This document shows, piece after piece, positions 1 to 64,000 of a DNA stretch of 64,000 bases; positions within the stretch are counted from its first letter, which is position 1; every line of letters begins with the position of its first letter. Made by a program: the position numbers and the translations under genes. The DNA lies in assembly GCF_014863545.1 (NCBI RefSeq), contig NZ_CP062260.1:4411001-4475000 (forward strand). Reading direction: 5' to 3'. The notes beneath the pieces were generated by a model, which searched no databases, was not told where the DNA came from, and saw nothing but the letters and a program-made list of their open reading frames with translations. This DNA comes from Paenibacillus sp. JNUCC32 (GTDB lineage Bacteria > Bacillota > Bacilli > Paenibacillales > Paenibacillaceae).

Positions 1-437
1 TTCGTCATTAAGCTCAGATCAAAGCTCCGCAGCCAGCCCTCAATCTTTTCCATATCCCGACGGATAATCGCCTTGTTCACGTAAAACGGTGAAGCCAGGT
101 TCTGCAGGGTTACGGGCTTCGCGTTCATCAAGAGCCGATATGCCAGGTGCAGCACCCTTTCCTCATCGGATTCATCCTCGGCGGTACTCTCGTTGGAATA
201 CAAGCGGCGGAATAAATCAGCCTGATCCGCTTCCCCGATCTCCAGATAGACGCCAAGTCCCGGCCTTTTCACCAGATGGCCGCTGGAGTGCTTAGCTATA
301 TATTCTTCAATCACCTTCAGATCGTTTCGGATCGTCTTCTCCGAGCACTCGGTCTGATCCGCCAGATCCTGAACGAGCCACAGCCGGTTCGGTTCCATTA
401 ACAAATTGCGAAAAATCTCTTTTTGCCTATTATTCAT
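1..437 (-). CDS. PRD/HTH-type transcriptional regulator, N-terminal part (cut by window edge)
   Basis: Only the first 145 codons are in the window; the gene runs off the left edge. It opens with MNNRQKEIF and has a winged-helix segment (QDLADQTECSEKTIRNDLKV), then a second helical DNA-binding region (LQNLASPFYVNKAIIRRDME). This order, HTH_11 followed by a Mga-like HTH, is typical of BglG/LicR/MtlR-type regulators, whose missing C-terminal part would carry PRD and PTS EIIB/EIIA-like domains. The start at 437 has AGGGGAT just upstream. Such proteins usually activate sugar PTS operons, but no PTS gene is in the window, so the target is unknown. The regulator class is likely; the subfamily is inference. 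Confidence 0.7.
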   Translation of the reverse strand, partial: MNNRQKEIFRNLLMEPNRLWLVQDLADQTECSEKTIRNDLKVIEEYIAKHSSGHLVKRPGLGVYLEIGEADQADLFRRLYSNESTAEDESDEERVLHLAYRLLMNAKPVTLQNLASPFYVNKAIIRRDMEKIEGWLRSFDLSLMT

Positions 438-621
438 TCCGATCCCCTATTCAACTTAATGGGAGTGCTCACTCATCGTAGAGCGGGTGCATTGTCCTAC
501 GTATATCATATCCGGGTCTCTATGGCAAACTGATCTGGGAGGTTACACGAGAGTGGATCAAAAGAAATGGCATATTGACGGAAAAGCTGAGCATATACAG
601 TATTCTAAAATCCGACGTAAA

Positions 622-661
622 CAAAACAAGGGTGCCGCAGAAGTCGGCCCCCTTGTTTCAT
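622..661 (-). terminator. Rho-independent terminator of the thiamine operon
   Basis: On the minus strand, ACAAGGG and CCCTTGT flank a GC-rich loop and are followed by TTTGTTT. It lies 16 bases after the thiE stop codon and closes the tenA-thiM-thiD-thiE operon. The 240 bases between it and the regulator start at 437 show no gene. Confidence 0.7.
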
Positions 662-676
662 AATCCCTCTTACATC

Positions 677-1351
677 TTAAGAAATTCTTCCGGTCGTACA
701 TCGTATCTTACCTATAAAAGCCTCTACAACTTCCCGCGCCGACTCCGCTCCCGTCACGGCGGATATCACTGCGACGCCATCCGCACCCGCTCCAATCACT
801 TCCTCCACGCGCTCCACGGTAATCCCGCCGATCCCAACGATCGGCAGGTGGATTCCAGCTTCGCGAAGCTCATGGAGAATGGCCGGGCCTTGCGCAGTTT
901 TGGCATCATCCTTCGAGCGGGTCGGATAGATCGGCCCGATGCCAAGATAGTCGGCACCGTGGAGAATCGCGCGCCGCGCTTCCTCCACCGTGTGGGCGGA
1001 AACGCCGAGAATCCGGTTGCCGATCCGCTCGCGGACGGAAGCCGCGGATTCGTCATCCTGGCCGACGTGCACGCCGTCGGCGTTCAGCTTCAGTGCCAGC
1101 TCCACATCGTCATTGACGATGAAGGGCACGCCCGCTTGGCGGCACTGATCCTGAATCCGGCGAGCCAGCCGAATCATCGCCTCCCCGGCGAGTGCTCCTT
1201 GCCCCTTCTCACGGAACTGGACCATGGTTGCGCCTCCAGCCAGTGCTTCCTGCAGGACCAAGCTTGGCTCGACGCTGCAGTTCACGCTGCCGAGCACGAG
1301 GTACATCCGCAGATGCCGCCTCATGATCTCGGGGGCCACTCTGCCCGTCAT
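677..1351 (-). CDS. thiE: Thiamine phosphate synthase ThiE
   Basis: Joins hydroxymethylpyrimidine pyrophosphate and thiazole phosphate to give thiamine monophosphate in the cytosol. Family motifs are clear: VQFREKG (pyrophosphate-binding region), IVNDDVELALKLNADGVHVGQDD, LGVSAHT, DYLGIGPIYPT and VGIGGIT, in the order of a TIM-barrel ThiE. From the chosen start the protein has 224 residues, a normal length. The ATG at 1351 has an ideal AGGAGGT and overlaps the thiD stop by four bases (ATGA), so translation is probably coupled. It is the last gene of the riboswitch-controlled operon. Confidence 0.96.
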   Translation of the reverse strand: MTGRVAPEIMRRHLRMYLVLGSVNCSVEPSLVLQEALAGGATMVQFREKGQGALAGEAMIRLARRIQDQCRQAGVPFIVNDDVELALKLNADGVHVGQDDESAASVRERIGNRILGVSAHTVEEARRAILHGADYLGIGPIYPTRSKDDAKTAQGPAILHELREAGIHLPIVGIGGITVERVEEVIGAGADGVAVISAVTGAESAREVVEAFIGKIRCTTGRIS

Positions 1352-2355
1352 CGCAGCACCTCCTGACGGCGGCGATTGTATGCCCAATGATTGGTCGGCC
1401 CCTGCCCCTGCCCCAGGTTTAAGCCGTCCTCAATGGCGGCTTGAATGAATAAGCGCCCGCTCTGAATCGCATCGAGTGCGCTCAAGCCTTGGGCTAGGCC
1501 TGCGGTAATGGCCGCAGAGAAGGTACAGCCGGTCCCATGTGTATGAACGGTATCAATTCGTTTGCCATATAAATCTGTGAAGGCCGTACCATCATAAACG
1601 ATGTCGATGACCGGAAGACTTTCCGGATAACCGTCATCGTTGGAAAAGAGCGGGCGGCCTCCCCTATACTCCCCAGCAGGCATGGCAGTTCTCGTTAGAC
1701 CGTGCGTCCTTTCGGATTGAGGCAACTCTTCCTGCTGCATACCCGCCGTTATAGCCGGTCCCCTGTCTCTTTCGTGATCCGTACCTTCATCGCTTCCAAG
1801 GATTCCCTCGTCATGACCGCCTTTGATCACTACGATCCTGGGCCCAAGAGCATGAATACGTCTCGCCGCTTCTTTGCGATCGTTCATCGTGCGGATTCGC
1901 ATCCCCGCCAATACTTCGGCCTCCGGTATATTGGGGGTGACAATCAACGCCAGCGGCAGCAAATCTTCTCTTAAAGCCTCCACCGCTTCGCTTTGCAGCA
2001 GCTCCGCTCCGCCCTTGGCGATCATCACGGGATCGACAACGACCTTCCCCCAGCCGAATGCCCGAATCCGGTCAGCAACCAGCCGAATGATCTCGGCGTT
2101 GAACAGCATGCCCGTCTTCAATGCATCTATCCCGAGATCCGATCCAACCGCTTCAATCTGCTCCGCAGTTGCTTCGGGTGGCAGCGGATATACGCCGTGA
2201 ACCCCCAAGGTATTCTGCACCGTGATCGCGGTAATCGCCGACATGCCGTACACGCCGAGTTCCTGGAAGGTTTTCAGATCGGCCTGAATGCCGGCGCCGC
2301 CACCGCTGTCAGACCCGGCAATCGTCAGGGCACGGGGTATGCGAGCCTCGCTCAT
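1348..2355 (-). CDS. thiD: Hydroxymethylpyrimidine (phosphate) kinase ThiD with an extra internal segment
   Basis: Phosphorylates hydroxymethylpyrimidine and its monophosphate. The ribokinase-fold features are present: [20 protein letters not shown] at the N-terminus, DPVMIAKGG near residue 109, and the anion-hole motif GTGCTFSAA near 274-282. The protein has 335 residues, whereas ThiD is usually near 265-270. The excess is a hydrophilic stretch of about 65 residues (roughly 184-248, rich in E, G, D and R) between VIKGGHDEG and [14 protein letters not shown], where normal proteins have a short loop. The frame stays open through it, so it is an insertion and not a frameshift. It overlaps thiM by four bases. 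Confidence 0.95.
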
Positions 2356-3194
2356 CGCGTGCCTCCGGCAGCCGCCGCTCCCGCTTCCAGCACAGCGGCA
2401 TACCCTTCCAGCGATCCTGGATGAAGCTTCGCCAGCTCGTCCAGGAAAGTTATCTGGAAGCTTCCCGGTCCCAGATCTGCCGTTCGCTCAGCAGCTTTCG
2501 CCGCCGCGGCCCCATAGAAGGCCAGACCCGCCGTACCTGCAAGCAGCAGGTTTGCTTCCACCGCGGCAAAGGCACCCAGCACCGAGGTCAGCAGGCAGCC
2601 TGCGCCGGTCACCTTCGTAAGCAGAGCATCCCCTCCGGTAATGATGCGCACTTCCGTTCCATCGGTAATCACGTCCTCTTCACCGGTAATGGCCACGATC
2701 GTGCCTAACTCGCGCGCCGCCCGCACGGCCAGCTCGGCATGATTGCTGCCTGCGCTATTGCCTGCGTCTACGCCCTTGATCTCGCGGATCTCCCCGATAA
2801 GGTGAGCGACTTCAGCCGCATTTCCGCGCACGAGCGAAACCTTCACCTCGCTTAGGATCCGCAGCGCCGACTCCGTCCGAAAACGGGTCGCTCCCGCGCC
2901 GACCGGGTCCAGCAGCACCGGCACGCCATGGGCATTCGCCGATTGCCCGGCGATAATCATCGCATCCACCAGCTCGCGGTTCAGCGTACCGATGTTCAAT
3001 ACGAGCGCGCCTCCGATGGCGGCCATATCCGCCACTTCCTCCGGCGCGTAAGCCATCACCGGCGACGCGCCCAGCGCGTACAAGCCGTTAGCCGTAAAAT
3101 TCGTAACCACCACGTTCGTCATATTGTGAACGAGGGGGCTCGTCTGCTGTACCTTCGTCAAAAGCGCCGAAACCTCTTTTTCCCATGAATGCAT
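2352..3194 (-). CDS. thiM: Hydroxyethylthiazole kinase ThiM
   Basis: Phosphorylates the thiazole alcohol in thiamine salvage. It shows the ThiM pattern: [26 protein letters not shown] near the N-terminus, [19 protein letters not shown], and the C-terminal [15 protein letters not shown], which contains the catalytic Cys region. Its 280 residues are normal. It is the second gene of the operon, after tenA, and its stop overlaps the thiD start. With TenA and ThiD the set points to salvage of environmental thiamine breakdown products; de novo genes such as thiC are not seen here. Confidence 0.95.
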
Positions 3195-3249
3195 TTATAT
3201 CAGCCTCTCTTCGCTATAATGGAATTCCATGTGCTTGTGATCATTGCTC

Positions 3250-3936
3250 TTACAGCACCGCAGCCTCCAGCTGCACCGGCCACTCCTCCTGCTTATAAGC
3301 CATGTCCCAGAACAGATACTCCAGCTGGCAGCTCAGCATGAAATGCTCCCTCATCCGTTCCCGCTCGGCTGCCGTCGCACGATCCGCCCATGCATCGAGA
3401 CGGTCGCGGAATTTGGCTGTCGCGTCTTCCCCCCGGTTTCCGTAGAAAGAAATCCAGTCGTAAAACGGATGGGAGGCATCCGGCTTCACCTCATTCAGCA
3501 GCTTGCGGCCAATCTCCAGGTACGTCCATGGGCACGGCAGCAGCACGGCCATAATCTCCCCCAAACTACCCTCATGCGCCACCGTCAGCATATGACGGAT
3601 GTAATGATGCGCGGACGGAGCCAGCGGATATCCTTGAAGCTCTTCATAGGTCACCCCGGCGGCTGCGCAAAAATTCTGATGCGGGTGCACCTCGCTGTGC
3701 AGAATGAATGAAATCTGTTCGTTAAAGGCCGCAATCTCTTCACGGCTGATCGATTTGGATATGGCTATTCCGTATATCCGCATGTAGGCATTCAAATACT
3801 CAAAATCCTGCTTCACATAGTGAATCAGCTGCTCCCGCTTCAGATTCCCCTCGGCAATGCCTTTTACGAAGGGATGATCGAAGATTGCTTGAAAAATGCC
3901 TCCCGCCTGCTGACGGAGCTCTTGCGTGAAACTCAT
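3250..3936 (-). CDS. tenA: Aminopyrimidine aminohydrolase / thiaminase II TenA
   Basis: Hydrolyses aminomethyl-pyrimidine released from degraded thiamine. From the chosen start (MSFTQELRQQ) the protein has 228 residues, the family norm. Visible landmarks are VKQDFEYL (the substrate-binding Asp near residue 44), LPCPWTYLEIG (the conserved catalytic Cys) and SCQLEYLFWDMAY (the C-terminal conserved Glu). An upstream in-frame start at 3999 is rejected because GGAGGTGGGG sits directly before 3936. First gene after the TPP riboswitch. Confidence 0.94.
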   Translation of the reverse strand: MSFTQELRQQAGGIFQAIFDHPFVKGIAEGNLKREQLIHYVKQDFEYLNAYMRIYGIAISKSISREEIAAFNEQISFILHSEVHPHQNFCAAAGVTYEELQGYPLAPSAHHYIRHMLTVAHEGSLGEIMAVLLPCPWTYLEIGRKLLNEVKPDASHPFYDWISFYGNRGEDATAKFRDRLDAWADRATAAERERMREHFMLSCQLEYLFWDMAYKQEEWPVQLEAAVL

Positions 3937-4002
3937 CTTTGTCCCCACCTCCAACATATTGAAGAGCAGGAAGTCCGTAAGACACGACTTTTCAGACAAC
4001 GC

Positions 4003-4035
4003 TAAAAAGCCGCCCCGAAAACTGGAGCGGCTTCG
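4003..4035 (-). terminator. Riboswitch expression-platform terminator
   Basis: On the minus strand GCCGCTCC and GGGGCGGC form a stem followed by five T, about 55 bases after the TPP aptamer and 65 bases before tenA. This placement suits a transcription-termination riboswitch. A second hairpin (GGTGCG...CGCACC, 4043-4064) lies between and could take part in switching. Confidence 0.72.
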
Positions 4036-4089
4036 TCAACAAGCCCGGGTGCGCCAAAAAAACGCACCGAGACCTCATATTCGAAGGCT

Positions 4090-4178
4090 CCACTTTCCTA
4101 CGCTAGTACGAACTAGATCAGGTTCAAAGGGTCCAAGATACGCTCTTGTCTCAGCCGCCAACGGCTCCCCTAGTGGAC
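4090..4178 (-). ncRNA. TPP riboswitch (THI element)
   Basis: Read on the minus strand it contains the conserved THI blocks in order: CTAGGGGAGCC, GGCTGAGA, GACCCTTTGAACCTGATCT, then TAGCGTAGGAAAGTGG. The closing helix pairs CCACT (4172-4176) with AGTGG (4090-4094). It lies upstream of tenA-thiM-thiD-thiE and should repress them when thiamine pyrophosphate binds. Confidence 0.96.
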
Positions 4179-4444
4179 TTCCTATTCTTTTGTCTAATAC
4201 TGTACATAGGTTTGAGGGTGGTGTCAAACGTTAACAGTTTGTGGACGGAACCTCAAGCTCGAACCTTCCTCCGACCGCGTGATTGTGACGATGTACCGTG
4301 GCGGCTGTCTTTTCGCAAGATAAAAACGCAGGCTACCCCAAACTCATTCCGGAAACACTGACGCTCGGCTGTCATATATGCCCCCGCATAATGAGTGCAT
4401 AAGCACAATTCAAATAAATGAAATTTAAAGGAGCGAGCGTATTT

Positions 4445-4945
4445 ATGACGAACCAACCGAAAGCGGTTAAACCCATTCCGGATGGCTACACCTCCGTGAC
4501 GCCGTGGATCATCTCAAGAAACTCCGCAGCGCTGATCGATTTCCTCAAGCAGGCTTTTCGGGCCGAAGAGCTTGCCCGCGTCTATGTTGGCGATGGTGTC
4601 ATCGGCCATGCCGAGGTGCGAATCGGGGATGCCGTCGTCATGATGTTTGACGCAAAGCCGGAATGGCCGGATAGCCCGGCATACCTCCGTTTGTATGTTG
4701 AGGATTGCGATGACGTGTATCGGCAAGCGCTGGCCGCAGGTGCGGTCTCGGTGACGGAGCCAACGACCTTGTTCTTCGGCGATCGGGTGGGACGGGTACG
4801 GGACCCGTTCGGCAACTTATGGTGGGTACAGACACGAATGGAGGACCTCACTCCGGTGGAAATGGAACAGCGTGCCCAAGACCCGGAATACATCAAAGCG
4901 ATGACCTATGTTGCAGGGGCGGAGATCGTGGTGAAGACGTCGTAA
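4445..4945 (+). CDS. VOC (glyoxalase/bleomycin-resistance fold) family protein, PhnB-like
   Basis: A 166-residue single VOC-type protein. It begins with YTSVTPWIISRNSAALIDFLKQAF, continues with HAEVRIGDAVVMMFDA and LRLYVEDCDDVYRQALAAGA, and has RVRDPFGNLWWVQT near the end, the usual pattern of small glyoxalase-like proteins of the PhnB/YdeE kind. AAAGGAG at 4427-4433 favours the ATG at 4445 over the one at 4418, which would lie upstream of that site. No partner gene is nearby, so the substrate cannot be given. Confidence 0.85.
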   Translation: MTNQPKAVKPIPDGYTSVTPWIISRNSAALIDFLKQAFRAEELARVYVGDGVIGHAEVRIGDAVVMMFDAKPEWPDSPAYLRLYVEDCDDVYRQALAAGAVSVTEPTTLFFGDRVGRVRDPFGNLWWVQTRMEDLTPVEMEQRAQDPEYIKAMTYVAGAEIVVKTS

Positions 4946-5104
4946 AAAGTACCGTGAAGTCAAGCGTTATTACAGGGAGGACGTGGGTGGATTCGGTGTC
5001 CCTGGGGTATGCATGGATGGCTGCCGACCAAAACGAATGTAAAACCGCATAACTAGAGTAGCTATGGGTTAGAGGTAGAAAACTCGGGGACTCGGAGTAG
5101 ATAG

Positions 5105-5275
5105 CTGGTGCTACTGCTGGTCCTGGTACTACTACTGGTCTTGGTGTGACTACTGGTCTTGGTGCGACTACTGGTCTTGGTGCTATTACTGGTCTTGTGC
5201 GACTACTGTTCTTGGTGCGACTACGGTATTGATGCTACTACTGGTCTTGTTGCTACTACTGGTCTTGGTGCGACC
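5105..5275 (+). repeat. Degenerate short tandem repeat, unit ctactggtcttggtgcga
   Basis: About nine imperfect copies of an 18-base unit (variants of CTACTGGTCTTGGTGCGA, some with GTGACTA or TTGTTGC) run head to tail. Indels that are not multiples of three rule out a conserved coding repeat. This array leads into the 267-bp duplication that follows. Confidence 0.8.
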
Positions 5276-5472
5276 GCTCGAGGACTAGCGGACTGAGGAT
5301 ACGTTATTTAGCTGAATAGGCGTAATTTTTGATGGCTAACGGACACCAGATACGTTATTCATAGAATATGATGGCAAAAGGACAGTCTATTGCGGAAATA
5401 AGGGATCCTGTGTCCGTTTGATCTGAGAATCGCGGGTTAATTAGGGAAATAAGGGAACTGGTGTCCGTTAAC
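5225..5472 (+). repeat. Intergenic repeat block, copy 1 of a tandem duplication
   Basis: This block recurs at 5493-5739 at a constant offset of 267 bases (268 at its left end). From 5281 on, the two copies differ at only a handful of bases and have no indels. Each copy contains GATACGTTATT followed by TGATGGC twice, and GAAATAAGGGA followed by GTGTCCGTT twice. The outer motifs TAACGGACACCAG and CTGGTGTCCGTTA are inverted, so each block could fold into a long imperfect hairpin. No gene lies in it. Confidence 0.88.
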
Positions 5473-5492
5473 GAGTACCTTGGTGACTGGCT

Positions 5493-5739
5493 GGTATTGA
5501 TGCTATTACTGGTCTTGTGCGACTACTGGTCTTGGTGTGACTGCCCGAGGACAAGCGGACTGAGGATACGTTATTTAGCTGAATAGGCGTAATTTTTGAT
5601 GGCTAACGGACACCAGATACGTTATTCATAGAATATGATGGCAAAAGGACAGTCTATTGCGGTAATAAGGGATCCTGTGTCCGTTTGATCTGAGAATCGG
5701 GGGTTAATCAGGGAAATAAGGGAACTGGTGTCCGTTAAC
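5493..5739 (+). repeat. Intergenic repeat block, copy 2
   Basis: Second copy of the 5225-5472 block, with the same internal inverted motifs. The high identity suggests a recent duplication. The rest of 4950-5850 holds no open frame with a ribosome binding site. Confidence 0.88.
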
Positions 5740-5854
5740 AGGTCATGGTTAGCGGCATGATGCCCGGAGTTGGTTAGGCTGTACTGGCGAGCGATGTGAC
5801 ATGCAGCTGCATACCGGCGGTACTTCGACGCGCGATGTTACCGACGCGCGATGT

Positions 5855-5904
5855 TAAAAAAGGAGGCATCCCAAAAGATCCCAGATCTTTCGGAGTGCCT
5901 CCTT
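5855..5904 (-). terminator. Terminator of the siderophore-binding protein gene
   Basis: On the minus strand AAAGGAGGCA and TGCCTCCTTTTTT form a long stem ending in T residues, 67 bases after the stop of the gene at 5971-6996. Confidence 0.85.
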
Positions 5905-5970
5905 TATCCGCTTGTTCCTAGCATCTTCCGCTATACGATGATACTAGCCTTCAGCATCCGTCTTCATTGC

Positions 5971-6996
5971 TTACTGAATGCCGTAAAACTCCTGCAGCTG
6001 GTCGATCATCAGGTTGGCCGCCAGAATGCCGCCCGCCGTATTCCAGATCGCGTCATCCACTTTGTGGGCTTGACCGTTCTTCACAACGTTCAGGTTCTTC
6101 CACAGCGGATCGTTGATCCATTCCTGCTCGGTCTGGTTGGCGCCGCCATCCCCTGTCTCATAAGTGAAGTAGAACAGTCTGTCGGCTTCCACCTCAGGCA
6201 GACGTTCCTTCGTGATCTCGTCCACGAAATCGTCCTTGGCATTCTTAGTCATGTCGTTGCGGGCGATGCCGATTTTATCGAAAATAACGCCCGAGAACGT
6301 ATTGGTATGGTACACCCGGGTCTTGCCTGCCATGAAACGAACCACGGAGACGGTTTCGTCAAGCTTGCTGCCGGCCTTCTCTTTAAACTCCTGGATCCGC
6401 TTGTCGTAGGCAGCCAAAAGTTCTTCGCCTTCCGACACTTTGTTCAGCGCCTTGGCATACAGTTCAAAATTGTTCTGCCACTCGCCGCGAAGATCCTCGG
6501 CAAAAACAGTCGGCGCGATCGCCTTCAATTGCTCGTATACTTTTTCCTGACGCATCTTGTTGCCGATGATCAGGTCAGGCTGCAGACCGGCGATCAGTTC
6601 GATGTTCGGCTGGCTCTCTTCCCCGACAACGGTAACGCCTTCCATCTGGTCTTTAATATGTGGATACCATGGATCCCCCGTCCAGGATCTAACGGCACCT
6701 ACCGGCTTCACGCCCAAGGCCAGAAGCGCCTCGGTTCCTTCGTTCGTGAGGACGACGACCTTTTGAGGCGTTCCTTTGATCGTTTCCGTCCCCATGGCAT
6801 GCGTAACTTCATACGATTCGCCGCCGGCAGCAGCGCCGCTGTTGCCCTCTGCGGTATTCGTCGTGTCGCCGCCCGCGTTGCTTGTCCCTTCTTGCGCCGG
6901 GCTTGCTCCGCACCCCGCAAGAATCATGATCATGATCAGAGCCAGCAAGCTAAACTTGATGCCTCTTGCCCGTTTCTTTGCCATTCCTGTTCCCAT
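5971..6996 (-). CDS. Iron-siderophore ABC transporter substrate-binding lipoprotein (FecB/FhuD-type)
   Basis: Captures a ferric siderophore outside the membrane and delivers it to the permeases encoded divergently at 7194-9220. The 341-residue protein begins with a lipoprotein signal (hydrophobic stretch, then the lipobox LAGC). The periplasmic-binding-protein type III pattern is clear: GTPQKVVVLTNEGTEALLALGVKPVGA, then IELIAGLQPDLIIGNKM. AAGGGGG precedes the chosen start; an in-frame Met four residues on is possible. The shared upstream region has two Fur-like boxes, so iron repression is likely. The siderophore cannot be told from sequence. Confidence 0.92.
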   Translation of the reverse strand: MGTGMAKKRARGIKFSLLALIMIMILAGCGASPAQEGTSNAGGDTTNTAEGNSGAAAGGESYEVTHAMGTETIKGTPQKVVVLTNEGTEALLALGVKPVGAVRSWTGDPWYPHIKDQMEGVTVVGEESQPNIELIAGLQPDLIIGNKMRQEKVYEQLKAIAPTVFAEDLRGEWQNNFELYAKALNKVSEGEELLAAYDKRIQEFKEKAGSKLDETVSVVRFMAGKTRVYHTNTFSGVIFDKIGIARNDMTKNAKDDFVDEITKERLPEVEADRLFYFTYETGDGGANQTEQEWINDPLWKNLNVVKNGQAHKVDDAIWNTAGGILAANLMIDQLQEFYGIQ

Positions 6997-7033
6997 TCCT
7001 ATCTAAATCCCCCTTGTGTCATATCCCGCTATT

Positions 7034-7048
7034 TGAAAACCATTATCA
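7034..7048 (-). promoter_or_regulatory. Fur box candidate, binding-protein side
   Basis: TGAAAACCATTATCA matches the Bacillus 7-1-7 Fur box (TGATAATNATTATCA) with two mismatches and lies 38 bases upstream of the binding-protein start. Confidence 0.6.
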
Positions 7049-7099
7049 ATCACTGATTCAAAACTATAAAGGGTTTCGTGAAAAATATCAATATATTTG

Positions 7100-7114
7100 T
7101 GAGAATGATTATCA
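7100..7114 (+). promoter_or_regulatory. Fur box candidate, permease side
   Basis: TGAGAATGATTATCA matches the Bacillus Fur box with one mismatch, 80 bases upstream of the first permease. With the box at 7034 it gives one site for each divergent promoter. Confidence 0.75.
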
Positions 7115-7193
7115 AGCTCATTGACAGATAACGTCCCTTCACCTAAAATTCATATGAACTTAATTATTCATGGACTTAAGAAAGTGAGCATAT

Positions 7194-8177
7194 ATGCGCG
7201 TATTCGGACTATTGATATCGCTATTGGCGCTGGCCGCTGCCGTCATGGGCAGCATCGCATTCGGAGTAACGAACATCCCTCTTCATCAGGTATGGGAATC
7301 GTTCACTCACTTTAACGGAAGCAACGAACATCTGATCATTCTCACGGCAAGGCTTCCTCGAGCGCTCATTGCCGTCGCCGTGGGGGCATGCCTTGCGGTT
7401 GCGGGTGCGCTCATGCAGGTCATCACGCGCAATCCGATTGCATCGCCGAGCACGCTGGGCGTGAACTCCGGCGCGGCTTTCTTCATTATTCTGGCATCGG
7501 GCTGGCTGGGCATTGGCGGACTTCAGTCCCTTACCTGGGTCGCGTTGATCGGAGCCGCCGTCAGCGGCGGTATCGTATTCTTCCTCGGCAGCATCGGCAG
7601 GGACGGCATGACGCCGGTCAAAATCACCTTGGCAGGGGCTTCCATGGCCGCTTTCTTCCACTCCCTGACCCAAGGATTAATGCTCTCCGACGGCAAAATG
7701 TTCGATCAGGTGCTGGTATGGCTGGTCGGTTCGGTAGCCGGACGCGATTTGAACCAGCTAACCGCCGTATGGCCGTACATGGCCGTTGGCATGCTGGCTG
7801 CGCTGCTGCTGGGACGGCATCTGAACGCCCTCTCCATGGGAGACGACATCGCTCAGAGCCTCGGGCAAAAAACCGCACTCATCAAGCTGTTAGCTGCTGC
7901 AGCCGTCATCCTGCTGGCCGGCGGCTCCGTAGCGGCGGCGGGACCCATCGCATTCGTAGGGATCATCATCCCTCATATCGTTCGGTATTTAATAGGAAAT
8001 GATTATCGGTGGATACTACCTTACAGTGCGGTGTTTGGCGCACTCCTGCTGGTGACGGCCGATCTCGGCTCCAGATACATTGCCATGCCGAAGGAAGTCC
8101 CTGTCGGCGTGATGACTGCAATCATCGGGGTGCCGTTCTTCGTGTACATAGCCAGGAAAGGAAGGCGAGCACAATGA
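7194..8177 (+). CDS. Iron-siderophore ABC transporter permease (FecCD family), first subunit
   Basis: An integral membrane subunit of 327 residues with about ten hydrophobic segments. The FecCD hallmarks are visible: RLPRALIAVAVGACLAVAGALMQ, TRNPIASPSTLGVNSGA, and near the C-terminus PIAFVGIIIPHIVRYLIG, the loop region that contacts the ATPase. It forms a heterodimer with the next gene, with which it shares an ATGA overlap at 8174-8177. The start has AAAGTGAG upstream. Confidence 0.93.
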   Translation: MRVFGLLISLLALAAAVMGSIAFGVTNIPLHQVWESFTHFNGSNEHLIILTARLPRALIAVAVGACLAVAGALMQVITRNPIASPSTLGVNSGAAFFIILASGWLGIGGLQSLTWVALIGAAVSGGIVFFLGSIGRDGMTPVKITLAGASMAAFFHSLTQGLMLSDGKMFDQVLVWLVGSVAGRDLNQLTAVWPYMAVGMLAALLLGRHLNALSMGDDIAQSLGQKTALIKLLAAAAVILLAGGSVAAAGPIAFVGIIIPHIVRYLIGNDYRWILPYSAVFGALLLVTADLGSRYIAMPKEVPVGVMTAIIGVPFFVYIARKGRRAQ

Positions 8178-9220
8178 GTAAACACCGCATATTCCGTTCC
8201 CGGAACGCCAAAGTCTCGTTTATGCTGGAGCGAAGAACCCTATGGGTGTGCCTGATCCTATTCGTGCTTTGCATTGCAACCATGATTATCAGCACGGGAA
8301 CCGGCAGCCAGTTTGTTTCGCCGCTGCATGTCGTCAAAGCGTTATTCGGTGACGCTTCCCCGATGGAGCAGGTCATCGTCATGCAGCTAAGGCTGCCCCG
8401 TATTATCATTGCTGTGCTGATCGGCGCGGCTCTCGCGGTGGCGGGGGCTATTCTGCAAGGCGTCATCCGCAACCCGCTTGCTTCTCCGGATGTCATCGGC
8501 ATTACGGAGGGAGCATCGCTGGGGGCGGTTCTCTTCATCTTCATATTTACGGGCGCCGTATCCATCCATTGGATGCCGCTCTTCGCCATTCTCGGCGCTT
8601 TTTTCATTACCGGACTGCTGTATGTGCTTGCCTGGAAAAATGGCGTATCGCCACTGCGACTCGTCTTGATCGGAATCGGGGTATCGGCCGCGATCAAATC
8701 GATCTCCTATATGCTGATCATCTCCGGACCGCTGCAGCTGGCGGACCGTTCGCTTACCTTCATGGCGGGCAGCATTTACGGCATGTCCTGGGATAAGGAC
8801 GTAATGACCTTGCTTCCTTGGGTCGCCGTTCTTCTTCCGCTAACCTGGCTGCAAGCCAGAAATGTGAATATCCAGGCCCTGGGAGACGACGTGGCCAGCA
8901 GCACGGGCGCGCAGGTTCAGAAGCAGCGGCTGATTCTGATCGGACTCAGCGTTGCACTGGCCGGAGCGGCCATCTCGATTGGCGGCGCCATTGCTTTTAT
9001 CGGATTAATGGCGCCGCATATGGCCCGCAGGCTCGTGGGACCCAACTTCGGAAGCGTGCTTCCGGTCAGCGCGCTGATCGGTGCGATTCTGCTGCTCGTC
9101 GCGGACCTGGTGGCACGGACGGCCTTTCTGCCGCGCGACGTGCCGGCAGGCGTATTCACCGCCGCGATCGGCGCGCCGTTCTTCCTCTACCTGCTGTATC
9201 GTAACCGCAATCGATTCTAG
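8174..9220 (+). CDS. Iron-siderophore ABC transporter permease (FecCD family), second subunit
   Basis: Second FecCD permease, 348 residues from the ATG that overlaps the previous stop. It carries RLPRIIIAVLIGAALAVAGAI, IRNPLASPDVIGITEGASLGA and AIAFIGLMAPHMARRLVG, as in FecD/FhuG-type proteins. The first 30 residues are basic and cytoplasmic. An open frame extends upstream to 8009, but that part lies inside the first permease and has no ribosome binding site. Confidence 0.93.
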   Translation: MSKHRIFRSRNAKVSFMLERRTLWVCLILFVLCIATMIISTGTGSQFVSPLHVVKALFGDASPMEQVIVMQLRLPRIIIAVLIGAALAVAGAILQGVIRNPLASPDVIGITEGASLGAVLFIFIFTGAVSIHWMPLFAILGAFFITGLLYVLAWKNGVSPLRLVLIGIGVSAAIKSISYMLIISGPLQLADRSLTFMAGSIYGMSWDKDVMTLLPWVAVLLPLTWLQARNVNIQALGDDVASSTGAQVQKQRLILIGLSVALAGAAISIGGAIAFIGLMAPHMARRLVGPNFGSVLPVSALIGAILLLVADLVARTAFLPRDVPAGVFTAAIGAPFFLYLLYRNRNRF

Positions 9221-9242
9221 AACCGAAAGGAGCTAAAGCGTC

Positions 9243-10115
9243 ATGAATACGCTGGAAGCAAAGGGATTGGGTCTGTCTTACGGGGGAGACTTTATATTCG
9301 AAAATCTGGATTTAACCGTGCCTATAGGTAAAATCACCGTGTTTATCGGCAGCAACGGCTGCGGCAAATCCACTTTGCTGCGCTCCATGGCCAGGCTGCT
9401 GAAGCCGCAGCGCGGCTCGGTAGTACTAAACGGGGCCGACATCGCAAGCCTGTCCACCAAGGACGTGGCGCGGAAGCTCGCCATTTTGCCTCAAGGGCCA
9501 ACGGCTCCCGAGGGGCTGACGGTCATGCAGCTGGTGAAGCAAGGGCGCTATCCTTACCAGAGCTGGCTGCGCCAATGGTCGCGGGAAGATGAAGAAGCGG
9601 TCACAGCGGCTCTTGAATCCACGGGACTGACCGAGCTGGCTGATCGTACAGTTGACTCGCTGTCAGGCGGCCAACGGCAGCGGGCCTGGATTGCGATGAC
9701 GCTGGCGCAGGAAACGCCGCTCATTCTGCTGGACGAACCGACCACCTATCTGGATTTAACGCACCAGATCGAAGTGCTGGATCTGCTGTACGACTTAAAC
9801 ACCAAAGAACAGCGGACCATCGTCATGGTGCTGCATGATATCAATCTGGCCTGCCGTTATGCCGACCATATCGTGGCCATCCGCGACGGGAGCATCAAGG
9901 CTGAGGGCAAACCGGGAGATATCATCAATTCCGACTTGATGCAGACCGTGTTCCAGCTCCCATGCGAAATTATACCGGACCCGTTGTACGGGACTCCGAT
10001 GTGCGTTCCGTGCGGGAAAGGCAAACGCCGACCTTCGGCTGTGCAGCCGAATACGGCAGAACCGAATCAACCAACGACAACTCCGGCGCCCGCCCCTGAA
10101 CTGGCAACGGTCTAG
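9243..10115 (+). CDS. Iron-siderophore ABC transporter ATP-binding protein (FecE/FhuC-type)
   Basis: A cytosolic ATPase of 290 residues that powers the transporter. Walker [10 protein letters not shown] lies near residue 38, the ABC signature is [13 protein letters not shown], Walker B is [12 protein letters not shown], and the switch His is in [15 protein letters not shown]. The last 30 residues are a Pro/Thr-rich tail beyond the usual family end. AAAGGAG lies ten bases before the start, and the gene follows the second permease by 22 bases. Confidence 0.95.
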
Positions 10116-10130
10116 CATATACAAACATAC

Positions 10131-10172
10131 AGCCGGCTTCGTTTTCGCTTTATGCGGGAAAGCCGGCTTTTT
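10131..10172 (+). terminator. Terminator of the siderophore permease operon
   Basis: AGCCGGCTT and AAAGCCGGCT flank a loop and end in six T, 16 bases after the ATPase stop codon. Confidence 0.85.
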
Positions 10173-10175
10173 TAA

Positions 10176-10328
10176 TTATTTGGACCTTTGAATCTGTCGT
10201 ATCTGTATTATCTGTTGGGTCTCTTTGTTCTCCCTCCGGTATTGAACTCTTTCAAAATCGGCACGTGAACCAAGATACGGTAAGCAGCCGGGGACAAAGC
10301 CGATCATCGGATAAATGGAAGGCAACAT
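10176..10328 (-). CDS. Possible small protein of 50 residues (doubtful)
   Basis: A short frame starting MLPSIYPMIGFV and ending IQIRQIQRSK. GAGGAGGTT stands directly before the ATG at 10328, only two bases away, which is too close; a TTG right after it would have better spacing. No family is recognised. The frame lies between a terminator and the 20-bp tandem repeats, which would have to supply its promoter. It may be chance. Confidence 0.25.
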   Translation of the reverse strand: MLPSIYPMIGFVPGCLPYLGSRADFERVQYRRENKETQQIIQIRQIQRSK

Positions 10329-10375
10329 AACCTCCTCATATTCAACAATCCATTGCGGGCGCAAAGAGACTAAAA

Positions 10376-10632
10376 GGCATGTGGAGAGACAAAAGAGACA
10401 CATTCAGGACGCAGAGACATATAAAAGGCATACAGAGACACATCAGGCCCGCAGAGACACTCAGGCTACAGAGACAAAAAGGCCTATAGAGACATATCAA
10501 GGCCTACAGAGACACAGCAGGCATGTAGAGACATATTAAGGCCTACAGAGACACGTCAAGGCCTACAGAGACACGTCAAGGCCTACAGAGACACGTCAAG
10601 GCCTACAGAGACATATCAAGGCATGTAGAGTC
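10376..10632 (+). repeat. Tandem repeat array, about 13 units of 17-20 bp
   Basis: Units centred on CTACAGAGACA followed by (T/C)(A/G)TCAAGG run head to tail. Three consecutive units (10548-10607) are identical at 20 bases (AAGGCCTACAGAGACACGTC); outer units are degenerate. Unit length varies between 17 and 20, so it is neither a coding repeat nor a CRISPR array. Its right end meets the hairpin at 10639-10668. Confidence 0.88.
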
Positions 10633-10638
10633 ACAAAG

Positions 10639-10668
10639 AAGGCCGCCCCAAAACGTCGGGGCAGCCTT
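10639..10668. terminator. Hairpin, probable terminator
   Basis: AAGGCCGCCCC and GGGGCAGCCTT form a stem with one mismatch. TTTTATATT follows on the plus strand; the minus side has only a weak T run. It is downstream of the minus-strand gene at 10763. Confidence 0.55.
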
Positions 10669-10762
10669 TTATATTTGTAATAAACGCTAAATACATAGGT
10701 TTCGGCTTCCATTGCACCACTTGCACACATGCTGTTCCGCTAACCATTCGGTTACCGACCGC

Positions 10763-10945
10763 TTATGACCATTTGCCTGCACGCGGGGGTTTATGCTTCT
10801 GTCGAAGCGGAAGTCCTCCGAACAGCTTGGACTTTTCACGCTTCCGTTGTTCCAACAGTTTCTTTACCCCTCGCATCAACATGCGATACCTCATCTCATC
10901 CTCGTAGCCGAACTTGCGCATTTCGTCAAAGTACTCGTCTGTCAT
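10763..10945 (-). CDS. Small hypothetical protein, 60 residues
   Basis: A charged, probably helical cytosolic protein (MTDEYFDEMRKFGYEDEMR, then a basic tail ending KPPRAGKWS). AGGGGGATAGG lies directly before the ATG, giving good support for translation. I do not recognise the family, and neighbours give no hint of function. Confidence 0.55.
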   Translation of the reverse strand: MTDEYFDEMRKFGYEDEMRYRMLMRGVKKLLEQRKREKSKLFGGLPLRQKHKPPRAGKWS

Positions 10946-11199
10946 CCTATCCCCCTGTTGTATAAGTCTATAGAACTAGGATATAAGACATAACTATACA
11001 ATTTCTCAACAAGAATTGACCACGTTACGCCGTCGGTTCTTCCTGTTTAAGGAGGGTGAGTGCCGTTATTTTATATGTACAAGGACAATGCAACCGCCTG
11101 CAGACGCACCCAATTTGTCCATCCTTTCCAAAATTGAAAATACGCTTCACCTTAGATGGACTGATATTATAAAATGAACAACAAAGGAGGGGATCGCAC

Positions 11200-11646
11200 A
11201 TGCGGGGTATATGGAAGCTGAACAGGCCGGTCTGGGCAGGCATCGCGGCGGGCATTCTTCTCGGGCTGTTCCTCAAGATCATCGAGCACATCACCTCGCT
11301 GGAGGTCTACACGCTTCTCCTGAACGTCGATTACGTGCCTCTCCTGAATGAACTGAAGCTCTCCGAACTTGTCGAGTTTGCGCTGCATCTCGTCATCTCT
11401 GTCCTGCTGAGCATCGCTCTAGCCATCTTTTTGAAGCAGAAGAACTGGTCCCGCCGGCGAAGCTTGTTCTGGGTTTCATTGGCCTGTTTGGCCGTAGGAC
11501 TTCTCCTATATCCGACCACCGTCTTGTCTGACCGTACCCCGGAGTTATCCGACCCTGCCGCCCTTCTATTCTGGCTGGCCGGTCATCTGCTGTACGGCAT
11601 CGCTATGGGCTGGCTGCTGGCGAGTTCACGTGGAGCCTCTGCCTAG
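11200..11646 (+). CDS. Four-helix membrane protein of unknown function, 148 residues
   Basis: Four hydrophobic segments are visible, near residues 10-30 (AGIAAGILLGLFLKII), 58-78 (EFALHLVISVLLSIALAIFL), 88-105 (LFWVSLACLAVGLLLYP) and 122-143 (ALLFWLAGHLLYGIAMGWLLA). The layout resembles YqhR/YagU-type small inner-membrane proteins, but I cannot assign it firmly. AAAGGAGGGG precedes the ATG. The 345 bases that follow hold only the hairpin at 11895. Confidence 0.72.
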   Translation: MRGIWKLNRPVWAGIAAGILLGLFLKIIEHITSLEVYTLLLNVDYVPLLNELKLSELVEFALHLVISVLLSIALAIFLKQKNWSRRRSLFWVSLACLAVGLLLYPTTVLSDRTPELSDPAALLFWLAGHLLYGIAMGWLLASSRGASA

Positions 11647-11894
11647 TCCGGAAAGCAGTCTTTCGAAAAATTTTCAGATTAATGCAAATATCCGCTCCAC
11701 TTGAATGGAGAGGCTTGAGTGTAAAGTATTATTTTAGAATTAAGTTTCCAAGGCTTTCAGCTGATTAACGATAGGTAAAACCCAATTTGGCAAATTAAAT
11801 TCCCTATGCTTAATTACCCCGAATTTTACCTCCAGCACCATATAGGCTTAACTTGTATAAACAACTTTGGAATTTGATTGGGTCATTCAACGCA

Positions 11895-11923
11895 AAATGA
11901 CCGCCCCCCTTGTGGGAGCGGTC
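11895..11923 (-). terminator. Terminator of the SEC-C protein gene
   Basis: On the minus strand GACCGC and GCGGTC close a loop and are followed by ATTTTG, 70 bases after the stop at 11993. Confidence 0.6.
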
Positions 11924-11992
11924 ACAGCTATGAAACCGAATGCGTAAATGCTGTACTTATGCTATGGATCTTTCACTTTGGCTCTTTGGCAA

Positions 11993-12571
11993 TTAACGAC
12001 CCAAGGACAAGTCCTTATCCTCTTCGCCAGCGGATTCCTCGTCCTCGGCGAACGAGTCGTCTGCGGATGCCGCTACGCCATCCATGAAATCTTGAATCTG
12101 GCCGCTGTTGCGAGTCAGCGTGGCTACCGAAACCTCGTGTTTCTTCGCGATGTCGGACTTCGTTGTTGGAATGTTAAGCGATGAAGTTACTATATATTCG
12201 ATCGCACTTGCATATCCACCCTGTTTGCGGTACTTCGGATTGGCTTCTCTGGAGAAGCTGTTCCAGACCATCAGGAGGCTGAACACTTGAAACAGCTGCT
12301 GCTCATCCTGCAGTTCGTAATCCCGGCAGATCTGAGGAAACACAGACTCTGCAAGCTCGCGATGCTCATCGGCGATCCAATCCATCCACCCCAGCTTGTC
12401 GTTGATCATCTGTCGCAACTGATCGACCTGTAGCTTAGGCTCTGCTGCTTTCGCACCAGGGAACTGGATGACTTTACCGTATACCGTGCGTTCATCTCTT
12501 TCAAGACAACATCTTTTGTACTTTTTCCCGCTTCCGCAGTGACATAGATCGTTTCTTCCTAGCTTTTTCAT
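11993..12571 (-). CDS. SEC-C metal-binding domain protein
   Basis: A protein of 192 residues. Residues 4-22 (LGRNDLCHCGSGKKYKRCC) form a SEC-C zinc motif, best known from the SecA C-terminus. The middle (40-165) is helical and of unknown family, with a possible HTH-like stretch KSDIAKKHEVSVATLTRN that resembles replication/plasmid-type Clp-adaptor HTH segments. The tail is very acidic. AGGAGCTAGGAA precedes the start. The SEC-C motif suggests a protein- or ribosome-interaction role, but the function is not known. Confidence 0.85.
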   Translation of the reverse strand: MKKLGRNDLCHCGSGKKYKRCCLERDERTVYGKVIQFPGAKAAEPKLQVDQLRQMINDKLGWMDWIADEHRELAESVFPQICRDYELQDEQQLFQVFSLLMVWNSFSREANPKYRKQGGYASAIEYIVTSSLNIPTTKSDIAKKHEVSVATLTRNSGQIQDFMDGVAASADDSFAEDEESAGEEDKDLSLGR

Positions 12572-12736
12572 TTCCTAGCTCCTATTTGAATGATTTCTTC
12601 TATTATACATGGAAAATATGAAAATGCGCACCTCAAGCCTGTAGACCCTTAAGGTATGCCGGCCTTCCGCGTCGTTACACTCTCTTACAGGGGGGCTTCC
12701 GATAAGAAGGTGCCGAGGCAAGCCAGATAGCAAAAA

Positions 12737-12766
12737 AGCGCGGGTTCCCTCTATGAAAGCCGCGCC
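12737..12766 (-). terminator. Possible terminator of the glycan locus
   Basis: On the minus strand GCGCGG and CCCGCGC form a stem followed by six T. It lies about 135 bases after the esterase stop at 12902. Apart from this, 12572-12901 shows no gene. Confidence 0.5.
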
Positions 12767-12901
12767 CCTTCATATTATTCTATAATATCGTCATAACGCA
12801 AGTAGGATGTAACAAATTTGTTAGAACCTATAATAGACTTGTGCCATTTTTGGTAAAGATTCCATAGATATAGGTCTTAGCGCTTATTGGTCAGCTAAAA
12901 G

Positions 12902-13450
12902 TCACAGATAGCCTTCCAGCATGTCTGCCACCGAGTCGGCGCACACCCGGTATCCTGCCTCGTTCAGGTGAAGCCGGTCATCCGACAAGTAACCCGAGAG
13001 ATCCCGTTTCACCCGGGCGTTCAGGTCGTGAATCGCAATGCCGAGCGGCATGAGCGCCTCGATGGCTGCCTTATTATAGGCATCGATCTCTTCATTGCTT
13101 CTGCCCTCGGATTCCGGATGCACCGGCGTCGTCGTGGCAAATACGATCTGTGCTCCCGTTCGCCGCAGCTCATGGGCAATGCGCTTCAGATGGGCTGCAT
13201 ATTCGCTGAGCGGCGTCAGTGCTTCAACCCTCGGAGCCTCGCGGTGCACATCCCACAGCCCATTGTTCCAGTGGACGATATCCGGGATCCCCAGCTCACG
13301 GATCCAGAGGTTGACGCCCCACAGCGTAAAGAACGAGAACCGCCCGTTCTCTCCCGGTGCCACGACTTCTGCCCGGTCAGCCAGCCGTTCTCTCACATAA
13401 GGCTCGTAGCCCTCCCGGATGGAATCGCCCAGCAATAAAACTCTTTTCAT
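12902..13450 (-). CDS. SGNH/GDSL-type esterase
   Basis: A compact SGNH hydrolase of 182 residues without a signal peptide. LLLGDSIREGY (nucleophile Ser in block I), VHWNNGLWD (block III Asn) and DDRLHLNEAGY (block V Asp/His) are all present. AGGAGAG before 13450 decides the start. It is the last gene of the glycan locus, after the solute-binding protein, and probably removes acyl groups from imported oligosaccharides inside the cell. That substrate is inference from context. Confidence 0.88.
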   Translation of the reverse strand: MKRVLLLGDSIREGYEPYVRERLADRAEVVAPGENGRFSFFTLWGVNLWIRELGIPDIVHWNNGLWDVHREAPRVEALTPLSEYAAHLKRIAHELRRTGAQIVFATTTPVHPESEGRSNEEIDAYNKAAIEALMPLGIAIHDLNARVKRDLSGYLSDDRLHLNEAGYRVCADSVADMLEGYL

Positions 13451-13493
13451 CTGTCCGTCTCTCCTTCCATGCATCTATGCCCTGCAATGAAAA

Positions 13494-13523
13494 AGCCTTA
13501 CCCCCATCACCCCAGGGTAAGGC
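13494..13523 (-). terminator. Terminator after the sugar-binding protein gene
   Basis: On the minus strand GCCTTACCC and GGGTAAGGC flank a short loop and end in TTTTT. It lies between the binding protein and the esterase gene, so the esterase may depend on read-through or its own promoter. Confidence 0.8.
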
Positions 13524-13563
13524 CGCTCGAGCTCATGATGACGAACCCGTTATTATCTCCGAA

Positions 13564-14880
13564 TTAATAGCCCAGTGCGGTTTTGGCTTCCTTCCACTTC
13601 GCGTTCAGCTTGTCGAATGCAGCCTGCAGATCGTCGGCCACGATATATTCCTGGACGTAATCGCCGGTACCGATGCCGATTTGCGCCTTGTTCGCGATCT
13701 CGTTAAACTTCGGATCGGTCGCTTCGCTCTCGATCAGCGTCGGATTGAACGATTGGAATTCGGCGAGCTGCGAGATGGAGGACTCCGCCGATTTGATGAT
13801 CGGCATAAAGCCGGAATCTTCCACGTAGCCGGATTCCTTCACGAAGAAATCGACCCACGCGGTAGCAAGCTCTTTGTTCTTGCTGTCTTTGCTGACGGCG
13901 ATGAAGTAATCCGAACCGAGCGGCGCGTTGTACTTGCCGCTATTATCGTACGGGAGCGGGAAGAAGCCGATGTCCTCCGAAGCCGCGCCGGCGCCGATCA
14001 CCTGCGGAATCACCCAATTGCCCAGGAAGTACATCGCGGCTTTGCCGGAAGCCATTTCGCCTTTCGAAATCTCCCAGTTGTTTGTGTACAAGTCTTTCTC
14101 TACCCATTCCTTTTGCACGAAGGTGCGTCCGATATTCGCAAGGATGCCCCAAGCATTGTCCACCTGGAACGGCGCTTCCTCGGCGACCTGCTTCGAAGCG
14201 AACTGCGGATCCCCGTTCACGTACCATGCGGAGTTATCCGCCCAGTTGCCCATCGTCCATTGGGCTCCGAAGTTCATGTACAGCGGAATGATGTCCGCCG
14301 CCTTCAGCTTCTCTGCGGCTGCGTACAGCTCATCCAGCGTGGTCGGCACTTTGTCGACGCCTGCAGCCTGGAACGCTTTCTTGTTGTATACAATGCCTTG
14401 CGTATTGACGCCGGTGGAGATTCCATAGCGTTTCCCTTCGAAGAGAGTATTGTCCGCAAAATAAACATCCTCGAACATCGTATCCGGCAATGGCTCAAAA
14501 TACTTGCCGTACTCTGAGGTGGCAAGGCCTGTCGGAATCATCAGCACGTCGCCGGCCTCGCCCGTGGTCAGACGGACCTGAATGTCCGTCGCATAGTTGG
14601 TCAATCCTTCGAATTCAATCTCCGCCTTCGGATATTTCGCTTTGAAGGCTTCCACGTATTTGTCCAGCGTGCCGTCGTTCACCAGGTCGGTGCGGTGCGT
14701 CAACACCTTCAGCTTGCCGCCCAGCTCCGCTTCGCCGGATGCCTCGGTCGGCTCGCTGCCGGCGCTGCCGCTCGGCGGTGCCTCGGTGCCTGCGTTATTC
14801 GTTTTATTTCCTCCGCAGGCGGCCAAAATGGATGATACGGTTAAGAGCAGAAGCAGTGCCATCGTAAATCTTTTTTTCAT
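13564..14880 (-). CDS. Sugar ABC transporter substrate-binding lipoprotein (family 1, CUT1)
   Basis: A 438-residue extracellular solute-binding protein. From the chosen start it has a lipoprotein signal ending LAACGG. Family-1 landmarks are KLKVLTHRTDLVNDGTLDKYVEAFKAKYP, AGDVLMIPTG, and GKAAMYFLGNWVIPQV. AGGGGGAAG directly before 14880 excludes the longer in-frame start at 14931. It should serve the permeases at 16180-17891. A promoter with a response-regulator-like box and a perfect cre lies just upstream. No ATPase is encoded in the locus; a shared MsmX-type ATPase elsewhere would be expected. Confidence 0.93.
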   Translation of the reverse strand: MKKRFTMALLLLLTVSSILAACGGNKTNNAGTEAPPSGSAGSEPTEASGEAELGGKLKVLTHRTDLVNDGTLDKYVEAFKAKYPKAEIEFEGLTNYATDIQVRLTTGEAGDVLMIPTGLATSEYGKYFEPLPDTMFEDVYFADNTLFEGKRYGISTGVNTQGIVYNKKAFQAAGVDKVPTTLDELYAAAEKLKAADIIPLYMNFGAQWTMGNWADNSAWYVNGDPQFASKQVAEEAPFQVDNAWGILANIGRTFVQKEWVEKDLYTNNWEISKGEMASGKAAMYFLGNWVIPQVIGAGAASEDIGFFPLPYDNSGKYNAPLGSDYFIAVSKDSKNKELATAWVDFFVKESGYVEDSGFMPIIKSAESSISQLAEFQSFNPTLIESEATDPKFNEIANKAQIGIGTGDYVQEYIVADDLQAAFDKLNAKWKEAKTALGY

Positions 14881-14942
14881 TTCGTCTTCCCCCTGTACGT
14901 TGAATGTACTTGCGTTTCTTCGCATCTTCATGAAGCGCTTAC

Positions 14943-15030
14943 TGATATCGCTTACATTTCAAATGATAATCGCTAACACGTTCAAAACAAATGAATTGTT
15001 TTTGTTTTTATTGTCATAAATTATGCTAAC
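14943..15030 (-). promoter_or_regulatory. Promoter of the sugar-binding protein: GACAATAAAA box, -10 and cre
   Basis: Read on the minus strand: a box beginning GACAATAAAAACAAAAAC (from 15015), a TATCAT -10 at 14968-14963, and TGTAAGCGATATCA at 14956-14943. The last fits the Bacillus cre consensus TGWAANCGNTNWCA at all positions. The distance from the box G to the -10 T is 47 bases, the same as at the permease promoter (17919-18003). Activation by the YesN-type regulator and repression by CcpA or the local LacI protein is inference. Confidence 0.6.
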
Positions 15031-15186
15031 ATATCATTTTCTTGTTAGGCTCGAAATCACCTGCTTCTCGGCAGCCGACAGCAAAAATCGCACCGTACGT
15101 CCTAACGAACGTGCGGTGCGATGTTCACCCTATGTTTATGTTCAGCTACCTTGCGCACCGAGCCGGTACGCCCGTCCGATCCTGCA

Positions 15187-16143
15187 TTAAACCCGGATGC
15201 CGGCCGCATAAAATGTCTTCACCGTCTCCTCGGCCAGCTTGCCGTACATGCAATAATCATCGTTCAGGGACGCTTCCTCCACGCCATACAGCCGCGCCGG
15301 CCAATCCCACAGCATGTACCCCTGCATCCACTCCCGCTGGGCGCAAGCAGCGAACATCGCTTCATAATACTGCCGCTGCTCCTCCTCCGACGGTCCGCCG
15401 GGCAGCGACCAATCGTTCGGGCGGGCCGCGGAGCCCTCGCGGCTCGGACAGCCGGCTTCCATGAAGAAGAACGGCTTGTTCCATCGGCGGACCGTGCCTT
15501 CGATCCGATCCAATTGCTCCTCCCACTGGTCGATCGGATAATAGCCGCTGGAGGAGATGATATCTACCGCATCCCACCAGCCCACGCGCTCCTCTTGATA
15601 TTTATCGCAATTATACGTCACCAGCCCGCCGTAGACGTTTCGTACATCCGCAATCAGGGCCCGCCACTCCGCGTCCCGCTTGTCGGCCTGCACCATCTCG
15701 CAGCCCACGCACAGCATTTCGCATCGCTCTTCCTCCGCGATTTCGGCATAATGGCGAATGAACTCCCCATAGGAGCTGAACCATTCCGCCCAACTCGGCT
15801 CACCCGGAACCTCCTCGTCGAAGAAGTTAATATGGGCCCGCCACGTTCCGTTCGCGACGTTCACGACCGGCTTCAAGCACACCTTGAGGCCCAGGCTCTT
15901 CGCCTTGCGGATCGCCCATCGCACCTCATCGTCCGTCACGGTCGGTTCCTCCCGGAACGGGATTTCCGTCGACTGCGGCGTTTCCTGCACGGCCGACAGC
16001 GCGATGGCCACCCAATTCACGTCCATGTCCGCCATGCGTTCCATGGAGAATTCCGCCTCGGGTCCCGTCCAGGAGCCCCGTACGCCGGTCCACCCCCAGG
16101 TCATGCCGCATACTTTTTCCGTCCACTTGTTTGTCGAGTTCAT
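15187..16143 (-). CDS. Glycoside hydrolase family 113-like beta-mannanase
   Basis: A cytosolic enzyme of 318 residues with a TIM-barrel pattern and no signal peptide. It begins CGMTWGWTGVRGSW. The two catalytic acids expected for GH113 are visible: E149 in LCVGCEMVQ (acid/base) and E229 in FFFMEAGCPS (nucleophile), with W and Y positions such as SSSGYYPIDQW between. These positions fit the Alicyclobacillus enzyme AaManA (E151, E231, from memory). It would cut imported manno-oligosaccharides. It follows the permeases by 36 bases with GAGGAGA before the ATG. Confidence 0.85.
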   Translation of the reverse strand: MNSTNKWTEKVCGMTWGWTGVRGSWTGPEAEFSMERMADMDVNWVAIALSAVQETPQSTEIPFREEPTVTDDEVRWAIRKAKSLGLKVCLKPVVNVANGTWRAHINFFDEEVPGEPSWAEWFSSYGEFIRHYAEIAEEERCEMLCVGCEMVQADKRDAEWRALIADVRNVYGGLVTYNCDKYQEERVGWWDAVDIISSSGYYPIDQWEEQLDRIEGTVRRWNKPFFFMEAGCPSREGSAARPNDWSLPGGPSEEEQRQYYEAMFAACAQREWMQGYMLWDWPARLYGVEEASLNDDYCMYGKLAEETVKTFYAAGIRV

Positions 16144-16179
16144 ATATCGAGTCTCCTCTTCTTCATCGTCTCGTGTTCG

Positions 16180-17010
16180 TTATTTGACCGCTCCGTTCGT
16201 AACCCCCGCAAAAATGTACCGCTGCATGAACAAGAACAACACGACCGTCGGAATGAAAATAATGAGAATGCCTGCCGAGATCACGTTCAGCTGCGCCGCG
16301 TTCGGACCGATGAAGGAATAAATCGCGGTGGATACCACCTTCAGGTCTTGGCTCGGCATATACAGGTACGGCGTGTAAAAATCATTATAAATCGAAATGC
16401 TCTTCAGAATGACCAGGGTCGCCGTAGCCGGCGCAAGCAGCGGGAAGATGATGGAACGGTAGATTTTGAACAGGGACGCCCCTTCCAGCATGGCGCTCTC
16501 ATCCAGATCCCGCGGGATGCTGTTCACGAATTGCAGATAGATGACGATCTGGAGCACGTCGGCTCCCAAGTACAGCAGAATCGGCGCAAACATCGTGTTG
16601 TAGGCTCCCAGGCTCTGGATGACGCTGAAGGTAGCCACCTGCGTCGTGACCATCGGAATGACCTGAGCGACCAGGTACATGCCCATGATCGCTTTTTTCA
16701 TCTTGAATTCGAACCGTCCGACCGCATAAGCGACCATGGTACCGAACAGGATGTTGCCGACCACCGAAATGACCAATACGATCAGGATATTGCGAAATCC
16801 GAGCCCCAAATCCCCGATGTCGATCACCCGCTTGAAGTTCTCGAAATTAAGGAAATTGTCGGGCAAGCTTAGGCCGGATTGATAATACTCCACCTGGGTC
16901 TTGAACGCCCCCACGAAGATCGAGTAAATCGGGAAGAACACCACGAACAAAGCGACAACCAACGTGAAATAATTGAAAATCCTAAAGCCGATCGAGCCTT
17001 CCCTTCTCAT
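16180..17010 (-). CDS. Sugar ABC transporter permease (CUT1, MalG-type)
   Basis: 276 residues with six hydrophobic segments. The EAA loop reads LDESAMLEGASLFKIYRSIIFPLLAPA, and the end SAGILIIFIPTVVLFLFMQRYI is typical of MalG-type subunits. GGGAGGAG precedes the ATG, which overlaps the previous gene's stop by four bases (ATGA at 17007-17010). Forms the membrane channel with the product of 17007-17891. Confidence 0.94.
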   Translation of the reverse strand: MRREGSIGFRIFNYFTLVVALFVVFFPIYSIFVGAFKTQVEYYQSGLSLPDNFLNFENFKRVIDIGDLGLGFRNILIVLVISVVGNILFGTMVAYAVGRFEFKMKKAIMGMYLVAQVIPMVTTQVATFSVIQSLGAYNTMFAPILLYLGADVLQIVIYLQFVNSIPRDLDESAMLEGASLFKIYRSIIFPLLAPATATLVILKSISIYNDFYTPYLYMPSQDLKVVSTAIYSFIGPNAAQLNVISAGILIIFIPTVVLFLFMQRYIFAGVTNGAVK

Positions 17011-17891
17011 GATTGCTTCTCCTCCCTGAACAGCAGCTTCCGTTGGATGACAATGAACAGCAGCACGATGATCAGCAGCACGACCGCCATCGCCGAGGCC
17101 AGTCCGAAGTTCTGATACTTGAATGCCGTATCCACCGTCTTGATGACGAAGGTCGACGTATCGTTCGCCCCGAGTAACATCACGAACGGAATATCGAACG
17201 CTTCGAGCGCGCCCGTCAAGGTGAGGATCAGCATCAGCTCCAGCACGCCCCGGATGCTAGGCAAGGTAATGTAACGGAACTTCTGCCAGCCCGATGCCCC
17301 GTCGATGGAGGCCGCCTCGTACAGGTCGCCCGGTATCGACTGCAGCGCCCCGATAAAGATGACCATGTTCAGCCCCATGTACTTCCACATCGAGATGAAG
17401 GCCAGCGCAAAATTCACGATCCCTTTATCGCCCAGCCAGCTCTGCTGCCAGGATTCGAGTCCCAGCGCGCCAAGCAGCGTATTCAGCGAGCCGTATTCCA
17501 TGTGGTACACGTTCTTGAACATGATGACCGTAGCCACGCTGTGCAGCACGTACGGCAGGAACAAGGCGACCCGGAAGCCGTTTCTCCCCTTCAGCTTGCC
17601 CGTCAGAATAACGGCAAAATAGAGGGCAAAGACGACCTGGATGAGACCCCCGATCAGATAATACAGATTGTTCTTGAGTGAGCTGAACACTTCGGGCTTC
17701 GTAAAAATCTCGACGTAATTGTCAAAGCCGATAAAGTTCATATCCCAGCCGAGACCCGACCAGTCCGTCAAGCTGTAATACAACAGCGAGAGCGCCGGAT
17801 AATAAGAGAAGGTCAGTGACAGGAGCACGGGAATGGCAAGGAAACCGAACAGAATAAGATAGCGCTGCGTTTTATAACTGAAATTGAACAC
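17007..17891 (-). CDS. Sugar ABC transporter permease (CUT1, MalF/UgpA-type)
   Basis: 294 residues from a GTG start (VFNFSYKTQRY) preceded by GAGGAAGGG. A longer frame with a TTG at 17933 has no ribosome binding site, and its upstream part coincides with the cre-like site. Six membrane segments and the EAA loop YEAASIDGASGWQKFRYITL are clear. It is the first gene of the transport operon, downstream of the two-component genes but with its own promoter. Confidence 0.92.
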   Translation of the reverse strand: MFNFSYKTQRYLILFGFLAIPVLLSLTFSYYPALSLLYYSLTDWSGLGWDMNFIGFDNYVEIFTKPEVFSSLKNNLYYLIGGLIQVVFALYFAVILTGKLKGRNGFRVALFLPYVLHSVATVIMFKNVYHMEYGSLNTLLGALGLESWQQSWLGDKGIVNFALAFISMWKYMGLNMVIFIGALQSIPGDLYEAASIDGASGWQKFRYITLPSIRGVLELMLILTLTGALEAFDIPFVMLLGANDTSTFVIKTVDTAFKYQNFGLASAMAVVLLIIVLLFIVIQRKLLFREEKQS

Positions 17892-17918
17892 GTTCCCTTC
17901 CTCGCTTTCTGGATGAAA

Positions 17919-18003
17919 TGGTACCGTTTTCAATCATTATAAAAGACAGCGCCCCGAAAAATAATAGACTTTGTTTGCTTTTATTGTCCTCAGTTTAGAT
18001 AAC
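17919..18003 (-). promoter_or_regulatory. Promoter of the sugar permease operon: GACAATAAAA box, -10 and cre-like site
   Basis: Minus strand: GACAATAAAAGCAAACAAAG from 17988, TATAAT at 17941-17936 with no good -35, and TGAAAACGGTACCA at 17932-17919 (cre consensus, one mismatch). Box-to--10 spacing is 47 bases, identical to the promoter at 14943-15030. The 30-base box regions share 23 bases. A missing -35 suits an activator-dependent promoter. Confidence 0.62.
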
Positions 18004-18005
18004 AG

Positions 18006-19511
18006 TCACCTAACAAAATCGCGGTACTCCTTTGGCGTTTTTCCGGTCATTTTTTTGAACACTTTATTGAAATAAGCCGGGTCCGGGTAGCCCACGCGTT
18101 CGCCGACCATATACGTCTTGAGCCCGTGATCCTCCTTCAGCAGCCGCTTGGCATGCTCGATTCGCACGGCGATGCAATAGTCCGTAATCGTCTCGCCCGT
18201 TTCGGTCTTGAACAGCTTGCTCAAGTAGCTCGGAGTCAGATAGACCAGGTCGGCGAGGTGCTGAAGCTCCAGCTCCTCGGTGTAATGCTGCTGAATATAG
18301 GCCTTGATCGTCTCGACAGCCCGATGCTCGCTCTTTCCTTGATCCAGAAGCCCGGCAGCAGCCTCTACAGCGCGCTTCAGCCGGCCCGCGAACGAACGCC
18401 AATTCTCGCTGTCCCCCGGCTCCAGGTTCCAATCTGCATCCCCTGCGTCAATGCCGCGCTGCTTCATCTCTTCCGCCACATGCGACTCCAGGGTTAGGCA
18501 AGCTTCCCTCAATTCAGCCCAGCCGGGCCGCAGGGAAGCCGTCTCTTCCAGCCAAGTGCCCATCGCCGCCGACAAGCGTGCATACTCGCCTGCACGCAGC
18601 GCCGGAAGCAGCTGTTTATCCAAGGAACGGACAAGCCGGTAGCGCTCTTCCCGGTGAACCGCCGCTATGCCTTCGCCTCCGCAGTTGCGCCGTTCATCGC
18701 TGTACCAAGCCTGCTCCAGGACGCTCGCGGCTTCCCTATAGGCTTGCGGGAGCCAGCGGCTCCCGCTGAATACGCCGCTGATGCCCAGCTTTGCCGAAGT
18801 GCCCGCGGGAAGCTGCTGAAGCAGCATGGCCGCCCATTCTCTCGCCATATCCGCATGGCCGGACTCGGCGATGGACGCCAAGATCGCTTGCCTTCCTCCT
18901 TCGCAGCCGATGATTCTCCGCTCCGTCCCCCAGACTGACGTCCACGCCAGCAGCTTCTCTTCCGCGATCTCCGGGAACGTGCGAAGCAGGAGCACCGCGT
19001 AATGTCGGTGGAACAGCGCCTGCCGATCCAGCCGGTCGCAGACTTCTTCGAACAGATGCTCCGGCATTGTTCGCTGATCCGTGCCTAACAGGAAGCTGAC
19101 CAGATCGTCCGACTCCAGCTTGCGCTCGTTCTGCTCGCCCTTCACCAGCTCGTCGACGTTCTCCAGCATGCGGAGCAGCTCTTTCATGTTGACCGGCTTA
19201 AGCAAATATTCCAGCGCTCCCTGACGCATGGCGGTGCGGGCATACTCGAAATCGTTGTAACCGCTGAGCACGGCGAATTTCGTGCGGCAGGCCATCTGCT
19301 TGATATTCGCCATCAGCTGAAGCCCGTTCATTTGCGGCATTTTGATATCGGTAATGACCAGGTCGGGCTGGAGCTCATGCCATTGATCCAGCAGCTCCTG
19401 GCCGCTTGCAAACGTCCCTACGACCCGATATTGCTCGCCTGCGTCCCGTATCAGCTTGCCAAGCCCCAGCCTGATCCGTTCCTCGTCGTCCACCACGGCG
19501 ATGTTAAGCAT
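18006..19511 (-). CDS. YesN-type response regulator with AraC DNA-binding domain
   Basis: 501 residues. The N-terminal receiver (1-120) has the acidic pair in VVDDEERIR, the phospho-Asp in DLVITDIKMPQMNG and the Lys in YLLKPVNM. A long middle region of unknown fold follows. The C-terminal 100 residues carry two AraC helix-turn-helix units (LQHLADLVYLTPSYLSKLFK and VGERVGYPDPAYFNKVFKK). AGGAGG before the ATG at 19511 decides the start, and it overlaps the kinase gene. It likely binds the GACAATAAAA boxes at both transport promoters (inference). Confidence 0.94.
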   Translation of the reverse strand: MLNIAVVDDEERIRLGLGKLIRDAGEQYRVVGTFASGQELLDQWHELQPDLVITDIKMPQMNGLQLMANIKQMACRTKFAVLSGYNDFEYARTAMRQGALEYLLKPVNMKELLRMLENVDELVKGEQNERKLESDDLVSFLLGTDQRTMPEHLFEEVCDRLDRQALFHRHYAVLLLRTFPEIAEEKLLAWTSVWGTERRIIGCEGGRQAILASIAESGHADMAREWAAMLLQQLPAGTSAKLGISGVFSGSRWLPQAYREAASVLEQAWYSDERRNCGGEGIAAVHREERYRLVRSLDKQLLPALRAGEYARLSAAMGTWLEETASLRPGWAELREACLTLESHVAEEMKQRGIDAGDADWNLEPGDSENWRSFAGRLKRAVEAAAGLLDQGKSEHRAVETIKAYIQQHYTEELELQHLADLVYLTPSYLSKLFKTETGETITDYCIAVRIEHAKRLLKEDHGLKTYMVGERVGYPDPAYFNKVFKKMTGKTPKEYRDFVR

Positions 19512-21381
19512 TTGCAAGTCCTCCTGTCCTCGGTTCTTCTATATGTTCCGCGGGAAAGGTAATCCGAACGGCGGTTCCTCGCCCTTCCTCGCTGTCTACG
19601 GTAAGGCCGTAGGGTCTTCCGTATCGGAGCTGCAGCCGCTCGTGCACGTTTCGCAGCCCGACTCCCCGGCCGTCCGTTCCTGGGGACTGCGCCTGATCGA
19701 GCATGCTGCGCAGCCTCGCAAGCGCTTCTGCCGACATGCCCAGCCCGTCATCCGTAACGGTAAACACATGGTTCATGCCATCCATGGCATAGGTAATGGT
19801 CAGATGCAGCACGTTTTTGTTCTCGTCGAAGCCGTGATTGACGGCGTTCTCGATGATCGGCTGAAATAGCAGCTTCATCACCCGAATGGAATCAGCCCCC
19901 GGATCATCCGGCAGCGTCAGCACGAACCGCTCGCCGTACCGGTAATTCAGCAGCTCGATGTAGGCTTTGACATGCTCCCACTCGCGCTTCACCTCCACGA
20001 CCTCGCTGCCGGCATGAATGCTGTAACGAAGCTGCTGCCCTAACAGCTGAACCATGTCCCCCACCTCCTGATCGTTGTGAAGGACGGCCGTCATCCGGAT
20101 CGTTTCCAGCGTATTGTAGATAAAATGCGGATTGATCTGGTGCTGAAGACGCTCCAGCTCCGCCTCCTTCTTCCGCTTCTCGATCGCGTAAATATCGTCG
20201 ATGAGCTGTTTGATGCGTGCCATCATCCGGTTGAACGAGACCCCGATCAGCGAGGCCTCGTCCCTCCTTCGGACCGGGAACACCACATCCAGCTTGCCGG
20301 TCTGTACCTGCTTCATCAGATGGACGATGGACCGCAGCGGCCTTGTTAGCGCATAGATCAGAATCAGGGAAATGATGAGGGCAAAGCTGGTAACGCCGAC
20401 AGCCGCCGCGATCGTTATCTTGCGGGTCTTGAGCGCATCCTGCATCAGCTGCCGCTCCGGCACCGTAATCAGGATCAGCCAGCCGGTCTGCTCGGATTTC
20501 CGGTAAACGACAAGCTGCTCCTCCCCGTCGACCTTATGGCGAAAGCTTCCTTCGTTGCCGGTGGCCTGGGCAAGCGCCGCATTGTCGGTCATGCTGCGGG
20601 ACAAATATTTCTTCTCGCTGTCATAGATCACGGTCCCGTTGTCATCCAGGATGAAGGTGGTGCCGTGCGTCGTCTCCTCCAGGTCGGTGACGATGTTCTC
20701 AATCACGCCGATGTTGGCATCCACCACAATGGTGCCGATGGAATGGTACGATTTATCGATGATGTCGCGGACGACCGTGAACATGTACTGCTTGCTGCCG
20801 GCGGACACGGCGATCTCCTGCGTGCTGACCAGGACGGGCCGGCCGCCGGCCTCCGTGGCCAGCTTGCGCCAGTTGTCATAGTACTGCTGCAGATTCGAAC
20901 GGTTGCCGCCGCTTTTGACCACGTAATAGGGGTTGCCGAAAAGGTCGAACAGGTACACGTTGCTCGTGCCTTCTTTGATGTTGTTCATGAAATAGATGCT
21001 CCGCTCGACCTTGCGGGTAATCTGGAGCTTCAGCTCGCTCTCGTTCAGGCTTGCCGATTCCTTCGGCTGCCCTTCCGCCTGGTAATGCCGATTGGACATC
21101 TCGAGCCCGGACTGAATTTCATTAAGGTAAGAAGGAATGATCGAAATTTTCATCATATCGGTCACGTAATCATCCAGCTTGCCCATCATTTTGCTCGACA
21201 GCTGGGACACGTAGGCGACCGTATTGTTCTCGATGGTGGCCGTATAACGCTCTGCCGCAAAATACGTGATGAGTCCGATCGGCAGGATAATCAGAAACAG
21301 AAAGACCACAAACAGCTTCCGGTCCAAGCGTCCGGCCGGCCGCTCCTTCCAAAGACGGGTAATGTAGCCGCGCAGGTTCAC
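19504..21381 (-). CDS. YesM-type sensor histidine kinase
   Basis: About 625 residues: a first membrane helix (LFVVFLFLIILPIGLITYF), an extracellular Cache-like sensor domain of about 260 residues, a second helix near 300, HAMP, then a His_kinase domain with the phospho-acceptor in HQINPHFIYNTLETIRM and ATPase motifs (QPIIENAVNHGF, DDGLGM, GVGLRNVHERL). The GTG at 21381 has AAGAAGG nine bases upstream and begins one base after the LacI stop; the ATG at 21402 has no such site. It senses an extracellular cue for the glycan locus. Confidence 0.92.
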   Translation of the reverse strand: MNLRGYITRLWKERPAGRLDRKLFVVFLFLIILPIGLITYFAAERYTATIENNTVAYVSQLSSKMMGKLDDYVTDMMKISIIPSYLNEIQSGLEMSNRHYQAEGQPKESASLNESELKLQITRKVERSIYFMNNIKEGTSNVYLFDLFGNPYYVVKSGGNRSNLQQYYDNWRKLATEAGGRPVLVSTQEIAVSAGSKQYMFTVVRDIIDKSYHSIGTIVVDANIGVIENIVTDLEETTHGTTFILDDNGTVIYDSEKKYLSRSMTDNAALAQATGNEGSFRHKVDGEEQLVVYRKSEQTGWLILITVPERQLMQDALKTRKITIAAAVGVTSFALIISLILIYALTRPLRSIVHLMKQVQTGKLDVVFPVRRRDEASLIGVSFNRMMARIKQLIDDIYAIEKRKKEAELERLQHQINPHFIYNTLETIRMTAVLHNDQEVGDMVQLLGQQLRYSIHAGSEVVEVKREWEHVKAYIELLNYRYGERFVLTLPDDPGADSIRVMKLLFQPIIENAVNHGFDENKNVLHLTITYAMDGMNHVFTVTDDGLGMSAEALARLRSMLDQAQSPGTDGRGVGLRNVHERLQLRYGRPYGLTVDSEEGRGTAVRITFPAEHIEEPRTGGLANA

Positions 21382-21382
21382 G

Positions 21383-22441
21383 TCAGTCGACCTTCTTTGC
21401 ATAAGCGGTGGATTCGCGGAGGATGAAATCGCCGGCCAGGAGTATTTTTTCCAGCGGGCTGTCTGGCTGCTCCACCCGTCTCGCCAGCATCTCCACCGCC
21501 CTGCGTCCGAACGCCTCCTTGTTGACGTGGATGGTGCTCAGTGACGGAGCCGCATAAGCGGCATCCTCAATATTGTCAAAACCGGTAACCGAGCAGTCTG
21601 CTGGCACCTTGGCGCCCAGCTTGCCGAGCACCGTCATGATGCAGATGGCAATGGAGTCGTTCGCGCACACAAAGGCGGTTGGCAGTTCCTCCATCCGGCT
21701 TAGTATCGTCTCGAGCGACTCCGTCATCTCGGAGCGGTTATCTCCTTCGAAGCTAAGGAGCTCCTCGTTCTGATCCAGCGGGATCCCCTGCTCGCCGAGG
21801 ACGGAACGATAGCCTTGATAACGATCGGCGAAGCTGCGCGAGAACCGGACGTTCCCTACGAACTGAAGCCTTCGATGCCCGCACCCGATCAAATAATTGG
21901 TCACCCGTCTCATGCACTCCACATTGTTCATGAACAGGGCATCCGACGGTATCAGCGGATCCTCATGATCGATTAAGACGAAGGGAATATCCAGGCTGCG
22001 GATTTCGAGCAGCAGCTGAGAGGAGATAAATCCCACGCCGATGATGCCTCTCACCCCGCTCGGATTAATCAAATTCGCGAAGCTGTCCTTGAATTGATCG
22101 GTCACGATGACCATCCCCGTGTCCCTTGCCTCAAGCTCATTCGTGATGCCGTCGATAATCCGTCCCCAATACAGGGAATCCCGCGTTTGGTAGCGGACAT
22201 TCGGCACGAGCACGATGACGGTCTCCTTAGCGGCTTGGCTGCCGTCGGCATTGGCTTCATTCTTCTTGCCTCCGGCCTTCGGCGACTTGTTGGCAAAATA
22301 ACCGAGCTGGGTCGCGACGTTCACGATTTTCTCCCGGGTCTCGAGACTGACGCCGGATTTACCTGAAAGCGCTTTAGAAACAGCGAACTTCGAAAGGCCG
22401 AGATGATCGGCAATTTGCTGCATCGTGACTTTTCCTGCCAT
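21383..22441 (-). CDS. LacI family transcriptional regulator
   Basis: 352 residues. The N-terminal HTH reads VTMQQIADHLGLSKFAVSKALSGKSGVS, then a LacI hinge, then a periplasmic-binding-protein-like sugar sensor (GVGFISSQLLLEIRSLDIPFVLIDHE, FVCANDSIAICIMTVLGKLG, FDNIEDAAYAAPSLSTIHVNKE). It is first in line before the kinase and response regulator genes. A pairing of LacI and YesMN control in one locus suggests double control. AAAGGA lies 12 bases before the ATG, and an AT-rich promoter region lies at 22442-22550. Confidence 0.93.
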   Translation of the reverse strand: MAGKVTMQQIADHLGLSKFAVSKALSGKSGVSLETREKIVNVATQLGYFANKSPKAGGKKNEANADGSQAAKETVIVLVPNVRYQTRDSLYWGRIIDGITNELEARDTGMVIVTDQFKDSFANLINPSGVRGIIGVGFISSQLLLEIRSLDIPFVLIDHEDPLIPSDALFMNNVECMRRVTNYLIGCGHRRLQFVGNVRFSRSFADRYQGYRSVLGEQGIPLDQNEELLSFEGDNRSEMTESLETILSRMEELPTAFVCANDSIAICIMTVLGKLGAKVPADCSVTGFDNIEDAAYAAPSLSTIHVNKEAFGRRAVEMLARRVEQPDSPLEKILLAGDFILRESTAYAKKVD

Positions 22442-22552
22442 AACCTGTACACATCCTTTAAGGTAATCGATAAGTTATTAGTTAATTGTTATCATAACAT
22501 TTCATTTATTAGGTAAACAATTAAAACTTTTGAATGCAGCGACGGCGCAGAC

Positions 22553-22583
22553 AAGAGCCCGTTCCAACCTGGAACGGGCTCTC
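22553..22583. terminator. Strong hairpin between the esterase and LacI genes
   Basis: AGAGCCCGTTCCA, three bases, then TGGAACGGGCTCT: a perfect 13-bp stem. T runs on both sides are poor, so it is either a weak terminator or an mRNA-stabilising hairpin. It lies 77 bases after the esterase stop at 22660. Confidence 0.65.
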
Positions 22584-22659
22584 TCACGATTGTAGCTTAT
22601 GAACGTTTCATGACGCCTTTCGTTAATTAGCACGCTAACCGTTCACCCCGTTAACGGTT

Positions 22660-23793
22660 CTATCGCCTTGCTGCTGCAGCCATATCGCCGATCACTTGCC
22701 TTAGCACAGGCTCAAGCCGGTCCGCCATCAGCTTGAAGCCGAGGTCCGTCGGATGAACCCCGTCAACGGTCGTTTCCCCGGGATCGTCGCCTAACCAATC
22801 CGATCCGTCCACAAACGTTAGGTTATGGTCTCCGGCCACCGTCAGTTCCCGAATGAGCTCTATCTGAAACTTTTTCCGTTCAAGCCGTCCTTCGCGAAAT
22901 TCCGGCATGAACGACTCGGCTCCATGAGGGATGCGGGATACCAGAATGATGGGAACCTCCGGATGGAACTTCCGGTAGGTCTCGATATACCGCGGCAAGG
23001 TCTGACGATAAGCTTCGGTCCCTCCGCAATTCGCCTCATAATCAATCACGAGACAGGCCGGCTCCGAGATTTGGGCGGCCAGTTCGGCAAGCTCAGGCTC
23101 TCCCTTGCCGTTCCCCGAGAAGCCCAGGTTGATAAACTCCAGATGGAGCCTGCGGCTCAGAATGTTCGTATACGACATGCCGGGCCGCGACGCGCATCCG
23201 CCTTGCGTGATGGAGGTTCCGTATATGACCACTCTCGAGCTGGAATCATAGGGCTCCGGCGCAAGGACCTCGGCTCCCGGCTCCATTCCGATCCATATCT
23301 CCTCAACGCCCTGGTATAAGGGCATGTTGAGCAGGAACGAGCGTGCTTTGCGGTCTTCGACAGTGAAAAGGCTGCTCTCATACTCTGCCTGACCTGGCTG
23401 GAAACGGGCGGTTCCTGCATGTTTCCACTCGCCCGGGCCGCCGATATACGCATCCACTCCGCACTCCCCGGTGGGGGGCATATGGTACATGCCGGATCCT
23501 GCCGTCAACCGCACGCGGACGGATACGTTCCGCGAATCCGTTCGGAAGCGGATTTGACCGCCCGATGTGCAGTTCGCAAGCGTATCCACCTCCGGTCGGA
23601 CGGGGACCTCAGGTACGGCGGGCAGCCTGCGATAGAGGCGTTCGGTGTCGAACCAGGCAAAGCCGGATACTCGGAATGGCTCTTCCAATGGGGAATACCA
23701 TAACAATTCGTCCGCTTCGACGTGATCGATCTTCATGTTCTGATCCAATTGAAATGGAGACACCTTTTCAGGTTCAGGGCTATTGTTCTGCAC
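22660..23793 (-). CDS. SGNH/GDSL esterase with N-terminal beta domain (GxDLY plus GDSL-type)
   Basis: 377 residues, no signal peptide. Residues about 25-170 form a beta-rich domain with CGVDAYIGG, resembling the GxDLY domain. The SGNH domain follows: VVIYGTSITQGG (nucleophile Ser), GFSGNGKGEPEL (Gly and Asn), CLVIDYEANCGG, and DGVHPTDLGFKLM (Asp/His). Start is GTG at 23793 with GGGAGG nine bases before. It starts 54 bases after the radical SAM stop with no terminator between, so it may belong to that operon and not to the glycan locus downstream. Substrate unknown; carbohydrate deacetylation or lipid deacylation are both possible. Confidence 0.87.
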   Translation of the reverse strand: MQNNSPEPEKVSPFQLDQNMKIDHVEADELLWYSPLEEPFRVSGFAWFDTERLYRRLPAVPEVPVRPEVDTLANCTSGGQIRFRTDSRNVSVRVRLTAGSGMYHMPPTGECGVDAYIGGPGEWKHAGTARFQPGQAEYESSLFTVEDRKARSFLLNMPLYQGVEEIWIGMEPGAEVLAPEPYDSSSRVVIYGTSITQGGCASRPGMSYTNILSRRLHLEFINLGFSGNGKGEPELAELAAQISEPACLVIDYEANCGGTEAYRQTLPRYIETYRKFHPEVPIILVSRIPHGAESFMPEFREGRLERKKFQIELIRELTVAGDHNLTFVDGSDWLGDDPGETTVDGVHPTDLGFKLMADRLEPVLRQVIGDMAAAARR

Positions 23794-23847
23794 AATGTAT
23801 CGCCTCCCTATGTAAGCTCGAATTGAAGTACATTGCCTTAGAACGGC

Positions 23848-25263
23848 TTATCTGTCCCATGCGGTGGCAACCTCTTCCTTGAGCTCCTTCAGCAGCTCTT
23901 CCTTGTCATCCCGGTAAAACATGTTATAGGTGTCGAACGGGATCATCCGCCCGTCGGGATGCACGATATGCACGCAGGATTTCTTGACGGACCGGACATC
24001 GAAGTTATGGGCATCCAGGAACTGCATGATAATGACCCGGAAGACGTTGTCGTACGTAATCTGCTCCGGCACGGCGGCCAGCGGCAGGCAGCAGAGCAGG
24101 CTCTTCAGGGAAAGCGCCGAGGATTGCGGCGAGTGGCCCGTCGACAGCAGCTCAAACATCTTGCCCCGGATGACCGGGTCCTGTTCGAATACAATCGTGT
24201 TGCTGTCGCCTTCAAGCAGGATTTCCGGGTCGATCATCCGCGTCAGCGGGAGCACTTCCCCGCCCAGCTTCAACGCATAACCCATGGCGAGGCAATCCGG
24301 GTGGCAAGGCACCGGCAGAATGTCCGCGTCCGTAAACACCCCGGACTGATCGATGATCATCCGCCGGACTTCGCTTACGGTCAGGCGATCGGTTGCCGGA
24401 TCATACCCCTCCAGCCGTCCCGCCGCCTGAATCGGCTGAATGGTGACGCCGCGCACCGCCTTTTGCTGAAGCCCGTATTGAATGATGTCGCCGATTTCGC
24501 CGTCATTGAGCCCTTTCTTCAGCGTGACGACCAGCGTCGTGGAGATGTTGAATTCATTCAGGTGCTCGATGGCCTGCCGGCGGATGCGCCGCAAGTCGGC
24601 CCCTCTCAGCTCCTTCAGCACATGTTCCTCAAAGCTGTCGAACTGCAGGTAAATCTCGAAGCCGGGCATATACTCGGCCAGCCTCCGCGCAAAATCGCGG
24701 TCCTGGGCGATGCGGATGCCGTTCGTGTTCACCATGATATGCTTGATGGGACGGCTTTTGCACATATCCAGGATGTCGAAGAAATCCGGGTGCGTCGTCG
24801 GCTCGCCGCCGCTGATCTGCACGATGTCAGGCTCCCCCTCGTTCTCCACAATCCGGTCGAGCATGAATTCGATCTGTGCCAGCGACCGGTAGGAGGTGCG
24901 GTGCGGCGACGATTCGGCGAAGCAGATCGGGCACTGCAGATTGCAGTGATCCGTAATCTCCAGCAGCGTGAGGCAGCTGTGCTGCTCATGGTCCGGACAC
25001 AGTCCGCAGTCGTAAGGGCAGCCGTAACGGATCGGCGTATTCCAGACGAGCGGCATTTCGGACGGCTTGATGAACTTTCGCGTCTGATGGTAATACTCGG
25101 CCTCGGTTGCGATCAGCACTTTTTCCGGACCGTGCACGAGGCATCTTTTGAGCATATACACCATGCCGTTCTCCTCGATGATCTTGGCTTCCACTTTGCG
25201 GTAACAGGTGGTGCATATGCTGTTCGTCAGTTCATGATACAGATAAGGCCGGTTTTTTGGCAT
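23848..25263 (-). CDS. Radical SAM protein of the Tes/MJ0619 type
   Basis: 471 residues. N-terminal metal site SICTTCYRKVEAKI plus KRCLVHGPE; then an auxiliary cluster motif RYGCPYDCGLCPDHEQHSCL; then the radical SAM motif CNLQCPICFAES (CX3CX2C), SGGEPTTHPDFF, and a C-terminal region (CHPDCLAMGYAL, FLDAHNFDVRSVKKSCVH, HPDGRMIPF). This order matches archaeal MJ0619 and the tetraether lipid synthase Tes, which join or alkylate unactivated carbon. AAAGGAG seven bases before 25263 decides the start over 25269. It lies 16 bases after an Lgt-like gene, so a lipid substrate is suggested. Function in this organism is not known to me. Confidence 0.88.
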   Translation of the reverse strand: MPKNRPYLYHELTNSICTTCYRKVEAKIIEENGMVYMLKRCLVHGPEKVLIATEAEYYHQTRKFIKPSEMPLVWNTPIRYGCPYDCGLCPDHEQHSCLTLLEITDHCNLQCPICFAESSPHRTSYRSLAQIEFMLDRIVENEGEPDIVQISGGEPTTHPDFFDILDMCKSRPIKHIMVNTNGIRIAQDRDFARRLAEYMPGFEIYLQFDSFEEHVLKELRGADLRRIRRQAIEHLNEFNISTTLVVTLKKGLNDGEIGDIIQYGLQQKAVRGVTIQPIQAAGRLEGYDPATDRLTVSEVRRMIIDQSGVFTDADILPVPCHPDCLAMGYALKLGGEVLPLTRMIDPEILLEGDSNTIVFEQDPVIRGKMFELLSTGHSPQSSALSLKSLLCCLPLAAVPEQITYDNVFRVIIMQFLDAHNFDVRSVKKSCVHIVHPDGRMIPFDTYNMFYRDDKEELLKELKEEVATAWDR

Positions 25264-25279
25264 AATCATACTCCTTTGG

Positions 25280-26068
25280 TCAGCTTGGAAGACGGGAATC
25301 CGGCGTGAAGCGGCGAATCCGGTTTCTGCCGCCGATCAGCCATGCGTAATAGATGAGGCCCGCGATGCAGGCCAGCTGGATATTGTTCAATCCCAGGTAA
25401 GGATGCGGCGTCGGCTTGATCCATTCGATCGCCAGGCGGAACAGCAGATACCCGGCCATGAACCACTGGAACATTCGTCCGGACACATAGCCCTCGCGAG
25501 TCGATCTGCCGCGGCTTTGGCGGTACAGCGGCATCAGCAGCAGGGCCAGCACGATCAGGAAGAGGATCTCGTACAGCTGAGTCGGGTGGCGATAGATCCC
25601 GTCTCCGAAATCCACGCCCGTGAACCAGGTTGTCGGCGTGCCATAGGTGTGGTCGTCGAGGCCGGTCAGAAAACAGCCGATTCGCCCAAGGCCCAGGCCC
25701 AGCATCAGAGGGTACACGAAATCATCGCCCGTGGAATGCTTCCAGCCCACCCAGCGTTTGGTCAGCTCGACGCCGATCAATCCGCCGAGAAGACCGCCGA
25801 CAATCGTCTTGCCACCCCAGAGGAGATGGAATTGGCGCAGCTGTTCCCAAGTGGCCGCCGGATCCTCAAACCAGTACAGCAGCTTGGCCCCAACGGCAGC
25901 CCCGGCGATGATGCCGGCCAGAAGCTGCAGGCTCATCAGCTTTGTCATGCCGCTCGGCCGACGGGTCCATAAATATACCCGAAAGCCGATAAAGTAGGCC
26001 AGCGATTCAAATAACACATGCGGATGAATCCGCCAGGAGCCCAGGTACAAATAAACAGGAAATTCCAT
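25280..26068 (-). CDS. Lgt-like membrane protein (prolipoprotein diacylglyceryl transferase homologue, altered active site)
   Basis: 262 residues with about seven hydrophobic segments. The Lgt pattern is recognisable: GGLLGGLIGVEL, LGLGRIGCFLTG, RHPTQLYEILF, LLFRLAIEWIK. Key positions differ from true Lgt, though. The SFHGG motif with the essential His is KTIVGG here, and GNFxNxE is GCFLTGL. The Arg of GRIG and the HPxQLYE motif are kept. AAGGAG precedes the ATG. Between the B-box gene and the radical SAM gene it is unlikely to be the housekeeping lgt and may move or bind a lipid group for its partner. Confidence 0.82.
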   Translation of the reverse strand: MEFPVYLYLGSWRIHPHVLFESLAYFIGFRVYLWTRRPSGMTKLMSLQLLAGIIAGAAVGAKLLYWFEDPAATWEQLRQFHLLWGGKTIVGGLLGGLIGVELTKRWVGWKHSTGDDFVYPLMLGLGLGRIGCFLTGLDDHTYGTPTTWFTGVDFGDGIYRHPTQLYEILFLIVLALLLMPLYRQSRGRSTREGYVSGRMFQWFMAGYLLFRLAIEWIKPTPHPYLGLNNIQLACIAGLIYYAWLIGGRNRIRRFTPDSRLPS

Positions 26069-26134
26069 CCGCCCACTCCTTGAATGAAAACTTGAGTTGA
26101 AAATAAGACCTTGTTCGAGTTCGAAACGCGTTCT

Positions 26135-26398
26135 TTAATAGGAAAACAGGATCGTTCCGCAAATCGCGAGCAGCAGCAGCGTAAGCCCGCCCAAGATGGC
26201 TAGTATGGAGACGATCACGGTCACCCATATGTTCCTGGATCGTCCGGGCATGCCGGGAGCGGGGGGCATTTCGCCGCAGCGGTAGCGGCAGCGGCCCGTC
26301 TCCGGATTATGGCATTCGTCGCACACCGGCTTCCCGCATCGCGTGCACTGCGCGGCGGCTGCCCTTTCGGGATGGTTCATACAGCGGTAAAATTCCAT
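26135..26398 (-). CDS. Small B-box zinc-finger protein with one membrane helix
   Basis: 87 residues. Residues 6-41 form a B-box-like zinc site (CMNHPERAAAAQCTRCGKP, then CDECHNPETGRCRYRCGE) and residues 56-82 a single membrane helix (VTVIVSILAILGGLTLLLLAI). GAGGTGA precedes the ATG. It is first of the run that continues with the Lgt-like and radical SAM genes (gap 66 bases). It may anchor or recruit the radical SAM enzyme at the membrane (inference). Confidence 0.78.
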   Translation of the reverse strand: MEFYRCMNHPERAAAAQCTRCGKPVCDECHNPETGRCRYRCGEMPPAPGMPGRSRNIWVTVIVSILAILGGLTLLLLAICGTILFSY

Positions 26399-26556
26399 CG
26401 AATCACCTCATTTGGCATTTAACCCTTATATTGCCTATTGTAAACGCTAACGGAGAATTAGACCACCACCTGCAAACGACAGATGGTCCTGGGGTGAATA
26501 TTCATAAGACGTCATAAGATGCCGCCGTTTCCAATCGGAATCGCGGAAATAAAAAA

Positions 26557-26595
26557 AGGCAAGCCCTCTGACTCATTCAAAGCCAGCGCTTGCCC
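26557..26595 (-). terminator. Terminator of the VOC/sigma operon
   Basis: On the minus strand GGGCAAGC and GCTTGCC enclose a loop and are followed by seven T, 24 bases after the stop at 26619. Confidence 0.82.
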
Positions 26596-26618
26596 TTCCA
26601 TTCTTGCGGCTCGATGGG

Positions 26619-27065
26619 TCAGCTCGTGGGTGCATCCTGCCAAACATTAAACTTGTTGCCGTCGGGATCCTTGAATTTGAACTGCAATCCGCAGGAACCG
26701 TGATCTACCAGCGGCTCGACCTGTGCTCCATTTTCCCGCAGCCGCTTATGCAGCTCCGTAATATTCTCGACCTCGAAGGTTAACGAGAACATCTCATAAT
26801 TCTCCCCTTCCCATTGGTTGGTTATGAAGTTGGCTGTTCGGTTACCCAGTGTTTCCAGCAGGAATAACCACTGTCCGTCCCCTAAGATCAAGATGGCGCC
26901 TGTATCGTCGCATTTTCTCACCGTAAGGCCAAATAGCTCCGAGTACCATTTTACCGCCAGCGGAAGATTCCTTACCGGGAGATAATTGCAATGAACCTTC
27001 TTTAGCAGCGGCTTGTTCAAGGATTGGAGCTTGGGTGCTTCGTTTAATGGGTTGTCTATCGTCAT
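26619..27065 (-). CDS. VOC (glyoxalase-like) family protein
   Basis: 148 residues with one VOC module: HCNYLPVRNLPLAVKWYSELFGLTVRKC, DGQWLFLLET, FSLTFEVENITELHKRLRENGA, and KFKDPDGNKFNVWQD at the end. AGAGGTGAATCGA precedes the ATG at 27065; a GTG three codons upstream falls inside that site. It lies 82 bases downstream of the sigma factor gene, whose own C-terminus is a VOC domain, so the two may bind the same ligand. Confidence 0.88.
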   Translation of the reverse strand: MTIDNPLNEAPKLQSLNKPLLKKVHCNYLPVRNLPLAVKWYSELFGLTVRKCDDTGAILILGDGQWLFLLETLGNRTANFITNQWEGENYEMFSLTFEVENITELHKRLRENGAQVEPLVDHGSCGLQFKFKDPDGNKFNVWQDAPTS

Positions 27066-27147
27066 TCGATTCACCTCTTGTTCAATGTGGTTTCAATATA
27101 TAGACGATGGAACCGGACCGATTCCGTCACGGAGAGCCATTTTTTTA

Positions 27148-28074
27148 TCAATTCGGTTCAATTGCATGATACTTATTGCCGTCGGGATCGTAGAATACCA
27201 GCAATTTGCCGAATAAAGCATCTTCCCGGATCGGCTCCATTCCAATCCCCTGTTGATGCAGCCGCTGCTCTAACTCCCCAACGCTCGCTGCTTCGAACGT
27301 GAGTACAGGCATGCTAGCCGGGGCGTGGCGCTGACACTCGAGCAAATACAATTCCTGTCCGGATTCCAGCACCGGATTGCCGTGCCTACTGGTTCCCAGA
27401 TGAAAATGCAGGATAAACCAGGCGGTGGCCTGCCCCTTATCCGTGACTGGAATATAGAAATGACCGGCTCGCTTAAGGACATGTTCCGAGACCTGCTGCT
27501 CGAAATCCCTCCCCAAACGATGAGTAAGGAAATAATGCTCGAAGTCACGGGCTAGATGCTGTTTCAAAACTTCTCTGGCACGTCGTATTCGGCTTTCAAC
27601 CGCAGATACCGACATGTTAAGGAACTGTCCGATCTCTTTCATGGACCACTCGCTTAAGTAGTGCAGCACGACAACGGATTTACTCTTCTCCTCCAATCCC
27701 TGCAAGGCTCCCCAGACGGAATCATGGATCACATATTGTTCCAGCCATGGCGTGATATTGTCCGATGCTGGAGTCGTTTCGTGCAGGGGGAGAGCCTGCT
27801 TGCTTCGTTTGGCAAAATCGAGGCTGGTCCGGCGCGTTATCGCATACAGCCAGCTGCCCAGTTTCGCTGGATCGTTCAGCGTATGCAGGTTGCGATAGCA
27901 CTTCAGAAATGCTTCCTGCACCGCATCCTGTGCCTCGTGGAAATCTCCCAGCACGCTGTACGCAACGGATAACAGGGCGTTGGAATACTCGTTGACGATC
28001 ATCCGGTAGGCATCAAAATCCCCCGCTTTGGCATCCTCGATCCGTTGATGGGTTAGCGGCGAATGTTCTTTCAT
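27148..28074 (-). CDS. ECF-type RNA polymerase sigma factor fused to a C-terminal VOC domain
   Basis: 308 residues. Region 2 (residues 15-85: FDAYRMIVNEYSNALLSVAYSV, AQDAVQEAFLKCYRNL, KLGSWLYAITRRTSLDFAKR) and region 4 (110-165: VWGALQGLEEKSKSVVVLHYL, MKEIGQFLNMSVSAVESRIRRAREVL) are clear. Residues from about 190 to the end form a VOC module (HFYIPVTDKGQATAWFILHF, ESGQELYLLE, LTFEAASVGELEQRL, FYDPDGNKYHAIE). No anti-sigma gene is present, so the VOC domain may replace it as sensor. Start overlaps the ArsR-type stop (TAATG), with GGGAGG ten bases upstream. Confidence 0.9.
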   Translation of the reverse strand: MKEHSPLTHQRIEDAKAGDFDAYRMIVNEYSNALLSVAYSVLGDFHEAQDAVQEAFLKCYRNLHTLNDPAKLGSWLYAITRRTSLDFAKRSKQALPLHETTPASDNITPWLEQYVIHDSVWGALQGLEEKSKSVVVLHYLSEWSMKEIGQFLNMSVSAVESRIRRAREVLKQHLARDFEHYFLTHRLGRDFEQQVSEHVLKRAGHFYIPVTDKGQATAWFILHFHLGTSRHGNPVLESGQELYLLECQRHAPASMPVLTFEAASVGELEQRLHQQGIGMEPIREDALFGKLLVFYDPDGNKYHAIEPN

Positions 28075-28679
28075 TAGGACAGATCCTCCCACCGTGCCCA
28101 CATCTTCTCCGGATTGAGCTCATACACCCCATTGTCCCGGAACATGAAGTGATGCATGATAAACTCCCTCCGGATCGTCGCAAAGTCTTCATGATACTCT
28201 TTGATAAACTCGTTCATTTCCTTCTCGCTGTACTTCCGTCCCTTCTCCAACCGGGATACCATATGCGTAAGCACGATGAGTTTCTTCTTCAGCTGGGCAG
28301 GGATGCTCTTCAGCTTCCCGTCGGAGGTGAAGAAGTTCTTGATCACGGAATCCCTCATCCGCCGTTCTTCTTCCTGCAAGCTTTCCGTTACGCCCCCGGG
28401 CCGGACTCTTTGGTAAATCAGATTCTCCGTCGCTGTCGCATTGTTCTTAATAAAATAATCATTCAGCGAAAAAAAGATCGTGTTCTTGTCCCTGCGTTCG
28501 TTGATGAGGCTCGCTTCCCGCAGCTTCGCCGCGTGGTGCGTAATCGTAGCCGGCGTGACGCCGATCTTCTCGGCCAGAAGCTGGCCGTTCATTTCGCCTT
28601 CCGCAAGCAGGATGAGCATCTTGATTCGGGTCGGGTCTGCGAGCGCCTTGTGATAACTGACCACTTTATCCAATTGCAC
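28074..28679 (-). CDS. ArsR-type transcriptional regulator with C-terminal DUF2087 domain
   Basis: 201 residues. The N-terminal winged helix reads ALADPTRIKMLILLAEGEMNGQLLAEKIGVTPATITHHAAKLREASLI. The C-terminal 80 residues (DGKLKSIPAQLKKKLIVLTH, YSEKEMNEFIKEYHEDFATIRRE, MFRDNGVYELNPEKMW) match DUF2087. Start is GTG at 28679 with AAGGAG about 14 bases upstream, longer than usual. It heads the operon that continues with the sigma-VOC fusion and probably controls it. It lacks the metal-binding Cys pair of metalloregulatory ArsR. Confidence 0.88.
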   Translation of the reverse strand: MQLDKVVSYHKALADPTRIKMLILLAEGEMNGQLLAEKIGVTPATITHHAAKLREASLINERRDKNTIFFSLNDYFIKNNATATENLIYQRVRPGGVTESLQEEERRMRDSVIKNFFTSDGKLKSIPAQLKKKLIVLTHMVSRLEKGRKYSEKEMNEFIKEYHEDFATIRREFIMHHFMFRDNGVYELNPEKMWARWEDLS

Positions 28680-28804
28680 GGTTATCGACTCAACTCCTTA
28701 TATAAATTTAACATTCATCTAATTTATAGTTTGTTAAATCAGATGTTAAACCATCCGAATTACAAAGTAAACCTCCTCATGGAGAATGAAGGCCCTGGCA
28801 CCAT

Positions 28805-28841
28805 AAAAAACCCGCCCTTCTTCATGAAGGAACGGGTTTTT
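28805..28841 (-). terminator. Terminator of the zinc-ribbon protein gene
   Basis: AAAAACCCG and CGGGTTTTT with an inner CCTTC/GAAGG pairing; T runs exist on both strands. It lies 74 bases after the minus-strand stop at 28915. Confidence 0.72.
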
Positions 28842-28914
28842 CGGATGTTGCGGCTCCACGTACGGAACACGGTTGCTCTGTTGCTGTCGACCTAGATATC
28901 AGCTAAGCCGCTTC

Positions 28915-29103
28915 TTACACTACCGCTGCGTCCACCCTGGACTGATCGGCATTCTGGCATCGTTTGCATACCTTCAGTGCCGTGCCGTCCGATTTGTTGG
29001 CGACGTAGAGAAGCTTGATGCGCGACGTGCTGCATACCGGGCATGTGCCGCGGCCGCGCGATGGCGTGTTCCATAGTGCGCGGCCCCGTTTTGTTTTGGC
29101 CAT
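28915..29103 (-). CDS. Small zinc-ribbon protein, 62 residues
   Basis: A basic protein with two Cys pairs, TCPVCST (20-24) and KVCKRCQNA (45-50), and a beta-rich middle (RIKLLYVANKSDGTAL), the layout of a single zinc ribbon. GGGGAT lies before the ATG. It has a clear terminator. The family is not assigned; nucleic acid or ribosome binding would be usual for such proteins. The 213 bases upstream, to 29316, show no gene. Confidence 0.7.
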   Translation of the reverse strand: MAKTKRGRALWNTPSRGRGTCPVCSTSRIKLLYVANKSDGTALKVCKRCQNADQSRVDAAVV

Positions 29104-29316
29104 GGTTCATATCCCCTTTATTTCATAATCTCCAATGGTATTTCGAACCCATGCACGCCGCTTGCCACCGCCGCGATTATTCTTTGTTATGCGAAGCTCA
29201 ATCCTTGGGATGGACAAGCCGGATATCCGTGCAACTCCATTATAGGGGACGGGCCGTCGCCAAATATAGGGAATAAATGCTTATGAAGTCTTTTTTACAT
29301 ACGCCTTCTTTCGTGG

Positions 29317-29859
29317 CTATGAATTCCATATCCGCCGGATCTCCGGTACATCTGAACGGAAGCTGAGCTTATACACGTCGGGATTGGAGAAAGCCTCCCA
29401 CTCGTTGAAGCCGATCTGATTATCGTAATGCTTCAGCAGAAGCGAGATCAGATTGCCATGGGATACCATAACGGCATTTCGGTTTGAACTCTGCAGGACC
29501 TCATGGACTACGCTTACCGCACGATGCATGGCTGTACGACTTGACTCTCCGCCTTCAAAGCACAAGTCCAGATCCTCATAGGTTCTGCGCAGCATCTCCC
29601 GCCATTCAGGAGCATTTCGACCCGACAGTATTCGCTCGGTCAACCTCGCATCCAGCACAACGGCCACGCCTATGCGATCAGCCAAAGGTGTAATGGTGTC
29701 GTGAGCTCTGCGATAAGAACTTGAAACAATACGGTCAATCCCTTTGTCGTGCAGAAATTCAGCAAGTTCAAGCGATTGCTGAAGCCCCTGCTCGGTTAAC
29801 GGAGCATCCGCCGCTTGTCCCTCCGCTTGGCAATGGCGTACGATGTATATTTTTTTCAT
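29317..29859 (-). CDS. Histidine phosphatase family protein (phosphoglycerate-mutase-like)
   Basis: 180 residues. The phospho-His motif is IVRHCQAE (the family's RHG with Cys in the third place), followed by APLTEQGLQQSLELAEFL, DRIVSSSYRRAHDTITPLA, LTERILSG, and the second catalytic His in VMVSHGNLISLLL. GGGAGG precedes the ATG. It starts 15 bases after a NUDIX gene and may be co-transcribed with it. The substrate is unknown. Confidence 0.9.
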   Translation of the reverse strand: MKKIYIVRHCQAEGQAADAPLTEQGLQQSLELAEFLHDKGIDRIVSSSYRRAHDTITPLADRIGVAVVLDARLTERILSGRNAPEWREMLRRTYEDLDLCFEGGESSRTAMHRAVSVVHEVLQSSNRNAVMVSHGNLISLLLKHYDNQIGFNEWEAFSNPDVYKLSFRSDVPEIRRIWNS

Positions 29860-29874
29860 AGGATCGGCACCTCC

Positions 29875-30321
29875 CTATAATCCAATATTGCGTTTGAGCC
29901 CTTGATAGCTTCCTGACTCCGGAAATCCGCGCTGAACGATCGTCATAAACTTCTCGGAAAACCCGTGGTTTGCTAAATCTGCGATCGGGACCATGACCAC
30001 ATCGCCGATAGGATTGAGATCGAACTCATTCGTCGGGAGGCGGATTTCCCCCTCCAAGCGTTCCAGCAAAAACGTAATATGCAAAAGGGATGGCGATGAA
30101 TCCGGCTTATCGCATAAATACAGAAGCTTGGTCACTTTTGTAACAAGCCCGGTCTCCTCTTCCATTTCCCGAATCATGGCTTCCTCCAGCGTTTCCCCTT
30201 GCTCTACCCTTCCTCCCGGAAGCGACCAGCCGCGTTCCGACGAAACGCTCTGTTTGACCAGCAGAATCCGTTCATCTTCGATCAAAATTCCGGTGACTCG
30301 AACCTGCAATAGGCTGCTCAT
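29875..30321 (-). CDS. NUDIX hydrolase
   Basis: 148 residues. The Nudix box is complete: GGRVEQGETLEEAMIREMEEETGL (GX5EX7REUXEEXGU). The flanks RGWSLPGG and SLLHITFLLERLEGE are typical of MutT-type enzymes. GGGGGAAGGG precedes the ATG. It lies between another NUDIX gene and the phosphatase. The nucleoside diphosphate substrate cannot be told. Confidence 0.92.
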   Translation of the reverse strand: MSSLLQVRVTGILIEDERILLVKQSVSSERGWSLPGGRVEQGETLEEAMIREMEEETGLVTKVTKLLYLCDKPDSSPSLLHITFLLERLEGEIRLPTNEFDLNPIGDVVMVPIADLANHGFSEKFMTIVQRGFPESGSYQGLKRNIGL

Positions 30322-30364
30322 ACCCTTCCCCCATTCTTAGGATTTTGCTTTTCGAAAACCATGC

Positions 30365-30796
30365 TTATTTAAGCTTCCTTCGCGCCTCCTCCGCCCGCCG
30401 CACGCTCTCCATCGTCCACGGCGGCGTCTGGGGATGATCCCTAATTTCCGACAGCGTCATCCACTGCACCGAATCGACCTCGTCCGGGCTTTTGCAATAC
30501 GGCGTTCCTCCATCATACTCGCACAAGAACACCATATTGATGACGGAACGGCCATCGCCCGTTACAAACGAAGAGCTGTAGACATATGTAACGTTTTCCT
30601 TCACCTCAACCCCGACTTCTTCGTAAAGCTCCCGCTTCACCGTGCGCTCCAGAATATCCGACGTGCTGCCTTCCTTGTCGACCTTGCCCCCCGCGAACGA
30701 AAGTGTTCCTCCTGCGTTCTCTTCCTTCAAGCTGCGCGTTATCATCAGCCACTGCCCGTCCTTATGCACGGCACCTTCCACATTGACGATGAACAT
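30365..30796 (-). CDS. NUDIX hydrolase
   Basis: 143 residues from the ATG at 30796, which has GGAGGGGAGG upstream (the earlier ATG at 30814 overlaps that site). The Nudix box reads GGKVDKEGSTSDILERTVKRELYEEVGVEV, with extra residues between the Gly and Glu parts. The start MFIVNVEGAVHKDGQWLMITRS resembles MutT-like enzymes. Not closely similar to the neighbouring NUDIX protein, so not a simple duplicate. Confidence 0.9.
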   Translation of the reverse strand: MFIVNVEGAVHKDGQWLMITRSLKEENAGGTLSFAGGKVDKEGSTSDILERTVKRELYEEVGVEVKENVTYVYSSSFVTGDGRSVINMVFLCEYDGGTPYCKSPDEVDSVQWMTLSEIRDHPQTPPWTMESVRRAEEARRKLK

Positions 30797-31047
30797 GTGC
30801 TTCCTCCCCTCCATAAACCTCTTCTATCTTACTTTATATGATCATACCATTGACTCTCACCTTACAGGAGACCTTAAAATAGGTTCCAGCATTGAATCTA
30901 TAGGGGACCCAGGGTTGGTGCGATTCAACCTTGGCCGCCGTTTCATTTTTGCATCAAAGATTTTTTTGCCTTATTAATTCATGTCGTCTCTCCGTTATGG
31001 TACAGTACATCAAGATGGTTGCAGGCTGATATCCGAAGGAGGGACTT

Positions 31048-31779
31048 ATGAGCTATCACGGATCCGATTTTTACGACAACGACAAGAATTTCGAAAAATA
31101 CATGGAACGGCGGCAGTGGCGGGAGAATGCCAACGATACGTTGGAAAAGCCCGTCATCCGGCAGCTGCTGAGGGATATCGCGGGCCTTCATGTATTGGAC
31201 CTGGGGTGTGGGGATGCCGGCTTCGGCGTGGAACTGCTTCAAGAGGGGTGTGCCTCCTATGCCGGAATCGAGGGCTCCCGCAACATGGTGGAAGCCGCTT
31301 CGAGCAGCCTGGCCGATTACAAGAACGGGACCGTTCAACACATGAGGATGGAGGATTACGCGTATTCGCGCGACACCTATGATGTAGTGCTCTCCAGGCT
31401 TGCCCTTCACTATCTGCAGGATATCGGGGGTATCTTTCGAAGCGTTCACCAGACCTTGAAGCCAGGCGGAAGGTTCATCTTCTCCGTCGAGCATCCCGTC
31501 ATTACCTCCACGCTGCAGCCGTCCGGCACCAGAACGAATTGGGTGGTGGACAACTACTTCATCCAAGGCTACCGGGAGCAGCAATGGCTCGGCGGCACCG
31601 TTCATAAGTACCATCGAACCGTCGAGGATCACTTCCGGGCGATGCAGGAAGCCGGCTTTATCGTGGAGCACTTGAGGGAGTCCCATCCTATGCGAGAGTA
31701 TTTTGTCAACGAGGAAACCTATGAGCGCAGGCGCAGAATTCCGTTGTTTCTGTTTCTTGCGGGGAAAAAGAGCGAGTAG
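31048..31779 (+). CDS. Class I SAM-dependent methyltransferase
   Basis: 243 residues. Motif I is LHVLDLGCGDAGFG (residues 48-60), then an acidic GIEGSRNMVEAA, YDVVLSRLALHYLQDI (motif IV) and LKPGGRFIFSVEHPVIT, a pattern common in UbiE/Coq5-like and bacterial small-molecule methyltransferases. GAAGGAGGGA precedes the ATG. The acceptor is unknown and neighbours give no help. Confidence 0.9.
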   Translation: MSYHGSDFYDNDKNFEKYMERRQWRENANDTLEKPVIRQLLRDIAGLHVLDLGCGDAGFGVELLQEGCASYAGIEGSRNMVEAASSSLADYKNGTVQHMRMEDYAYSRDTYDVVLSRLALHYLQDIGGIFRSVHQTLKPGGRFIFSVEHPVITSTLQPSGTRTNWVVDNYFIQGYREQQWLGGTVHKYHRTVEDHFRAMQEAGFIVEHLRESHPMREYFVNEETYERRRRIPLFLFLAGKKSE

Positions 31780-31799
31780 CTCACTAGCGGCATCAAGAA

Positions 31800-31841
31800 A
31801 AAAAAGCATCCTTCCACTTCACAAGTGAAAAGGGTGCTTTT
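31800..31841. terminator. Bidirectional terminator
   Basis: AAAAAGCATCCTT and AGGGTGCTTTTT flank an inner CACTTCACAAGTG palindrome. T runs on both strands let it serve the methyltransferase (plus) and the DEAD-box gene (minus). Confidence 0.82.
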
Positions 31842-31960
31842 TAAGTTTAATGGGTTCGTCGGAGACGGTTGCATAATTCATGCGCATGGTGCGTGGTTTG
31901 GGGCATGCATGAATGGCTGTTGGCCATGATAAGAAGTCATCCCCCAATCGCCGCTTCCAC

Positions 31961-33481
31961 TTATGAAGGTCTGCCGGCTCTGCTTCCCTTGTTGAATCCG
32001 CCGGACTTGCGTTTCCGGGCCTGGCCGTTGTTAGGTTTCGAAGCTGCTTCCGAACTCAGCTTGCGTGCCATCTCTGAATATGGATTCGTGACGGCTTCCG
32101 TCATGGGCTTACGCGCCGAGTTCGTCTTGGATTGGCGGGCGGCGTCCGTCTTCGGCTTAATTCCCGCGTCTTGTCTTGATTGGCGGGGTGCACCCGTCTT
32201 CGGGTTGCGTGCCGCGTCGGCCTTTGGTTTGCGGGCCGCATCCGCCTTCGGTTTAGCAGGTCTCGATGCAGCTGACTTGCCTTTGCCGGGCTTGGACGAG
32301 CCGGATTTTGGCGTCGGGTCCACCTTGGCGGCTCTTAACGCCCCGGACATCGGGAAGTCATGGTCCTTCACTTCCGGAATGGACTTTCCGATTAGCTTCT
32401 CGATATCCCGAAGAAAAGGAACCTCGTCCACTTCGCAGAACGATATCGCCGTCCCGCTCAGTCCCGCGCGCCCCGTGCGCCCAATCCGGTGCACATACGT
32501 TTCCGGAATGTTCGGGAGGTTGAAGTTAATGACATGCGACAGCTCGTCGATGTCGATCCCGCGCGCGGCGATATCCGTTGCCACCAGGACGCGGGTCGCC
32601 CCGCTTTTGAAATTGTTGAGCGCCGTCTGGCGGCTGGTTTGCGATTTGTCGCCGTGAATGGCCTGAGCCGTAATATTCACCTTGTTCAGTCCGCGCGCAA
32701 CCCGGTCAGCTCCCCGCTTCGTACGGGTAAAGACCAATGCCGACACGATGGACGGGTCCTTCATCAGCTCATTCAATTGCTGCTGCTTATTCCCGGTTTC
32801 CAGCAGGTACACCGATTGCTCGATCCGTTCGGCCGTAGAGGAGACCGGCGTGATCTCGACTTTTACGGGATTGTGCAGCAAGGTTTGGACAAGCTGGGTG
32901 ATTTCCGCAGGCATCGTGGCGGAGAAGAACAGCGTTTGTTTTTTGCTCGGCATTTTGGCGATGATTCGCTTCACGTCATGGATGAAGCCCATATCCAGCA
33001 TCCGGTCGGCCTCATCCAGCACCAAAATCTCCACATGCTGCAAATCGACGTGCTTCTGATTCATGAGGTCCAGGAGCCTGCCTGGGGTCGCAATCAGGAT
33101 GTCCGCTCCCTGCTGAAGCGCGCGTTCCTGCGTCTTCTGCGAAACGCCGCCAACAATGGCCGTCGAACGCAGCTTGGTGAACTGGCTGTAAGCTTTGACG
33201 TTATCCGAAATTTGCAGGGCAAGCTCCCGGGTCGGCGACAACACCAATGCGCGAATGCGGCGCCCCATGCCCGGTTTAGGGGGTTGCTGATTCAACAGCT
33301 GGATCATCGGCACCGAAAAAGCGGCGGTCTTCCCGGTTCCGGTCTGGGCGCAGCCCAGCAAATCTCTGCCGGCCAGCACAGCCGGGATCGCCTGAGCCTG
33401 AATCGGCGTCGGCGCTTTGTAATTCTCCTTGGCCAAAGCCTTGAGAATGACAGGGGATATATTTAAATCTTCAAATGTCAT
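31961..33481 (-). CDS. DEAD-box RNA helicase (RhlE/CshA-like) with repetitive basic tail
   Basis: 506 residues. All motifs are present: Q motif (YKAPTPIQAQAIPAVL), AQTGTGKT, PTREL, TPGRLLD, VLDEADRML, SATMP, TDIAARGID and HRIGRTGRAG. After residue 370 the tail is disordered and basic, with five to six degenerate copies of a unit like KPKADAAR, probably an RNA-binding extension. AAGGAGATCCC directly before 33481 decides the start; a 67-codon upstream extension has no support. Likely acts in ribosome assembly or mRNA turnover, often cold-induced in relatives. Confidence 0.95.
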   Translation of the reverse strand: MTFEDLNISPVILKALAKENYKAPTPIQAQAIPAVLAGRDLLGCAQTGTGKTAAFSVPMIQLLNQQPPKPGMGRRIRALVLSPTRELALQISDNVKAYSQFTKLRSTAIVGGVSQKTQERALQQGADILIATPGRLLDLMNQKHVDLQHVEILVLDEADRMLDMGFIHDVKRIIAKMPSKKQTLFFSATMPAEITQLVQTLLHNPVKVEITPVSSTAERIEQSVYLLETGNKQQQLNELMKDPSIVSALVFTRTKRGADRVARGLNKVNITAQAIHGDKSQTSRQTALNNFKSGATRVLVATDIAARGIDIDELSHVINFNLPNIPETYVHRIGRTGRAGLSGTAISFCEVDEVPFLRDIEKLIGKSIPEVKDHDFPMSGALRAAKVDPTPKSGSSKPGKGKSAASRPAKPKADAARKPKADAARNPKTGAPRQSRQDAGIKPKTDAARQSKTNSARKPMTEAVTNPYSEMARKLSSEAASKPNNGQARKRKSGGFNKGSRAGRPS

Positions 33482-33554
33482 GGGATCTCCTTTATGGTGA
33501 ATATCTATACTTACGTCATAACATATAACGATACCACAGATCGGCATAAAAAAA

Positions 33555-33576
33555 GAAGCGGAATTTTTCTCCGCCT
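33555..33576 (-). terminator. Terminator of the radical SAM gene at 33582
   Basis: On the minus strand GGCGGA and TCCGCTT form a short stem followed by seven T, just after the stop codon. Confidence 0.7.
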
Positions 33577-33581
33577 CCCCT

Positions 33582-34457
33582 TTAAGCCCCAAACCGCTGC
33601 CGATATCCGCATTTTCTGCATAATTCCTCAACCGCTTCCCGGCGCGAAAATCCGTCCACGAGGTTGTTCGCCCGCTCCCCATCCACGATGTCCGAGAAGG
33701 ACTTCTGATGAAGGTTGCCCAAGTTGATGACCCCTTCCCCGTCCAGACAGCAAGGCACGACCGTCCCGTCTACAAGAATGGCCGCCTGACTGCGCAGCGC
33801 GTGGCAGAAGCCCTTGCCGTCATCCTCCGGGGCAGACAAGCTCGGCCACTGGAACTCATAATCCTGGTTCAGGTAGACGCGTTCGGCTACCCTTACGCCA
33901 CCGCCGGGTTCAACCTTTTCCTCGATGCGGTAGTCCAAATTGAATTCCTGCTCCAACATTTCAAGCGTCTGGCGGTTTCGGCTCTTCTCCAGGTTCGTTT
34001 GGTTGTCCTGCGTTAGGTTCCACAGACGGAACGAGAAGATGACCTTATGTTCCTCCGCATCCCGCACAAAAGAGAGGATGTCCCGCAAATATCCTTCACG
34101 GTCCGTGGAGCCGACATGTCCGTCAAAGCTGTGGAGCGAGAAGTTCATCTGTCTCAACGCCGGCTTGCCCAGCAGCTTATGCCGGTTCTTCGCGATCAAC
34201 GTGCCGTTGGTCGTGATATTGACCTTGAACCCCTTCTCATGGCTGATATCCAGCAGCTCGTCGATCTTCGGATGAAGCAGCGGCTCTCCCTTCACATGCA
34301 GATAAATGTAACTCGTGTGCGGCTTGATCTCATCCAATCTTCTCGCAAAGTCCTCCACTTTAATGAAGTTGGCCTTGCGCTCCGTCGGCGGACAGAACGT
34401 GCAGGCCAAATTACAAATGCTCGTGATTTCTATGTAAACTTTCTTAAACGTCTTCAA
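33582..34457 (-). CDS. Radical SAM/SPASM-type protein
   Basis: About 291 residues. The cluster motif is SICNLACTFCPPT (CX3CX2C) close to the N-terminus, then YLHVKGEPLLHPK and NITTNGTLI, and at the C-terminus a SPASM/twitch-like set (FCHALRSQAAILVDGTVVPCCLDGEG, ELCRKCGY). The TTG at 34457 (LKTFKKVYIEITS) has GGGGAT seven bases upstream; the ATG at 34538 would add 27 residues that look non-coding. No peptide substrate gene is seen nearby, so the target is unknown. Confidence 0.82.
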   Translation of the reverse strand: MKTFKKVYIEITSICNLACTFCPPTERKANFIKVEDFARRLDEIKPHTSYIYLHVKGEPLLHPKIDELLDISHEKGFKVNITTNGTLIAKNRHKLLGKPALRQMNFSLHSFDGHVGSTDREGYLRDILSFVRDAEEHKVIFSFRLWNLTQDNQTNLEKSRNRQTLEMLEQEFNLDYRIEEKVEPGGGVRVAERVYLNQDYEFQWPSLSAPEDDGKGFCHALRSQAAILVDGTVVPCCLDGEGVINLGNLHQKSFSDIVDGERANNLVDGFSRREAVEELCRKCGYRQRFGA

Positions 34458-34595
34458 GATGTTATCCCCAATCCCATGTCTATGATCGTATGACGATTTG
34501 CCAGCTTGCTCGCTTGCCAATCCTTCACATCGTACCATAGGCTGGCATTTACAGCTACAGCTATAAATGGATCTGAGGCCATTCTAATATATAGG

Positions 34596-34626
34596 GAAAG
34601 AAGAGGGAGTACCCTCTTCTTTCGTT
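34596..34626. terminator. Hairpin terminator after the M56 gene
   Basis: GAAAGAAGAGGG and CCCTCTTCTTTC are a perfect 12-bp inverted pair with a four-base loop. It lies between two minus-strand genes, about 100 bases after the stop at 34724. Confidence 0.6.
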
Positions 34627-34723
34627 TTTGCTCTAATTATTGATGTTATGTTCATCGCTTATGTTAGAATGCGTCACTCATCAGCATCAAGCACACTCAG
34701 AATATCTTCAAGCGTCATGGATC

Positions 34724-36220
34724 TTATCGTAATGGAAGTACTCGGGGAGTCTCGTTTGGATGAGACTTATAACCCTGATCGACAGGACGAGCTTCTGCTG
34801 AAGGAGCTACAACCGGGTTTCCTTCACTCTCAACGATTACCTCCGAAGGGGCAGCTTCCGTTGAAGGAGCTATAACATTGCTACCTTCATTCTTAACTTC
34901 AGCCACAGGACGTGCTTCTGTTGGATAATCCACAACATCGCTTCCTTCTTTCTCAACTACAGCTGCAGGACGAGCCTCTGTTGGATAATCCACGACATTG
35001 CTTCCTTCAGCGACAGCCACAAGACGAGCTTCTTCTGGATAAGCTACAGCATCGTCTCCTTCATTCTCAGGGGCAGCTTCAGGACGAGCTTCTTTGGGAT
35101 AATCTACAACATGGTTTCCATTATTCTCAACTAGGACTTCAGAGGATACCGCTCTTGGGGCCGCTTCTGTTGGTTGAGCTTCAGCATGACCAGCCTCAAT
35201 GATTTTAGGCGTATTGCTAGAAGCCCATGCCGCTGCTGACGTGCTAATTACAGCAACCAAAAACACCCCTGTTAACGTGAGATACATTGTTTTCTTTTTT
35301 TGTTTCTTTACGTTCAGCATCATCATTAATCTCCTTTTCAATTGTTTGCCGTCACCGGATAAGGAGGCAATAAATTGCATGGGTAAATTCCTTGACCCTG
35401 CCATGACGCTTAAAATCGTCTCCCCATAGCGTTTCCGTTCGGCATAGGACATCTCTTTTACGACTTCTTCATCACAAGACAGCTCGCTCCATACATGAAG
35501 GTCCTTGCGAAGAATGTGCACCAAAGGGTTAAACCAATGTAGGGCGCTTGCTCCGAGCGTGAACGCTTTGACCCATAAATCTTTCCGTTTCAGATGGATC
35601 AACTCATGACGGATTACCATGTCCATGTTAACGGTATTCTCTATAGGGAGATAAATGGTAGGTTTCCATAGGCCGACAAGAACAGGGCTCCGAATGATGG
35701 AGCTGTGGGCAAGCCCGACGCTGCTTTTCACACCGAGGGCTTCCTTGATGAAGGAAAGCTGTTTCGCTGCTTCGCTGCTTATCGGAACGGTGACACGCGA
35801 ATGTTCTAATTTCTTTAAAAATCTGCGATAACAATACAACTGCCATGCAGCAAAAGCTATAGCGCCGAGTGCCCATAAGACAATAAGGGGCAGGGCTACG
35901 TTTACTGAAATGGTCTTTGCCGGAATGAGCGGCTCCAAACCAGTCCCTGAATATGGACCGGGCAGCGCATGTTGCTCTGTTGAAGGCAACTCGTTCACAA
36001 TGGGAACGGTTGCTGTTGCACTAAATGTAAAAAGCGGCGAGATCCACTGAATACCAAGGACGACGGGTAAAAGATAAAAGACTACTGCCATTTTGCCAAT
36101 TCCATAGCGCCACTTTGTAGGAAAGGTATTGACGAATACGATCCGCAGTACAAGAATGCAGGCTACAACGGCACTTCCGGCAACGGTAAGGGTCAACAGC
36201 AATTCAAGAATAGTATTCAT
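34724..36220 (-). CDS. BlaR1-like M56 membrane metalloprotease with repetitive C-terminal tail
   Basis: 498 residues. N-terminal membrane helices, then a cytosolic zinc-protease segment with the HEXXH motif in RHELIHLKRKDLW and the downstream Glu in WSELSCDEEVV, then a helix (YLTLTGVFLVAVISTSAAAW). Instead of a penicillin-binding sensor, residues about 370-490 hold five to six imperfect repeats of a unit with NVVDYPTEARP. AGGGGTG before 36220 decides the start, eight bases after the BlaI stop. It probably cleaves or inactivates the BlaI partner on an unknown envelope signal. Confidence 0.9.
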   Translation of the reverse strand: MNTILELLLTLTVAGSAVVACILVLRIVFVNTFPTKWRYGIGKMAVVFYLLPVVLGIQWISPLFTFSATATVPIVNELPSTEQHALPGPYSGTGLEPLIPAKTISVNVALPLIVLWALGAIAFAAWQLYCYRRFLKKLEHSRVTVPISSEAAKQLSFIKEALGVKSSVGLAHSSIIRSPVLVGLWKPTIYLPIENTVNMDMVIRHELIHLKRKDLWVKAFTLGASALHWFNPLVHILRKDLHVWSELSCDEEVVKEMSYAERKRYGETILSVMAGSRNLPMQFIASLSGDGKQLKRRLMMMLNVKKQKKKTMYLTLTGVFLVAVISTSAAAWASSNTPKIIEAGHAEAQPTEAAPRAVSSEVLVENNGNHVVDYPKEARPEAAPENEGDDAVAYPEEARLVAVAEGSNVVDYPTEARPAAVVEKEGSDVVDYPTEARPVAEVKNEGSNVIAPSTEAAPSEVIVESEGNPVVAPSAEARPVDQGYKSHPNETPRVLPLR

Positions 36221-36228
36221 AAGCACCC

Positions 36229-36603
36229 CTACTTTTGCGAGAACCATTGCTTCAGCTCTGCAATATCTTCATCCGAAAGCTTTTCGCCGTCATACAAAGC
36301 CGAAATTAGGTTTTTAACCGAGCCTTGATATAATCCGTCCAGGACGTGCTGCGCTTCCATCAGCTTATAATCTTCAGGCGAAATGCGCGGCGTATATTTA
36401 TTGGTCCGTCCATCCCTCGCAGCCGTAAGTGCCCCTTTGTCCACCAAACGCGACAGGAAGGTGGAAATGGTCTGTGCCTTCCATTCTCTTCCTCTCTGGG
36501 CAAACAGTGCGAGCAATTCGGTGGATGTGACAGGCGGCGTACACTCCCAAATCACCTCCATGAGCTCCATTTCAGTATCCGATAATTTTTGAACCTGGTT
36601 CAC
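36229..36603 (-). CDS. BlaI/MecI/CopY family repressor
   Basis: 124 residues: a winged helix (LSDTEMELMEVIWECTPPVTSTELLALFAQR, TISTFLSRLVDKGALTAARDGR) followed by the dimerisation helices (DGLYQGSVKNLISALYDGEKLSDEDIAELKQW). Start is GTG at 36603 with AGAGGTG six bases upstream. It precedes the M56 gene and should repress both by binding the two operators at 36649-36689. Confidence 0.94.
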   Translation of the reverse strand: MNQVQKLSDTEMELMEVIWECTPPVTSTELLALFAQRGREWKAQTISTFLSRLVDKGALTAARDGRTNKYTPRISPEDYKLMEAQHVLDGLYQGSVKNLISALYDGEKLSDEDIAELKQWFSQK

Positions 36604-36648
36604 GGTGAACACCTCTTTACGTCGTTATGCGTCCATAACGAACTTATT

Positions 36649-36664
36649 ACTACACGATGTAGTG
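36649..36664 (-). promoter_or_regulatory. BlaI-type operator 1
   Basis: ACTACACGATGTAGTG, with TACA and TGTA arms as in bla/mec operators. It lies 46 bases upstream of the repressor start. Confidence 0.85.
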
Positions 36665-36674
36665 ATTATAAACT

Positions 36675-36689
36675 ACTACATCGTGTAGT
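36675..36689 (-). promoter_or_regulatory. BlaI-type operator 2
   Basis: ACTACATCGTGTAGT, the exact reverse complement of the 15-base core of operator 1, ten bases away. Paired operators allow cooperative binding of repressor dimers. Confidence 0.85.
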
Positions 36690-36747
36690 GGTATGTCAAG
36701 CAAAGGGAATTGAAGTTTACAGCTGCATCGAACTTATATGTAAAATG

Positions 36748-36775
36748 AAAGAACCGCGCAGGAGCGCGGTTCTTT
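36748..36775 (-). terminator. Terminator of the glycine-zipper gene
   Basis: AAAGAACCGCGC, three bases, then GCGCGGTTCTTT: a near-perfect stem, about 90 bases after the minus-strand stop at 36863. Confidence 0.7.
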
Positions 36776-36862
36776 GTCCAACCATACAGCAAATAATTTA
36801 GGGCACACCGGATTCACCAGGCCCCCTTATTTTTACTCGTACAGATGGTAGTTTAACGCCGT

Positions 36863-37090
36863 TTATTTTGAATCGTTGTCGTCATTTTCTGCAGCCTCGC
36901 CAGCTTTGTTACCCAATGCTGCGCCTGCGATACCACCGGCAATCGTGCCGATCGGACCCAGTATGGAACCTACAGCAGCACCCACGACGCCGCCGCCCGC
37001 GGTTCCGATAGCTTCTCCAGCGTCAACGCCCATGTTGGTCGTGTCGCGGTCAGCATCAGCCTTATGATTACGATCGTTTTTATTAGCCAT
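36863..37090 (-). CDS. Glycine-zipper small protein, 75 residues
   Basis: From MANKNDRNHKAD the protein is charged, then has a glycine-zipper core (AIGTAGGGVVGAAVGSILGPIG, IAGGIAGAALGNKAGEAAE) and an acidic end. GAAGGAG eight bases upstream decides the ATG at 37090 over 37156. Such proteins insert in or coat membranes, and relatives occur as general-stress or spore proteins, but no role can be fixed here. Confidence 0.78.
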   Translation of the reverse strand: MANKNDRNHKADADRDTTNMGVDAGEAIGTAGGGVVGAAVGSILGPIGTIAGGIAGAALGNKAGEAAENDDNDSK

Positions 37091-37266
37091 CCATCTCACT
37101 CCTTCGAAATTTGTGACAGGAACAGCTCCATCTTGCCGGACGTTGTTCCAAACCATATCTTGCCCTAACGGATCTAAAAGAATTCTTTAAAATATGCCGG
37201 TTCGGATTCCTTTCTAATCGAAAATAGGTTGCGAATTTTAGACGATGTTTGCGGATTATGGGATTA

Positions 37267-37280
37267 TGTAAACGGTACCA
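37267..37280 (+). promoter_or_regulatory. cre-like site (CcpA) before the AfuA-like gene
   Basis: TGTAAACGGTACCA fits the cre consensus TGWAANCGNTNWCA except for one base. A TACAAT -10 lies eight bases downstream (37288-37293), so a bound repressor would block the promoter. This points to a carbon source and not iron. Confidence 0.6.
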
Positions 37281-37338
37281 AGCTTGCTACAATGAACATG
37301 CAATTACGAAACGAACATTTGCTCAAGGGGGATTATTC

Positions 37339-38361
37339 ATGAAAAAGCTGTCGATTTTACTGTTAACCTGCGTGCTCATTATAGGGGCGCTGAGCGGTTG
37401 TGCAAGCAGCGAGTCCGATTCGGGTTCGTCGAATAAGCTCGTGATCTACAGTCCAAACAGCGAGGAGATCATCAAAACCATCATTCCGATGTTCGAGAAG
37501 CAGACCGGGATCACGGTTGAGCTTGTAACGGCTGGCACCGGAGAAATTATTAAGCGCTTACAGTCCGAGAAGCAGAACCCATACGCTGACGTAATGTTCG
37601 GCGGTTCCATGGCCGGCTACCGCGAAAACGAAGCTTTATACGAGCCTTACGTATCGCCTGAAGACAAGAATTTAATGGAAGGACACCGCAATACGTCGGG
37701 CTTCGCTACCCCTTATATCTCGGACGGCAGCGTGCTGCTCGTGAACAAAAACCTGATCGGCGATATCAAAATCGAAGGTTATGCGGATTTGCTGAACCCG
37801 CAGCTTAAAGGGAAAATTGCTTCCGCCGACCCGGCAAGCTCCAGCTCCGCTTTCGCACAGTTAACGAACATGCTGAAAGCCATGGGCGGCGATTATGAGA
37901 GTGAGCAGGGCTGGAATTACGTCGGGCAACTGATCGAGAACCTGGACGGCAAAATCGCCAGCGGTTCCGGCGCCGTCCACAAAAGCGTGGCGGACGGAGA
38001 ATACGTAGTCGGCCTTACTTACGAAGACCCTTCCAGCACCTATGTAAAGAACGGCGCACCGGTCGAAATCGTGTATCCGAAAGAAGGCGCCGTATTCCTG
38101 GATGCGGGATCCGCCATCATCAAAGATGCGCCGCACATGGACAACGCCAAGAAATTCATCGACTTCATCCTGTCCCAAGAAGCCCAGGATGCGTTCGGCA
38201 CGCAATTAACGAACCGCCCGCTTCGCCAGGATACCAAGCTTGGCGACCACATGAAGCCTTATGAAGAGATCCACATGATCGATGAAGACACGGACTACGT
38301 CAGCGCGCATAAATCCGAGATCGTTGAGCGTTATGTCGATTTGTTCACTAGCGTTAAATAA
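37339..38361 (+). CDS. AfuA/FbpA-family ABC transporter substrate-binding lipoprotein
   Basis: 340 residues with a lipoprotein signal (LIIGALSGCASS). The mature part begins KLVIYSPNSEEIIKTIIPMFEKQTGI, typical of the family that includes ferric-binding proteins, the hexose-phosphate binder AfuA and the staphylococcal sensor HptA. AAGGGGGA precedes the chosen ATG. The Tyr pair of ferric-binding proteins is not obvious. With the cre site and the two-component system downstream, sugar phosphate is a better guess than iron; the substrate is not proven. Confidence 0.87.
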   Translation: MKKLSILLLTCVLIIGALSGCASSESDSGSSNKLVIYSPNSEEIIKTIIPMFEKQTGITVELVTAGTGEIIKRLQSEKQNPYADVMFGGSMAGYRENEALYEPYVSPEDKNLMEGHRNTSGFATPYISDGSVLLVNKNLIGDIKIEGYADLLNPQLKGKIASADPASSSSAFAQLTNMLKAMGGDYESEQGWNYVGQLIENLDGKIASGSGAVHKSVADGEYVVGLTYEDPSSTYVKNGAPVEIVYPKEGAVFLDAGSAIIKDAPHMDNAKKFIDFILSQEAQDAFGTQLTNRPLRQDTKLGDHMKPYEEIHMIDEDTDYVSAHKSEIVERYVDLFTSVK

Positions 38362-38383
38362 ACTATAGAATCAGGTGACAACC

Positions 38384-39493
38384 ATGAGCGTAACCATAAC
38401 CATTCAAGACTTAATCAAAAAATACGGCGACACAACCGTCATTCCCGAGCTGTCCCTGGAGATCAAGAAGGGTGAATTCTTCACCCTTCTCGGGCCTTCC
38501 GGGTGCGGCAAGACGACACTGCTGCGCATGATTGCCGGCTTCAACAGCATTGAAGGCGGAACCATACATTTTAACGAGCGCGTCATTAACCAGGTGGAAC
38601 CGGGCAAACGGAATATCGGGATGGTTTTTCAGAGCTATGCGATCTTCCCTCACCTAACCGTCAAAGGAAACATCGCGTTCGGGCTGGAGAATCGGAAATT
38701 ATCGAAGGCAGAGATTAACGCCAAGGTCGATGACATCCTTAAGGTCGTTCAGATCGAGCCCTATAAAGACCGCATGCCGAAGAACCTGTCCGGCGGCCAG
38801 CAGCAGCGCGTTGCGCTAGCCAGAGCCATCGTCATCCGGCCGGACGTCCTGCTGATGGATGAGCCTCTGTCCAACCTGGATGCCAAGCTTCGGGTCGACA
38901 TGCGTAACGCGATTAAAGACATTCAGCGGGAGGTCGGAATTACCACCGTCTACGTCACGCACGATCAGGAGGAAGCCATGGCGGTTTCCGACCGCATCGC
39001 GGTCATGAAATCCGGCGTGATTCAGCATCTGGGAACGCCGCAGGAGATTTACCAGCGTCCTGCAAACGTATTCGTTGCAACCTTTATCGGTCGGACCAAC
39101 ATCCTTGAGGGCAATATAACAAAATCCGCAGGCAGCTATGCCCTGGCATTCGGCTCCGGCTATTCGGAAGAGATGACGAACATCGAGGTGCCGAAGTCAG
39201 ATGCCAAGGCTGATACGCTAAACGTTCAAATCTCGGTTCGGCCGGAAGAGTTCATATTAACCGAGGACCAGACCGGCATGAAAGCAACGATCGTACACAG
39301 CGTATTTTTGGGGCAGAACACCCATTATTTTGTGGATTTGGCATCCGGTCAACGCGTGGAGATTACGCAGGAATCGAAAACGTCACAGATCCTCGAGCCG
39401 GGTCAAGACATCTATCTCAAGGTGAAAAAAGATAAAATTAATGTCTATGATGCGGTCGGCGAACTGAACTATACAAGGGGCGTCCGGCTATGA
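38384..39493 (+). CDS. ABC transporter ATP-binding protein (FbpC/AfuC/PotA-type)
   Basis: 369 residues. Walker A GPSGCGKTT, Q loop MVFQSYAIFPH, signature LSGGQQQRVALARA, Walker B VLLMDEPLSNLD, and switch VTHDQEEAMAVSD are complete. A C-terminal TOBE-type beta domain (residues about 245-365) follows. GTG and ATG starts are three codons apart; CAGGTGACAACC makes the ATG at 38384 better. It follows the binding-protein gene by 22 bases and overlaps the permease by four. Confidence 0.93.
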   Translation: MSVTITIQDLIKKYGDTTVIPELSLEIKKGEFFTLLGPSGCGKTTLLRMIAGFNSIEGGTIHFNERVINQVEPGKRNIGMVFQSYAIFPHLTVKGNIAFGLENRKLSKAEINAKVDDILKVVQIEPYKDRMPKNLSGGQQQRVALARAIVIRPDVLLMDEPLSNLDAKLRVDMRNAIKDIQREVGITTVYVTHDQEEAMAVSDRIAVMKSGVIQHLGTPQEIYQRPANVFVATFIGRTNILEGNITKSAGSYALAFGSGYSEEMTNIEVPKSDAKADTLNVQISVRPEEFILTEDQTGMKATIVHSVFLGQNTHYFVDLASGQRVEITQESKTSQILEPGQDIYLKVKKDKINVYDAVGELNYTRGVRL

Positions 39494-41145
39494 GAGAGAC
39501 GCGCAAACGATTTGATGTCTGGACCAACATTTCGTTACTGATCTTTGTGTTCTATATTCTGTTTCTGGCCCTGCCATTGTTTACGATGCTGTTCAAGAGT
39601 GTGTACAATGGCACGACAGGCGATTTTTCCCTTGCCTATTTCACGAAGTTTTTCAGTAAGCCCTACTATTTGAACGCCCTCTTCAACAGCGTTAAGGTGA
39701 CCGTCAGCGTAACCTTGCTTGCCGCGATTATCGCAACGCCGCTGGCTTATATTATGGCTACGGTGAAGATCAAAGGCAGCTCGGCCATTCGCGTACTGAT
39801 TCTGATCTCGTCGATGTCGGCTCCGTTCATTGGCGCTTACTCCTGGATCCTACTGCTCGGAAGAAGCGGCGTCATTACGAAATTCGTCAGCAGCACATTC
39901 GGCATTACGATGCCGGATATCTACGGATTTACGGGGATCTTAGTCGTCTTAACCTTGCAGATGGTCCCTCTGATCTTCATGTATGTATCAGGCGCACTCA
40001 AGAATATGGACCAATCGCTGATGGAAGCTGCCGAGAGCATGGGCTATACAGGCTTAGCCAAAATGCGCAAAGTGCTTCTCCCGCTTATTACGCCAACCTT
40101 GCTGGCAGGCGGCCTGCTCGTCTTCATGCGCGCGCTTGCCGATTTTGGTACGCCGATGCTGATCGGCGAGGGATATAAAACCGTGCCCGTGCTGATCTTT
40201 AACGAGTTCATCAGTGAGGTCGGCGGCGATGACGGCTTTGCGGCGGCGATTAGCGTCATTGTCGTTCTGTTCGCCACCACGATATTCCTGCTGCAAAAAT
40301 TCGTAGCCAATCGCAAATCCTTTACGATGAGCGCACTGCATCCGATCGAAGCCAAGAAGAAGAAGGGCGTCGGCAATATCGCGGCTCATGCGGTTATCTA
40401 TCTGTATACGTTAATCGCGCTGCTGCCGCAGCTCTATGTCATCTATACTTCGTTCCTGAAATCCAACGGCAGAATTTTCGTTGAAGGGTTCTCGCTCCAA
40501 AGCTACCGGGATGCTTTCAGTAATATTGGCGGCGTCATTCTGAACACGTTCTTCCTGGCTATCGTGTCGCTGGTCGTCATCATTCTGTTAGCGATACTGA
40601 TTGCTTACGTAACCGTTCGAAGAAAGAATGCATTGACGAATACGCTGGATATCTTCACCATGTTCCCGTATATCGTTCCCGGCTCCATACTGGGAATCGC
40701 CCTATTGATCACGTTCAACAATAAACCGCTGGGGTTAAGCGGGACGGCCGTCATCATGATCATCTCGTTTGTCATCCGGCGCCTGCCCTATACAATACGA
40801 TCCAGCGCAGCCATTCTGCATCAGATTAACGACGGGATCGAAGAAGCGGCGATCAGCCTGGGCGCTTCCCAGATGAAGACGTTCTTCAGGATTACGCTTC
40901 CGATGATGCTGGCAGGCGTCGTCTCCGGCGCGATCCTGAGCTGGATTACCATCATTACCGAATTAAGCACTTCGATCATTCTGTATACAGGCAAAACCAA
41001 GACCGTCACGGTCGCCATATACACCGAGGTCATTCGCGGGAACTACGGCGTGGCGGCAGCGCTCTCCACGATTCTTACCGTCATTACGGTCGTGTCGCTG
41101 CTCGTTTTCCTGAAGCTTTCCGGACAAAAGGAAGTTTCCATGTAA
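39490..41145 (+). CDS. ABC transporter permease, fused two-domain type (FbpB/AfuB)
   Basis: 551 residues with twelve hydrophobic segments in two homologous halves, each with an EAA-type loop (MEAAESMGYTGLAKMRKVLLPLI and IEEAAISLGASQMKTFFRITLP). This fusion is usual for FbpB/AfuB permeases. It completes the importer with the binding protein and ATPase. Confidence 0.93.
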   Translation: MRETRKRFDVWTNISLLIFVFYILFLALPLFTMLFKSVYNGTTGDFSLAYFTKFFSKPYYLNALFNSVKVTVSVTLLAAIIATPLAYIMATVKIKGSSAIRVLILISSMSAPFIGAYSWILLLGRSGVITKFVSSTFGITMPDIYGFTGILVVLTLQMVPLIFMYVSGALKNMDQSLMEAAESMGYTGLAKMRKVLLPLITPTLLAGGLLVFMRALADFGTPMLIGEGYKTVPVLIFNEFISEVGGDDGFAAAISVIVVLFATTIFLLQKFVANRKSFTMSALHPIEAKKKKGVGNIAAHAVIYLYTLIALLPQLYVIYTSFLKSNGRIFVEGFSLQSYRDAFSNIGGVILNTFFLAIVSLVVIILLAILIAYVTVRRKNALTNTLDIFTMFPYIVPGSILGIALLITFNNKPLGLSGTAVIMIISFVIRRLPYTIRSSAAILHQINDGIEEAAISLGASQMKTFFRITLPMMLAGVVSGAILSWITIITELSTSIILYTGKTKTVTVAIYTEVIRGNYGVAAALSTILTVITVVSLLVFLKLSGQKEVSM

Positions 41146-41170
41146 ATGTAATGTAATCATAACGTAGACC

Positions 41171-41215
41171 TACATCCAAGCCGGCGCCTGCAGCATGCAG
41201 GGCCGCTTGGATGTA
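41171..41215 (+). terminator. Hairpin after the importer operon
   Basis: TACATCCAAGC and GCTTGGATGTA form an 11-bp stem around a second palindrome (CCTGCAGCATGCAGG). No strong T run follows. It separates the importer from the kinase gene. Confidence 0.6.
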
Positions 41216-41286
41216 TTTGGATTATCTGCGGTTAACCGCGAGTCAGTATAATAGGATCGAGGTTCTTATCGCAGATGGAGGGCAGC

Positions 41287-42987
41287 ATGAAACCAACACC
41301 TTATCGTAATTTCAAGGAATCCACCCGTCATTTATTTCGCGTCTATACGATGATCCCCTTCTCCATCTTAATCGTATTGTTCTTGGCGTTCACCATTATG
41401 AACGGGCGTTTGAACTTAACCCAAAAAACGACCGAAGCCGCCCAGTCCATCAGCCAGTCCATATCCGGCGTATATCGGCAGTATGACGAGGAGATTCATC
41501 GGATGGCCGAATCTCCCACCGTAATCAACTATGTAAGCTCCCATCTGGGCAGCGAACAAGTATATTCCGAGTTCTATGATTTCAACAATCGACAGAAGAT
41601 CAAAAGTATTTTTCATATCGTCAATACCGATGGCGTCTTCCTGGCCAGTTCAGCCCCGGCGGATGCGCTGTACTCCAATTTTGCCTTCGGCAACCTCATT
41701 CACCGGATTGAACAGCGGCCCGGCGACACGCTAACCGAAATGAACAGCTTCCGCTATTCGCATGACCGCGATACGAGCTACACGTTCGGCAAAGCCATCG
41801 TGAAGGACCAGCAGACGATAGGCTATATCATCTATCAGCTGTACGAATCGGACATCCAGAAGGTGATTTTCGAGCAAAATAATGAAATCGCCCTGATCAC
41901 CGATGAACACAACACCATTATTGCCACGACAAGCAATGTGACCAAAGGTGTGCTCAATAAATTCAACCCCAAGGTCGATAACAAGGGACATGTTCTGCTG
42001 AACGGGGGCAAGTACTACAAATATTCCAAACGAATTCCTGGCACGCCGATCCAAGTCATTACGCTGAATTCCTACAAATCGGAGCAGTACACCTATTATA
42101 CGGTTTCTTTCTTTGTCCTTGCGGCCAGCCTGCTGCTCTGGGTCTTGATCCAGTTCCTGGCGAACAAAATGTCGGCGCGCAATTCCGAATCGATCGATAA
42201 ACTCATACACGCTTTAGCCCAGCTGCGCGAAGGGAACTTCAACGGCTATGTCGACATTCAGACGAATGACGAGTTTCAAATACTCGGCAATGAGTACAAC
42301 GTGATGCTGGATCGGCTGAAAGAATTGATCGAGAAAAACAAAGAGCTGTCGGAGCTCCGCACGATTATCGAGGTGAAGCAGCTGCAATCGCAGTTCCATC
42401 CGCATTTTATTTTTAATGTGCTCGAAACGCTGCGCTATGCCATTAAGATTGACGCGAATCAAGCCCAGGAGATCGTGCTGATCCTATCCCGATTGCTTCG
42501 ATACAGCATCGGACATGACCGCAGCGTCCAGCTGAAGAATGACATGAATTATGTCCGGGATTACCTGAAGCTGCAGCAAATCCGGTTCAATGACCGGCTG
42601 GACTATCGGATTACCGTAGCCGAGGAAACGCTGGATGTGTACGTCCCCAAGCTTCTGCTGCAGCCGATTATCGAAAACGCTATCAAATATGGGTATGAGA
42701 ATCAAAGTGATGTGCTGATCGAGATTAACATCCACACCTCCGCCGGCAAGCTCATTCTCGAGGTTCGCGACAACGGGCAAGGCATGAGTAAAGAGAGACT
42801 GCAGGAAGTGAACCGGATTCTGCAAAGCCAGACAAACACGACGCAGCATATCGGGCTGTACAACGTTCATCGCCGTTTGGTGCTTCTATATGGCGAAGCG
42901 TCCGGCATCCACATTGACAGCACGCAAGGAACAGGCACCTGTGTCGTCCTTACGATTCCTTACGAATGGAGTGAATATCATGTTTAA
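41287..42987 (+). CDS. YesM-type sensor histidine kinase of the AfuABC-like locus
   Basis: 566 residues: N-terminal helix (MIPFSILIVLFLAFTIM), an extracellular sensor domain (45-270), a second helix (VSFFVLAASLLLWVLIQFL), HAMP, His_kinase with QFHPHFIFNVLETLRYA, and an ATPase domain (QPIIENAIKYGY, DNGQGM, IGLYNVHRRL). GGAGGGCAGC before the ATG at 41287 decides the start. Position next to an AfuA-type importer parallels the hexose-phosphate HptS system of staphylococci (inference). Confidence 0.92.
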   Translation: MKPTPYRNFKESTRHLFRVYTMIPFSILIVLFLAFTIMNGRLNLTQKTTEAAQSISQSISGVYRQYDEEIHRMAESPTVINYVSSHLGSEQVYSEFYDFNNRQKIKSIFHIVNTDGVFLASSAPADALYSNFAFGNLIHRIEQRPGDTLTEMNSFRYSHDRDTSYTFGKAIVKDQQTIGYIIYQLYESDIQKVIFEQNNEIALITDEHNTIIATTSNVTKGVLNKFNPKVDNKGHVLLNGGKYYKYSKRIPGTPIQVITLNSYKSEQYTYYTVSFFVLAASLLLWVLIQFLANKMSARNSESIDKLIHALAQLREGNFNGYVDIQTNDEFQILGNEYNVMLDRLKELIEKNKELSELRTIIEVKQLQSQFHPHFIFNVLETLRYAIKIDANQAQEIVLILSRLLRYSIGHDRSVQLKNDMNYVRDYLKLQQIRFNDRLDYRITVAEETLDVYVPKLLLQPIIENAIKYGYENQSDVLIEINIHTSAGKLILEVRDNGQGMSKERLQEVNRILQSQTNTTQHIGLYNVHRRLVLLYGEASGIHIDSTQGTGTCVVLTIPYEWSEYHV

Positions 42988-43768
42988 AGTACTGCTGGTC
43001 GAAGATGAGGATATGATTCGCCGGGGCATCCGGTTCAGCATCGATTGGGTTCAATACGATTGCATCGTCATTGAAGAAGGACTTAACGGACAGGACGGCT
43101 ACGAGAAGATCTGCGAGCTGAGGCCTGATATCGTCATAACCGACATCACCATGCCGATCATGGACGGCATCTCGATGATTCGGGAAGGACTGCGGCAGCA
43201 TACCTTCAGCAGCATCATTATCTCCGGTTATAATGAATTCCACCTGGCGCAGCAGGCACTCCAGTTAGGCGTCACCGAATTCCTGGTGAAGCCCTTAGAG
43301 GATGAGCAGCTGGTTGCGGCACTCGAATCAGCCAAAGCCAAAGTGGATTTAATCCGCAAATATGAAGTAATTTCGAATCATCCGCAGGAAAAAGAAGAGA
43401 TTTTGAACAGTAAATTTCTGGAGAAGGAAACCAAAACCTCGAAATACGTGTCCAAAATGATCGCCTATGTACAGGAGAACTATGCCAAGAAGATCAGCAT
43501 TCATGACCTCGTGGAAGAGCTCGGCTTAAGCGCCTATTACCTGAACCAGAAGTTCAAGGCGGAGACAAGCTATACCTTCAATGAATTTCTTAACCGTTAC
43601 CGCATCCAGAAATCGATCGAGTTACTGAAGTCAGGCGACAACAAGGTCTATACCATCGCGCAGGATATCGGATTCAGTGATTACAAGTATTTTATCAGCA
43701 TCTTCAAGAAGTACGCCCACGTCACGCCGAGCCAGTATCAGGAATATTTCGAGGAGAAGAATGGATAG
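42980..43768 (+). CDS. YesN/HptR-type response regulator
   Basis: 262 residues. Receiver domain with LLVEDEDMIRRG, phospho-Asp in DIVITDITMPIMDG and FLVKPLED, then two AraC helix-turn-helix units (IHDLVEELGLSAYYLNQKFK and AQDIGFSDYKYFISIFKKYA). It is a short, two-domain form, unlike the 501-residue regulator at 18006. The ATG lies inside the end of the kinase gene and has TGGAGTG before it. Confidence 0.93.
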   Translation: MFKVLLVEDEDMIRRGIRFSIDWVQYDCIVIEEGLNGQDGYEKICELRPDIVITDITMPIMDGISMIREGLRQHTFSSIIISGYNEFHLAQQALQLGVTEFLVKPLEDEQLVAALESAKAKVDLIRKYEVISNHPQEKEEILNSKFLEKETKTSKYVSKMIAYVQENYAKKISIHDLVEELGLSAYYLNQKFKAETSYTFNEFLNRYRIQKSIELLKSGDNKVYTIAQDIGFSDYKYFISIFKKYAHVTPSQYQEYFEEKNG

Positions 43769-43817
43769 AACGGGGAATCTAGTTACTAGAGGTACTCTAT
43801 CGCACTTATATTTGCAC

Positions 43818-43846
43818 ACACCCCTGCTAGGCATGAGCAGGGGTGT
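43818..43846. terminator. Bidirectional terminator
   Basis: ACACCCCTGCT, seven bases, then AGCAGGGGTGT, a perfect 11-bp stem between convergent genes (response regulator and caspase-fold gene). Confidence 0.75.
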
Positions 43847-43857
43847 AGAATCTTTAT

Positions 43858-44418
43858 CTATGATCCCTGTCGTTCATACAGCCGGTACATGGATAGCTCA
43901 CCACTCATCGCCACCGCTTGCGCAAAGGCTTCCTTCACGTCCCGTCCTTGCTGAACGATCTCATAGAACAGCCGGAGAACGAACATCAGCGCTTCGTTGC
44001 CGTCCGGGTAGTCATCCGGCCCGATATACATCCTGCAGCCCCGCTTCAGGAAAGCGTCGGCCAGTGCTGGATCCCCCAGCGAGCAGCCGTTCGCGATCAC
44101 CGTCTTCCCGTCCAGCTTCGCATATCGCATAATCTCGCCTGGCCCGAAGCCGCCCCTCGGCTCATCCTCCTCGTATACCTCTTCACCGAGCTCCGGCATG
44201 ATCATGCTGCCCTCATCCCCGTGAAAGTTCAACAACATTATATCGGTGCCTTCATATAGATCATCGCCTGACAAGACGGAGATCAGATCATTCGGCCTCC
44301 CGATCCAGTATGTAAAGACGCGCACCCCGAAATACTCCAGAGCCGCCCTTACGGCTTGGCTCTCCATATCGCAATCCGGTCCGACAACCAGAGCGACCTG
44401 CATAATCGGCTTACTCAC
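43858..44418 (-). CDS. Small caspase-fold (clan CD, CHAT-like) protein
   Basis: 186 residues. The clan CD dyad is visible: His66-Gly67 in MLLNFHGDEG and Cys112 in TVIANGCSLGD, each after a hydrophobic strand. The next part resembles CHAT/caspase-like domains (LADAFLKRGCRMYIG, then FVLRLFYEIVQQGRDVKEAFAQA). It is a stand-alone domain with no fused repeat or sensor part. Start is GTG at 44418 with AGGAGGGA nine bases upstream. The fold call is from motif pattern; protease activity and substrate are unknown. Confidence 0.68.
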   Translation of the reverse strand: MSKPIMQVALVVGPDCDMESQAVRAALEYFGVRVFTYWIGRPNDLISVLSGDDLYEGTDIMLLNFHGDEGSMIMPELGEEVYEEDEPRGGFGPGEIMRYAKLDGKTVIANGCSLGDPALADAFLKRGCRMYIGPDDYPDGNEALMFVLRLFYEIVQQGRDVKEAFAQAVAMSGELSMYRLYERQGS

Positions 44419-44455
44419 TACTAAATCCCTCCTGATGATGACTTCGATAAGAAGC

Positions 44456-45313
44456 TCATACTTTTCTCCATATCATCCACCATTGTTTATCATACGAATC
44501 GACTTCAATCTCTTCCAGACCTAGATTCGCTTCGCTGATCCAACTTCTAGCCAGTTGTATATAGTCGTTGTGAAATTCGGAGGAATAACCCATTTCATCA
44601 TATCCGGCATAGGTAATGTTATCGAATATCATGTATCCTCCGCTCTTTAACTGCTTACAGCTTGTGTCTATGATTTGGATAAACGCCTGATACGCTGCAT
44701 CTTTTAGCGTACCTTTGCGGTGATAATCCATCACCGCTTGCAGCATTAGAGGTTCGATCGTCCACCAATCTTGATTTACTGTATCAATGCCTTCACGATC
44801 CGCGATAATGGTCTGGATGATATCGTTAATAGCGTGATGAAAAGCGACAACGTCAAAAGAGGACTCCGGATAATATAAACCGATATTGGCGGCATCGTCC
44901 TCAACAACCCGTATGCTGACGTCCATTCCTTTTGTTTTCTCCTGAAAATGTTGTGTCAGCTCCCTGTTGAGGTTGGCCGTCACATAGGACCCCGCTTCAT
45001 GGGAATAGGCGTCTACAGCCTTGGGAATGTAAATGACATCGCCTGCACCGACTTCCAAAAGACTTAAAGCACGGGGCACATTCAGCTCCGTGAAGAGATT
45101 CTGCCAGGATGCTGAATAATACAGTTGAAGATATTCGAATACCCTCTGCTTGGATATATCTATTGGTACTGCTAATATGTCTTTCAATTTGTTTTCCAAT
45201 TGGACTGCGTTCATCTGTTCCAATTCCGAAATCATGTCCTGCGAAAAGTCATGTTGTAGGATATCGTTAAACAAGCCGGCACTCGTTTTCTCGGCTAGCG
45301 TCTGCATATTCAT
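44456..45313 (-). CDS. Class I methyltransferase-like protein
   Basis: 285 residues. A helical N-terminal 80 residues precede a Rossmann-like pattern: ALSLLEVGAGDVIYIPKAVDAY (motif I), SIRVVEDDAANIG, SFDVVAFHHAINDI (motif IV), LKSGGYMIFDNI. The glycine motif is GAGD, not the standard GxGxG. GAGAGGGA precedes the ATG. The 37-base gap to the caspase-fold gene suggests co-transcription. Confidence 0.65.
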   Translation of the reverse strand: MNMQTLAEKTSAGLFNDILQHDFSQDMISELEQMNAVQLENKLKDILAVPIDISKQRVFEYLQLYYSASWQNLFTELNVPRALSLLEVGAGDVIYIPKAVDAYSHEAGSYVTANLNRELTQHFQEKTKGMDVSIRVVEDDAANIGLYYPESSFDVVAFHHAINDIIQTIIADREGIDTVNQDWWTIEPLMLQAVMDYHRKGTLKDAAYQAFIQIIDTSCKQLKSGGYMIFDNITYAGYDEMGYSSEFHNDYIQLARSWISEANLGLEEIEVDSYDKQWWMIWRKV

Positions 45314-45419
45314 CAGCGTATCCCTCTCTTCTTTTGGTTTCTAGAGTATATTCGAATATATGGTGTTTTTTCCTCTTTTTAAAATTTGAAAGAGTAATCT
45401 TTTAATATAAACGCAAAGA

Positions 45420-45460
45420 ACCCGAAAGAGGCACTTTTTTCAAAGCATCCCTCTCGGGTC
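45420..45460 (-). terminator. Terminator of the carbamate kinase end of the operon
   Basis: CCCGA and TCGGG arms with GAGG/CCTC extension close a loop holding six T; it lies 50 bases after the arcC-type stop. Confidence 0.55.
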
Positions 45461-45510
45461 TTCATTCTAAAACATGGATATGGCGGTTCCTTAGCCAACA
45501 GCTTTCACCA

Positions 45511-46461
45511 TTAACTCACAATATGAGTGCCGGCCTGTTTCCTGATGGCATCGCTTAAGCTTTCCGGGTTCGTAATGATAACTCTGCGCCTCGGCTTCTT
45601 AAGAAAATTGAGGCTCGCCTCAATTTTGGGAAGCATGCTGCCTTTCGGGAAATGCCCCTCCTTCACATACTGTTTAATCTCGTCAACGGTGACCTCTTCC
45701 AGCGCCTTCTGTTCCGGCGTACCGAAATTCACGAATACTTGGGGCACGCCCGTTGTGATAATCAGCGTTTCCGCATCCACCTGTTCCGCCAATAAACTTG
45801 TGGCAAAATCCTTATCGATCACCGCATCGATGCCTTCGTAGGTATTGTCCTTCGTCTTGATGACGGGAATGCCTCCTCCGCCGACGGCAATCACGATACA
45901 GCCGGACTCGATCAGTGATCGGATGGCATCCTTCTCCACGATATCAATGGGCGCAGGCGAAGGAACAACCCTGCGGTATCCGCGCCCCGAATCCTCGATC
46001 ATCACCCACTCGGGATGCTCGCGCTTCAATTCCTCGGCTTGCTCCAGGGTGAAGAAGGAACCCACCGGTTTCGAAGGCTCGCGGAAGTTATGGTCGGCCT
46101 CGCTGACCTCAACCTGCGTGATGATAGTGGCTACCTTTTTCGTGATGCGGCGGTGGATGAATTCATTCGTTAACGCCTGTTGAATTTGGTAGCCGATGCC
46201 GCCCTGCGTGTCCGCCACGCAGTTCACGAGCGGAACGGCATTCATGCCGATGACCTCGGAGGCCACCTCGCTCCTTCTCAGCTCGAAGCCTACCTGCGGC
46301 CCGTTTCCGTGCGTAACGACCACGTTGACGCCGGCTTGCACCATATCCGCAATATTGGCTGCAATTTCGCATACCGCTTCGTACTGATCCTTAATCGACT
46401 CGCGACCGTTATCCTTCACTAACGAATTTCCGCCAATGGCTACAACTACAAATTTATTCAT
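45511..46461 (-). CDS. Carbamate kinase (AllK/ArcC type)
   Basis: Makes ATP from carbamoyl phosphate and ADP, releasing ammonia and carbon dioxide. 316 residues with VVAIGGNSLVKD, THGNGPQVGFELRRSE, VAVGGGGIPVI, DKDFATSLLAEQVDAETLIITTGV and FPKGSMLPKIEASLNFL, all diagnostic. AGGAGG precedes the ATG. It closes the AllFGH operon and consumes the carbamoyl phosphate expected from oxamate transcarbamoylase. No arginine deiminase genes are nearby, so AllK is the better role. Confidence 0.96.
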   Translation of the reverse strand: MNKFVVVAIGGNSLVKDNGRESIKDQYEAVCEIAANIADMVQAGVNVVVTHGNGPQVGFELRRSEVASEVIGMNAVPLVNCVADTQGGIGYQIQQALTNEFIHRRITKKVATIITQVEVSEADHNFREPSKPVGSFFTLEQAEELKREHPEWVMIEDSGRGYRRVVPSPAPIDIVEKDAIRSLIESGCIVIAVGGGGIPVIKTKDNTYEGIDAVIDKDFATSLLAEQVDAETLIITTGVPQVFVNFGTPEQKALEEVTVDEIKQYVKEGHFPKGSMLPKIEASLNFLKKPRRRVIITNPESLSDAIRKQAGTHIVS

Positions 46462-46625
46462 GACAATCCTCCTGGTCGTTCAGCCGATTGCTCCAGCTGC
46501 GTGATCCTCTATGACGAGCCGTAAAGGCGCGGGGCATAACGAGCTGCAGCGTTTTAGAATACAACTCATCCCAATCGCGCCGGAGGCTGTTGAAAATTCC
46601 GAAAAGAGGCGTTGATTCTGCAGAA

Positions 46626-47993
46626 TTATTTTCGTGCGGCAGCCGCTGCTTTTTCTTTCAATCCCTCGGCTCTGCCATGGTTCGGATGAAGCGTAAGTGC
46701 ACGTTCTATTAGCGCCATGGCCTCCTCCGTCCGTTTAAGCTCCAGCAGGCTGCAAGCCTTCTCGCAGTAATAATCCGCGTGATCCGGACCGTATTCGATT
46801 GCCTGGTCAATCTGCTCCATCGCCGCCTCATAGTGACCAAGCAAATTCAGGGACTGGCCCTTATGGTAATGATATAGCGGATTCGTGCGGTCATGCGTGA
46901 TCGCGTTCTCGATCGCTTCGGCGGCTTCACGATGCTTGCCTAGCGATCTCAGGCTGTTCGCCTTGTGGAAGGAATAATCATAACGCCAAGGCTGCTGTGC
47001 CAACAGCTCATCCATCACGATGACGGCTTCCTCATGCCTGCCCAGCTCTCTTAAATAATTGGATTTATGATAACGATAGAACATTTCCTCGGGCTTCCGC
47101 TCAATTGCTTTATTGTATTCGGCAATGGCTTCTTCCGGACGCTTCATCATCCGATAGGCATTCGCTGTATAGAAATAAAAGTCGAGATCGCCCGGATCCA
47201 GGGAGAGCGCTTGTTGATAAGCGGCCAGAGCCTCGTCGTAGCGCCCCAATTCTCCGGAACAATACCCTTTGTAATAGTAGAGGTCTATTGGATTCCCTTC
47301 TTTTCCCAGCGCGTTGTCGATGACCGAGAGGGCTTCCTCGAACTTCTCTGCCTTCGCCAGCTCTTTCGCTCTTAGGATGCTGTCCGGGAGACTTACGCTT
47401 TGTTTGTTGAGAATCTGGATGACCTTATGCTGCTTCATCTCTACCGCATGCTGGAGGGATGACTTTCCGTCACGATCCTTCAGATGCACGTCGGCTCCCG
47501 CTTCAACCAGAAGCTGAATGATATCGGCGTACAGCCGCCCCCCGTTTCCAAGAATGACGGCCTCCAGCAGCGCGGACCAGCCCAGATTGTTTACGTGATT
47601 CACCGCAACGCCCGCTTCCAGGCAAATCTGAACGGTTCTTGCATATCCCTTCTCGCTCGAAGGCAGCAGCGTCGTTCCTCCGAAGCGGTTCACGCTGGCG
47701 AGATCGGCTCCTCCGTTAATGGTTAGACGCAGGATTTCATGAAAGCCGTTAGCTCCTGCACAGAGGTATGGGGTTAACATGGTAATGTCTCTTGCATTCA
47801 CGTCGCTGCCGGCTTCGATCAGTCTTTGGGCAAGGGAGACATGGTTTCTCTGCGTTGCAGCCATTAGAGCCGTCCGGCCCTGGCCGTCCTTATGATGAAC
47901 ATCGGCACCGCGCTCAAGCAGCTGCTCTGTCGCAGCCAAGTCTCCGCGGTCGCATGCTTGAATGAGTTCGTCATTCATCGCGTCAGGATTCAT
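46626..47993 (-). CDS. Ankyrin-repeat/TPR protein
   Basis: 455 residues in two repeat parts. Residues 1-200 hold about five ankyrin repeats (GADVHHKDGQGRTALMAATQ, GSDVNARDITMLTPYLCAG, GADVHLKDRDGKSSLQHAV). Residues 205-450 hold about seven TPRs, one every 34 residues (GRYDEALAAYQQALSLDPGD, KRPEEAIAEYNKAIERKPEE). No signal peptide or catalytic domain. AGGAGG precedes the ATG. It sits between the permease and carbamate kinase genes of the oxamate operon, where a scaffold protein is unexpected. Confidence 0.9.
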   Translation of the reverse strand: MNPDAMNDELIQACDRGDLAATEQLLERGADVHHKDGQGRTALMAATQRNHVSLAQRLIEAGSDVNARDITMLTPYLCAGANGFHEILRLTINGGADLASVNRFGGTTLLPSSEKGYARTVQICLEAGVAVNHVNNLGWSALLEAVILGNGGRLYADIIQLLVEAGADVHLKDRDGKSSLQHAVEMKQHKVIQILNKQSVSLPDSILRAKELAKAEKFEEALSVIDNALGKEGNPIDLYYYKGYCSGELGRYDEALAAYQQALSLDPGDLDFYFYTANAYRMMKRPEEAIAEYNKAIERKPEEMFYRYHKSNYLRELGRHEEAVIVMDELLAQQPWRYDYSFHKANSLRSLGKHREAAEAIENAITHDRTNPLYHYHKGQSLNLLGHYEAAMEQIDQAIEYGPDHADYYCEKACSLLELKRTEEAMALIERALTLHPNHGRAEGLKEKAAAAARK

Positions 47994-48050
47994 TGATTGG
48001 CCTCCTCTTATTATGATGTCGTTCCTTATTATCGGACCTGCTATTTCGGG

Positions 48051-49595
48051 TCATGAATCTGACTGTAATGGATTCGCCGGATCACGAAGATCGGAAAAGT
48101 GTTTATACACAAACAGCGCCGCAACCATCAGGTAAGCATATACAAACGGCATCAAGGCATCCTGGGCAAATCCGACCGTCGGCGCGTGGATGATGCCGAA
48201 CAGGGATAGAACGGCTGCGATGGCCGCGAACACGGCAGCCCGCAGCGGCTTGTTCAGTATGGCAAAGATGGCGATCGAACCCCAGATCAAGCTGCTAAGC
48301 GGCGCGCCGTTCCCCAGATGATTCAGACCGTTGTAGTACACGCCTTTGCTTAACAATAAATCGATACCTACCTTGGAAGCCGTCGTTTCAGCGGCACTAA
48401 AGATGTTATTGGCCAAGGTTAAGGCCCAGTTGGCGATCCAAGGGAATAAGGTAATGAAGATGACGGGCACTTCAATCTTAGGCGTCTCCCGGACGACCTG
48501 ATTCGCCGTGACCACGCCGACATACACCAGGATCGGAACAATCGCGACGACCGGGATGATGGACAGGAGCAGCGCCCCGATTCCAAAAAGCGAGATAATC
48601 AGCATCGCGAAGCCGGATGCAATCGTATACCCCAGGCCCGCGCCGATGGATTTCCAGCCGGCGTGGCCGATGTACACGGTAACCGGGAACGGGTTGCCCG
48701 TGAATGCGCCGATGCTGGAAGCCACGCCGTTCGTCAGCATGACGTTCCGGGTGTTGTAATGATCACCGGCCGCATGCGCGCTTTCGATATTTTCCAGGTC
48801 GAAAATATAGTTGGCAAGCCCCAAAGGAATCGCCGACGCCAAGTACGGCAGCGCATGAGGAATTCCTTGGAACAGGCTTGTAATGTGCACTTCAGGCGGA
48901 TTAAAGCCGAGCGTGGACAGCGCAGCCGTAATCGCTTCCGGATTCTGCAATCCGAAGACCCAAGCCAGGACGGTGCCGGCAATGAGCAGCAGAAAGCCGG
49001 TCGGGATTTTTTTGAATATCGGGGATTTACCGAACCAGTTGATAAAGATGATGACCAGTACGATAAAAGCGACGATCGGCGTTTCGAACGATTGCAGCAT
49101 CGGGTTCATGGCAAGCAGCAGCAAGCCAAGCCCGGACAAACAGGATAAGAGAACGGTTCTTGGAATCACTTTTCGAAGCACATCGCCCAGGAAAGAGCCG
49201 ACGACCAGGATCAAGGCTTCGAAGAAGCACCATACGAGACCGATCTGCAGCGCAAACGTCGCATCGTTGGTCTGTCGGAATACCGGAATCAGCACCAGAA
49301 ATGTAACGGTAAATATCGATGGGGCGCTCGGACCCGAAGGCAACGCGGTAATGTCGCTTCGGCCCGTCTTCTTTGCCAGCTTGTATCCAAACCAACCGTA
49401 AGCCATGCTTGCGATAAAGATAGCTAATCCGAAGGCAGGAACCACTCTCCCGTAGACCATATCCTCCGGAAAGCCTACAACGAATATCAACAGTGAAATC
49501 ATGGTCAGCAGATTGGTTAGATTATTGGCAAGCAAGCCGAAGAACGCAGCCCAATCTCCCTTTTTCCACAACATTTTCATGAGTACCTGATCCAT
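48051..49595 (-). CDS. NCS2-like nucleobase/ureide permease
   Basis: 514 residues with about 12-14 hydrophobic segments. The start (GDWAAFFGLLANNLTNLLTMISLL), the TALPSGPSAPSIF stretch and IPLGLANYIFDLENIESAHAAGDHYNTRNVMLTNG with its conserved acidic/polar set resemble AzgA-type purine permeases of the nucleobase-ascorbate superfamily. AAGGAGG precedes the ATG. Its place in an AllFGH-carbamate kinase operon suggests uptake of the operon's nitrogen source (allantoin, oxamate or a purine). Confidence 0.82.
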   Translation of the reverse strand: MDQVLMKMLWKKGDWAAFFGLLANNLTNLLTMISLLIFVVGFPEDMVYGRVVPAFGLAIFIASMAYGWFGYKLAKKTGRSDITALPSGPSAPSIFTVTFLVLIPVFRQTNDATFALQIGLVWCFFEALILVVGSFLGDVLRKVIPRTVLLSCLSGLGLLLLAMNPMLQSFETPIVAFIVLVIIFINWFGKSPIFKKIPTGFLLLIAGTVLAWVFGLQNPEAITAALSTLGFNPPEVHITSLFQGIPHALPYLASAIPLGLANYIFDLENIESAHAAGDHYNTRNVMLTNGVASSIGAFTGNPFPVTVYIGHAGWKSIGAGLGYTIASGFAMLIISLFGIGALLLSIIPVVAIVPILVYVGVVTANQVVRETPKIEVPVIFITLFPWIANWALTLANNIFSAAETTASKVGIDLLLSKGVYYNGLNHLGNGAPLSSLIWGSIAIFAILNKPLRAAVFAAIAAVLSLFGIIHAPTVGFAQDALMPFVYAYLMVAALFVYKHFSDLRDPANPLQSDS

Positions 49596-49682
49596 ATAAA
49601 TGCCTCCTTAGATCACTACGCTTAAAGATCTAGCATTTCAGGCGCCCTTCAGACGTGAGCGCATGCCTGAAGGGCAGCCATT

Positions 49683-51113
49683 CTATGACCGAATGCGCCG
49701 GCTTAGAGCCAGCAACGCCTGTTCAAAGCAGTCCGCCGGCGGGTGCGTGATGCCCGCTCCAATCATTCCGATGCCCGGGTCCTTATGCGCGATGGCGGTG
49801 TTAATGACGGGCATGATGCCGGTCTGCGCCACTTTGCGAATATCGATGCCCGTCGGAATGCCGCTGAAGTTCAGCAAAGGAATCGTGACGTTCGGATTCT
49901 CGGTTGTCGTAATCTCCTTCATTTTGACCGAATAATTCATGGCTTCATCCACGGTTCCGCCGACCAGCGCCACGATCGCCGGAGCGGTTGCCATCGCGAA
50001 TCCGCCGATTCCGTAGGTCTCCGTGATCGCGCTGTCGCCGATATCAAGGCCTGCATCCTCCGGCTTGTAGCCGGCAAACATCGGTCCGACCACCTTTTGC
50101 GCCGGTCCGGTAAACCAGGTGTTGCCCGGCATGCCGCTGACGCGAATGCCGAATTCGACGCCATTGCGGGCCATCGTGGTCACGATGGTGCTGTATTCAA
50201 TCCCATGGGCCGCGTCCAGCGCGCATTTACAGAGCGCCATCCAGGTCGGGCCGGAGAAGTAATCGCTGCTTGCCACGAAGTCGAAGACCTCGATCTGCTG
50301 CTCGGTAGGGAAGTCCGTCCGCAGAATCAGCGGCGTCAACGCTTGGATCAATAGCGTTGTGCCGGCATTGTTGCGGTTATGGCATTCATCCCCCATATGA
50401 AGCGCCTGCGACAGCATAAGGCGAAGGTCGATGCCGTTCTCGGAGAACTTCATCGCATCCCGGAGCATCGGGCCCAGCACGTCCCTCATCCAGTTCAGGC
50501 GGGCGATGACCGTTTCGTCGTTGGCGCCCATCCGCAGGATTTTGGATAACTGCTCGCTCAGGTTCGTATAAGCGATATTCCCGTAGGTCCGGTTCTCCAC
50601 GATGTGCATGAACATGGAGGCCGAGGTTACCCCTGCCATCGAGCCCACGCAGTTATGTTCATGGCATGGCGAGAACGTGATTTCGCCCGATGCTGCCAGC
50701 TCCGCCGCTTCGTCCAGATTGCCGGCCAAGCCTTCGAAGACCAAAGCGCCCGTAACCGCGCCCTTCATCGGACCGCTCATTCGCTCCCACGTTATCGGCG
50801 GACCTGCGTGCAGGATCGTCTTTTTGGTCATGCCCGGGACAACGTTGATCGCCTGATCAAAACCGATCAGCACCGGCTGGGAGTTGATGATCCGCTCCAC
50901 GGCCTGCTGGTTCGCCGCCTCGATCTTCTCCCGGATGTCCGGCTGATCCAGCTGATCCAGCAGAGCGATCAGTTCAGGCTTGCCGCCGCCCGGCGGTTTC
51001 CATTCGAGGTGGGAGACCTTCCCCTTTTGCTTCAGGATATCGTCCTTGAACATTTCGAGACCCACGTTGATTACATGAAGATCGCTGTTAAACAGCTCGT
51101 TGATTCTGCTCAT
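49683..51113 (-). CDS. DUF1116 protein, YlbE/AllG-like oxamate transcarbamoylase component
   Basis: 476 residues. Recognisable DUF1116 stretches are NVVPGMTKKTILHAGPPITW, FSPCHEHNCVGSMAGVTSAS, LHMGDECHNRNNAGTTLL, and GSHPPADCF-like ITHPPADCFEQAL at the end. In E. coli AllF, AllG and AllH act together as oxamate transcarbamoylase. AAAGGAG six bases before 51113 decides the start, one base after the FdrA stop. Confidence 0.88.
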   Translation of the reverse strand: MSRINELFNSDLHVINVGLEMFKDDILKQKGKVSHLEWKPPGGGKPELIALLDQLDQPDIREKIEAANQQAVERIINSQPVLIGFDQAINVVPGMTKKTILHAGPPITWERMSGPMKGAVTGALVFEGLAGNLDEAAELAASGEITFSPCHEHNCVGSMAGVTSASMFMHIVENRTYGNIAYTNLSEQLSKILRMGANDETVIARLNWMRDVLGPMLRDAMKFSENGIDLRLMLSQALHMGDECHNRNNAGTTLLIQALTPLILRTDFPTEQQIEVFDFVASSDYFSGPTWMALCKCALDAAHGIEYSTIVTTMARNGVEFGIRVSGMPGNTWFTGPAQKVVGPMFAGYKPEDAGLDIGDSAITETYGIGGFAMATAPAIVALVGGTVDEAMNYSVKMKEITTTENPNVTIPLLNFSGIPTGIDIRKVAQTGIMPVINTAIAHKDPGIGMIGAGITHPPADCFEQALLALSRRIRS

Positions 51114-51114
51114 G

Positions 51115-52659
51115 TCATACTCCTTTCTCGACGAAGCCTCTGGCGAGAAGCCCCGTGTTCGTACTGCTGCTGGCATAAGTAACACCCGCAGACACCAGTT
51201 TATTCAACTGCTCTTCAACGGACGGCGTATCCAGATCCGTTCCCAATACATAACCGATGATCTCCAGATGCCTGCCTTCCTGCTCGGCCGCCTGCTTCGC
51301 CTCCAGGATCGCCGGAAGCATAACCCCGACCGGGTCCTCGTGTGATCCGTATCCAAGAACAAAGTCCATCACGATGACGCCGACCGACGGATCTTTGGCT
51401 TCCTGCTTGAATCTGGCGATCCGGGAAGAAGGATCGATCATCGGATGAGGCTTGCCGTTGGTGAACTCGTCATCCCCGAAATCGATGAACGTGTGGCCCT
51501 GGCTCACATGGATATCCTGCAGACGATACTTCGGATCCTTCGGAATGTTGCTGTATACGTCCTCGTATTGCTCCATCGCCAGGTACATCGATTCGTCGCA
51601 CAGGGTTCCGCCGCAGAACAATCCGCGGATATACTTTTGCTCCGGCTTCAGCTTGGCCTTGACCTCATCGATGAGAGGCAGGTTCAGCGGATGCTTATCG
51701 ATGGTGCTCTCGTCGACGCCGGACAGGATAACGGCTTTCAGCGCCGCTTCTTTCGTTGTTTTGGCAAAATGCCCGCCGGCGTTCACCACCGCTTCTTCCG
51801 TTCCGCCGATAAAACACACCACGACCGGCTTGCTCATGTTCTTGATCTCGGCAAGCACCTTCTCCTCCACGCTCTTGGCTGGCGGCTTCGAGACCAGGAC
51901 TATGACCTTGGTCGCATCGTCTTGGTTAAGCGCCCTCATGCCGTCCAGCATCATAATGCCGCCAACGCGTTCGCTTAAATCGCGTCCGCCCGTGCCGATC
52001 AGCTGGGAGATTCCGCCGCCAAAATCATGAACCCGAACGCTGACCTCCTGGCTTCCCGTCCCGGATGCGCCAACGATCCCGATGCTGCCTGGGCGCACTT
52101 GATTGGCAAAGCACAGCCCCACGCCTCCGATGATCGCCGTACCGCAGTCCGGTCCCATCATGAGCAAACCGCGTTCATGCGCGATGTTCTTAAGCTCGAT
52201 CTCTTCTTCCACGCTGACGTTATCGCTGAACAGCATGACGTGGAGATCGTTCTCCAGGGCCTTTCGGGCTTCCCTCGCCGCGAACTGCCCATTGACGGAG
52301 ATGACCGCCAGATTGGCCGAAGGCAGGTTTCTTACAGCCGAATCGATTGTCGGGAACGTAAGCTCGCTGTTCCCTGCCTCGCTCCCCTTGCTGTTAAACA
52401 ACGCTTCGACGCCTTGGTAAGCGCTTTCGAGTAACTCTTCAGAGACCGTTTTGATGACAATCATCAGGTCGCTGCCCTTGGCTTCCTCCAGCTCCGGGGT
52501 CATCAGACCGACATTGGCGAGCACTTCCTTGTTCATCTGCGTTCCCATTGCAATAAACGCCTGATCCACGCCCTCCAATTGATTCGCTTTCGTTGAAAGC
52601 GACATCAGCGAGACGGAATCGAAGTACGTATTCTTCTTAATCACAACTTTAGTCGACAT
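51115..52659 (-). CDS. FdrA/AllF-like acyl-CoA-synthetase-fold protein
   Basis: 514 residues. It has the succinyl-CoA-synthetase-like pattern of FdrA: MMGPDCGTAIIGGVGLCFANQ, IGIVGASGTGSQEVSVRVHDFG, SQLIGTGGRDLSERVGG, KPVVVCFIGGTEE, and a second domain with FCGGTLCDESM and SVGVIVMDFVLGYGSHEDP. No CoA-ligase catalytic His is obvious. GGGAGG precedes the ATG. Forms the AllFGH complex with its neighbours. Confidence 0.9.
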   Translation of the reverse strand: MSTKVVIKKNTYFDSVSLMSLSTKANQLEGVDQAFIAMGTQMNKEVLANVGLMTPELEEAKGSDLMIVIKTVSEELLESAYQGVEALFNSKGSEAGNSELTFPTIDSAVRNLPSANLAVISVNGQFAAREARKALENDLHVMLFSDNVSVEEEIELKNIAHERGLLMMGPDCGTAIIGGVGLCFANQVRPGSIGIVGASGTGSQEVSVRVHDFGGGISQLIGTGGRDLSERVGGIMMLDGMRALNQDDATKVIVLVSKPPAKSVEEKVLAEIKNMSKPVVVCFIGGTEEAVVNAGGHFAKTTKEAALKAVILSGVDESTIDKHPLNLPLIDEVKAKLKPEQKYIRGLFCGGTLCDESMYLAMEQYEDVYSNIPKDPKYRLQDIHVSQGHTFIDFGDDEFTNGKPHPMIDPSSRIARFKQEAKDPSVGVIVMDFVLGYGSHEDPVGVMLPAILEAKQAAEQEGRHLEIIGYVLGTDLDTPSVEEQLNKLVSAGVTYASSSTNTGLLARGFVEKGV

Positions 52660-52660
52660 G

Positions 52661-53614
52661 CTATACCTCCCATTTCTTGTCTAGGCTGAGCTTCAAGCCC
52701 TTCACCAGTCCCAGCGCGATATCCGTTCCCGATGTAGAACCGATATCGAGGACTCGGGATAGGCTGCGAATGACTTCCGTCTTACTGCCATGGATCATGT
52801 GGTGCATGAAATCTCCGATGGATTCCCTTACTTGGCCCGATGCAGCCTTCTTTAAAGCCATGCCGCTAATAGGGTTGCTCCTGTCGGCTGATGCTGCCGC
52901 AACCTGTTCGCACATAGGACGAAACGGCTGCAGGGGACCATCTGCCAGGTTTATTACGGCAAACAAGCCTACCAAGAAATCGTCGCCCGACGGAGTCAGG
53001 CCCGGACCCAAGCCCATTAGTTGAATTGCATAATGAGATGCCAAGCTGGCTTCGCCCATGGATAGTGCGCGAAGAAGTCCATTGGAGCGCTCCGTCAGCA
53101 GCCTCCCCATTTCCTGATCCATAGCATTCGCCCTTTCGGACGTTCGCTTTATCCCACCGCCCTTACCGTAAATCTCAATAAATGACGCCGCTGCAGCTGC
53201 ATTGCTCCTTAGATTTCCCTCGTCATCCGGATATGACGGGAGCTTGCTCCTCCATACGCGGACGTCCCGCAGCGTAAGGACAAACGCCTTCCCGACGTAG
53301 AGTCGATCGTGCTCCACATAAACCCGGTCTCCAACGGCCAGCCCCTGATTGGCAAAGCCGTCCCTATCCGTGATCAGCGTATTCGGAGCATTGTCGACCT
53401 GGCGATTGGTAATCGTGTATAATTCATCGTTCGTCCGGCTATGCAGGTTCACCGTTCGGTCAAAAATACTGTGTACGTACCCCTCCCATTTCAAGCGGCT
53501 CATGTATTGAAGAAACTCCGCGTCGCACGAAATGGCGGCGCTTACAATAGAAACGGACTCCGTCTTCGCTATCTTCCCGAAACTTCCCGTTTTATCGCCT
53601 CCTTCACTAACCAT
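52661..53614 (-). CDS. DUF2877 protein, YlbF/AllH-like component
   Basis: 317 residues. The DUF2877 hallmark LMGLGPGLTPSGDDFLVGLF is near residue 215. The upstream part has SRTNDELYTITNRQVDNAPNTL. The start is uncertain: the ATG at 53614 lacks a good ribosome binding site, and an internal Met (SRLKWEG, near 53503) has GGAG at a long distance. First gene of the operon. Third partner of AllF and AllG. Confidence 0.86.
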   Translation of the reverse strand: MVSEGGDKTGSFGKIAKTESVSIVSAAISCDAEFLQYMSRLKWEGYVHSIFDRTVNLHSRTNDELYTITNRQVDNAPNTLITDRDGFANQGLAVGDRVYVEHDRLYVGKAFVLTLRDVRVWRSKLPSYPDDEGNLRSNAAAAASFIEIYGKGGGIKRTSERANAMDQEMGRLLTERSNGLLRALSMGEASLASHYAIQLMGLGPGLTPSGDDFLVGLFAVINLADGPLQPFRPMCEQVAAASADRSNPISGMALKKAASGQVRESIGDFMHHMIHGSKTEVIRSLSRVLDIGSTSGTDIALGLVKGLKLSLDKKWEV

Positions 53615-53900
53615 TGGGCAGGTAACGCCCTGTGTCAGGCTATCCCTTTGAATGCTTCATTCACCTTGAAACCGCCATGGATTCGGTTGTAGATAAAGGA
53701 ATTTAAATGCTATACTGAATTCAAATTCAGCCGGTATATAAACGTAGAACATATAACAGGTGAATAGCTTTCCACGGCCAAAAGGATATTTTGTGAATTA
53801 TATCACAGTTGAAGTTGCAAACCGCTCCTGACACCCTTATTGTAATCCAGGGCTATGCTCCGGTCATTGTACAGCGAAACTAAAAACATGCCGTATTCGC

Positions 53901-53915
53901 TGTGCACATTGCACA
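53901..53915. promoter_or_regulatory. Candidate PucR operator
   Basis: TGTGCACATTGCACA is a perfect 6-bp inverted repeat with a three-base spacer, 35 bases before the pucR-type start in the 335-base divergent region (53615-53949). The related CATTGTACAGCG lies at 53864. That PucR binds here is inference. Confidence 0.45.
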
Positions 53916-53949
53916 ATGAAGATCGAAAAATAAAGGTGGGTGTTAAAGA

Positions 53950-55644
53950 ATGCTAACCATCAGGGACATCCTTCAGATCAAAGCGATCGAGGGCATCAAG
54001 CTCGTTGCAGGCGCAGCAGGAATCGATCACCAAATATCCATTGTGAATATTATTGAGAACCCGGACGTATTCGATTGGCTGGCTTCGAACGAGCTGCTCT
54101 TATCCACGGGATATATTTTTAAAGACAGCGAAGAGCTGCAGAACCGGGTCATTCATGAACTGGCCGCAAACAATTGCGCGGGACTGTGCATCAAAATGAA
54201 ACGCTATTTTGACCGAATTCCGCAAAACATGATCGATATGGCGGACAAGTATGGGCTTCCGCTGCTGGAGCTCCCTTTTGAATACACGCTGTCCAAGGTG
54301 ATCGCGATCATTAATGAGAAGACCAATGCCGATTATGACGCGCTGAATCGCAGATCGCTGGATCTGCATAACGCGCTGTTCAAAATCCCGCTGGAAGGGG
54401 GCGGCATCGAACAAATTTCGGCGGAGCTAGCCGACATCGTCCATAATCCGATCCTGATTCTCGATCGGGATTGGAATCTGCTCTGTTATACGGATCATCC
54501 GGATAATCAGACGCCGCTGCATGAGTTCATGTCGCTCCAGAAGAACAGGCCCATCTTCCCGTCCGAGTTCACCGAGGCGATCCCGACCTACGTAAGCGAA
54601 ATCAAGAAATCGATCCAGCGCGACTACGATCACAAGAATCAAACCTTCAAATGCCGCATCATGCCGATCTCGGTGTCCAGCCATGTGTACGGATATATCG
54701 TCATCTTCCAAACCGTCCGCAAGCTGACAGAGGTCGATAATTTGGCGTTAGAGCACGGCTCTACCATTCTGGCCCTCGATCGCATGAAGGCGAAAGAGCT
54801 GGAGGAAGTGAAGCTCAAGATCCGGCATGATTTCTTTGACGACCTGTTGTCCGGTAACATCACCTCGACCGAGACGCTGCATTCACAGTCGGATTTGCAT
54901 GGGCTGAATATCAACTATACCTACTACTGCATGGTCGTCCATATCGAACCGACCCTGCTGGATAACTACAAGGACATCGTGTACCGCAAATACGAGCTGG
55001 AGCATATGGTGAAGAAGTGCGTCAATTTGATCCACGGCTTGTCCAGCAAAGCGAACGGAGAGCTTACCTGTTACTACCGAAGCCAGCAGATCATCATCCT
55101 GGTCGGGAAGAATGAGCATAAACCTCCGGTGACGGTCCATGAAGCAAAGGCCTTCGCCAATGAGCTGGTCGAGCTATTGACCCGAGAAATGAAGAAAACG
55201 CAGTTTCTAATCGGCATCGGCAGCCAGTATAAAACGTTCTCTTCCCTGCATCGAAGCTTCTTCGAAGCCCAGGAAGCCATGCGATTGATGCAGCGATTCA
55301 AAGACATTCGCATCATCTCCCATTTTGAGGACTATGCCGTCTATCATTTTCTCGATTCCAACATCAAGCCTGCCGAGATGGAGGAGTTCTTCCACAATAC
55401 GCTTGGCGTGATCCATCACCATGACCAAACGTTTAGCACGAGCTTCATCTCCACGCTGGAATACTATTTCATGCACAACCAGAACGTGACGGAAGCGGCC
55501 AAAGCGATGTTCATTCACCGCAACACCTTTATCTATCGCATCGACAAAATCAAAGAGCTGTTGAATTCCAGCCTAAAAAACGCAGACGAGTTATTCCAGA
55601 TTCAATTGGCGCTCACGCTCTATCGGCTGCTGAATAAAGGATAA
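53950..55644 (+). CDS. PucR family transcriptional regulator
   Basis: 564 residues. N-terminal PucR domain (MLTIRDILQIKAIEGIKLVAG, IVNIIENPDVFDWLASNELLLSTGY), a middle GGDEF-like/CdaR region, and a C-terminal HTH (VTEAAKAMFIHRNTFIYRIDKIKELL). Family members sense purine or ureide breakdown products and activate their catabolism. Divergent from the AllFGH operon, so it most likely controls it. GGTGGG nine bases before the ATG. Confidence 0.93.
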   Translation: MLTIRDILQIKAIEGIKLVAGAAGIDHQISIVNIIENPDVFDWLASNELLLSTGYIFKDSEELQNRVIHELAANNCAGLCIKMKRYFDRIPQNMIDMADKYGLPLLELPFEYTLSKVIAIINEKTNADYDALNRRSLDLHNALFKIPLEGGGIEQISAELADIVHNPILILDRDWNLLCYTDHPDNQTPLHEFMSLQKNRPIFPSEFTEAIPTYVSEIKKSIQRDYDHKNQTFKCRIMPISVSSHVYGYIVIFQTVRKLTEVDNLALEHGSTILALDRMKAKELEEVKLKIRHDFFDDLLSGNITSTETLHSQSDLHGLNINYTYYCMVVHIEPTLLDNYKDIVYRKYELEHMVKKCVNLIHGLSSKANGELTCYYRSQQIIILVGKNEHKPPVTVHEAKAFANELVELLTREMKKTQFLIGIGSQYKTFSSLHRSFFEAQEAMRLMQRFKDIRIISHFEDYAVYHFLDSNIKPAEMEEFFHNTLGVIHHHDQTFSTSFISTLEYYFMHNQNVTEAAKAMFIHRNTFIYRIDKIKELLNSSLKNADELFQIQLALTLYRLLNKG

Positions 55645-55653
55645 TCCATGACA

Positions 55654-55710
55654 AAAAGACGTGATGGGAAGGATCGCTGTGCGGTCATTTCCATGTCACG
55701 TCTTTTTTTT
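55654..55710 (+). terminator. Terminator of the PucR gene
   Basis: AAAAGACGTGA and TCACGTCTTTTTTTT form a long stem with T run, ten bases after the stop. Confidence 0.88.
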
Positions 55711-55837
55711 GAGGGTTTCTTCACTAACTGTAAATGAGCAATCGAATACATAATAATTATCGAGTTTTACTTCACTCTACAAATTCCCTTACAAAAATAA
55801 ACATTGAAAAGCACAAGCCGGTCCAAGGCTCAAAAAT

Positions 55838-56341
55838 TTATTCACATACTTGAATAATCTCTTTAGGAATGGAGTCAAAGACTAATACTTCCGGCTTGGA
55901 ATATGGCTTCGTCGCATTGTATTCTTCAAGTGTCATCAGACTCCTCCAATACAAATTTATCCAATGTTCAATACTTTCACCTGTATCAAAATTCAGTGCT
56001 TCTTCATCGGTATCCTTCAAATCCTCATAAAATGCTTGGTCATATATAGAAAGAGAAATATCTCCATCAAAGACTAGGATCCTATCCGTAAACACCGGGA
56101 AACAAAAAGATTTAGTAAAACGATTAACCAGATCTACTCCGACTGCTTCACTGAAGTTAACCCAATCTGGTGTATTGAAAGGTCTGAACCGTTCTGTAAT
56201 CTCAAGTTTCACCCTACCACCGTTGCTATATCGGTTGTTTGATTTAGTCATAAAGTTTATGCCGCCTGATATAATCTCTTCAATAGAAGCATGGTGTTCA
56301 TGACCTTCAGATAAGTAAGCATGATACAACAAGTCCTTCAT
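55838..56341 (-). CDS. Probable immunity protein of the WXG100 toxin
   Basis: 167 residues, acidic, no signal peptide and no family I recognise. It begins MKDLLYHAYLSEGHEHHASI and ends SIPKEIIQVCE. It lies 24 bases after the toxin gene in the same direction, and the DNA is clearly more AT-rich than the neighbouring operons, both common for immunity genes. The role is inferred from position only. Confidence 0.6.
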   Translation of the reverse strand: MKDLLYHAYLSEGHEHHASIEEIISGGINFMTKSNNRYSNGGRVKLEITERFRPFNTPDWVNFSEAVGVDLVNRFTKSFCFPVFTDRILVFDGDISLSIYDQAFYEDLKDTDEEALNFDTGESIEHWINLYWRSLMTLEEYNATKPYSKPEVLVFDSIPKEIIQVCE

Positions 56342-56365
56342 ATTTTATTTTTACACCACCCAAAT

Positions 56366-57427
56366 TTATTTTCTTGGAAAGTAAGGAAAATGGGAACTTC
56401 TCGTAGGGTCATCCAAGTTTTCAAATACTCTATGGCTTCCTGTTACCGTGTCAGGTGTACTAATGTTACCGTCAAACTCTTTATAATACTTAGTTATTCT
56501 TTGAGTGTTAGGGTTATTAGGATTCGGCCAGTTTGAATATGCTTTATCAGGATTAGTCATGGTTTCTTGCCTTAGTCCCTCTACATCAACATTTTGACCA
56601 TATTGTGTACGATTAGGGGTTGAGGGCTTGCTTGGATCAAACATGTGCTTTTCAGAGTGCGGGTTAACAAAATCATTGGGATTACTTCCTCCACCGGGCT
56701 TTGTTGGGACTGGAGATTGTTCCGTTCCCTCCTGCCCTGTCCCTGTCCCCCCATCCCCACCCGAATCATGCTTCAAATGCGGGTGAGTCTTCACGCCGAT
56801 CCGGCGTGTCGCCAGGCCGGCGATGGCCATGGCTGCTTGCTGTCCGGCAAAATTTAACGCACCGCCCGACGCCTCAACATCTGCGGCGAATTTCTCCTGG
56901 GTATCGGCATCAAAAATCATTTTGCCTCCCCAAACCGCCGTGTCGATGATCTCTTCCGCCGTCCCGATAGTTGCATTATAGGCCATGTCCTTGGCAGTGC
57001 CAAGCGGGTCTTCTACCAAGGATGTAGCCGTATCCTTTACCGAATTTGCTACGGATTTCGCCCCGGTCTGCAGCCCCTGCCAGAAGTCCCCGGCATGGTC
57101 CCAGAACGTTTTGGGCTCGTTCGCAGCGCTCGCTGCAGCTGCCGCGATTATGAGATCTTCGTGCATATCGGCTGAGATGAACCGGAAAGCAATGGTCTTC
57201 AATTCCTGGCCGATGATCCGAAGATGTTCAATCGTTTTATTCATTTCGCCGTGGGCACGCTGAAAATCTTCGAAAAACCGCGAACGTGTCGTTCCTTCCC
57301 ACGATGACATCATATATGTAATCTGCTGGTCCAGCCGATTCTTGGTCGTTTCCAGTTCTTCCGCTGCCCTGGCGGCTTCCTCCGATACCCGAATCAATAC
57401 CTCGGGCGGGACAAGAATTCTAGGCAT
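56366..57427 (-). CDS. WXG100-type polymorphic toxin
   Basis: 353 residues. Residues 1-95 form an ESX/WXG100 helical hairpin with the turn WEG at 43-45 and AHGEMNKTIEHLRIIGQEL after it. Residues 95-215 are a helical linker (GKMIFDADTQEKFAADVEAS), 216-255 a Gly/Pro-rich spacer, and 256-353 the C-terminal toxin (HSEKHMFDPSKP, NRTQYGQNVD, SHRVFENLDD). The toxin class is not assigned; the His and Arg content fits a nuclease. GGAGAGG before 57427 decides the start. Exported by a type VII system, whose genes are not in this window. Confidence 0.75.
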   Translation of the reverse strand: MPRILVPPEVLIRVSEEAARAAEELETTKNRLDQQITYMMSSWEGTTRSRFFEDFQRAHGEMNKTIEHLRIIGQELKTIAFRFISADMHEDLIIAAAAASAANEPKTFWDHAGDFWQGLQTGAKSVANSVKDTATSLVEDPLGTAKDMAYNATIGTAEEIIDTAVWGGKMIFDADTQEKFAADVEASGGALNFAGQQAAMAIAGLATRRIGVKTHPHLKHDSGGDGGTGTGQEGTEQSPVPTKPGGGSNPNDFVNPHSEKHMFDPSKPSTPNRTQYGQNVDVEGLRQETMTNPDKAYSNWPNPNNPNTQRITKYYKEFDGNISTPDTVTGSHRVFENLDDPTRSSHFPYFPRK

Positions 57428-57588
57428 TTGCATCCTCTCCAACGTTTCATTGGACCTTATTGTATCCATCTTCTAGGATATGGAAAAGGTTCCAGAGTCC
57501 TTCATATTGAAGGCATGGGAGTATGCCAGTTGGATGAAGCGAAGCCTTCATGCTCTCATATGGTACAGAAGCCCCAATATATACGTGC

Positions 57589-59667
57589 TCAGAATCCGGA
57601 CCTCATCAAATCGCTTAGCACAAAAGCCAGATGTTTTTCGGCCAAACGCATATGACGGTAAAAGGTGGCTCTGCTCATATGAAAGGATGCTGCGAGCTGG
57701 CTTTTGTTCCGCTCCTTGCGCAGATAACTTGCGATGAGAATTTCCTTCTCCAATAGCGTCAAAGGTTCCATCGGACGTTCGTCGGCCAGAATCCCTTGAA
57801 TGATGTCCCTCACCTGCATCCCGTCCCAACCCAATCGTCGAACGACAGAGAGTTCCTCCAGCTTGTCCGGATCGAACAGCCGTTCCAGCATTTGCTTCAT
57901 TACGCTTCTATCAATGGCCCGGGGATACTCATCCTCCCGTTGATGTGCCGGTTGTCCTGCTGCTGTCTCCGTTTGCCGGATGATCCGCTGAATCCACTGA
58001 TCAAAGCTCGTTTGCCTAAAATCCAGCTCCCATGTCGTCAATTCGATGCCCGCAAATCCCGTCGCTTTCCCGCACGCTTTGAATCCCAGGATCGACAATA
58101 AGGAATTCAACTGCGGATCCCCCGCCGCCAAAATCCCCCGCAGACCGCCAGTCATACGAACCAGCCATTGCTGCATCAGCAAAGCTCCCAGCTCTTCGGG
58201 ACGATACAGGGAATGTTCGTAATTTACCGCAGATAACAGCACAAATATCGTATCGGCCGCCTCCGGAGGAAGCCGATGCAGCGAGGAAGCCTCCTCTCCC
58301 AGCATTCCCCTGCACCCAGGCGCATATCGTTCCAACAATGGCATACTTAAGGCATGCAGCCATACGCCTGCGCAGAACGCCAACGGCGTCCCTTTTTCGT
58401 CCCGCACGATAAAGATTCCTTCGGAAAAATGAGCTGCAATCTCCTCCAGCAAAACCGGGTAATCGGCAGAGTCGACCAGCTCGGACTGCCAGTCGGAACC
58501 CCGAATAGACGCCTGCAAAAAACGCTGCAAATACGGCATATCCTCCTGCCGGAACGGCTTCTGTTCGCCGGGTTTCAGGCTTGACGAGAAATTGGCATAT
58601 GCATGGGCCGAGGGCAAAAATTCGCGGTACAGCTCCAAGATGTGGGCGCTCAGGCGCATCTGCATCCGTTGATCGACCGAATGGAATCGTTCCGCCAGCA
58701 GGACGAACGCCTGATGGCGAACCGCTTCGAATTGTGCGGGGTTTCTGCGCGCAAAGTCATCCCGTAACATCCGAGCAACGACCTGGTGCAGCGTTATCCC
58801 ATCCACCGTATTCCGTACGAACGAAAGTGCCCTCAGATGGTAATAGTCCGCCCCTTCCAAGGGTGTATCCAACATCCGGTTCAGCATGTTCTCGTCGGCT
58901 GCAGGCAGAAGCGACAAAACCGTCAGCGCGCGGTACACGCCAGGAGAAGCCGCTTCCCGCAAAAATTCGGCGCTCAATACAGCCGGAACCTCTTGCCATA
59001 CATCCCACTGCACCACAGACTCGGATAGCAGCATATCCACGGTCAAGGCAAGCGACAACGGATGGCCTTCCGTCTTCTCGGCAATAGCCCTTTGCCATTC
59101 CGCAGACAATCCGCTGCCGTCTAAATAATCGTAGACCTCTTCTCGCGTAAACAGCCGCAAAGGGAACCTTTGGATTTGGGACTTCCATTCCGGATTCGTC
59201 TGCCACTTGAGCGGCAGTCCATTGCGCGAGGCACATACGATCAACACGCGGGCGGACTTCAACTCAGGAAGAAATCGGGAGAACAGCCACCCTTCCAGCT
59301 TTTCGGTCTCCTCGCCATTGTCTATGAACAACACGGTACGCTGCAGCTGAAGCTCGTTAACGATGTATGGCAGCAGCGCGGATTCCGGAGCCCTGGTTCT
59401 GCCGTATTCGGTTGCAAGACTCATCTCCAGACTCGCCAAAAAAGCGCCCGACGTCGTTAAGCCTCCTTGCCCGTCCAGCCAAAGGGAACGCACGGAGGAC
59501 TGCCTTGCCGTGCGGGCCATTTGCAGCAGCAGCGTTGTTTTGCCAATGCCGCCAATTCCTGATATTGAAAAAATGGATGTCTGCGCCCGGGGATCCGCCA
59601 GCCAATCCGTGAAACTCATCATTTCCCGATCCAAACCGATGATGCGATGTTTTGCAATCTTCTCCAT
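57589..59667 (-). CDS. STAND ATPase regulator with GNAT-like middle and C-terminal HTH
   Basis: 692 residues. Walker A SGIGGIGKTTLL (residues 35-46), Walker B TVLFIDNGEE near 112, and ARVLIVCASRNGLP (sensor-type Arg) make a STAND/NB-ARC-like ATPase. A winged region and helices follow. Near 420-560 there is a GNAT-like pattern (FIVRDEKGTPLAFCAGVWL, ILAAGDPQLNSLLSILGFKACG). The last 55 residues are a helix-turn-helix (LTLLEKEILIASYLRKERNKS, FHMSRATFYRHMRLAEKHL). It may be a ligand-gated transcription factor. Target unknown; lies between an S-layer protein and the toxin gene. Confidence 0.8.
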   Translation of the reverse strand: MEKIAKHRIIGLDREMMSFTDWLADPRAQTSIFSISGIGGIGKTTLLLQMARTARQSSVRSLWLDGQGGLTTSGAFLASLEMSLATEYGRTRAPESALLPYIVNELQLQRTVLFIDNGEETEKLEGWLFSRFLPELKSARVLIVCASRNGLPLKWQTNPEWKSQIQRFPLRLFTREEVYDYLDGSGLSAEWQRAIAEKTEGHPLSLALTVDMLLSESVVQWDVWQEVPAVLSAEFLREAASPGVYRALTVLSLLPAADENMLNRMLDTPLEGADYYHLRALSFVRNTVDGITLHQVVARMLRDDFARRNPAQFEAVRHQAFVLLAERFHSVDQRMQMRLSAHILELYREFLPSAHAYANFSSSLKPGEQKPFRQEDMPYLQRFLQASIRGSDWQSELVDSADYPVLLEEIAAHFSEGIFIVRDEKGTPLAFCAGVWLHALSMPLLERYAPGCRGMLGEEASSLHRLPPEAADTIFVLLSAVNYEHSLYRPEELGALLMQQWLVRMTGGLRGILAAGDPQLNSLLSILGFKACGKATGFAGIELTTWELDFRQTSFDQWIQRIIRQTETAAGQPAHQREDEYPRAIDRSVMKQMLERLFDPDKLEELSVVRRLGWDGMQVRDIIQGILADERPMEPLTLLEKEILIASYLRKERNKSQLAASFHMSRATFYRHMRLAEKHLAFVLSDLMRSGF

Positions 59668-59793
59668 TCGTTACATCTCACTCCATCCGCTTTTCGCCCG
59701 TTGAATCTTCCAACTAGTAAACCTGCTATTTTTTTATACTATACTATGTTTCGAGTCTTCGAATAGGCTCCATTACGGAATAAAAGCAAAAAA

Positions 59794-59824
59794 ACGCGCA
59801 CATTCACGGTTGGAATGTACGCGC
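59794..59824 (-). terminator. Terminator of the S-layer protein gene
   Basis: On the minus strand GCGCGTACATTC and GAATGTGCGCG close a short loop and are followed by seven T, 17 bases after the stop. Confidence 0.9.
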
Positions 59825-59841
59825 CAGCTATTCAGCTGCAA

Positions 59842-62800
59842 TCAGTTCATGAAATTCAAGTAGAGCAGCATTCGGTTTAAGAGAACCGTGCTTTGAGCAC
59901 GCGTAGCATACGCCTGCGGAGCGAACACCGCGTTCCCAACGCCTTCGATCATGCCCGCAGCCAGCAGGTCGGCAGCCGATCCCTTGGCCCAATCGGATAC
60001 CTGGGCATGGTCCGAGAAGCGTTCCAACGCAGATGTGTCCTGTCGCAGAAGCTCGCCGGCATATCGGACGGCTCTGCCCAGCATCACCGCCATCTGCTCT
60101 CTCGTGATCCTAGCGTCCGGCCGGAACGAACCGTCAGCGTAGCCTTCAATCAAGCCAGCCGCGGATGCGGCCCCTATCGCACCGTCATGCCAAACATCGT
60201 TCGGCCCCACGTCCGAATAGGAAGAAAGCTGCGGCTTCTCGGCTAGTCCGAGCGCACGCACGAGCATCGCGACGAACTCGGCGCGGGTCACCGTACGGTT
60301 AGGATCAAACGTGCCGTCAGCCGAGCCGTTCACGATCAGCTTGTTCGCCATCCGCTCGATGTCGCTTTGCGCCCAATGTCCCTGGATATCCTCGAAGGTT
60401 CGGTTGGATCGAACCGCGGTGAACACGCCGTTATATGCATCATAAAAAGTCGCTGTCTCCCCTTCAAAAATGGAAGGGACGAAGCGCGGCTTCCCTGCGC
60501 CATCCACCCGCACGACGGTGGAATGGTCGGATTCTGCCGCACCGTTCATTGAGAATGTGCGCTCCAAATACGTGCCTTCCCCTTCGATTTTTACATTGCC
60601 GTCGCTGTATAACTCAAAGCTCGTCGGCCTAGCCAGCATGTCATAGCCTTGACGGGTCAATTCCTCATCCAGCTCACGGCTTGCAGAATCCGTCATTCTG
60701 GCGATGACAACCGTTACGGTCGTTCGGTTCGGGAGGTCGCTCAGCACGTGCAGCGGAACGCTGTAGCTTGCCCCGTTCACCCCAATCCGAATGGCTGCAT
60801 TCGGTTTGGCCGCAAGGAGAACCTGCAGCGCTTCAGCCGGAAAATCGACCTTCACCACCGGATCCTCATTATCGATGTCGATAACGATATCCTCCCCGCC
60901 AGCGGCCCATGACCGAACCAGATCGGAGTCCGGTATCAGTCTCAGAACGGTGCGCCCGTCATGATCCTGCTCTTTTTTGGCGGTGACCCGAACTTGTTTG
61001 CCGTTGATCGTTACGATCATTCTTGGGTCCGGCGCAGGGGAAGGGGCAGGAACCGGAACCCAGCTATAGGATGGGGATTCCGGTTCTGGGATATAGGCAG
61101 CTCTCAAATCGATGCGTCCTGCGTCGACCGTCTCCCCGGCTAGGACATTTACGGTTGTCGCGTAATCGTTATACGTCGCTGCTGTTACCGTTAGTTCATG
61201 GCGGCCTGCCGCTACGTTATTCAGTGCAAATCTCCCCTCGGCGTCGGTCATATCCTTCGTACCACCCACCGATACCGCCGCACCGGCCAGCGGTGTATTC
61301 CCTGTACCGTAGACTGCGCCGGTCACCGTCCCCGTATCCGTTGGAGCCGAATGTACCGTCACTGCTGCGGTGGCCGTGAACCCGCCGTCGACGGTAGTCA
61401 CCGTAACGACCGCCGTACCTTCAGCGACCGGCGTCACCTCGCCGCTCTGGTCCACCTGGGCGACGCTTGAATCGCTGGAACTCCAGGATACCGCCTGATT
61501 CGTCGCATTCGCCGGCATAAGGACGGCTGTCAGCTTCTGTGAAGCACCTCCTGCCGTAAGGGTCAGAGTCGTCTGATCCAGACTCACCCCCGTAACGGGG
61601 ATGGTGTTACGAATATGGCTCGCTTCCACTTGGATAACGCTCCATGCCTGGATGCGCTGCTGTGCATCCAGTTCAAACACCTGGAGATATTGACCTGGGA
61701 TTGGATCCACAATGTCCGTACCTAACGAATACAAGGCTGCTTCGCCAGGCAGAGCATCTCCCAATAGGGGACGCTCACTGGCATCTGGCCCGAGCAAATA
61801 AGCAAACGTACGCCCCGGATTCCCCGGAACCGCCGTCACGCTCGTCGAACCGTTCGCGCTGCCTGGACGAATAGCAAGCCCGTCGATGTCCGGTGCCGGT
61901 TCATCCACATACAGAGTCAAAATTGCGCTAACGGTGTTCTGGCCCGCATCGGTCACAGAAACTGTAACCGGGAACGTACCGCTCACCTTAGGTCTGCCTT
62001 TGAGCATGCCGTGATCTGTCAACGCCAGGCCGTCAGGAAGTCCGGAGGCGTTCCAAGTCAAGCCCCCCCTTGCGCCGTCGAAAGCTTCAAGGACCAAGGA
62101 ATAAGGAACGTCCTTGTCCGCCCGCGGCAGATCGGTTGTCAAAATGTCCGGACGAAAATAAGGATATCCTCCATTAATACCGGCATCGACGGCCCAGATA
62201 TCGGTGAAATCCCAGCCTTGGTAATTGGATGCTTCCCTCATTTCGTTGGTCGTAAGGCCCGTAATGTGAATCGAGCCGCCGGTACCACTACCATCTCCTA
62301 CGCCGTTGGTTTGCATGGTAGCAACGGAATCGAAATACGAGGCATGGATCGAAGGATTCGTCGCGTCGAAAATGAAACCGACAAAGCCGCCCATCCTGCC
62401 ATATCTGATTTTTCCGGATTGGGTGACAGCTGTCGACGAGTAACTATTGGAAATAGCCCCATATACTAGGTGCCCCACCAATCCGCCTCCAGAGAAAAAG
62501 TCATTATCTCCCCAGTTGGTAACCGATCCCGTGGCATATGAGTCGCTGATGGAGCCTGCACCTTGGGAACCGACAAGCCCTCCGGCATATTGGTTGGAGG
62601 CATCGCCGCTCTTAGCGGCAGCGGACGAAGAAGAGCGAATGATGCTCGAATCACTGTATGCCACACCGACCAACCCGCCTGCTACACTCACGCCTGTATA
62701 ACCGGTATTGCCGCTCGTAACAGTGCCCTGAGAATGCGAGTTGATGATGCTGCCGCCGACCAGATGGCTGGCCAATCCCCCGGCATAGCTGCCACCGTGA

Positions 62801-63195
62801 ACTTGAACCGTGACACCCAGGTGACGAATCGTACCCGACACATGGCCGAAGAATCCGACATCCTGCAGTGCGCCGCCCTCGATCTTAAGACCTTCAATCC
62901 GGTATCCCCCACCGTCGAATATTCCACTGAAGGCTGCCTCTTCATTGCCCATCGGCACCCAATCGTATCCGGTCATATCGATGTCGCCGGTCAATCGGAT
63001 ATTCCGATCCAGGTAAGACGCTTGATTCCGATTGATATAAGCCAGTTCTTCTGCGGTCCCGACCCACACCCAACCGTCCGCTTCAACCGGAACCGAGTCG
63101 TTACCAGCCCGGACCACCGGCTGAGCGGAAGCCAAGGGAGCAAGCACCATCGAAAAAATGAGCGTTACTGCCAACATGATGGACATTTTTTTCAT
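59842..63195 (-). CDS. Modular S-layer-anchored surface protein (GLUG, Ig-like, SLH)
   Basis: 1117 residues. Signal peptide (MKKMSIMLAVTLIFSMVLAPLASA). Residues about 35-330: GLUG-type beta-solenoid repeats (VGGSIINSHSQGTVTSGN, SISDSYATGSV, GAISNSYSSTAV). Then a putative Ig domain (GLPDGLALTDHGMLKGRPKVSG), a Big_2 domain (VTGVSLDQTTLTLTAGG), a carboxypeptidase-regulatory-like domain (AGAAVSVGGTKDMTDAEGRF), a Pro-rich spacer, and three SLH domains at the end (HWAQSDIERMANKLIVNG, VWHDGAIGAASAAGLIEG, WAKGSAADLLAAGMIEG). AAAGGAG before 63195 decides the start. Binds cell wall polymers by SLH; ligand of the GLUG part unknown. Confidence 0.9.
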   Translation of the reverse strand: MKKMSIMLAVTLIFSMVLAPLASAQPVVRAGNDSVPVEADGWVWVGTAEELAYINRNQASYLDRNIRLTGDIDMTGYDWVPMGNEEAAFSGIFDGGGYRIEGLKIEGGALQDVGFFGHVSGTIRHLGVTVQVHGGSYAGGLASHLVGGSIINSHSQGTVTSGNTGYTGVSVAGGLVGVAYSDSSIIRSSSSAAAKSGDASNQYAGGLVGSQGAGSISDSYATGSVTNWGDNDFFSGGGLVGHLVYGAISNSYSSTAVTQSGKIRYGRMGGFVGFIFDATNPSIHASYFDSVATMQTNGVGDGSGTGGSIHITGLTTNEMREASNYQGWDFTDIWAVDAGINGGYPYFRPDILTTDLPRADKDVPYSLVLEAFDGARGGLTWNASGLPDGLALTDHGMLKGRPKVSGTFPVTVSVTDAGQNTVSAILTLYVDEPAPDIDGLAIRPGSANGSTSVTAVPGNPGRTFAYLLGPDASERPLLGDALPGEAALYSLGTDIVDPIPGQYLQVFELDAQQRIQAWSVIQVEASHIRNTIPVTGVSLDQTTLTLTAGGASQKLTAVLMPANATNQAVSWSSSDSSVAQVDQSGEVTPVAEGTAVVTVTTVDGGFTATAAVTVHSAPTDTGTVTGAVYGTGNTPLAGAAVSVGGTKDMTDAEGRFALNNVAAGRHELTVTAATYNDYATTVNVLAGETVDAGRIDLRAAYIPEPESPSYSWVPVPAPSPAPDPRMIVTINGKQVRVTAKKEQDHDGRTVLRLIPDSDLVRSWAAGGEDIVIDIDNEDPVVKVDFPAEALQVLLAAKPNAAIRIGVNGASYSVPLHVLSDLPNRTTVTVVIARMTDSASRELDEELTRQGYDMLARPTSFELYSDGNVKIEGEGTYLERTFSMNGAAESDHSTVVRVDGAGKPRFVPSIFEGETATFYDAYNGVFTAVRSNRTFEDIQGHWAQSDIERMANKLIVNGSADGTFDPNRTVTRAEFVAMLVRALGLAEKPQLSSYSDVGPNDVWHDGAIGAASAAGLIEGYADGSFRPDARITREQMAVMLGRAVRYAGELLRQDTSALERFSDHAQVSDWAKGSAADLLAAGMIEGVGNAVFAPQAYATRAQSTVLLNRMLLYLNFMN

Positions 63196-63601
63196 AAACA
63201 GGTTTCTCCTTTGCATCAGTACAATCATCGATGAGTCTTAGAAACACGACGCAATCTGATCAATTTCAACATCTTCAACCAGTGTAAACCAATTGTCCAT
63301 CAAGAACTGTCTCATTTTTGTTTCAAGTTCATAGAAAGGCTGTCATAACGGAAAAACCGAGCGAATACAGGGAGCGGCCCTGAGTTTTCGCTCGGCTATT
63401 TTTGCTTAAGGTCCCCTCGCTATACGGAATTCATCAAATAATATACCGTGTTAAAAGCGGAAATTACCCTAGAGGCTGCTTAACTTCTCTGGATTCGCGA
63501 CGGTACAGATCTCTTGTATGGTGTGAGCCGGTTTTCACTCCATCCTTGCACAGGTCGAATTACCCTAAAACAAAAACTTTTGTCGGACTTCAGCAAGAAA
63601 A

Positions 63602-63625
63602 AAACGAGCCTCTAAAGGCTCGTTA
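63602..63625 (-). terminator. Terminator of the small membrane protein gene
   Basis: On the minus strand AACGAGCCT and AGGCTCGTT flank a short loop and are followed by T residues, three bases after the stop. The stretch 63196-63600 shows no gene. Confidence 0.82.
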
Positions 63626-63627
63626 AA

Positions 63628-63834
63628 TCATCCATTATCAGATTTATCTTTGTATTCTTTTAGATGATATCTTATTATGAATATTCCAAGAACTAATGCT
63701 AATATAGGGACTAATGTAAGCCAGTAATGTCTAGTATTCGCAACTAGAATTATCCCTAAAATACAAAGCACCAAATAAACAACGTCCGATATAAGCCGTC
63801 TTCTCAAATATGTAGTTCTGGATGAGTTTTTCAT
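63628..63834 (-). CDS. Small two-helix membrane protein, possible immunity protein
   Basis: 68 residues with two hydrophobic helices (VVYLVLCILGIILVA and WLTLVPILALVLGIFIIRY) between basic ends. GAGGG precedes the ATG. It lies 17 bases after the stop of the gene cut by the right edge, in AT-rich DNA. A two-helix protein after a toxin-like C-terminus is often immunity, but this is inference. Confidence 0.55.
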   Translation of the reverse strand: MKNSSRTTYLRRRLISDVVYLVLCILGIILVANTRHYWLTLVPILALVLGIFIIRYHLKEYKDKSDNG

Positions 63835-63851
63835 GACGAAGACCCTCTCTT

Positions 63852-64000
63852 TTAACCTAGAATAATTACATTATAAATGGCATCATCTATCATTTGATCA
63901 TACGTACGACCATCTCCACCATCATGCACTTGTTTTGGCACCCCGTTTACTTTCGCCTCTAAAATATATTGTTCACTTCTTAATCCGAGTTTGCCTTGTG
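63852..64000 (-). CDS. C-terminal fragment of an unidentified protein (cut by window edge), perhaps a polymorphic toxin
   Basis: The last 49 codons of a minus-strand gene, with readable parts YILEAKVNGVPKQVHDGG and DGRTYDQMIDDAIYNVIILG before the TAA at 63852-63854. The sequence is AT-rich compared with the rest of the window and is directly followed by a small membrane protein gene, a pattern seen at toxin gene ends. The body of the gene is outside the window, so no function can be assigned. Confidence 0.5.
   Translation of the reverse strand, partial: QGKLGLRSEQYILEAKVNGVPKQVHDGGDGRTYDQMIDDAIYNVIILG

Follow-up and report, generated by a model that had tools for sequence, protein, structure and literature searches.

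Genetic organization of the locus

The window, a stretch of 64,000 nucleotides from Paenibacillus sp. JNUCC32, includes on its minus strand a run of genes three of which constitute a conserved cassette. In the direction of transcription these are an 87-amino acids small B-box membrane protein (nucleotides 26135..26398), which has a B-box domain and one transmembrane helix; a 262-amino acids Lgt-fold membrane enzyme (25280..26068), identified by its LGT domain, a residue alignment and its predicted fold; and a 471-amino acids radical SAM protein of the Tes fold (23848..25263), assigned from the ORF list, domain models and structure prediction. The radical SAM ORF starts at an ATG located after AAAGGAG; an alternative in-frame ATG would place the start at 25269. 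The downstream neighbor, also on the minus strand (22660..23793), encodes an SGNH/GDSL esterase in which a domain scan found PF14606 and PF14607, and is judged to lie outside the cassette. The intergenic gaps are 66 bases between the B-box and Lgt-like genes, 16 between the Lgt-like and radical SAM genes, and 54 between the radical SAM and SGNH genes. All four ORFs and these gaps are found as described in an earlier analysis made from the DNA alone (hereafter the sequence-only reading), which had listed the esterase in the same run. Of the 80 loci, only 3 have an esterase gene adjoining the radical SAM/Lgt-like pair, and the esterase was rejected as a member; the run as first noted is therefore a mix of conserved and accidental neighbors. 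Two other candidates were also rejected: a LacI regulator, strongly matched close to the cassette at one of the 80 loci and weakly (22-29%) at three places elsewhere, and a glyoxalase, with one weak match among the 80.

Linkage and distribution of the cassette

Genes for the radical SAM enzyme, the Lgt-like protein and a small membrane protein adjoin in 80 of 80 bacterial loci, the count for the small protein coming from a hand-made pattern keyed on its Cys together with by-eye checks of six missed loci; the counts made free of this pattern are 46 and 11 proteins, and 22 and 17 genomes. The Lgt-like ORF is located directly upstream of the radical SAM gene and on the same strand in all 80, with a median gap of 3 nt, and the pair is conserved despite divergence to 71% (radical SAM) and 46% (Lgt-like) identity. 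Within the family the radical SAM gene is present in 39 of 245 genomes, and the Lgt-like gene in those 39 and in none of the other 206 (hypergeometric 3e-46, uncorrected for relatedness). Among 398 genomes of the phylum the Lgt-like protein (E<=1e-25) was found in four, all of them among the five with a best radical SAM score of at least 339 bits. Similar sets outside the family were found in G427, G549 and G646, which belong to other families of the phylum; inspection of these loci by eye showed a small transmembrane protein that carries a Cys close to one end of its sequence and may be kin to the cassette protein. In G540, whose radical SAM relative is at 36% identity, the search for an Lgt-like gene (E<=1e-25) found none. 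The tight linkage seen in the sequence-only reading is confirmed by these results, and conservation of the neighborhood beyond close relatives, on which that reading was to stand or fall, held in the 80 loci, the 39 family genomes and the three genomes outside the family, G540 being the exception.

In a tree of the radical SAM family, which took in just 9 from among the 80 named loci, the cassette enzymes are found in a part of 28 rows separated from the rest with a split support of 100/99, with TrsS on the other side; of these rows, G662 is at a contig edge and ten are without known gene context. G540, L125 and two genes of G427, none of them with an Lgt, fall in this part as well. No Lgt gene was found beside the other Tes/TrsS-type genes in 25 loci (L125 to L149; flanks mostly 1.5 kb), which confines the association with Lgt to one part of the tree. 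G427 has two related radical SAM genes in tandem within a FabA/ketosynthase/ACP cluster, adjoined by a NifS-rhodanese gene, and the genes of its cassette include one for the Se/S carrier PF11823 as well as a Sulf_transp-ICMT fusion. By name, radical SAM relatives also occur in other phyla (Ignavibacteriales and Deltaproteobacteria).

The radical SAM enzyme

The motifs CTTC, CLVHG, CPYDCGLC, CNLQCPICF, FLDAHNFD and HPDGRMIPF, listed in the sequence-only reading, are all present. The first two form the arrangement CX2C-X20-CX2H; the rubredoxin-like site is C17-C20-C41-H44, the N-terminal cluster C82-C86-C89 plus a His (H92/H95), and the SAM cluster C107-C111-C114, and in the alignment the residues of all three are kept in 81 of 81 sequences. 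The C-terminal domain carries C320, C324, C391, C392, C430 and M413. Pfam models Radical_SAM and HMPTM zinc ribbon PF23545 (58.8 bits) were matched, and the best NCBIfam models were TrsS NF045646 (326 bits) and Tes NF045702 (282 bits), both under their cut-offs (490 and 450 bits, respectively). A sequence search matched the Tes structure 7TOL at 8.8e-68, far beyond chance. The structural model, in which residues 354-398 are unreliable, is predicted to adopt the four-domain Tes fold over the whole chain, with Tes far ahead of the other solved radical SAM enzymes among the matches listed; the peptide maturases SuiB and SkfB are among the next ones. Motifs, 7TOL match and predicted fold all support a Tes-like enzyme, and the structural comparison proposed with that assignment gives Tes as the best match.

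On the other hand, there are several differences from Tes (GDGT-MAS, MJ0619; PDB 7TOL/7TOM). Tyr459, which is conserved across 1000 archaeal Tes (PMC9433317), corresponds to I433, with Ile in 81 of 81 sequences and Tyr in none of 120 distant relatives; therefore the enzyme does not qualify as a true Tes. The C-terminal cysteines are rearranged, positions 455 and 470 of Tes (counted from the 7TOL alignment) being Ser and Asp. The labile Met439 is retained as M413, Met in 80 of 81 of the window's group, and is replaced by Ser or Thr in 119 of 120 distant relatives (with one gap) and by Lys in G427. A further difference from Tes is the constant pairing with an Lgt-like enzyme and a small protein in the 80 loci. 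TrsS gives the best NCBIfam score and has a common domain order with the window's enzyme; identity as TrsS was ruled out by the score and the well-supported split in the tree, and a true TrsS (G668, 652 bits) has other neighbors, including a cysteine desulfurase recognized by eye, and no Lgt. By analogy with Tes, the enzyme may couple lipid alkyl ends.

The Lgt-like enzyme

The Lgt-like protein scores 87.8 bits with Pfam LGT PF01790 (cut-off 24.9) and 49 bits with NCBIfam TIGR00544 (cut-off 118.9), far under the cut-offs of the Lgt equivalogs. At E<=0.001 the predicted fold matched a single PDB entry, 5AZB of E. coli Lgt (E 8.7e-7). E. coli Lgt residues R143, E202, Y235 and R239, of which R143 and R239 are reported as essential (PMC4728403), correspond to R129, E167, Y207 and R211, kept in 81 of 81 proteins. 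Domain, predicted fold and these equivalents bear out an Lgt homolog as the partner of the radical SAM enzyme. Conversely, N146 of E. coli Lgt corresponds to C132, and since Cys occupies this position in 81 of 81 sequences the protein does not qualify as a true Lgt. Signature residue N149 is Thr in 79 of 81; E151, whose change to Ala or Gln is reported to inactivate the E. coli enzyme (PMC4728403), is Leu in 78 of 81, an alignment that is less sure because a 3-residue insert adjoins this position. The Lgt signature GRLGNFINGELWG reads GRIGCFLTG plus the insert in the window's enzyme, and HGGL reads VGGL. The genome holds three Lgt-family genes: the one in the cassette, a canonical Lgt elsewhere and a second paralog. 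The second paralog also has Cys at the position of N146, a change that is not cassette-specific, and the His of HGGL is missing from the canonical Lgt as well.

The small membrane protein and its conserved cysteine

The third member of the cassette is a small membrane protein whose last helix has a Cys at the outer end. In the window it consists of a predicted cytoplasmic zinc-binding head, in which B-box PF00643 scores 24.4 bits, barely above its cut-off of 24.1, one transmembrane helix, the conserved Cys and a 7-residue tail. The Cys80 codon, at nucleotides 26159..26161 of the minus strand within LLLLAI-C-GTILFSY, is a candidate lipidation site. The small protein is found in two mutually exclusive forms: a multi-helix one in 22 of the 245 family genomes, all within the 39 that carry the cassette, and the B-box one in the remaining 17, with zero overlap. 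A genome-wide B-box search (E<=1e-5) also found 17 of 245 genomes, namely 16 cassette genomes plus G141, where the match is a different 207-amino acids protein without the terminal helix-Cys; cassette genome G155 was missed. The B-box protein of the sequence-only reading is thus a true member, which had not been recognized as one of two interchangeable forms with a common terminal-helix Cys.

In an alignment of 46 homologs gathered without a Cys criterion (mean identity 39%), invariance is limited to 4 of the 89 columns, occupied by Gly in three and by the terminal-helix Cys in the fourth, and this Cys is also invariant in an 11-member B-box cluster. Among the 80 small proteins, the 10 residues preceding the last hydrophobic stretch include 205 K/R and 20 D/E, and the Cys is a median of 21 residues past the last charge, followed by a tail with a median of 10 residues, a geometry that appears to resemble the placement of a lipobox Cys. 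A PS51257-like lipobox pattern strictly fits only 14 of the 80 (Ile is found at position -1 in 18); the predicted topology and the position of the Cys fit generally. A Cys followed by a hydrophobic tail up to the C-terminus is not known from lipoproteins. The interchange of two small proteins with a common Cys suggests protein lipidation no less than a bulk modification of lipids.

Possible functions of the cassette

The strict linkage, the co-occurrence, the two predicted folds, the Lgt catalytic residues and the helix-end Cys form the observed basis for our preferred reading, to which we assign a probability of roughly 0.36: the Lgt-fold enzyme would lipidate the small-protein Cys with a glycerolipid whose alkyl chains are edited by the Tes-fold enzyme. 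The small membrane protein is likely the substrate modified by both enzymes. Lgt works at the outer face of the membrane and the Tes-like enzyme presumably at the inner one, so that a flip of the lipid must be assumed. On the cytoplasmic side, a 5'-deoxyadenosyl radical would abstract H atoms from phospholipid tails, as in Tes; the edited lipid would then reach the outer leaflet and serve the Lgt-like enzyme, with its altered phosphatidylglycerol-selection residues and retained catalytic pair, as donor for the Cys thiol. A short membrane protein bearing a non-standard diacylglycerol-type anchor would result. Against this reading stand the lipid flip that it requires, the scarcity of the lipobox pattern and the hydrophobic tail, the loss of N146, N149 and E151, the presence of the N146-to-Cys change outside the cassette, the replacement of Met439 in distant relatives, and the G540 radical SAM gene, which has no Lgt. 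The lipid- or lipoprotein-modifying pathway of the sequence-only reading stands as the best reading once the esterase is excluded and the small-protein Cys, then overlooked, is included. A more specific version, in which a radical-edited (e.g. tail-coupled, membrane-spanning) glycerolipid is anchored by the Lgt-like transferase on the C-terminal Cys of a micro membrane protein, yielding a lipoprotein tethered across the bilayer and representing a novel kind of protein lipidation in bacteria, is rather unlikely.

Bulk membrane lipids could instead be the target, the radical SAM enzyme joining or altering phospholipid tails (tetraether or diabolic-acid type), the Lgt-like enzyme moving head groups or diacylglycerol, and the small protein acting as a scaffold. 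This is doubtful but deserves serious weight: the whole-chain Tes fold predicted here, bacterial phospholipids reported bound by Tes (PMC9433317), the membrane-spanning lipids proposed for bacterial homologs (PMC8941075) and the fatty acid-type cluster around the tandem genes of G427 are consistent with it, whereas the loss of Tyr459 and of cysteines 455 and 470 argues otherwise, and neither the helix Cys nor the interchange of two small proteins is accounted for. Furthermore, Mss, a bacterial membrane-spanning lipid synthase (Thermotoga, Bacillota) reported to have the Tes catalytic architecture (PMC13274423), has its source in Thermotoga maritima (PMC11604127), which gave no Tes-model match at E<=1e-20 in an indirect comparison by genome search.

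Maturation of the small protein itself, in the manner of a RiPP, with the radical SAM enzyme forming for instance a thioether at the Cys and the Lgt-like protein as a helper, is suggested by a Cys-bearing small protein adjoining the radical SAM gene and by SuiB and SkfB among the structural matches of the model; we regard it as unlikely. Insertion of sulfur on an alkyl chain, or its retention there, with the Lgt-like and ICMT-like partners capping or moving the thiolated lipid, has a precedent in the lipid-S-[Fe4S4] intermediate of Tes, reported as a thiolated lipid under limiting SAM (PMC9433317), and agrees with the sulfur genes of the G427 loci and the absence of the fully conserved Tyr459. 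This is quite unlikely, however: within 4 kb, every gene family besides the three cassette members is limited to 16 of the 80 loci or fewer, and no sulfur relay was recognized by eye among the other families near them. That ordinary chance neighbors, or a spare Lgt beside an unrelated enzyme, explain the locus is highly improbable; Lgt paralogs do occur, two others in this genome, but the adjacency in all loci and the co-occurrence in all 39 genomes refute it.

The activity of bacterial Tes homologs, counted as 456 in one report (PMC8941075), is described in another as not confirmed as of 2025 (PMC11868695). No title or abstract opening among the open-access literature matches listed names the radical SAM-Lgt pair. 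One group of bacterial Tes-like enzymes is now tied to two defined partners, and one of these offers a single conserved Cys, which opens the role of such enzymes to direct tests by mass spectrometry of proteins from named isolates. If the preferred reading, lipidation of the small-protein Cys with an edited lipid, is true, it would link tetraether-type radical chemistry to protein lipidation and would represent a new bacterial way of attaching and editing membrane lipids.

Genetic organization of the radical SAM-Lgt cassette

The 7.0-Mb host genome includes, within the window, four minus-strand genes whose positions, as described in the sequence-only reading, were borne out by ORF reading. Domain scans identified a B-box in the small membrane protein (nucleotides 26135-26398), an LGT domain in the next product (25280-26068), Radical_SAM and an HMPTM zinc ribbon in the Tes-like enzyme (23848-25263), and a GxDLY/GDSL esterase. 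One genome per species was scanned for comparison and the best 80 of 221 encoding stretches were kept; among these the nearest named loci are those of Paenibacillus lautus and its allies, with a radical SAM protein 98% identical. A further radical SAM gene with the motif CNLACTFC (33582-34538, minus strand) lies about 8 kb away and has no positional link to the cassette.

In all of these best 80 loci an Lgt-like ORF immediately precedes the radical SAM gene on the same strand, separated by a median of 3 nt (range -50 to 162). The hosts include Paenibacillus, Saccharibacillus, Tumebacillus, Brevibacillus, Shimazuella, Neobacillus, Fictibacillus and Aeribacillus, among others, and locus L091 belongs to a MAG labelled Candidatus Methylacidiphilales. 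The window's family was represented by 245 genomes; 39 of them encode the radical SAM protein (E≤1e-40), and exactly these 39 encode the Lgt-like protein (E≤1e-30). Among 398 genomes of the phylum, 33 encode a radical SAM relative at E≤1e-30 and four an Lgt-like protein at E≤1e-25, all four within the five strongest radical SAM matches; the fifth of these, genome G540 (36% identity), has no Lgt-like protein at the latter threshold. The two genes are one unit. The esterase, which had been taken as a member of the run, adjoins the pair in just 3 of 80 loci and is judged not to belong to it. In one cassette genome (G155:C4:37168-37916) the Lgt-like gene is read as two pieces, with a stop inside one of them.

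A small membrane protein is the third member

Clustering of neighbor ORFs without prior assumption, with families scored within 4 kb on the same strand, yielded three large families: radical SAM (75 loci), Lgt-like (71) and a small membrane protein (46); the next, of the ABC ATPase type, was present at this distance in 16 loci. When several searches were combined the small protein adjoined the pair in 80/80 loci: a hydropathy-only listing (the source of the L035 protein), a Cys pattern search that missed six loci, inspection of those six, and a wider pattern. The patterns required a Cys and the count is thus no independent proof of this residue. The 80 proteins comprise 20 B-box forms, 59 multi-helix forms, of which 46 fall in the BLAST cluster and one is encoded upstream, and the single-helix, 59-residue protein of L091. 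In the 46-member cluster, defined by BLAST alone, invariance is limited to four of the 89 well-filled columns: two Gly, then a Cys and a Gly that form CxG. All 11 proteins of a B-box cluster keep the helix Cys and the Gly that follows it.

A multi-helix profile matched 22 of the 245 family genomes, every one among the 39 with the cassette. The B-box form adjoins the pair in the remaining 17, always with a helix-Cys-Gly ending, and no genome has both forms. A genome-wide B-box search matched 16 of these 17 and one cassette-free genome, where the match is a 207-residue protein without the terminal helix-Cys. The two forms, which exclude each other and share little except the last helix with its Cys, are best read as functional equivalents. 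The protein at L082:9403-10176, with 257 residues, carries a long N-terminal extension ahead of the usual multi-helix, Cys-ending part.

Across the 80 small proteins the segment preceding the last hydrophobic stretch holds 205 Lys/Arg versus 20 Asp/Glu; the Cys lies a median of 21 residues past the last charge (range 7-30), followed by a tail of median 10 residues. The positive-inside rule puts this Cys at the outer terminus of a helix running from inside to outside, the same place that the lipobox Cys occupies in signal peptides of lipoproteins. Only 14/80 proteins match a strict lipobox-like pattern.

Characteristics of the Lgt-like enzyme

Lgt-family genes number three in the host genome: the canonical gene scores 244 bits, another 198 bits and the divergent cassette copy 87 bits. 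The sole PDB match at E≤0.001 to the AlphaFold model of the latter (pLDDT 86.5) was E. coli Lgt (E 8.7e-7, TM 0.63). Equivalents of E. coli R143, E202, Y235 and R239 are retained in 81/81 Lgt-like sequences, the N146 position is Cys in all 81, and E151 is lost. The second paralogue of the host (L010, G000:C1:744145-744861, motif GCLLAGCCYG) also has Cys at the N146 position, and the canonical Lgt is without the His of HGGL; therefore neither change is diagnostic alone. R143 and R239 are described as essential in E. coli Lgt, and the signature motif has been proposed to recognize phosphatidylglycerol (PMC4728403); a study from 2026 places the determinants of substrate specificity in arm-2, His103 and the head domain (PMC13251419). 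The catalytic centre is thus preserved and the parts that govern selection are altered, suggesting that the enzyme uses another donor, another acceptor or both.

Distant cassettes, related loci and possible function

Genome G646 has the order radical SAM, ICMT-like, DUF4395, Lgt-like and, last, a small membrane protein that has a Cys close to its end; this arrangement recurs in G549, whose genes were named by likeness to G646. In G427 (L155:7442-13645, G427:C39) the small membrane protein, radical SAM and Lgt-like genes are followed by genes for an ArsP permease, a Se/S carrier, a weakly kinase-like protein and a Sulf_transp-ICMT fusion, a gene content that hints at a supply of sulfur in this distant version. 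Two more Tes-like radical SAM genes lie in tandem in G427 (L156:2538-14332, G427:C39) within a cluster of FASII type that encodes a FabA-like protein, two ketosynthases and an ACP, with reductases recognized by eye. Beyond these come genes for a hydrolase-like protein, a NifS-rhodanese fusion and an ICMT-like protein. The tandem genes belong to the cassette's 28-row tree group, where these two form long branches. This cluster places kin of the cassette enzyme in a lipid or acyl context and is a candidate for the synthesis of an unusual acyl chain. A true TrsS gene (L172, G668:C84; 652 bits) has no Lgt in its neighborhood; by eye, its neighbors resemble genes for a cysteine desulfurase, a protein with the pattern C-GCAxxG-C-C and an AMP-ligase-like product.

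The radical SAM-Lgt cassette was not found named in titles or abstract openings of the open-access papers listed in the literature searches. Tes homologues of bacteria have been enumerated, and a role in producing branched tetraethers has been proposed for them (PMC8941075); their activity is described elsewhere as not confirmed (PMC11868695). Bacillota are reported to produce iso-diabolic acid lipids, attributed to Mss (PMC13274423), the source of which is given as Thermotoga maritima (PMC11604127); the Tes model had no match at E≤1e-20 in T. maritima. The present analysis establishes the gene linkage, the predicted folds and the conserved Cys. The chief rival explanation is that the cassette serves a bulk membrane-lipid pathway, which we regard as somewhat less likely than our preferred reading. 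As to substrate, donor lipid, reaction type and order of steps, which we infer, we tentatively favor, with a probability of about 0.36, a reading in which the Lgt-like enzyme would lipidate the Cys of the small membrane protein and the radical SAM enzyme would edit alkyl chains.
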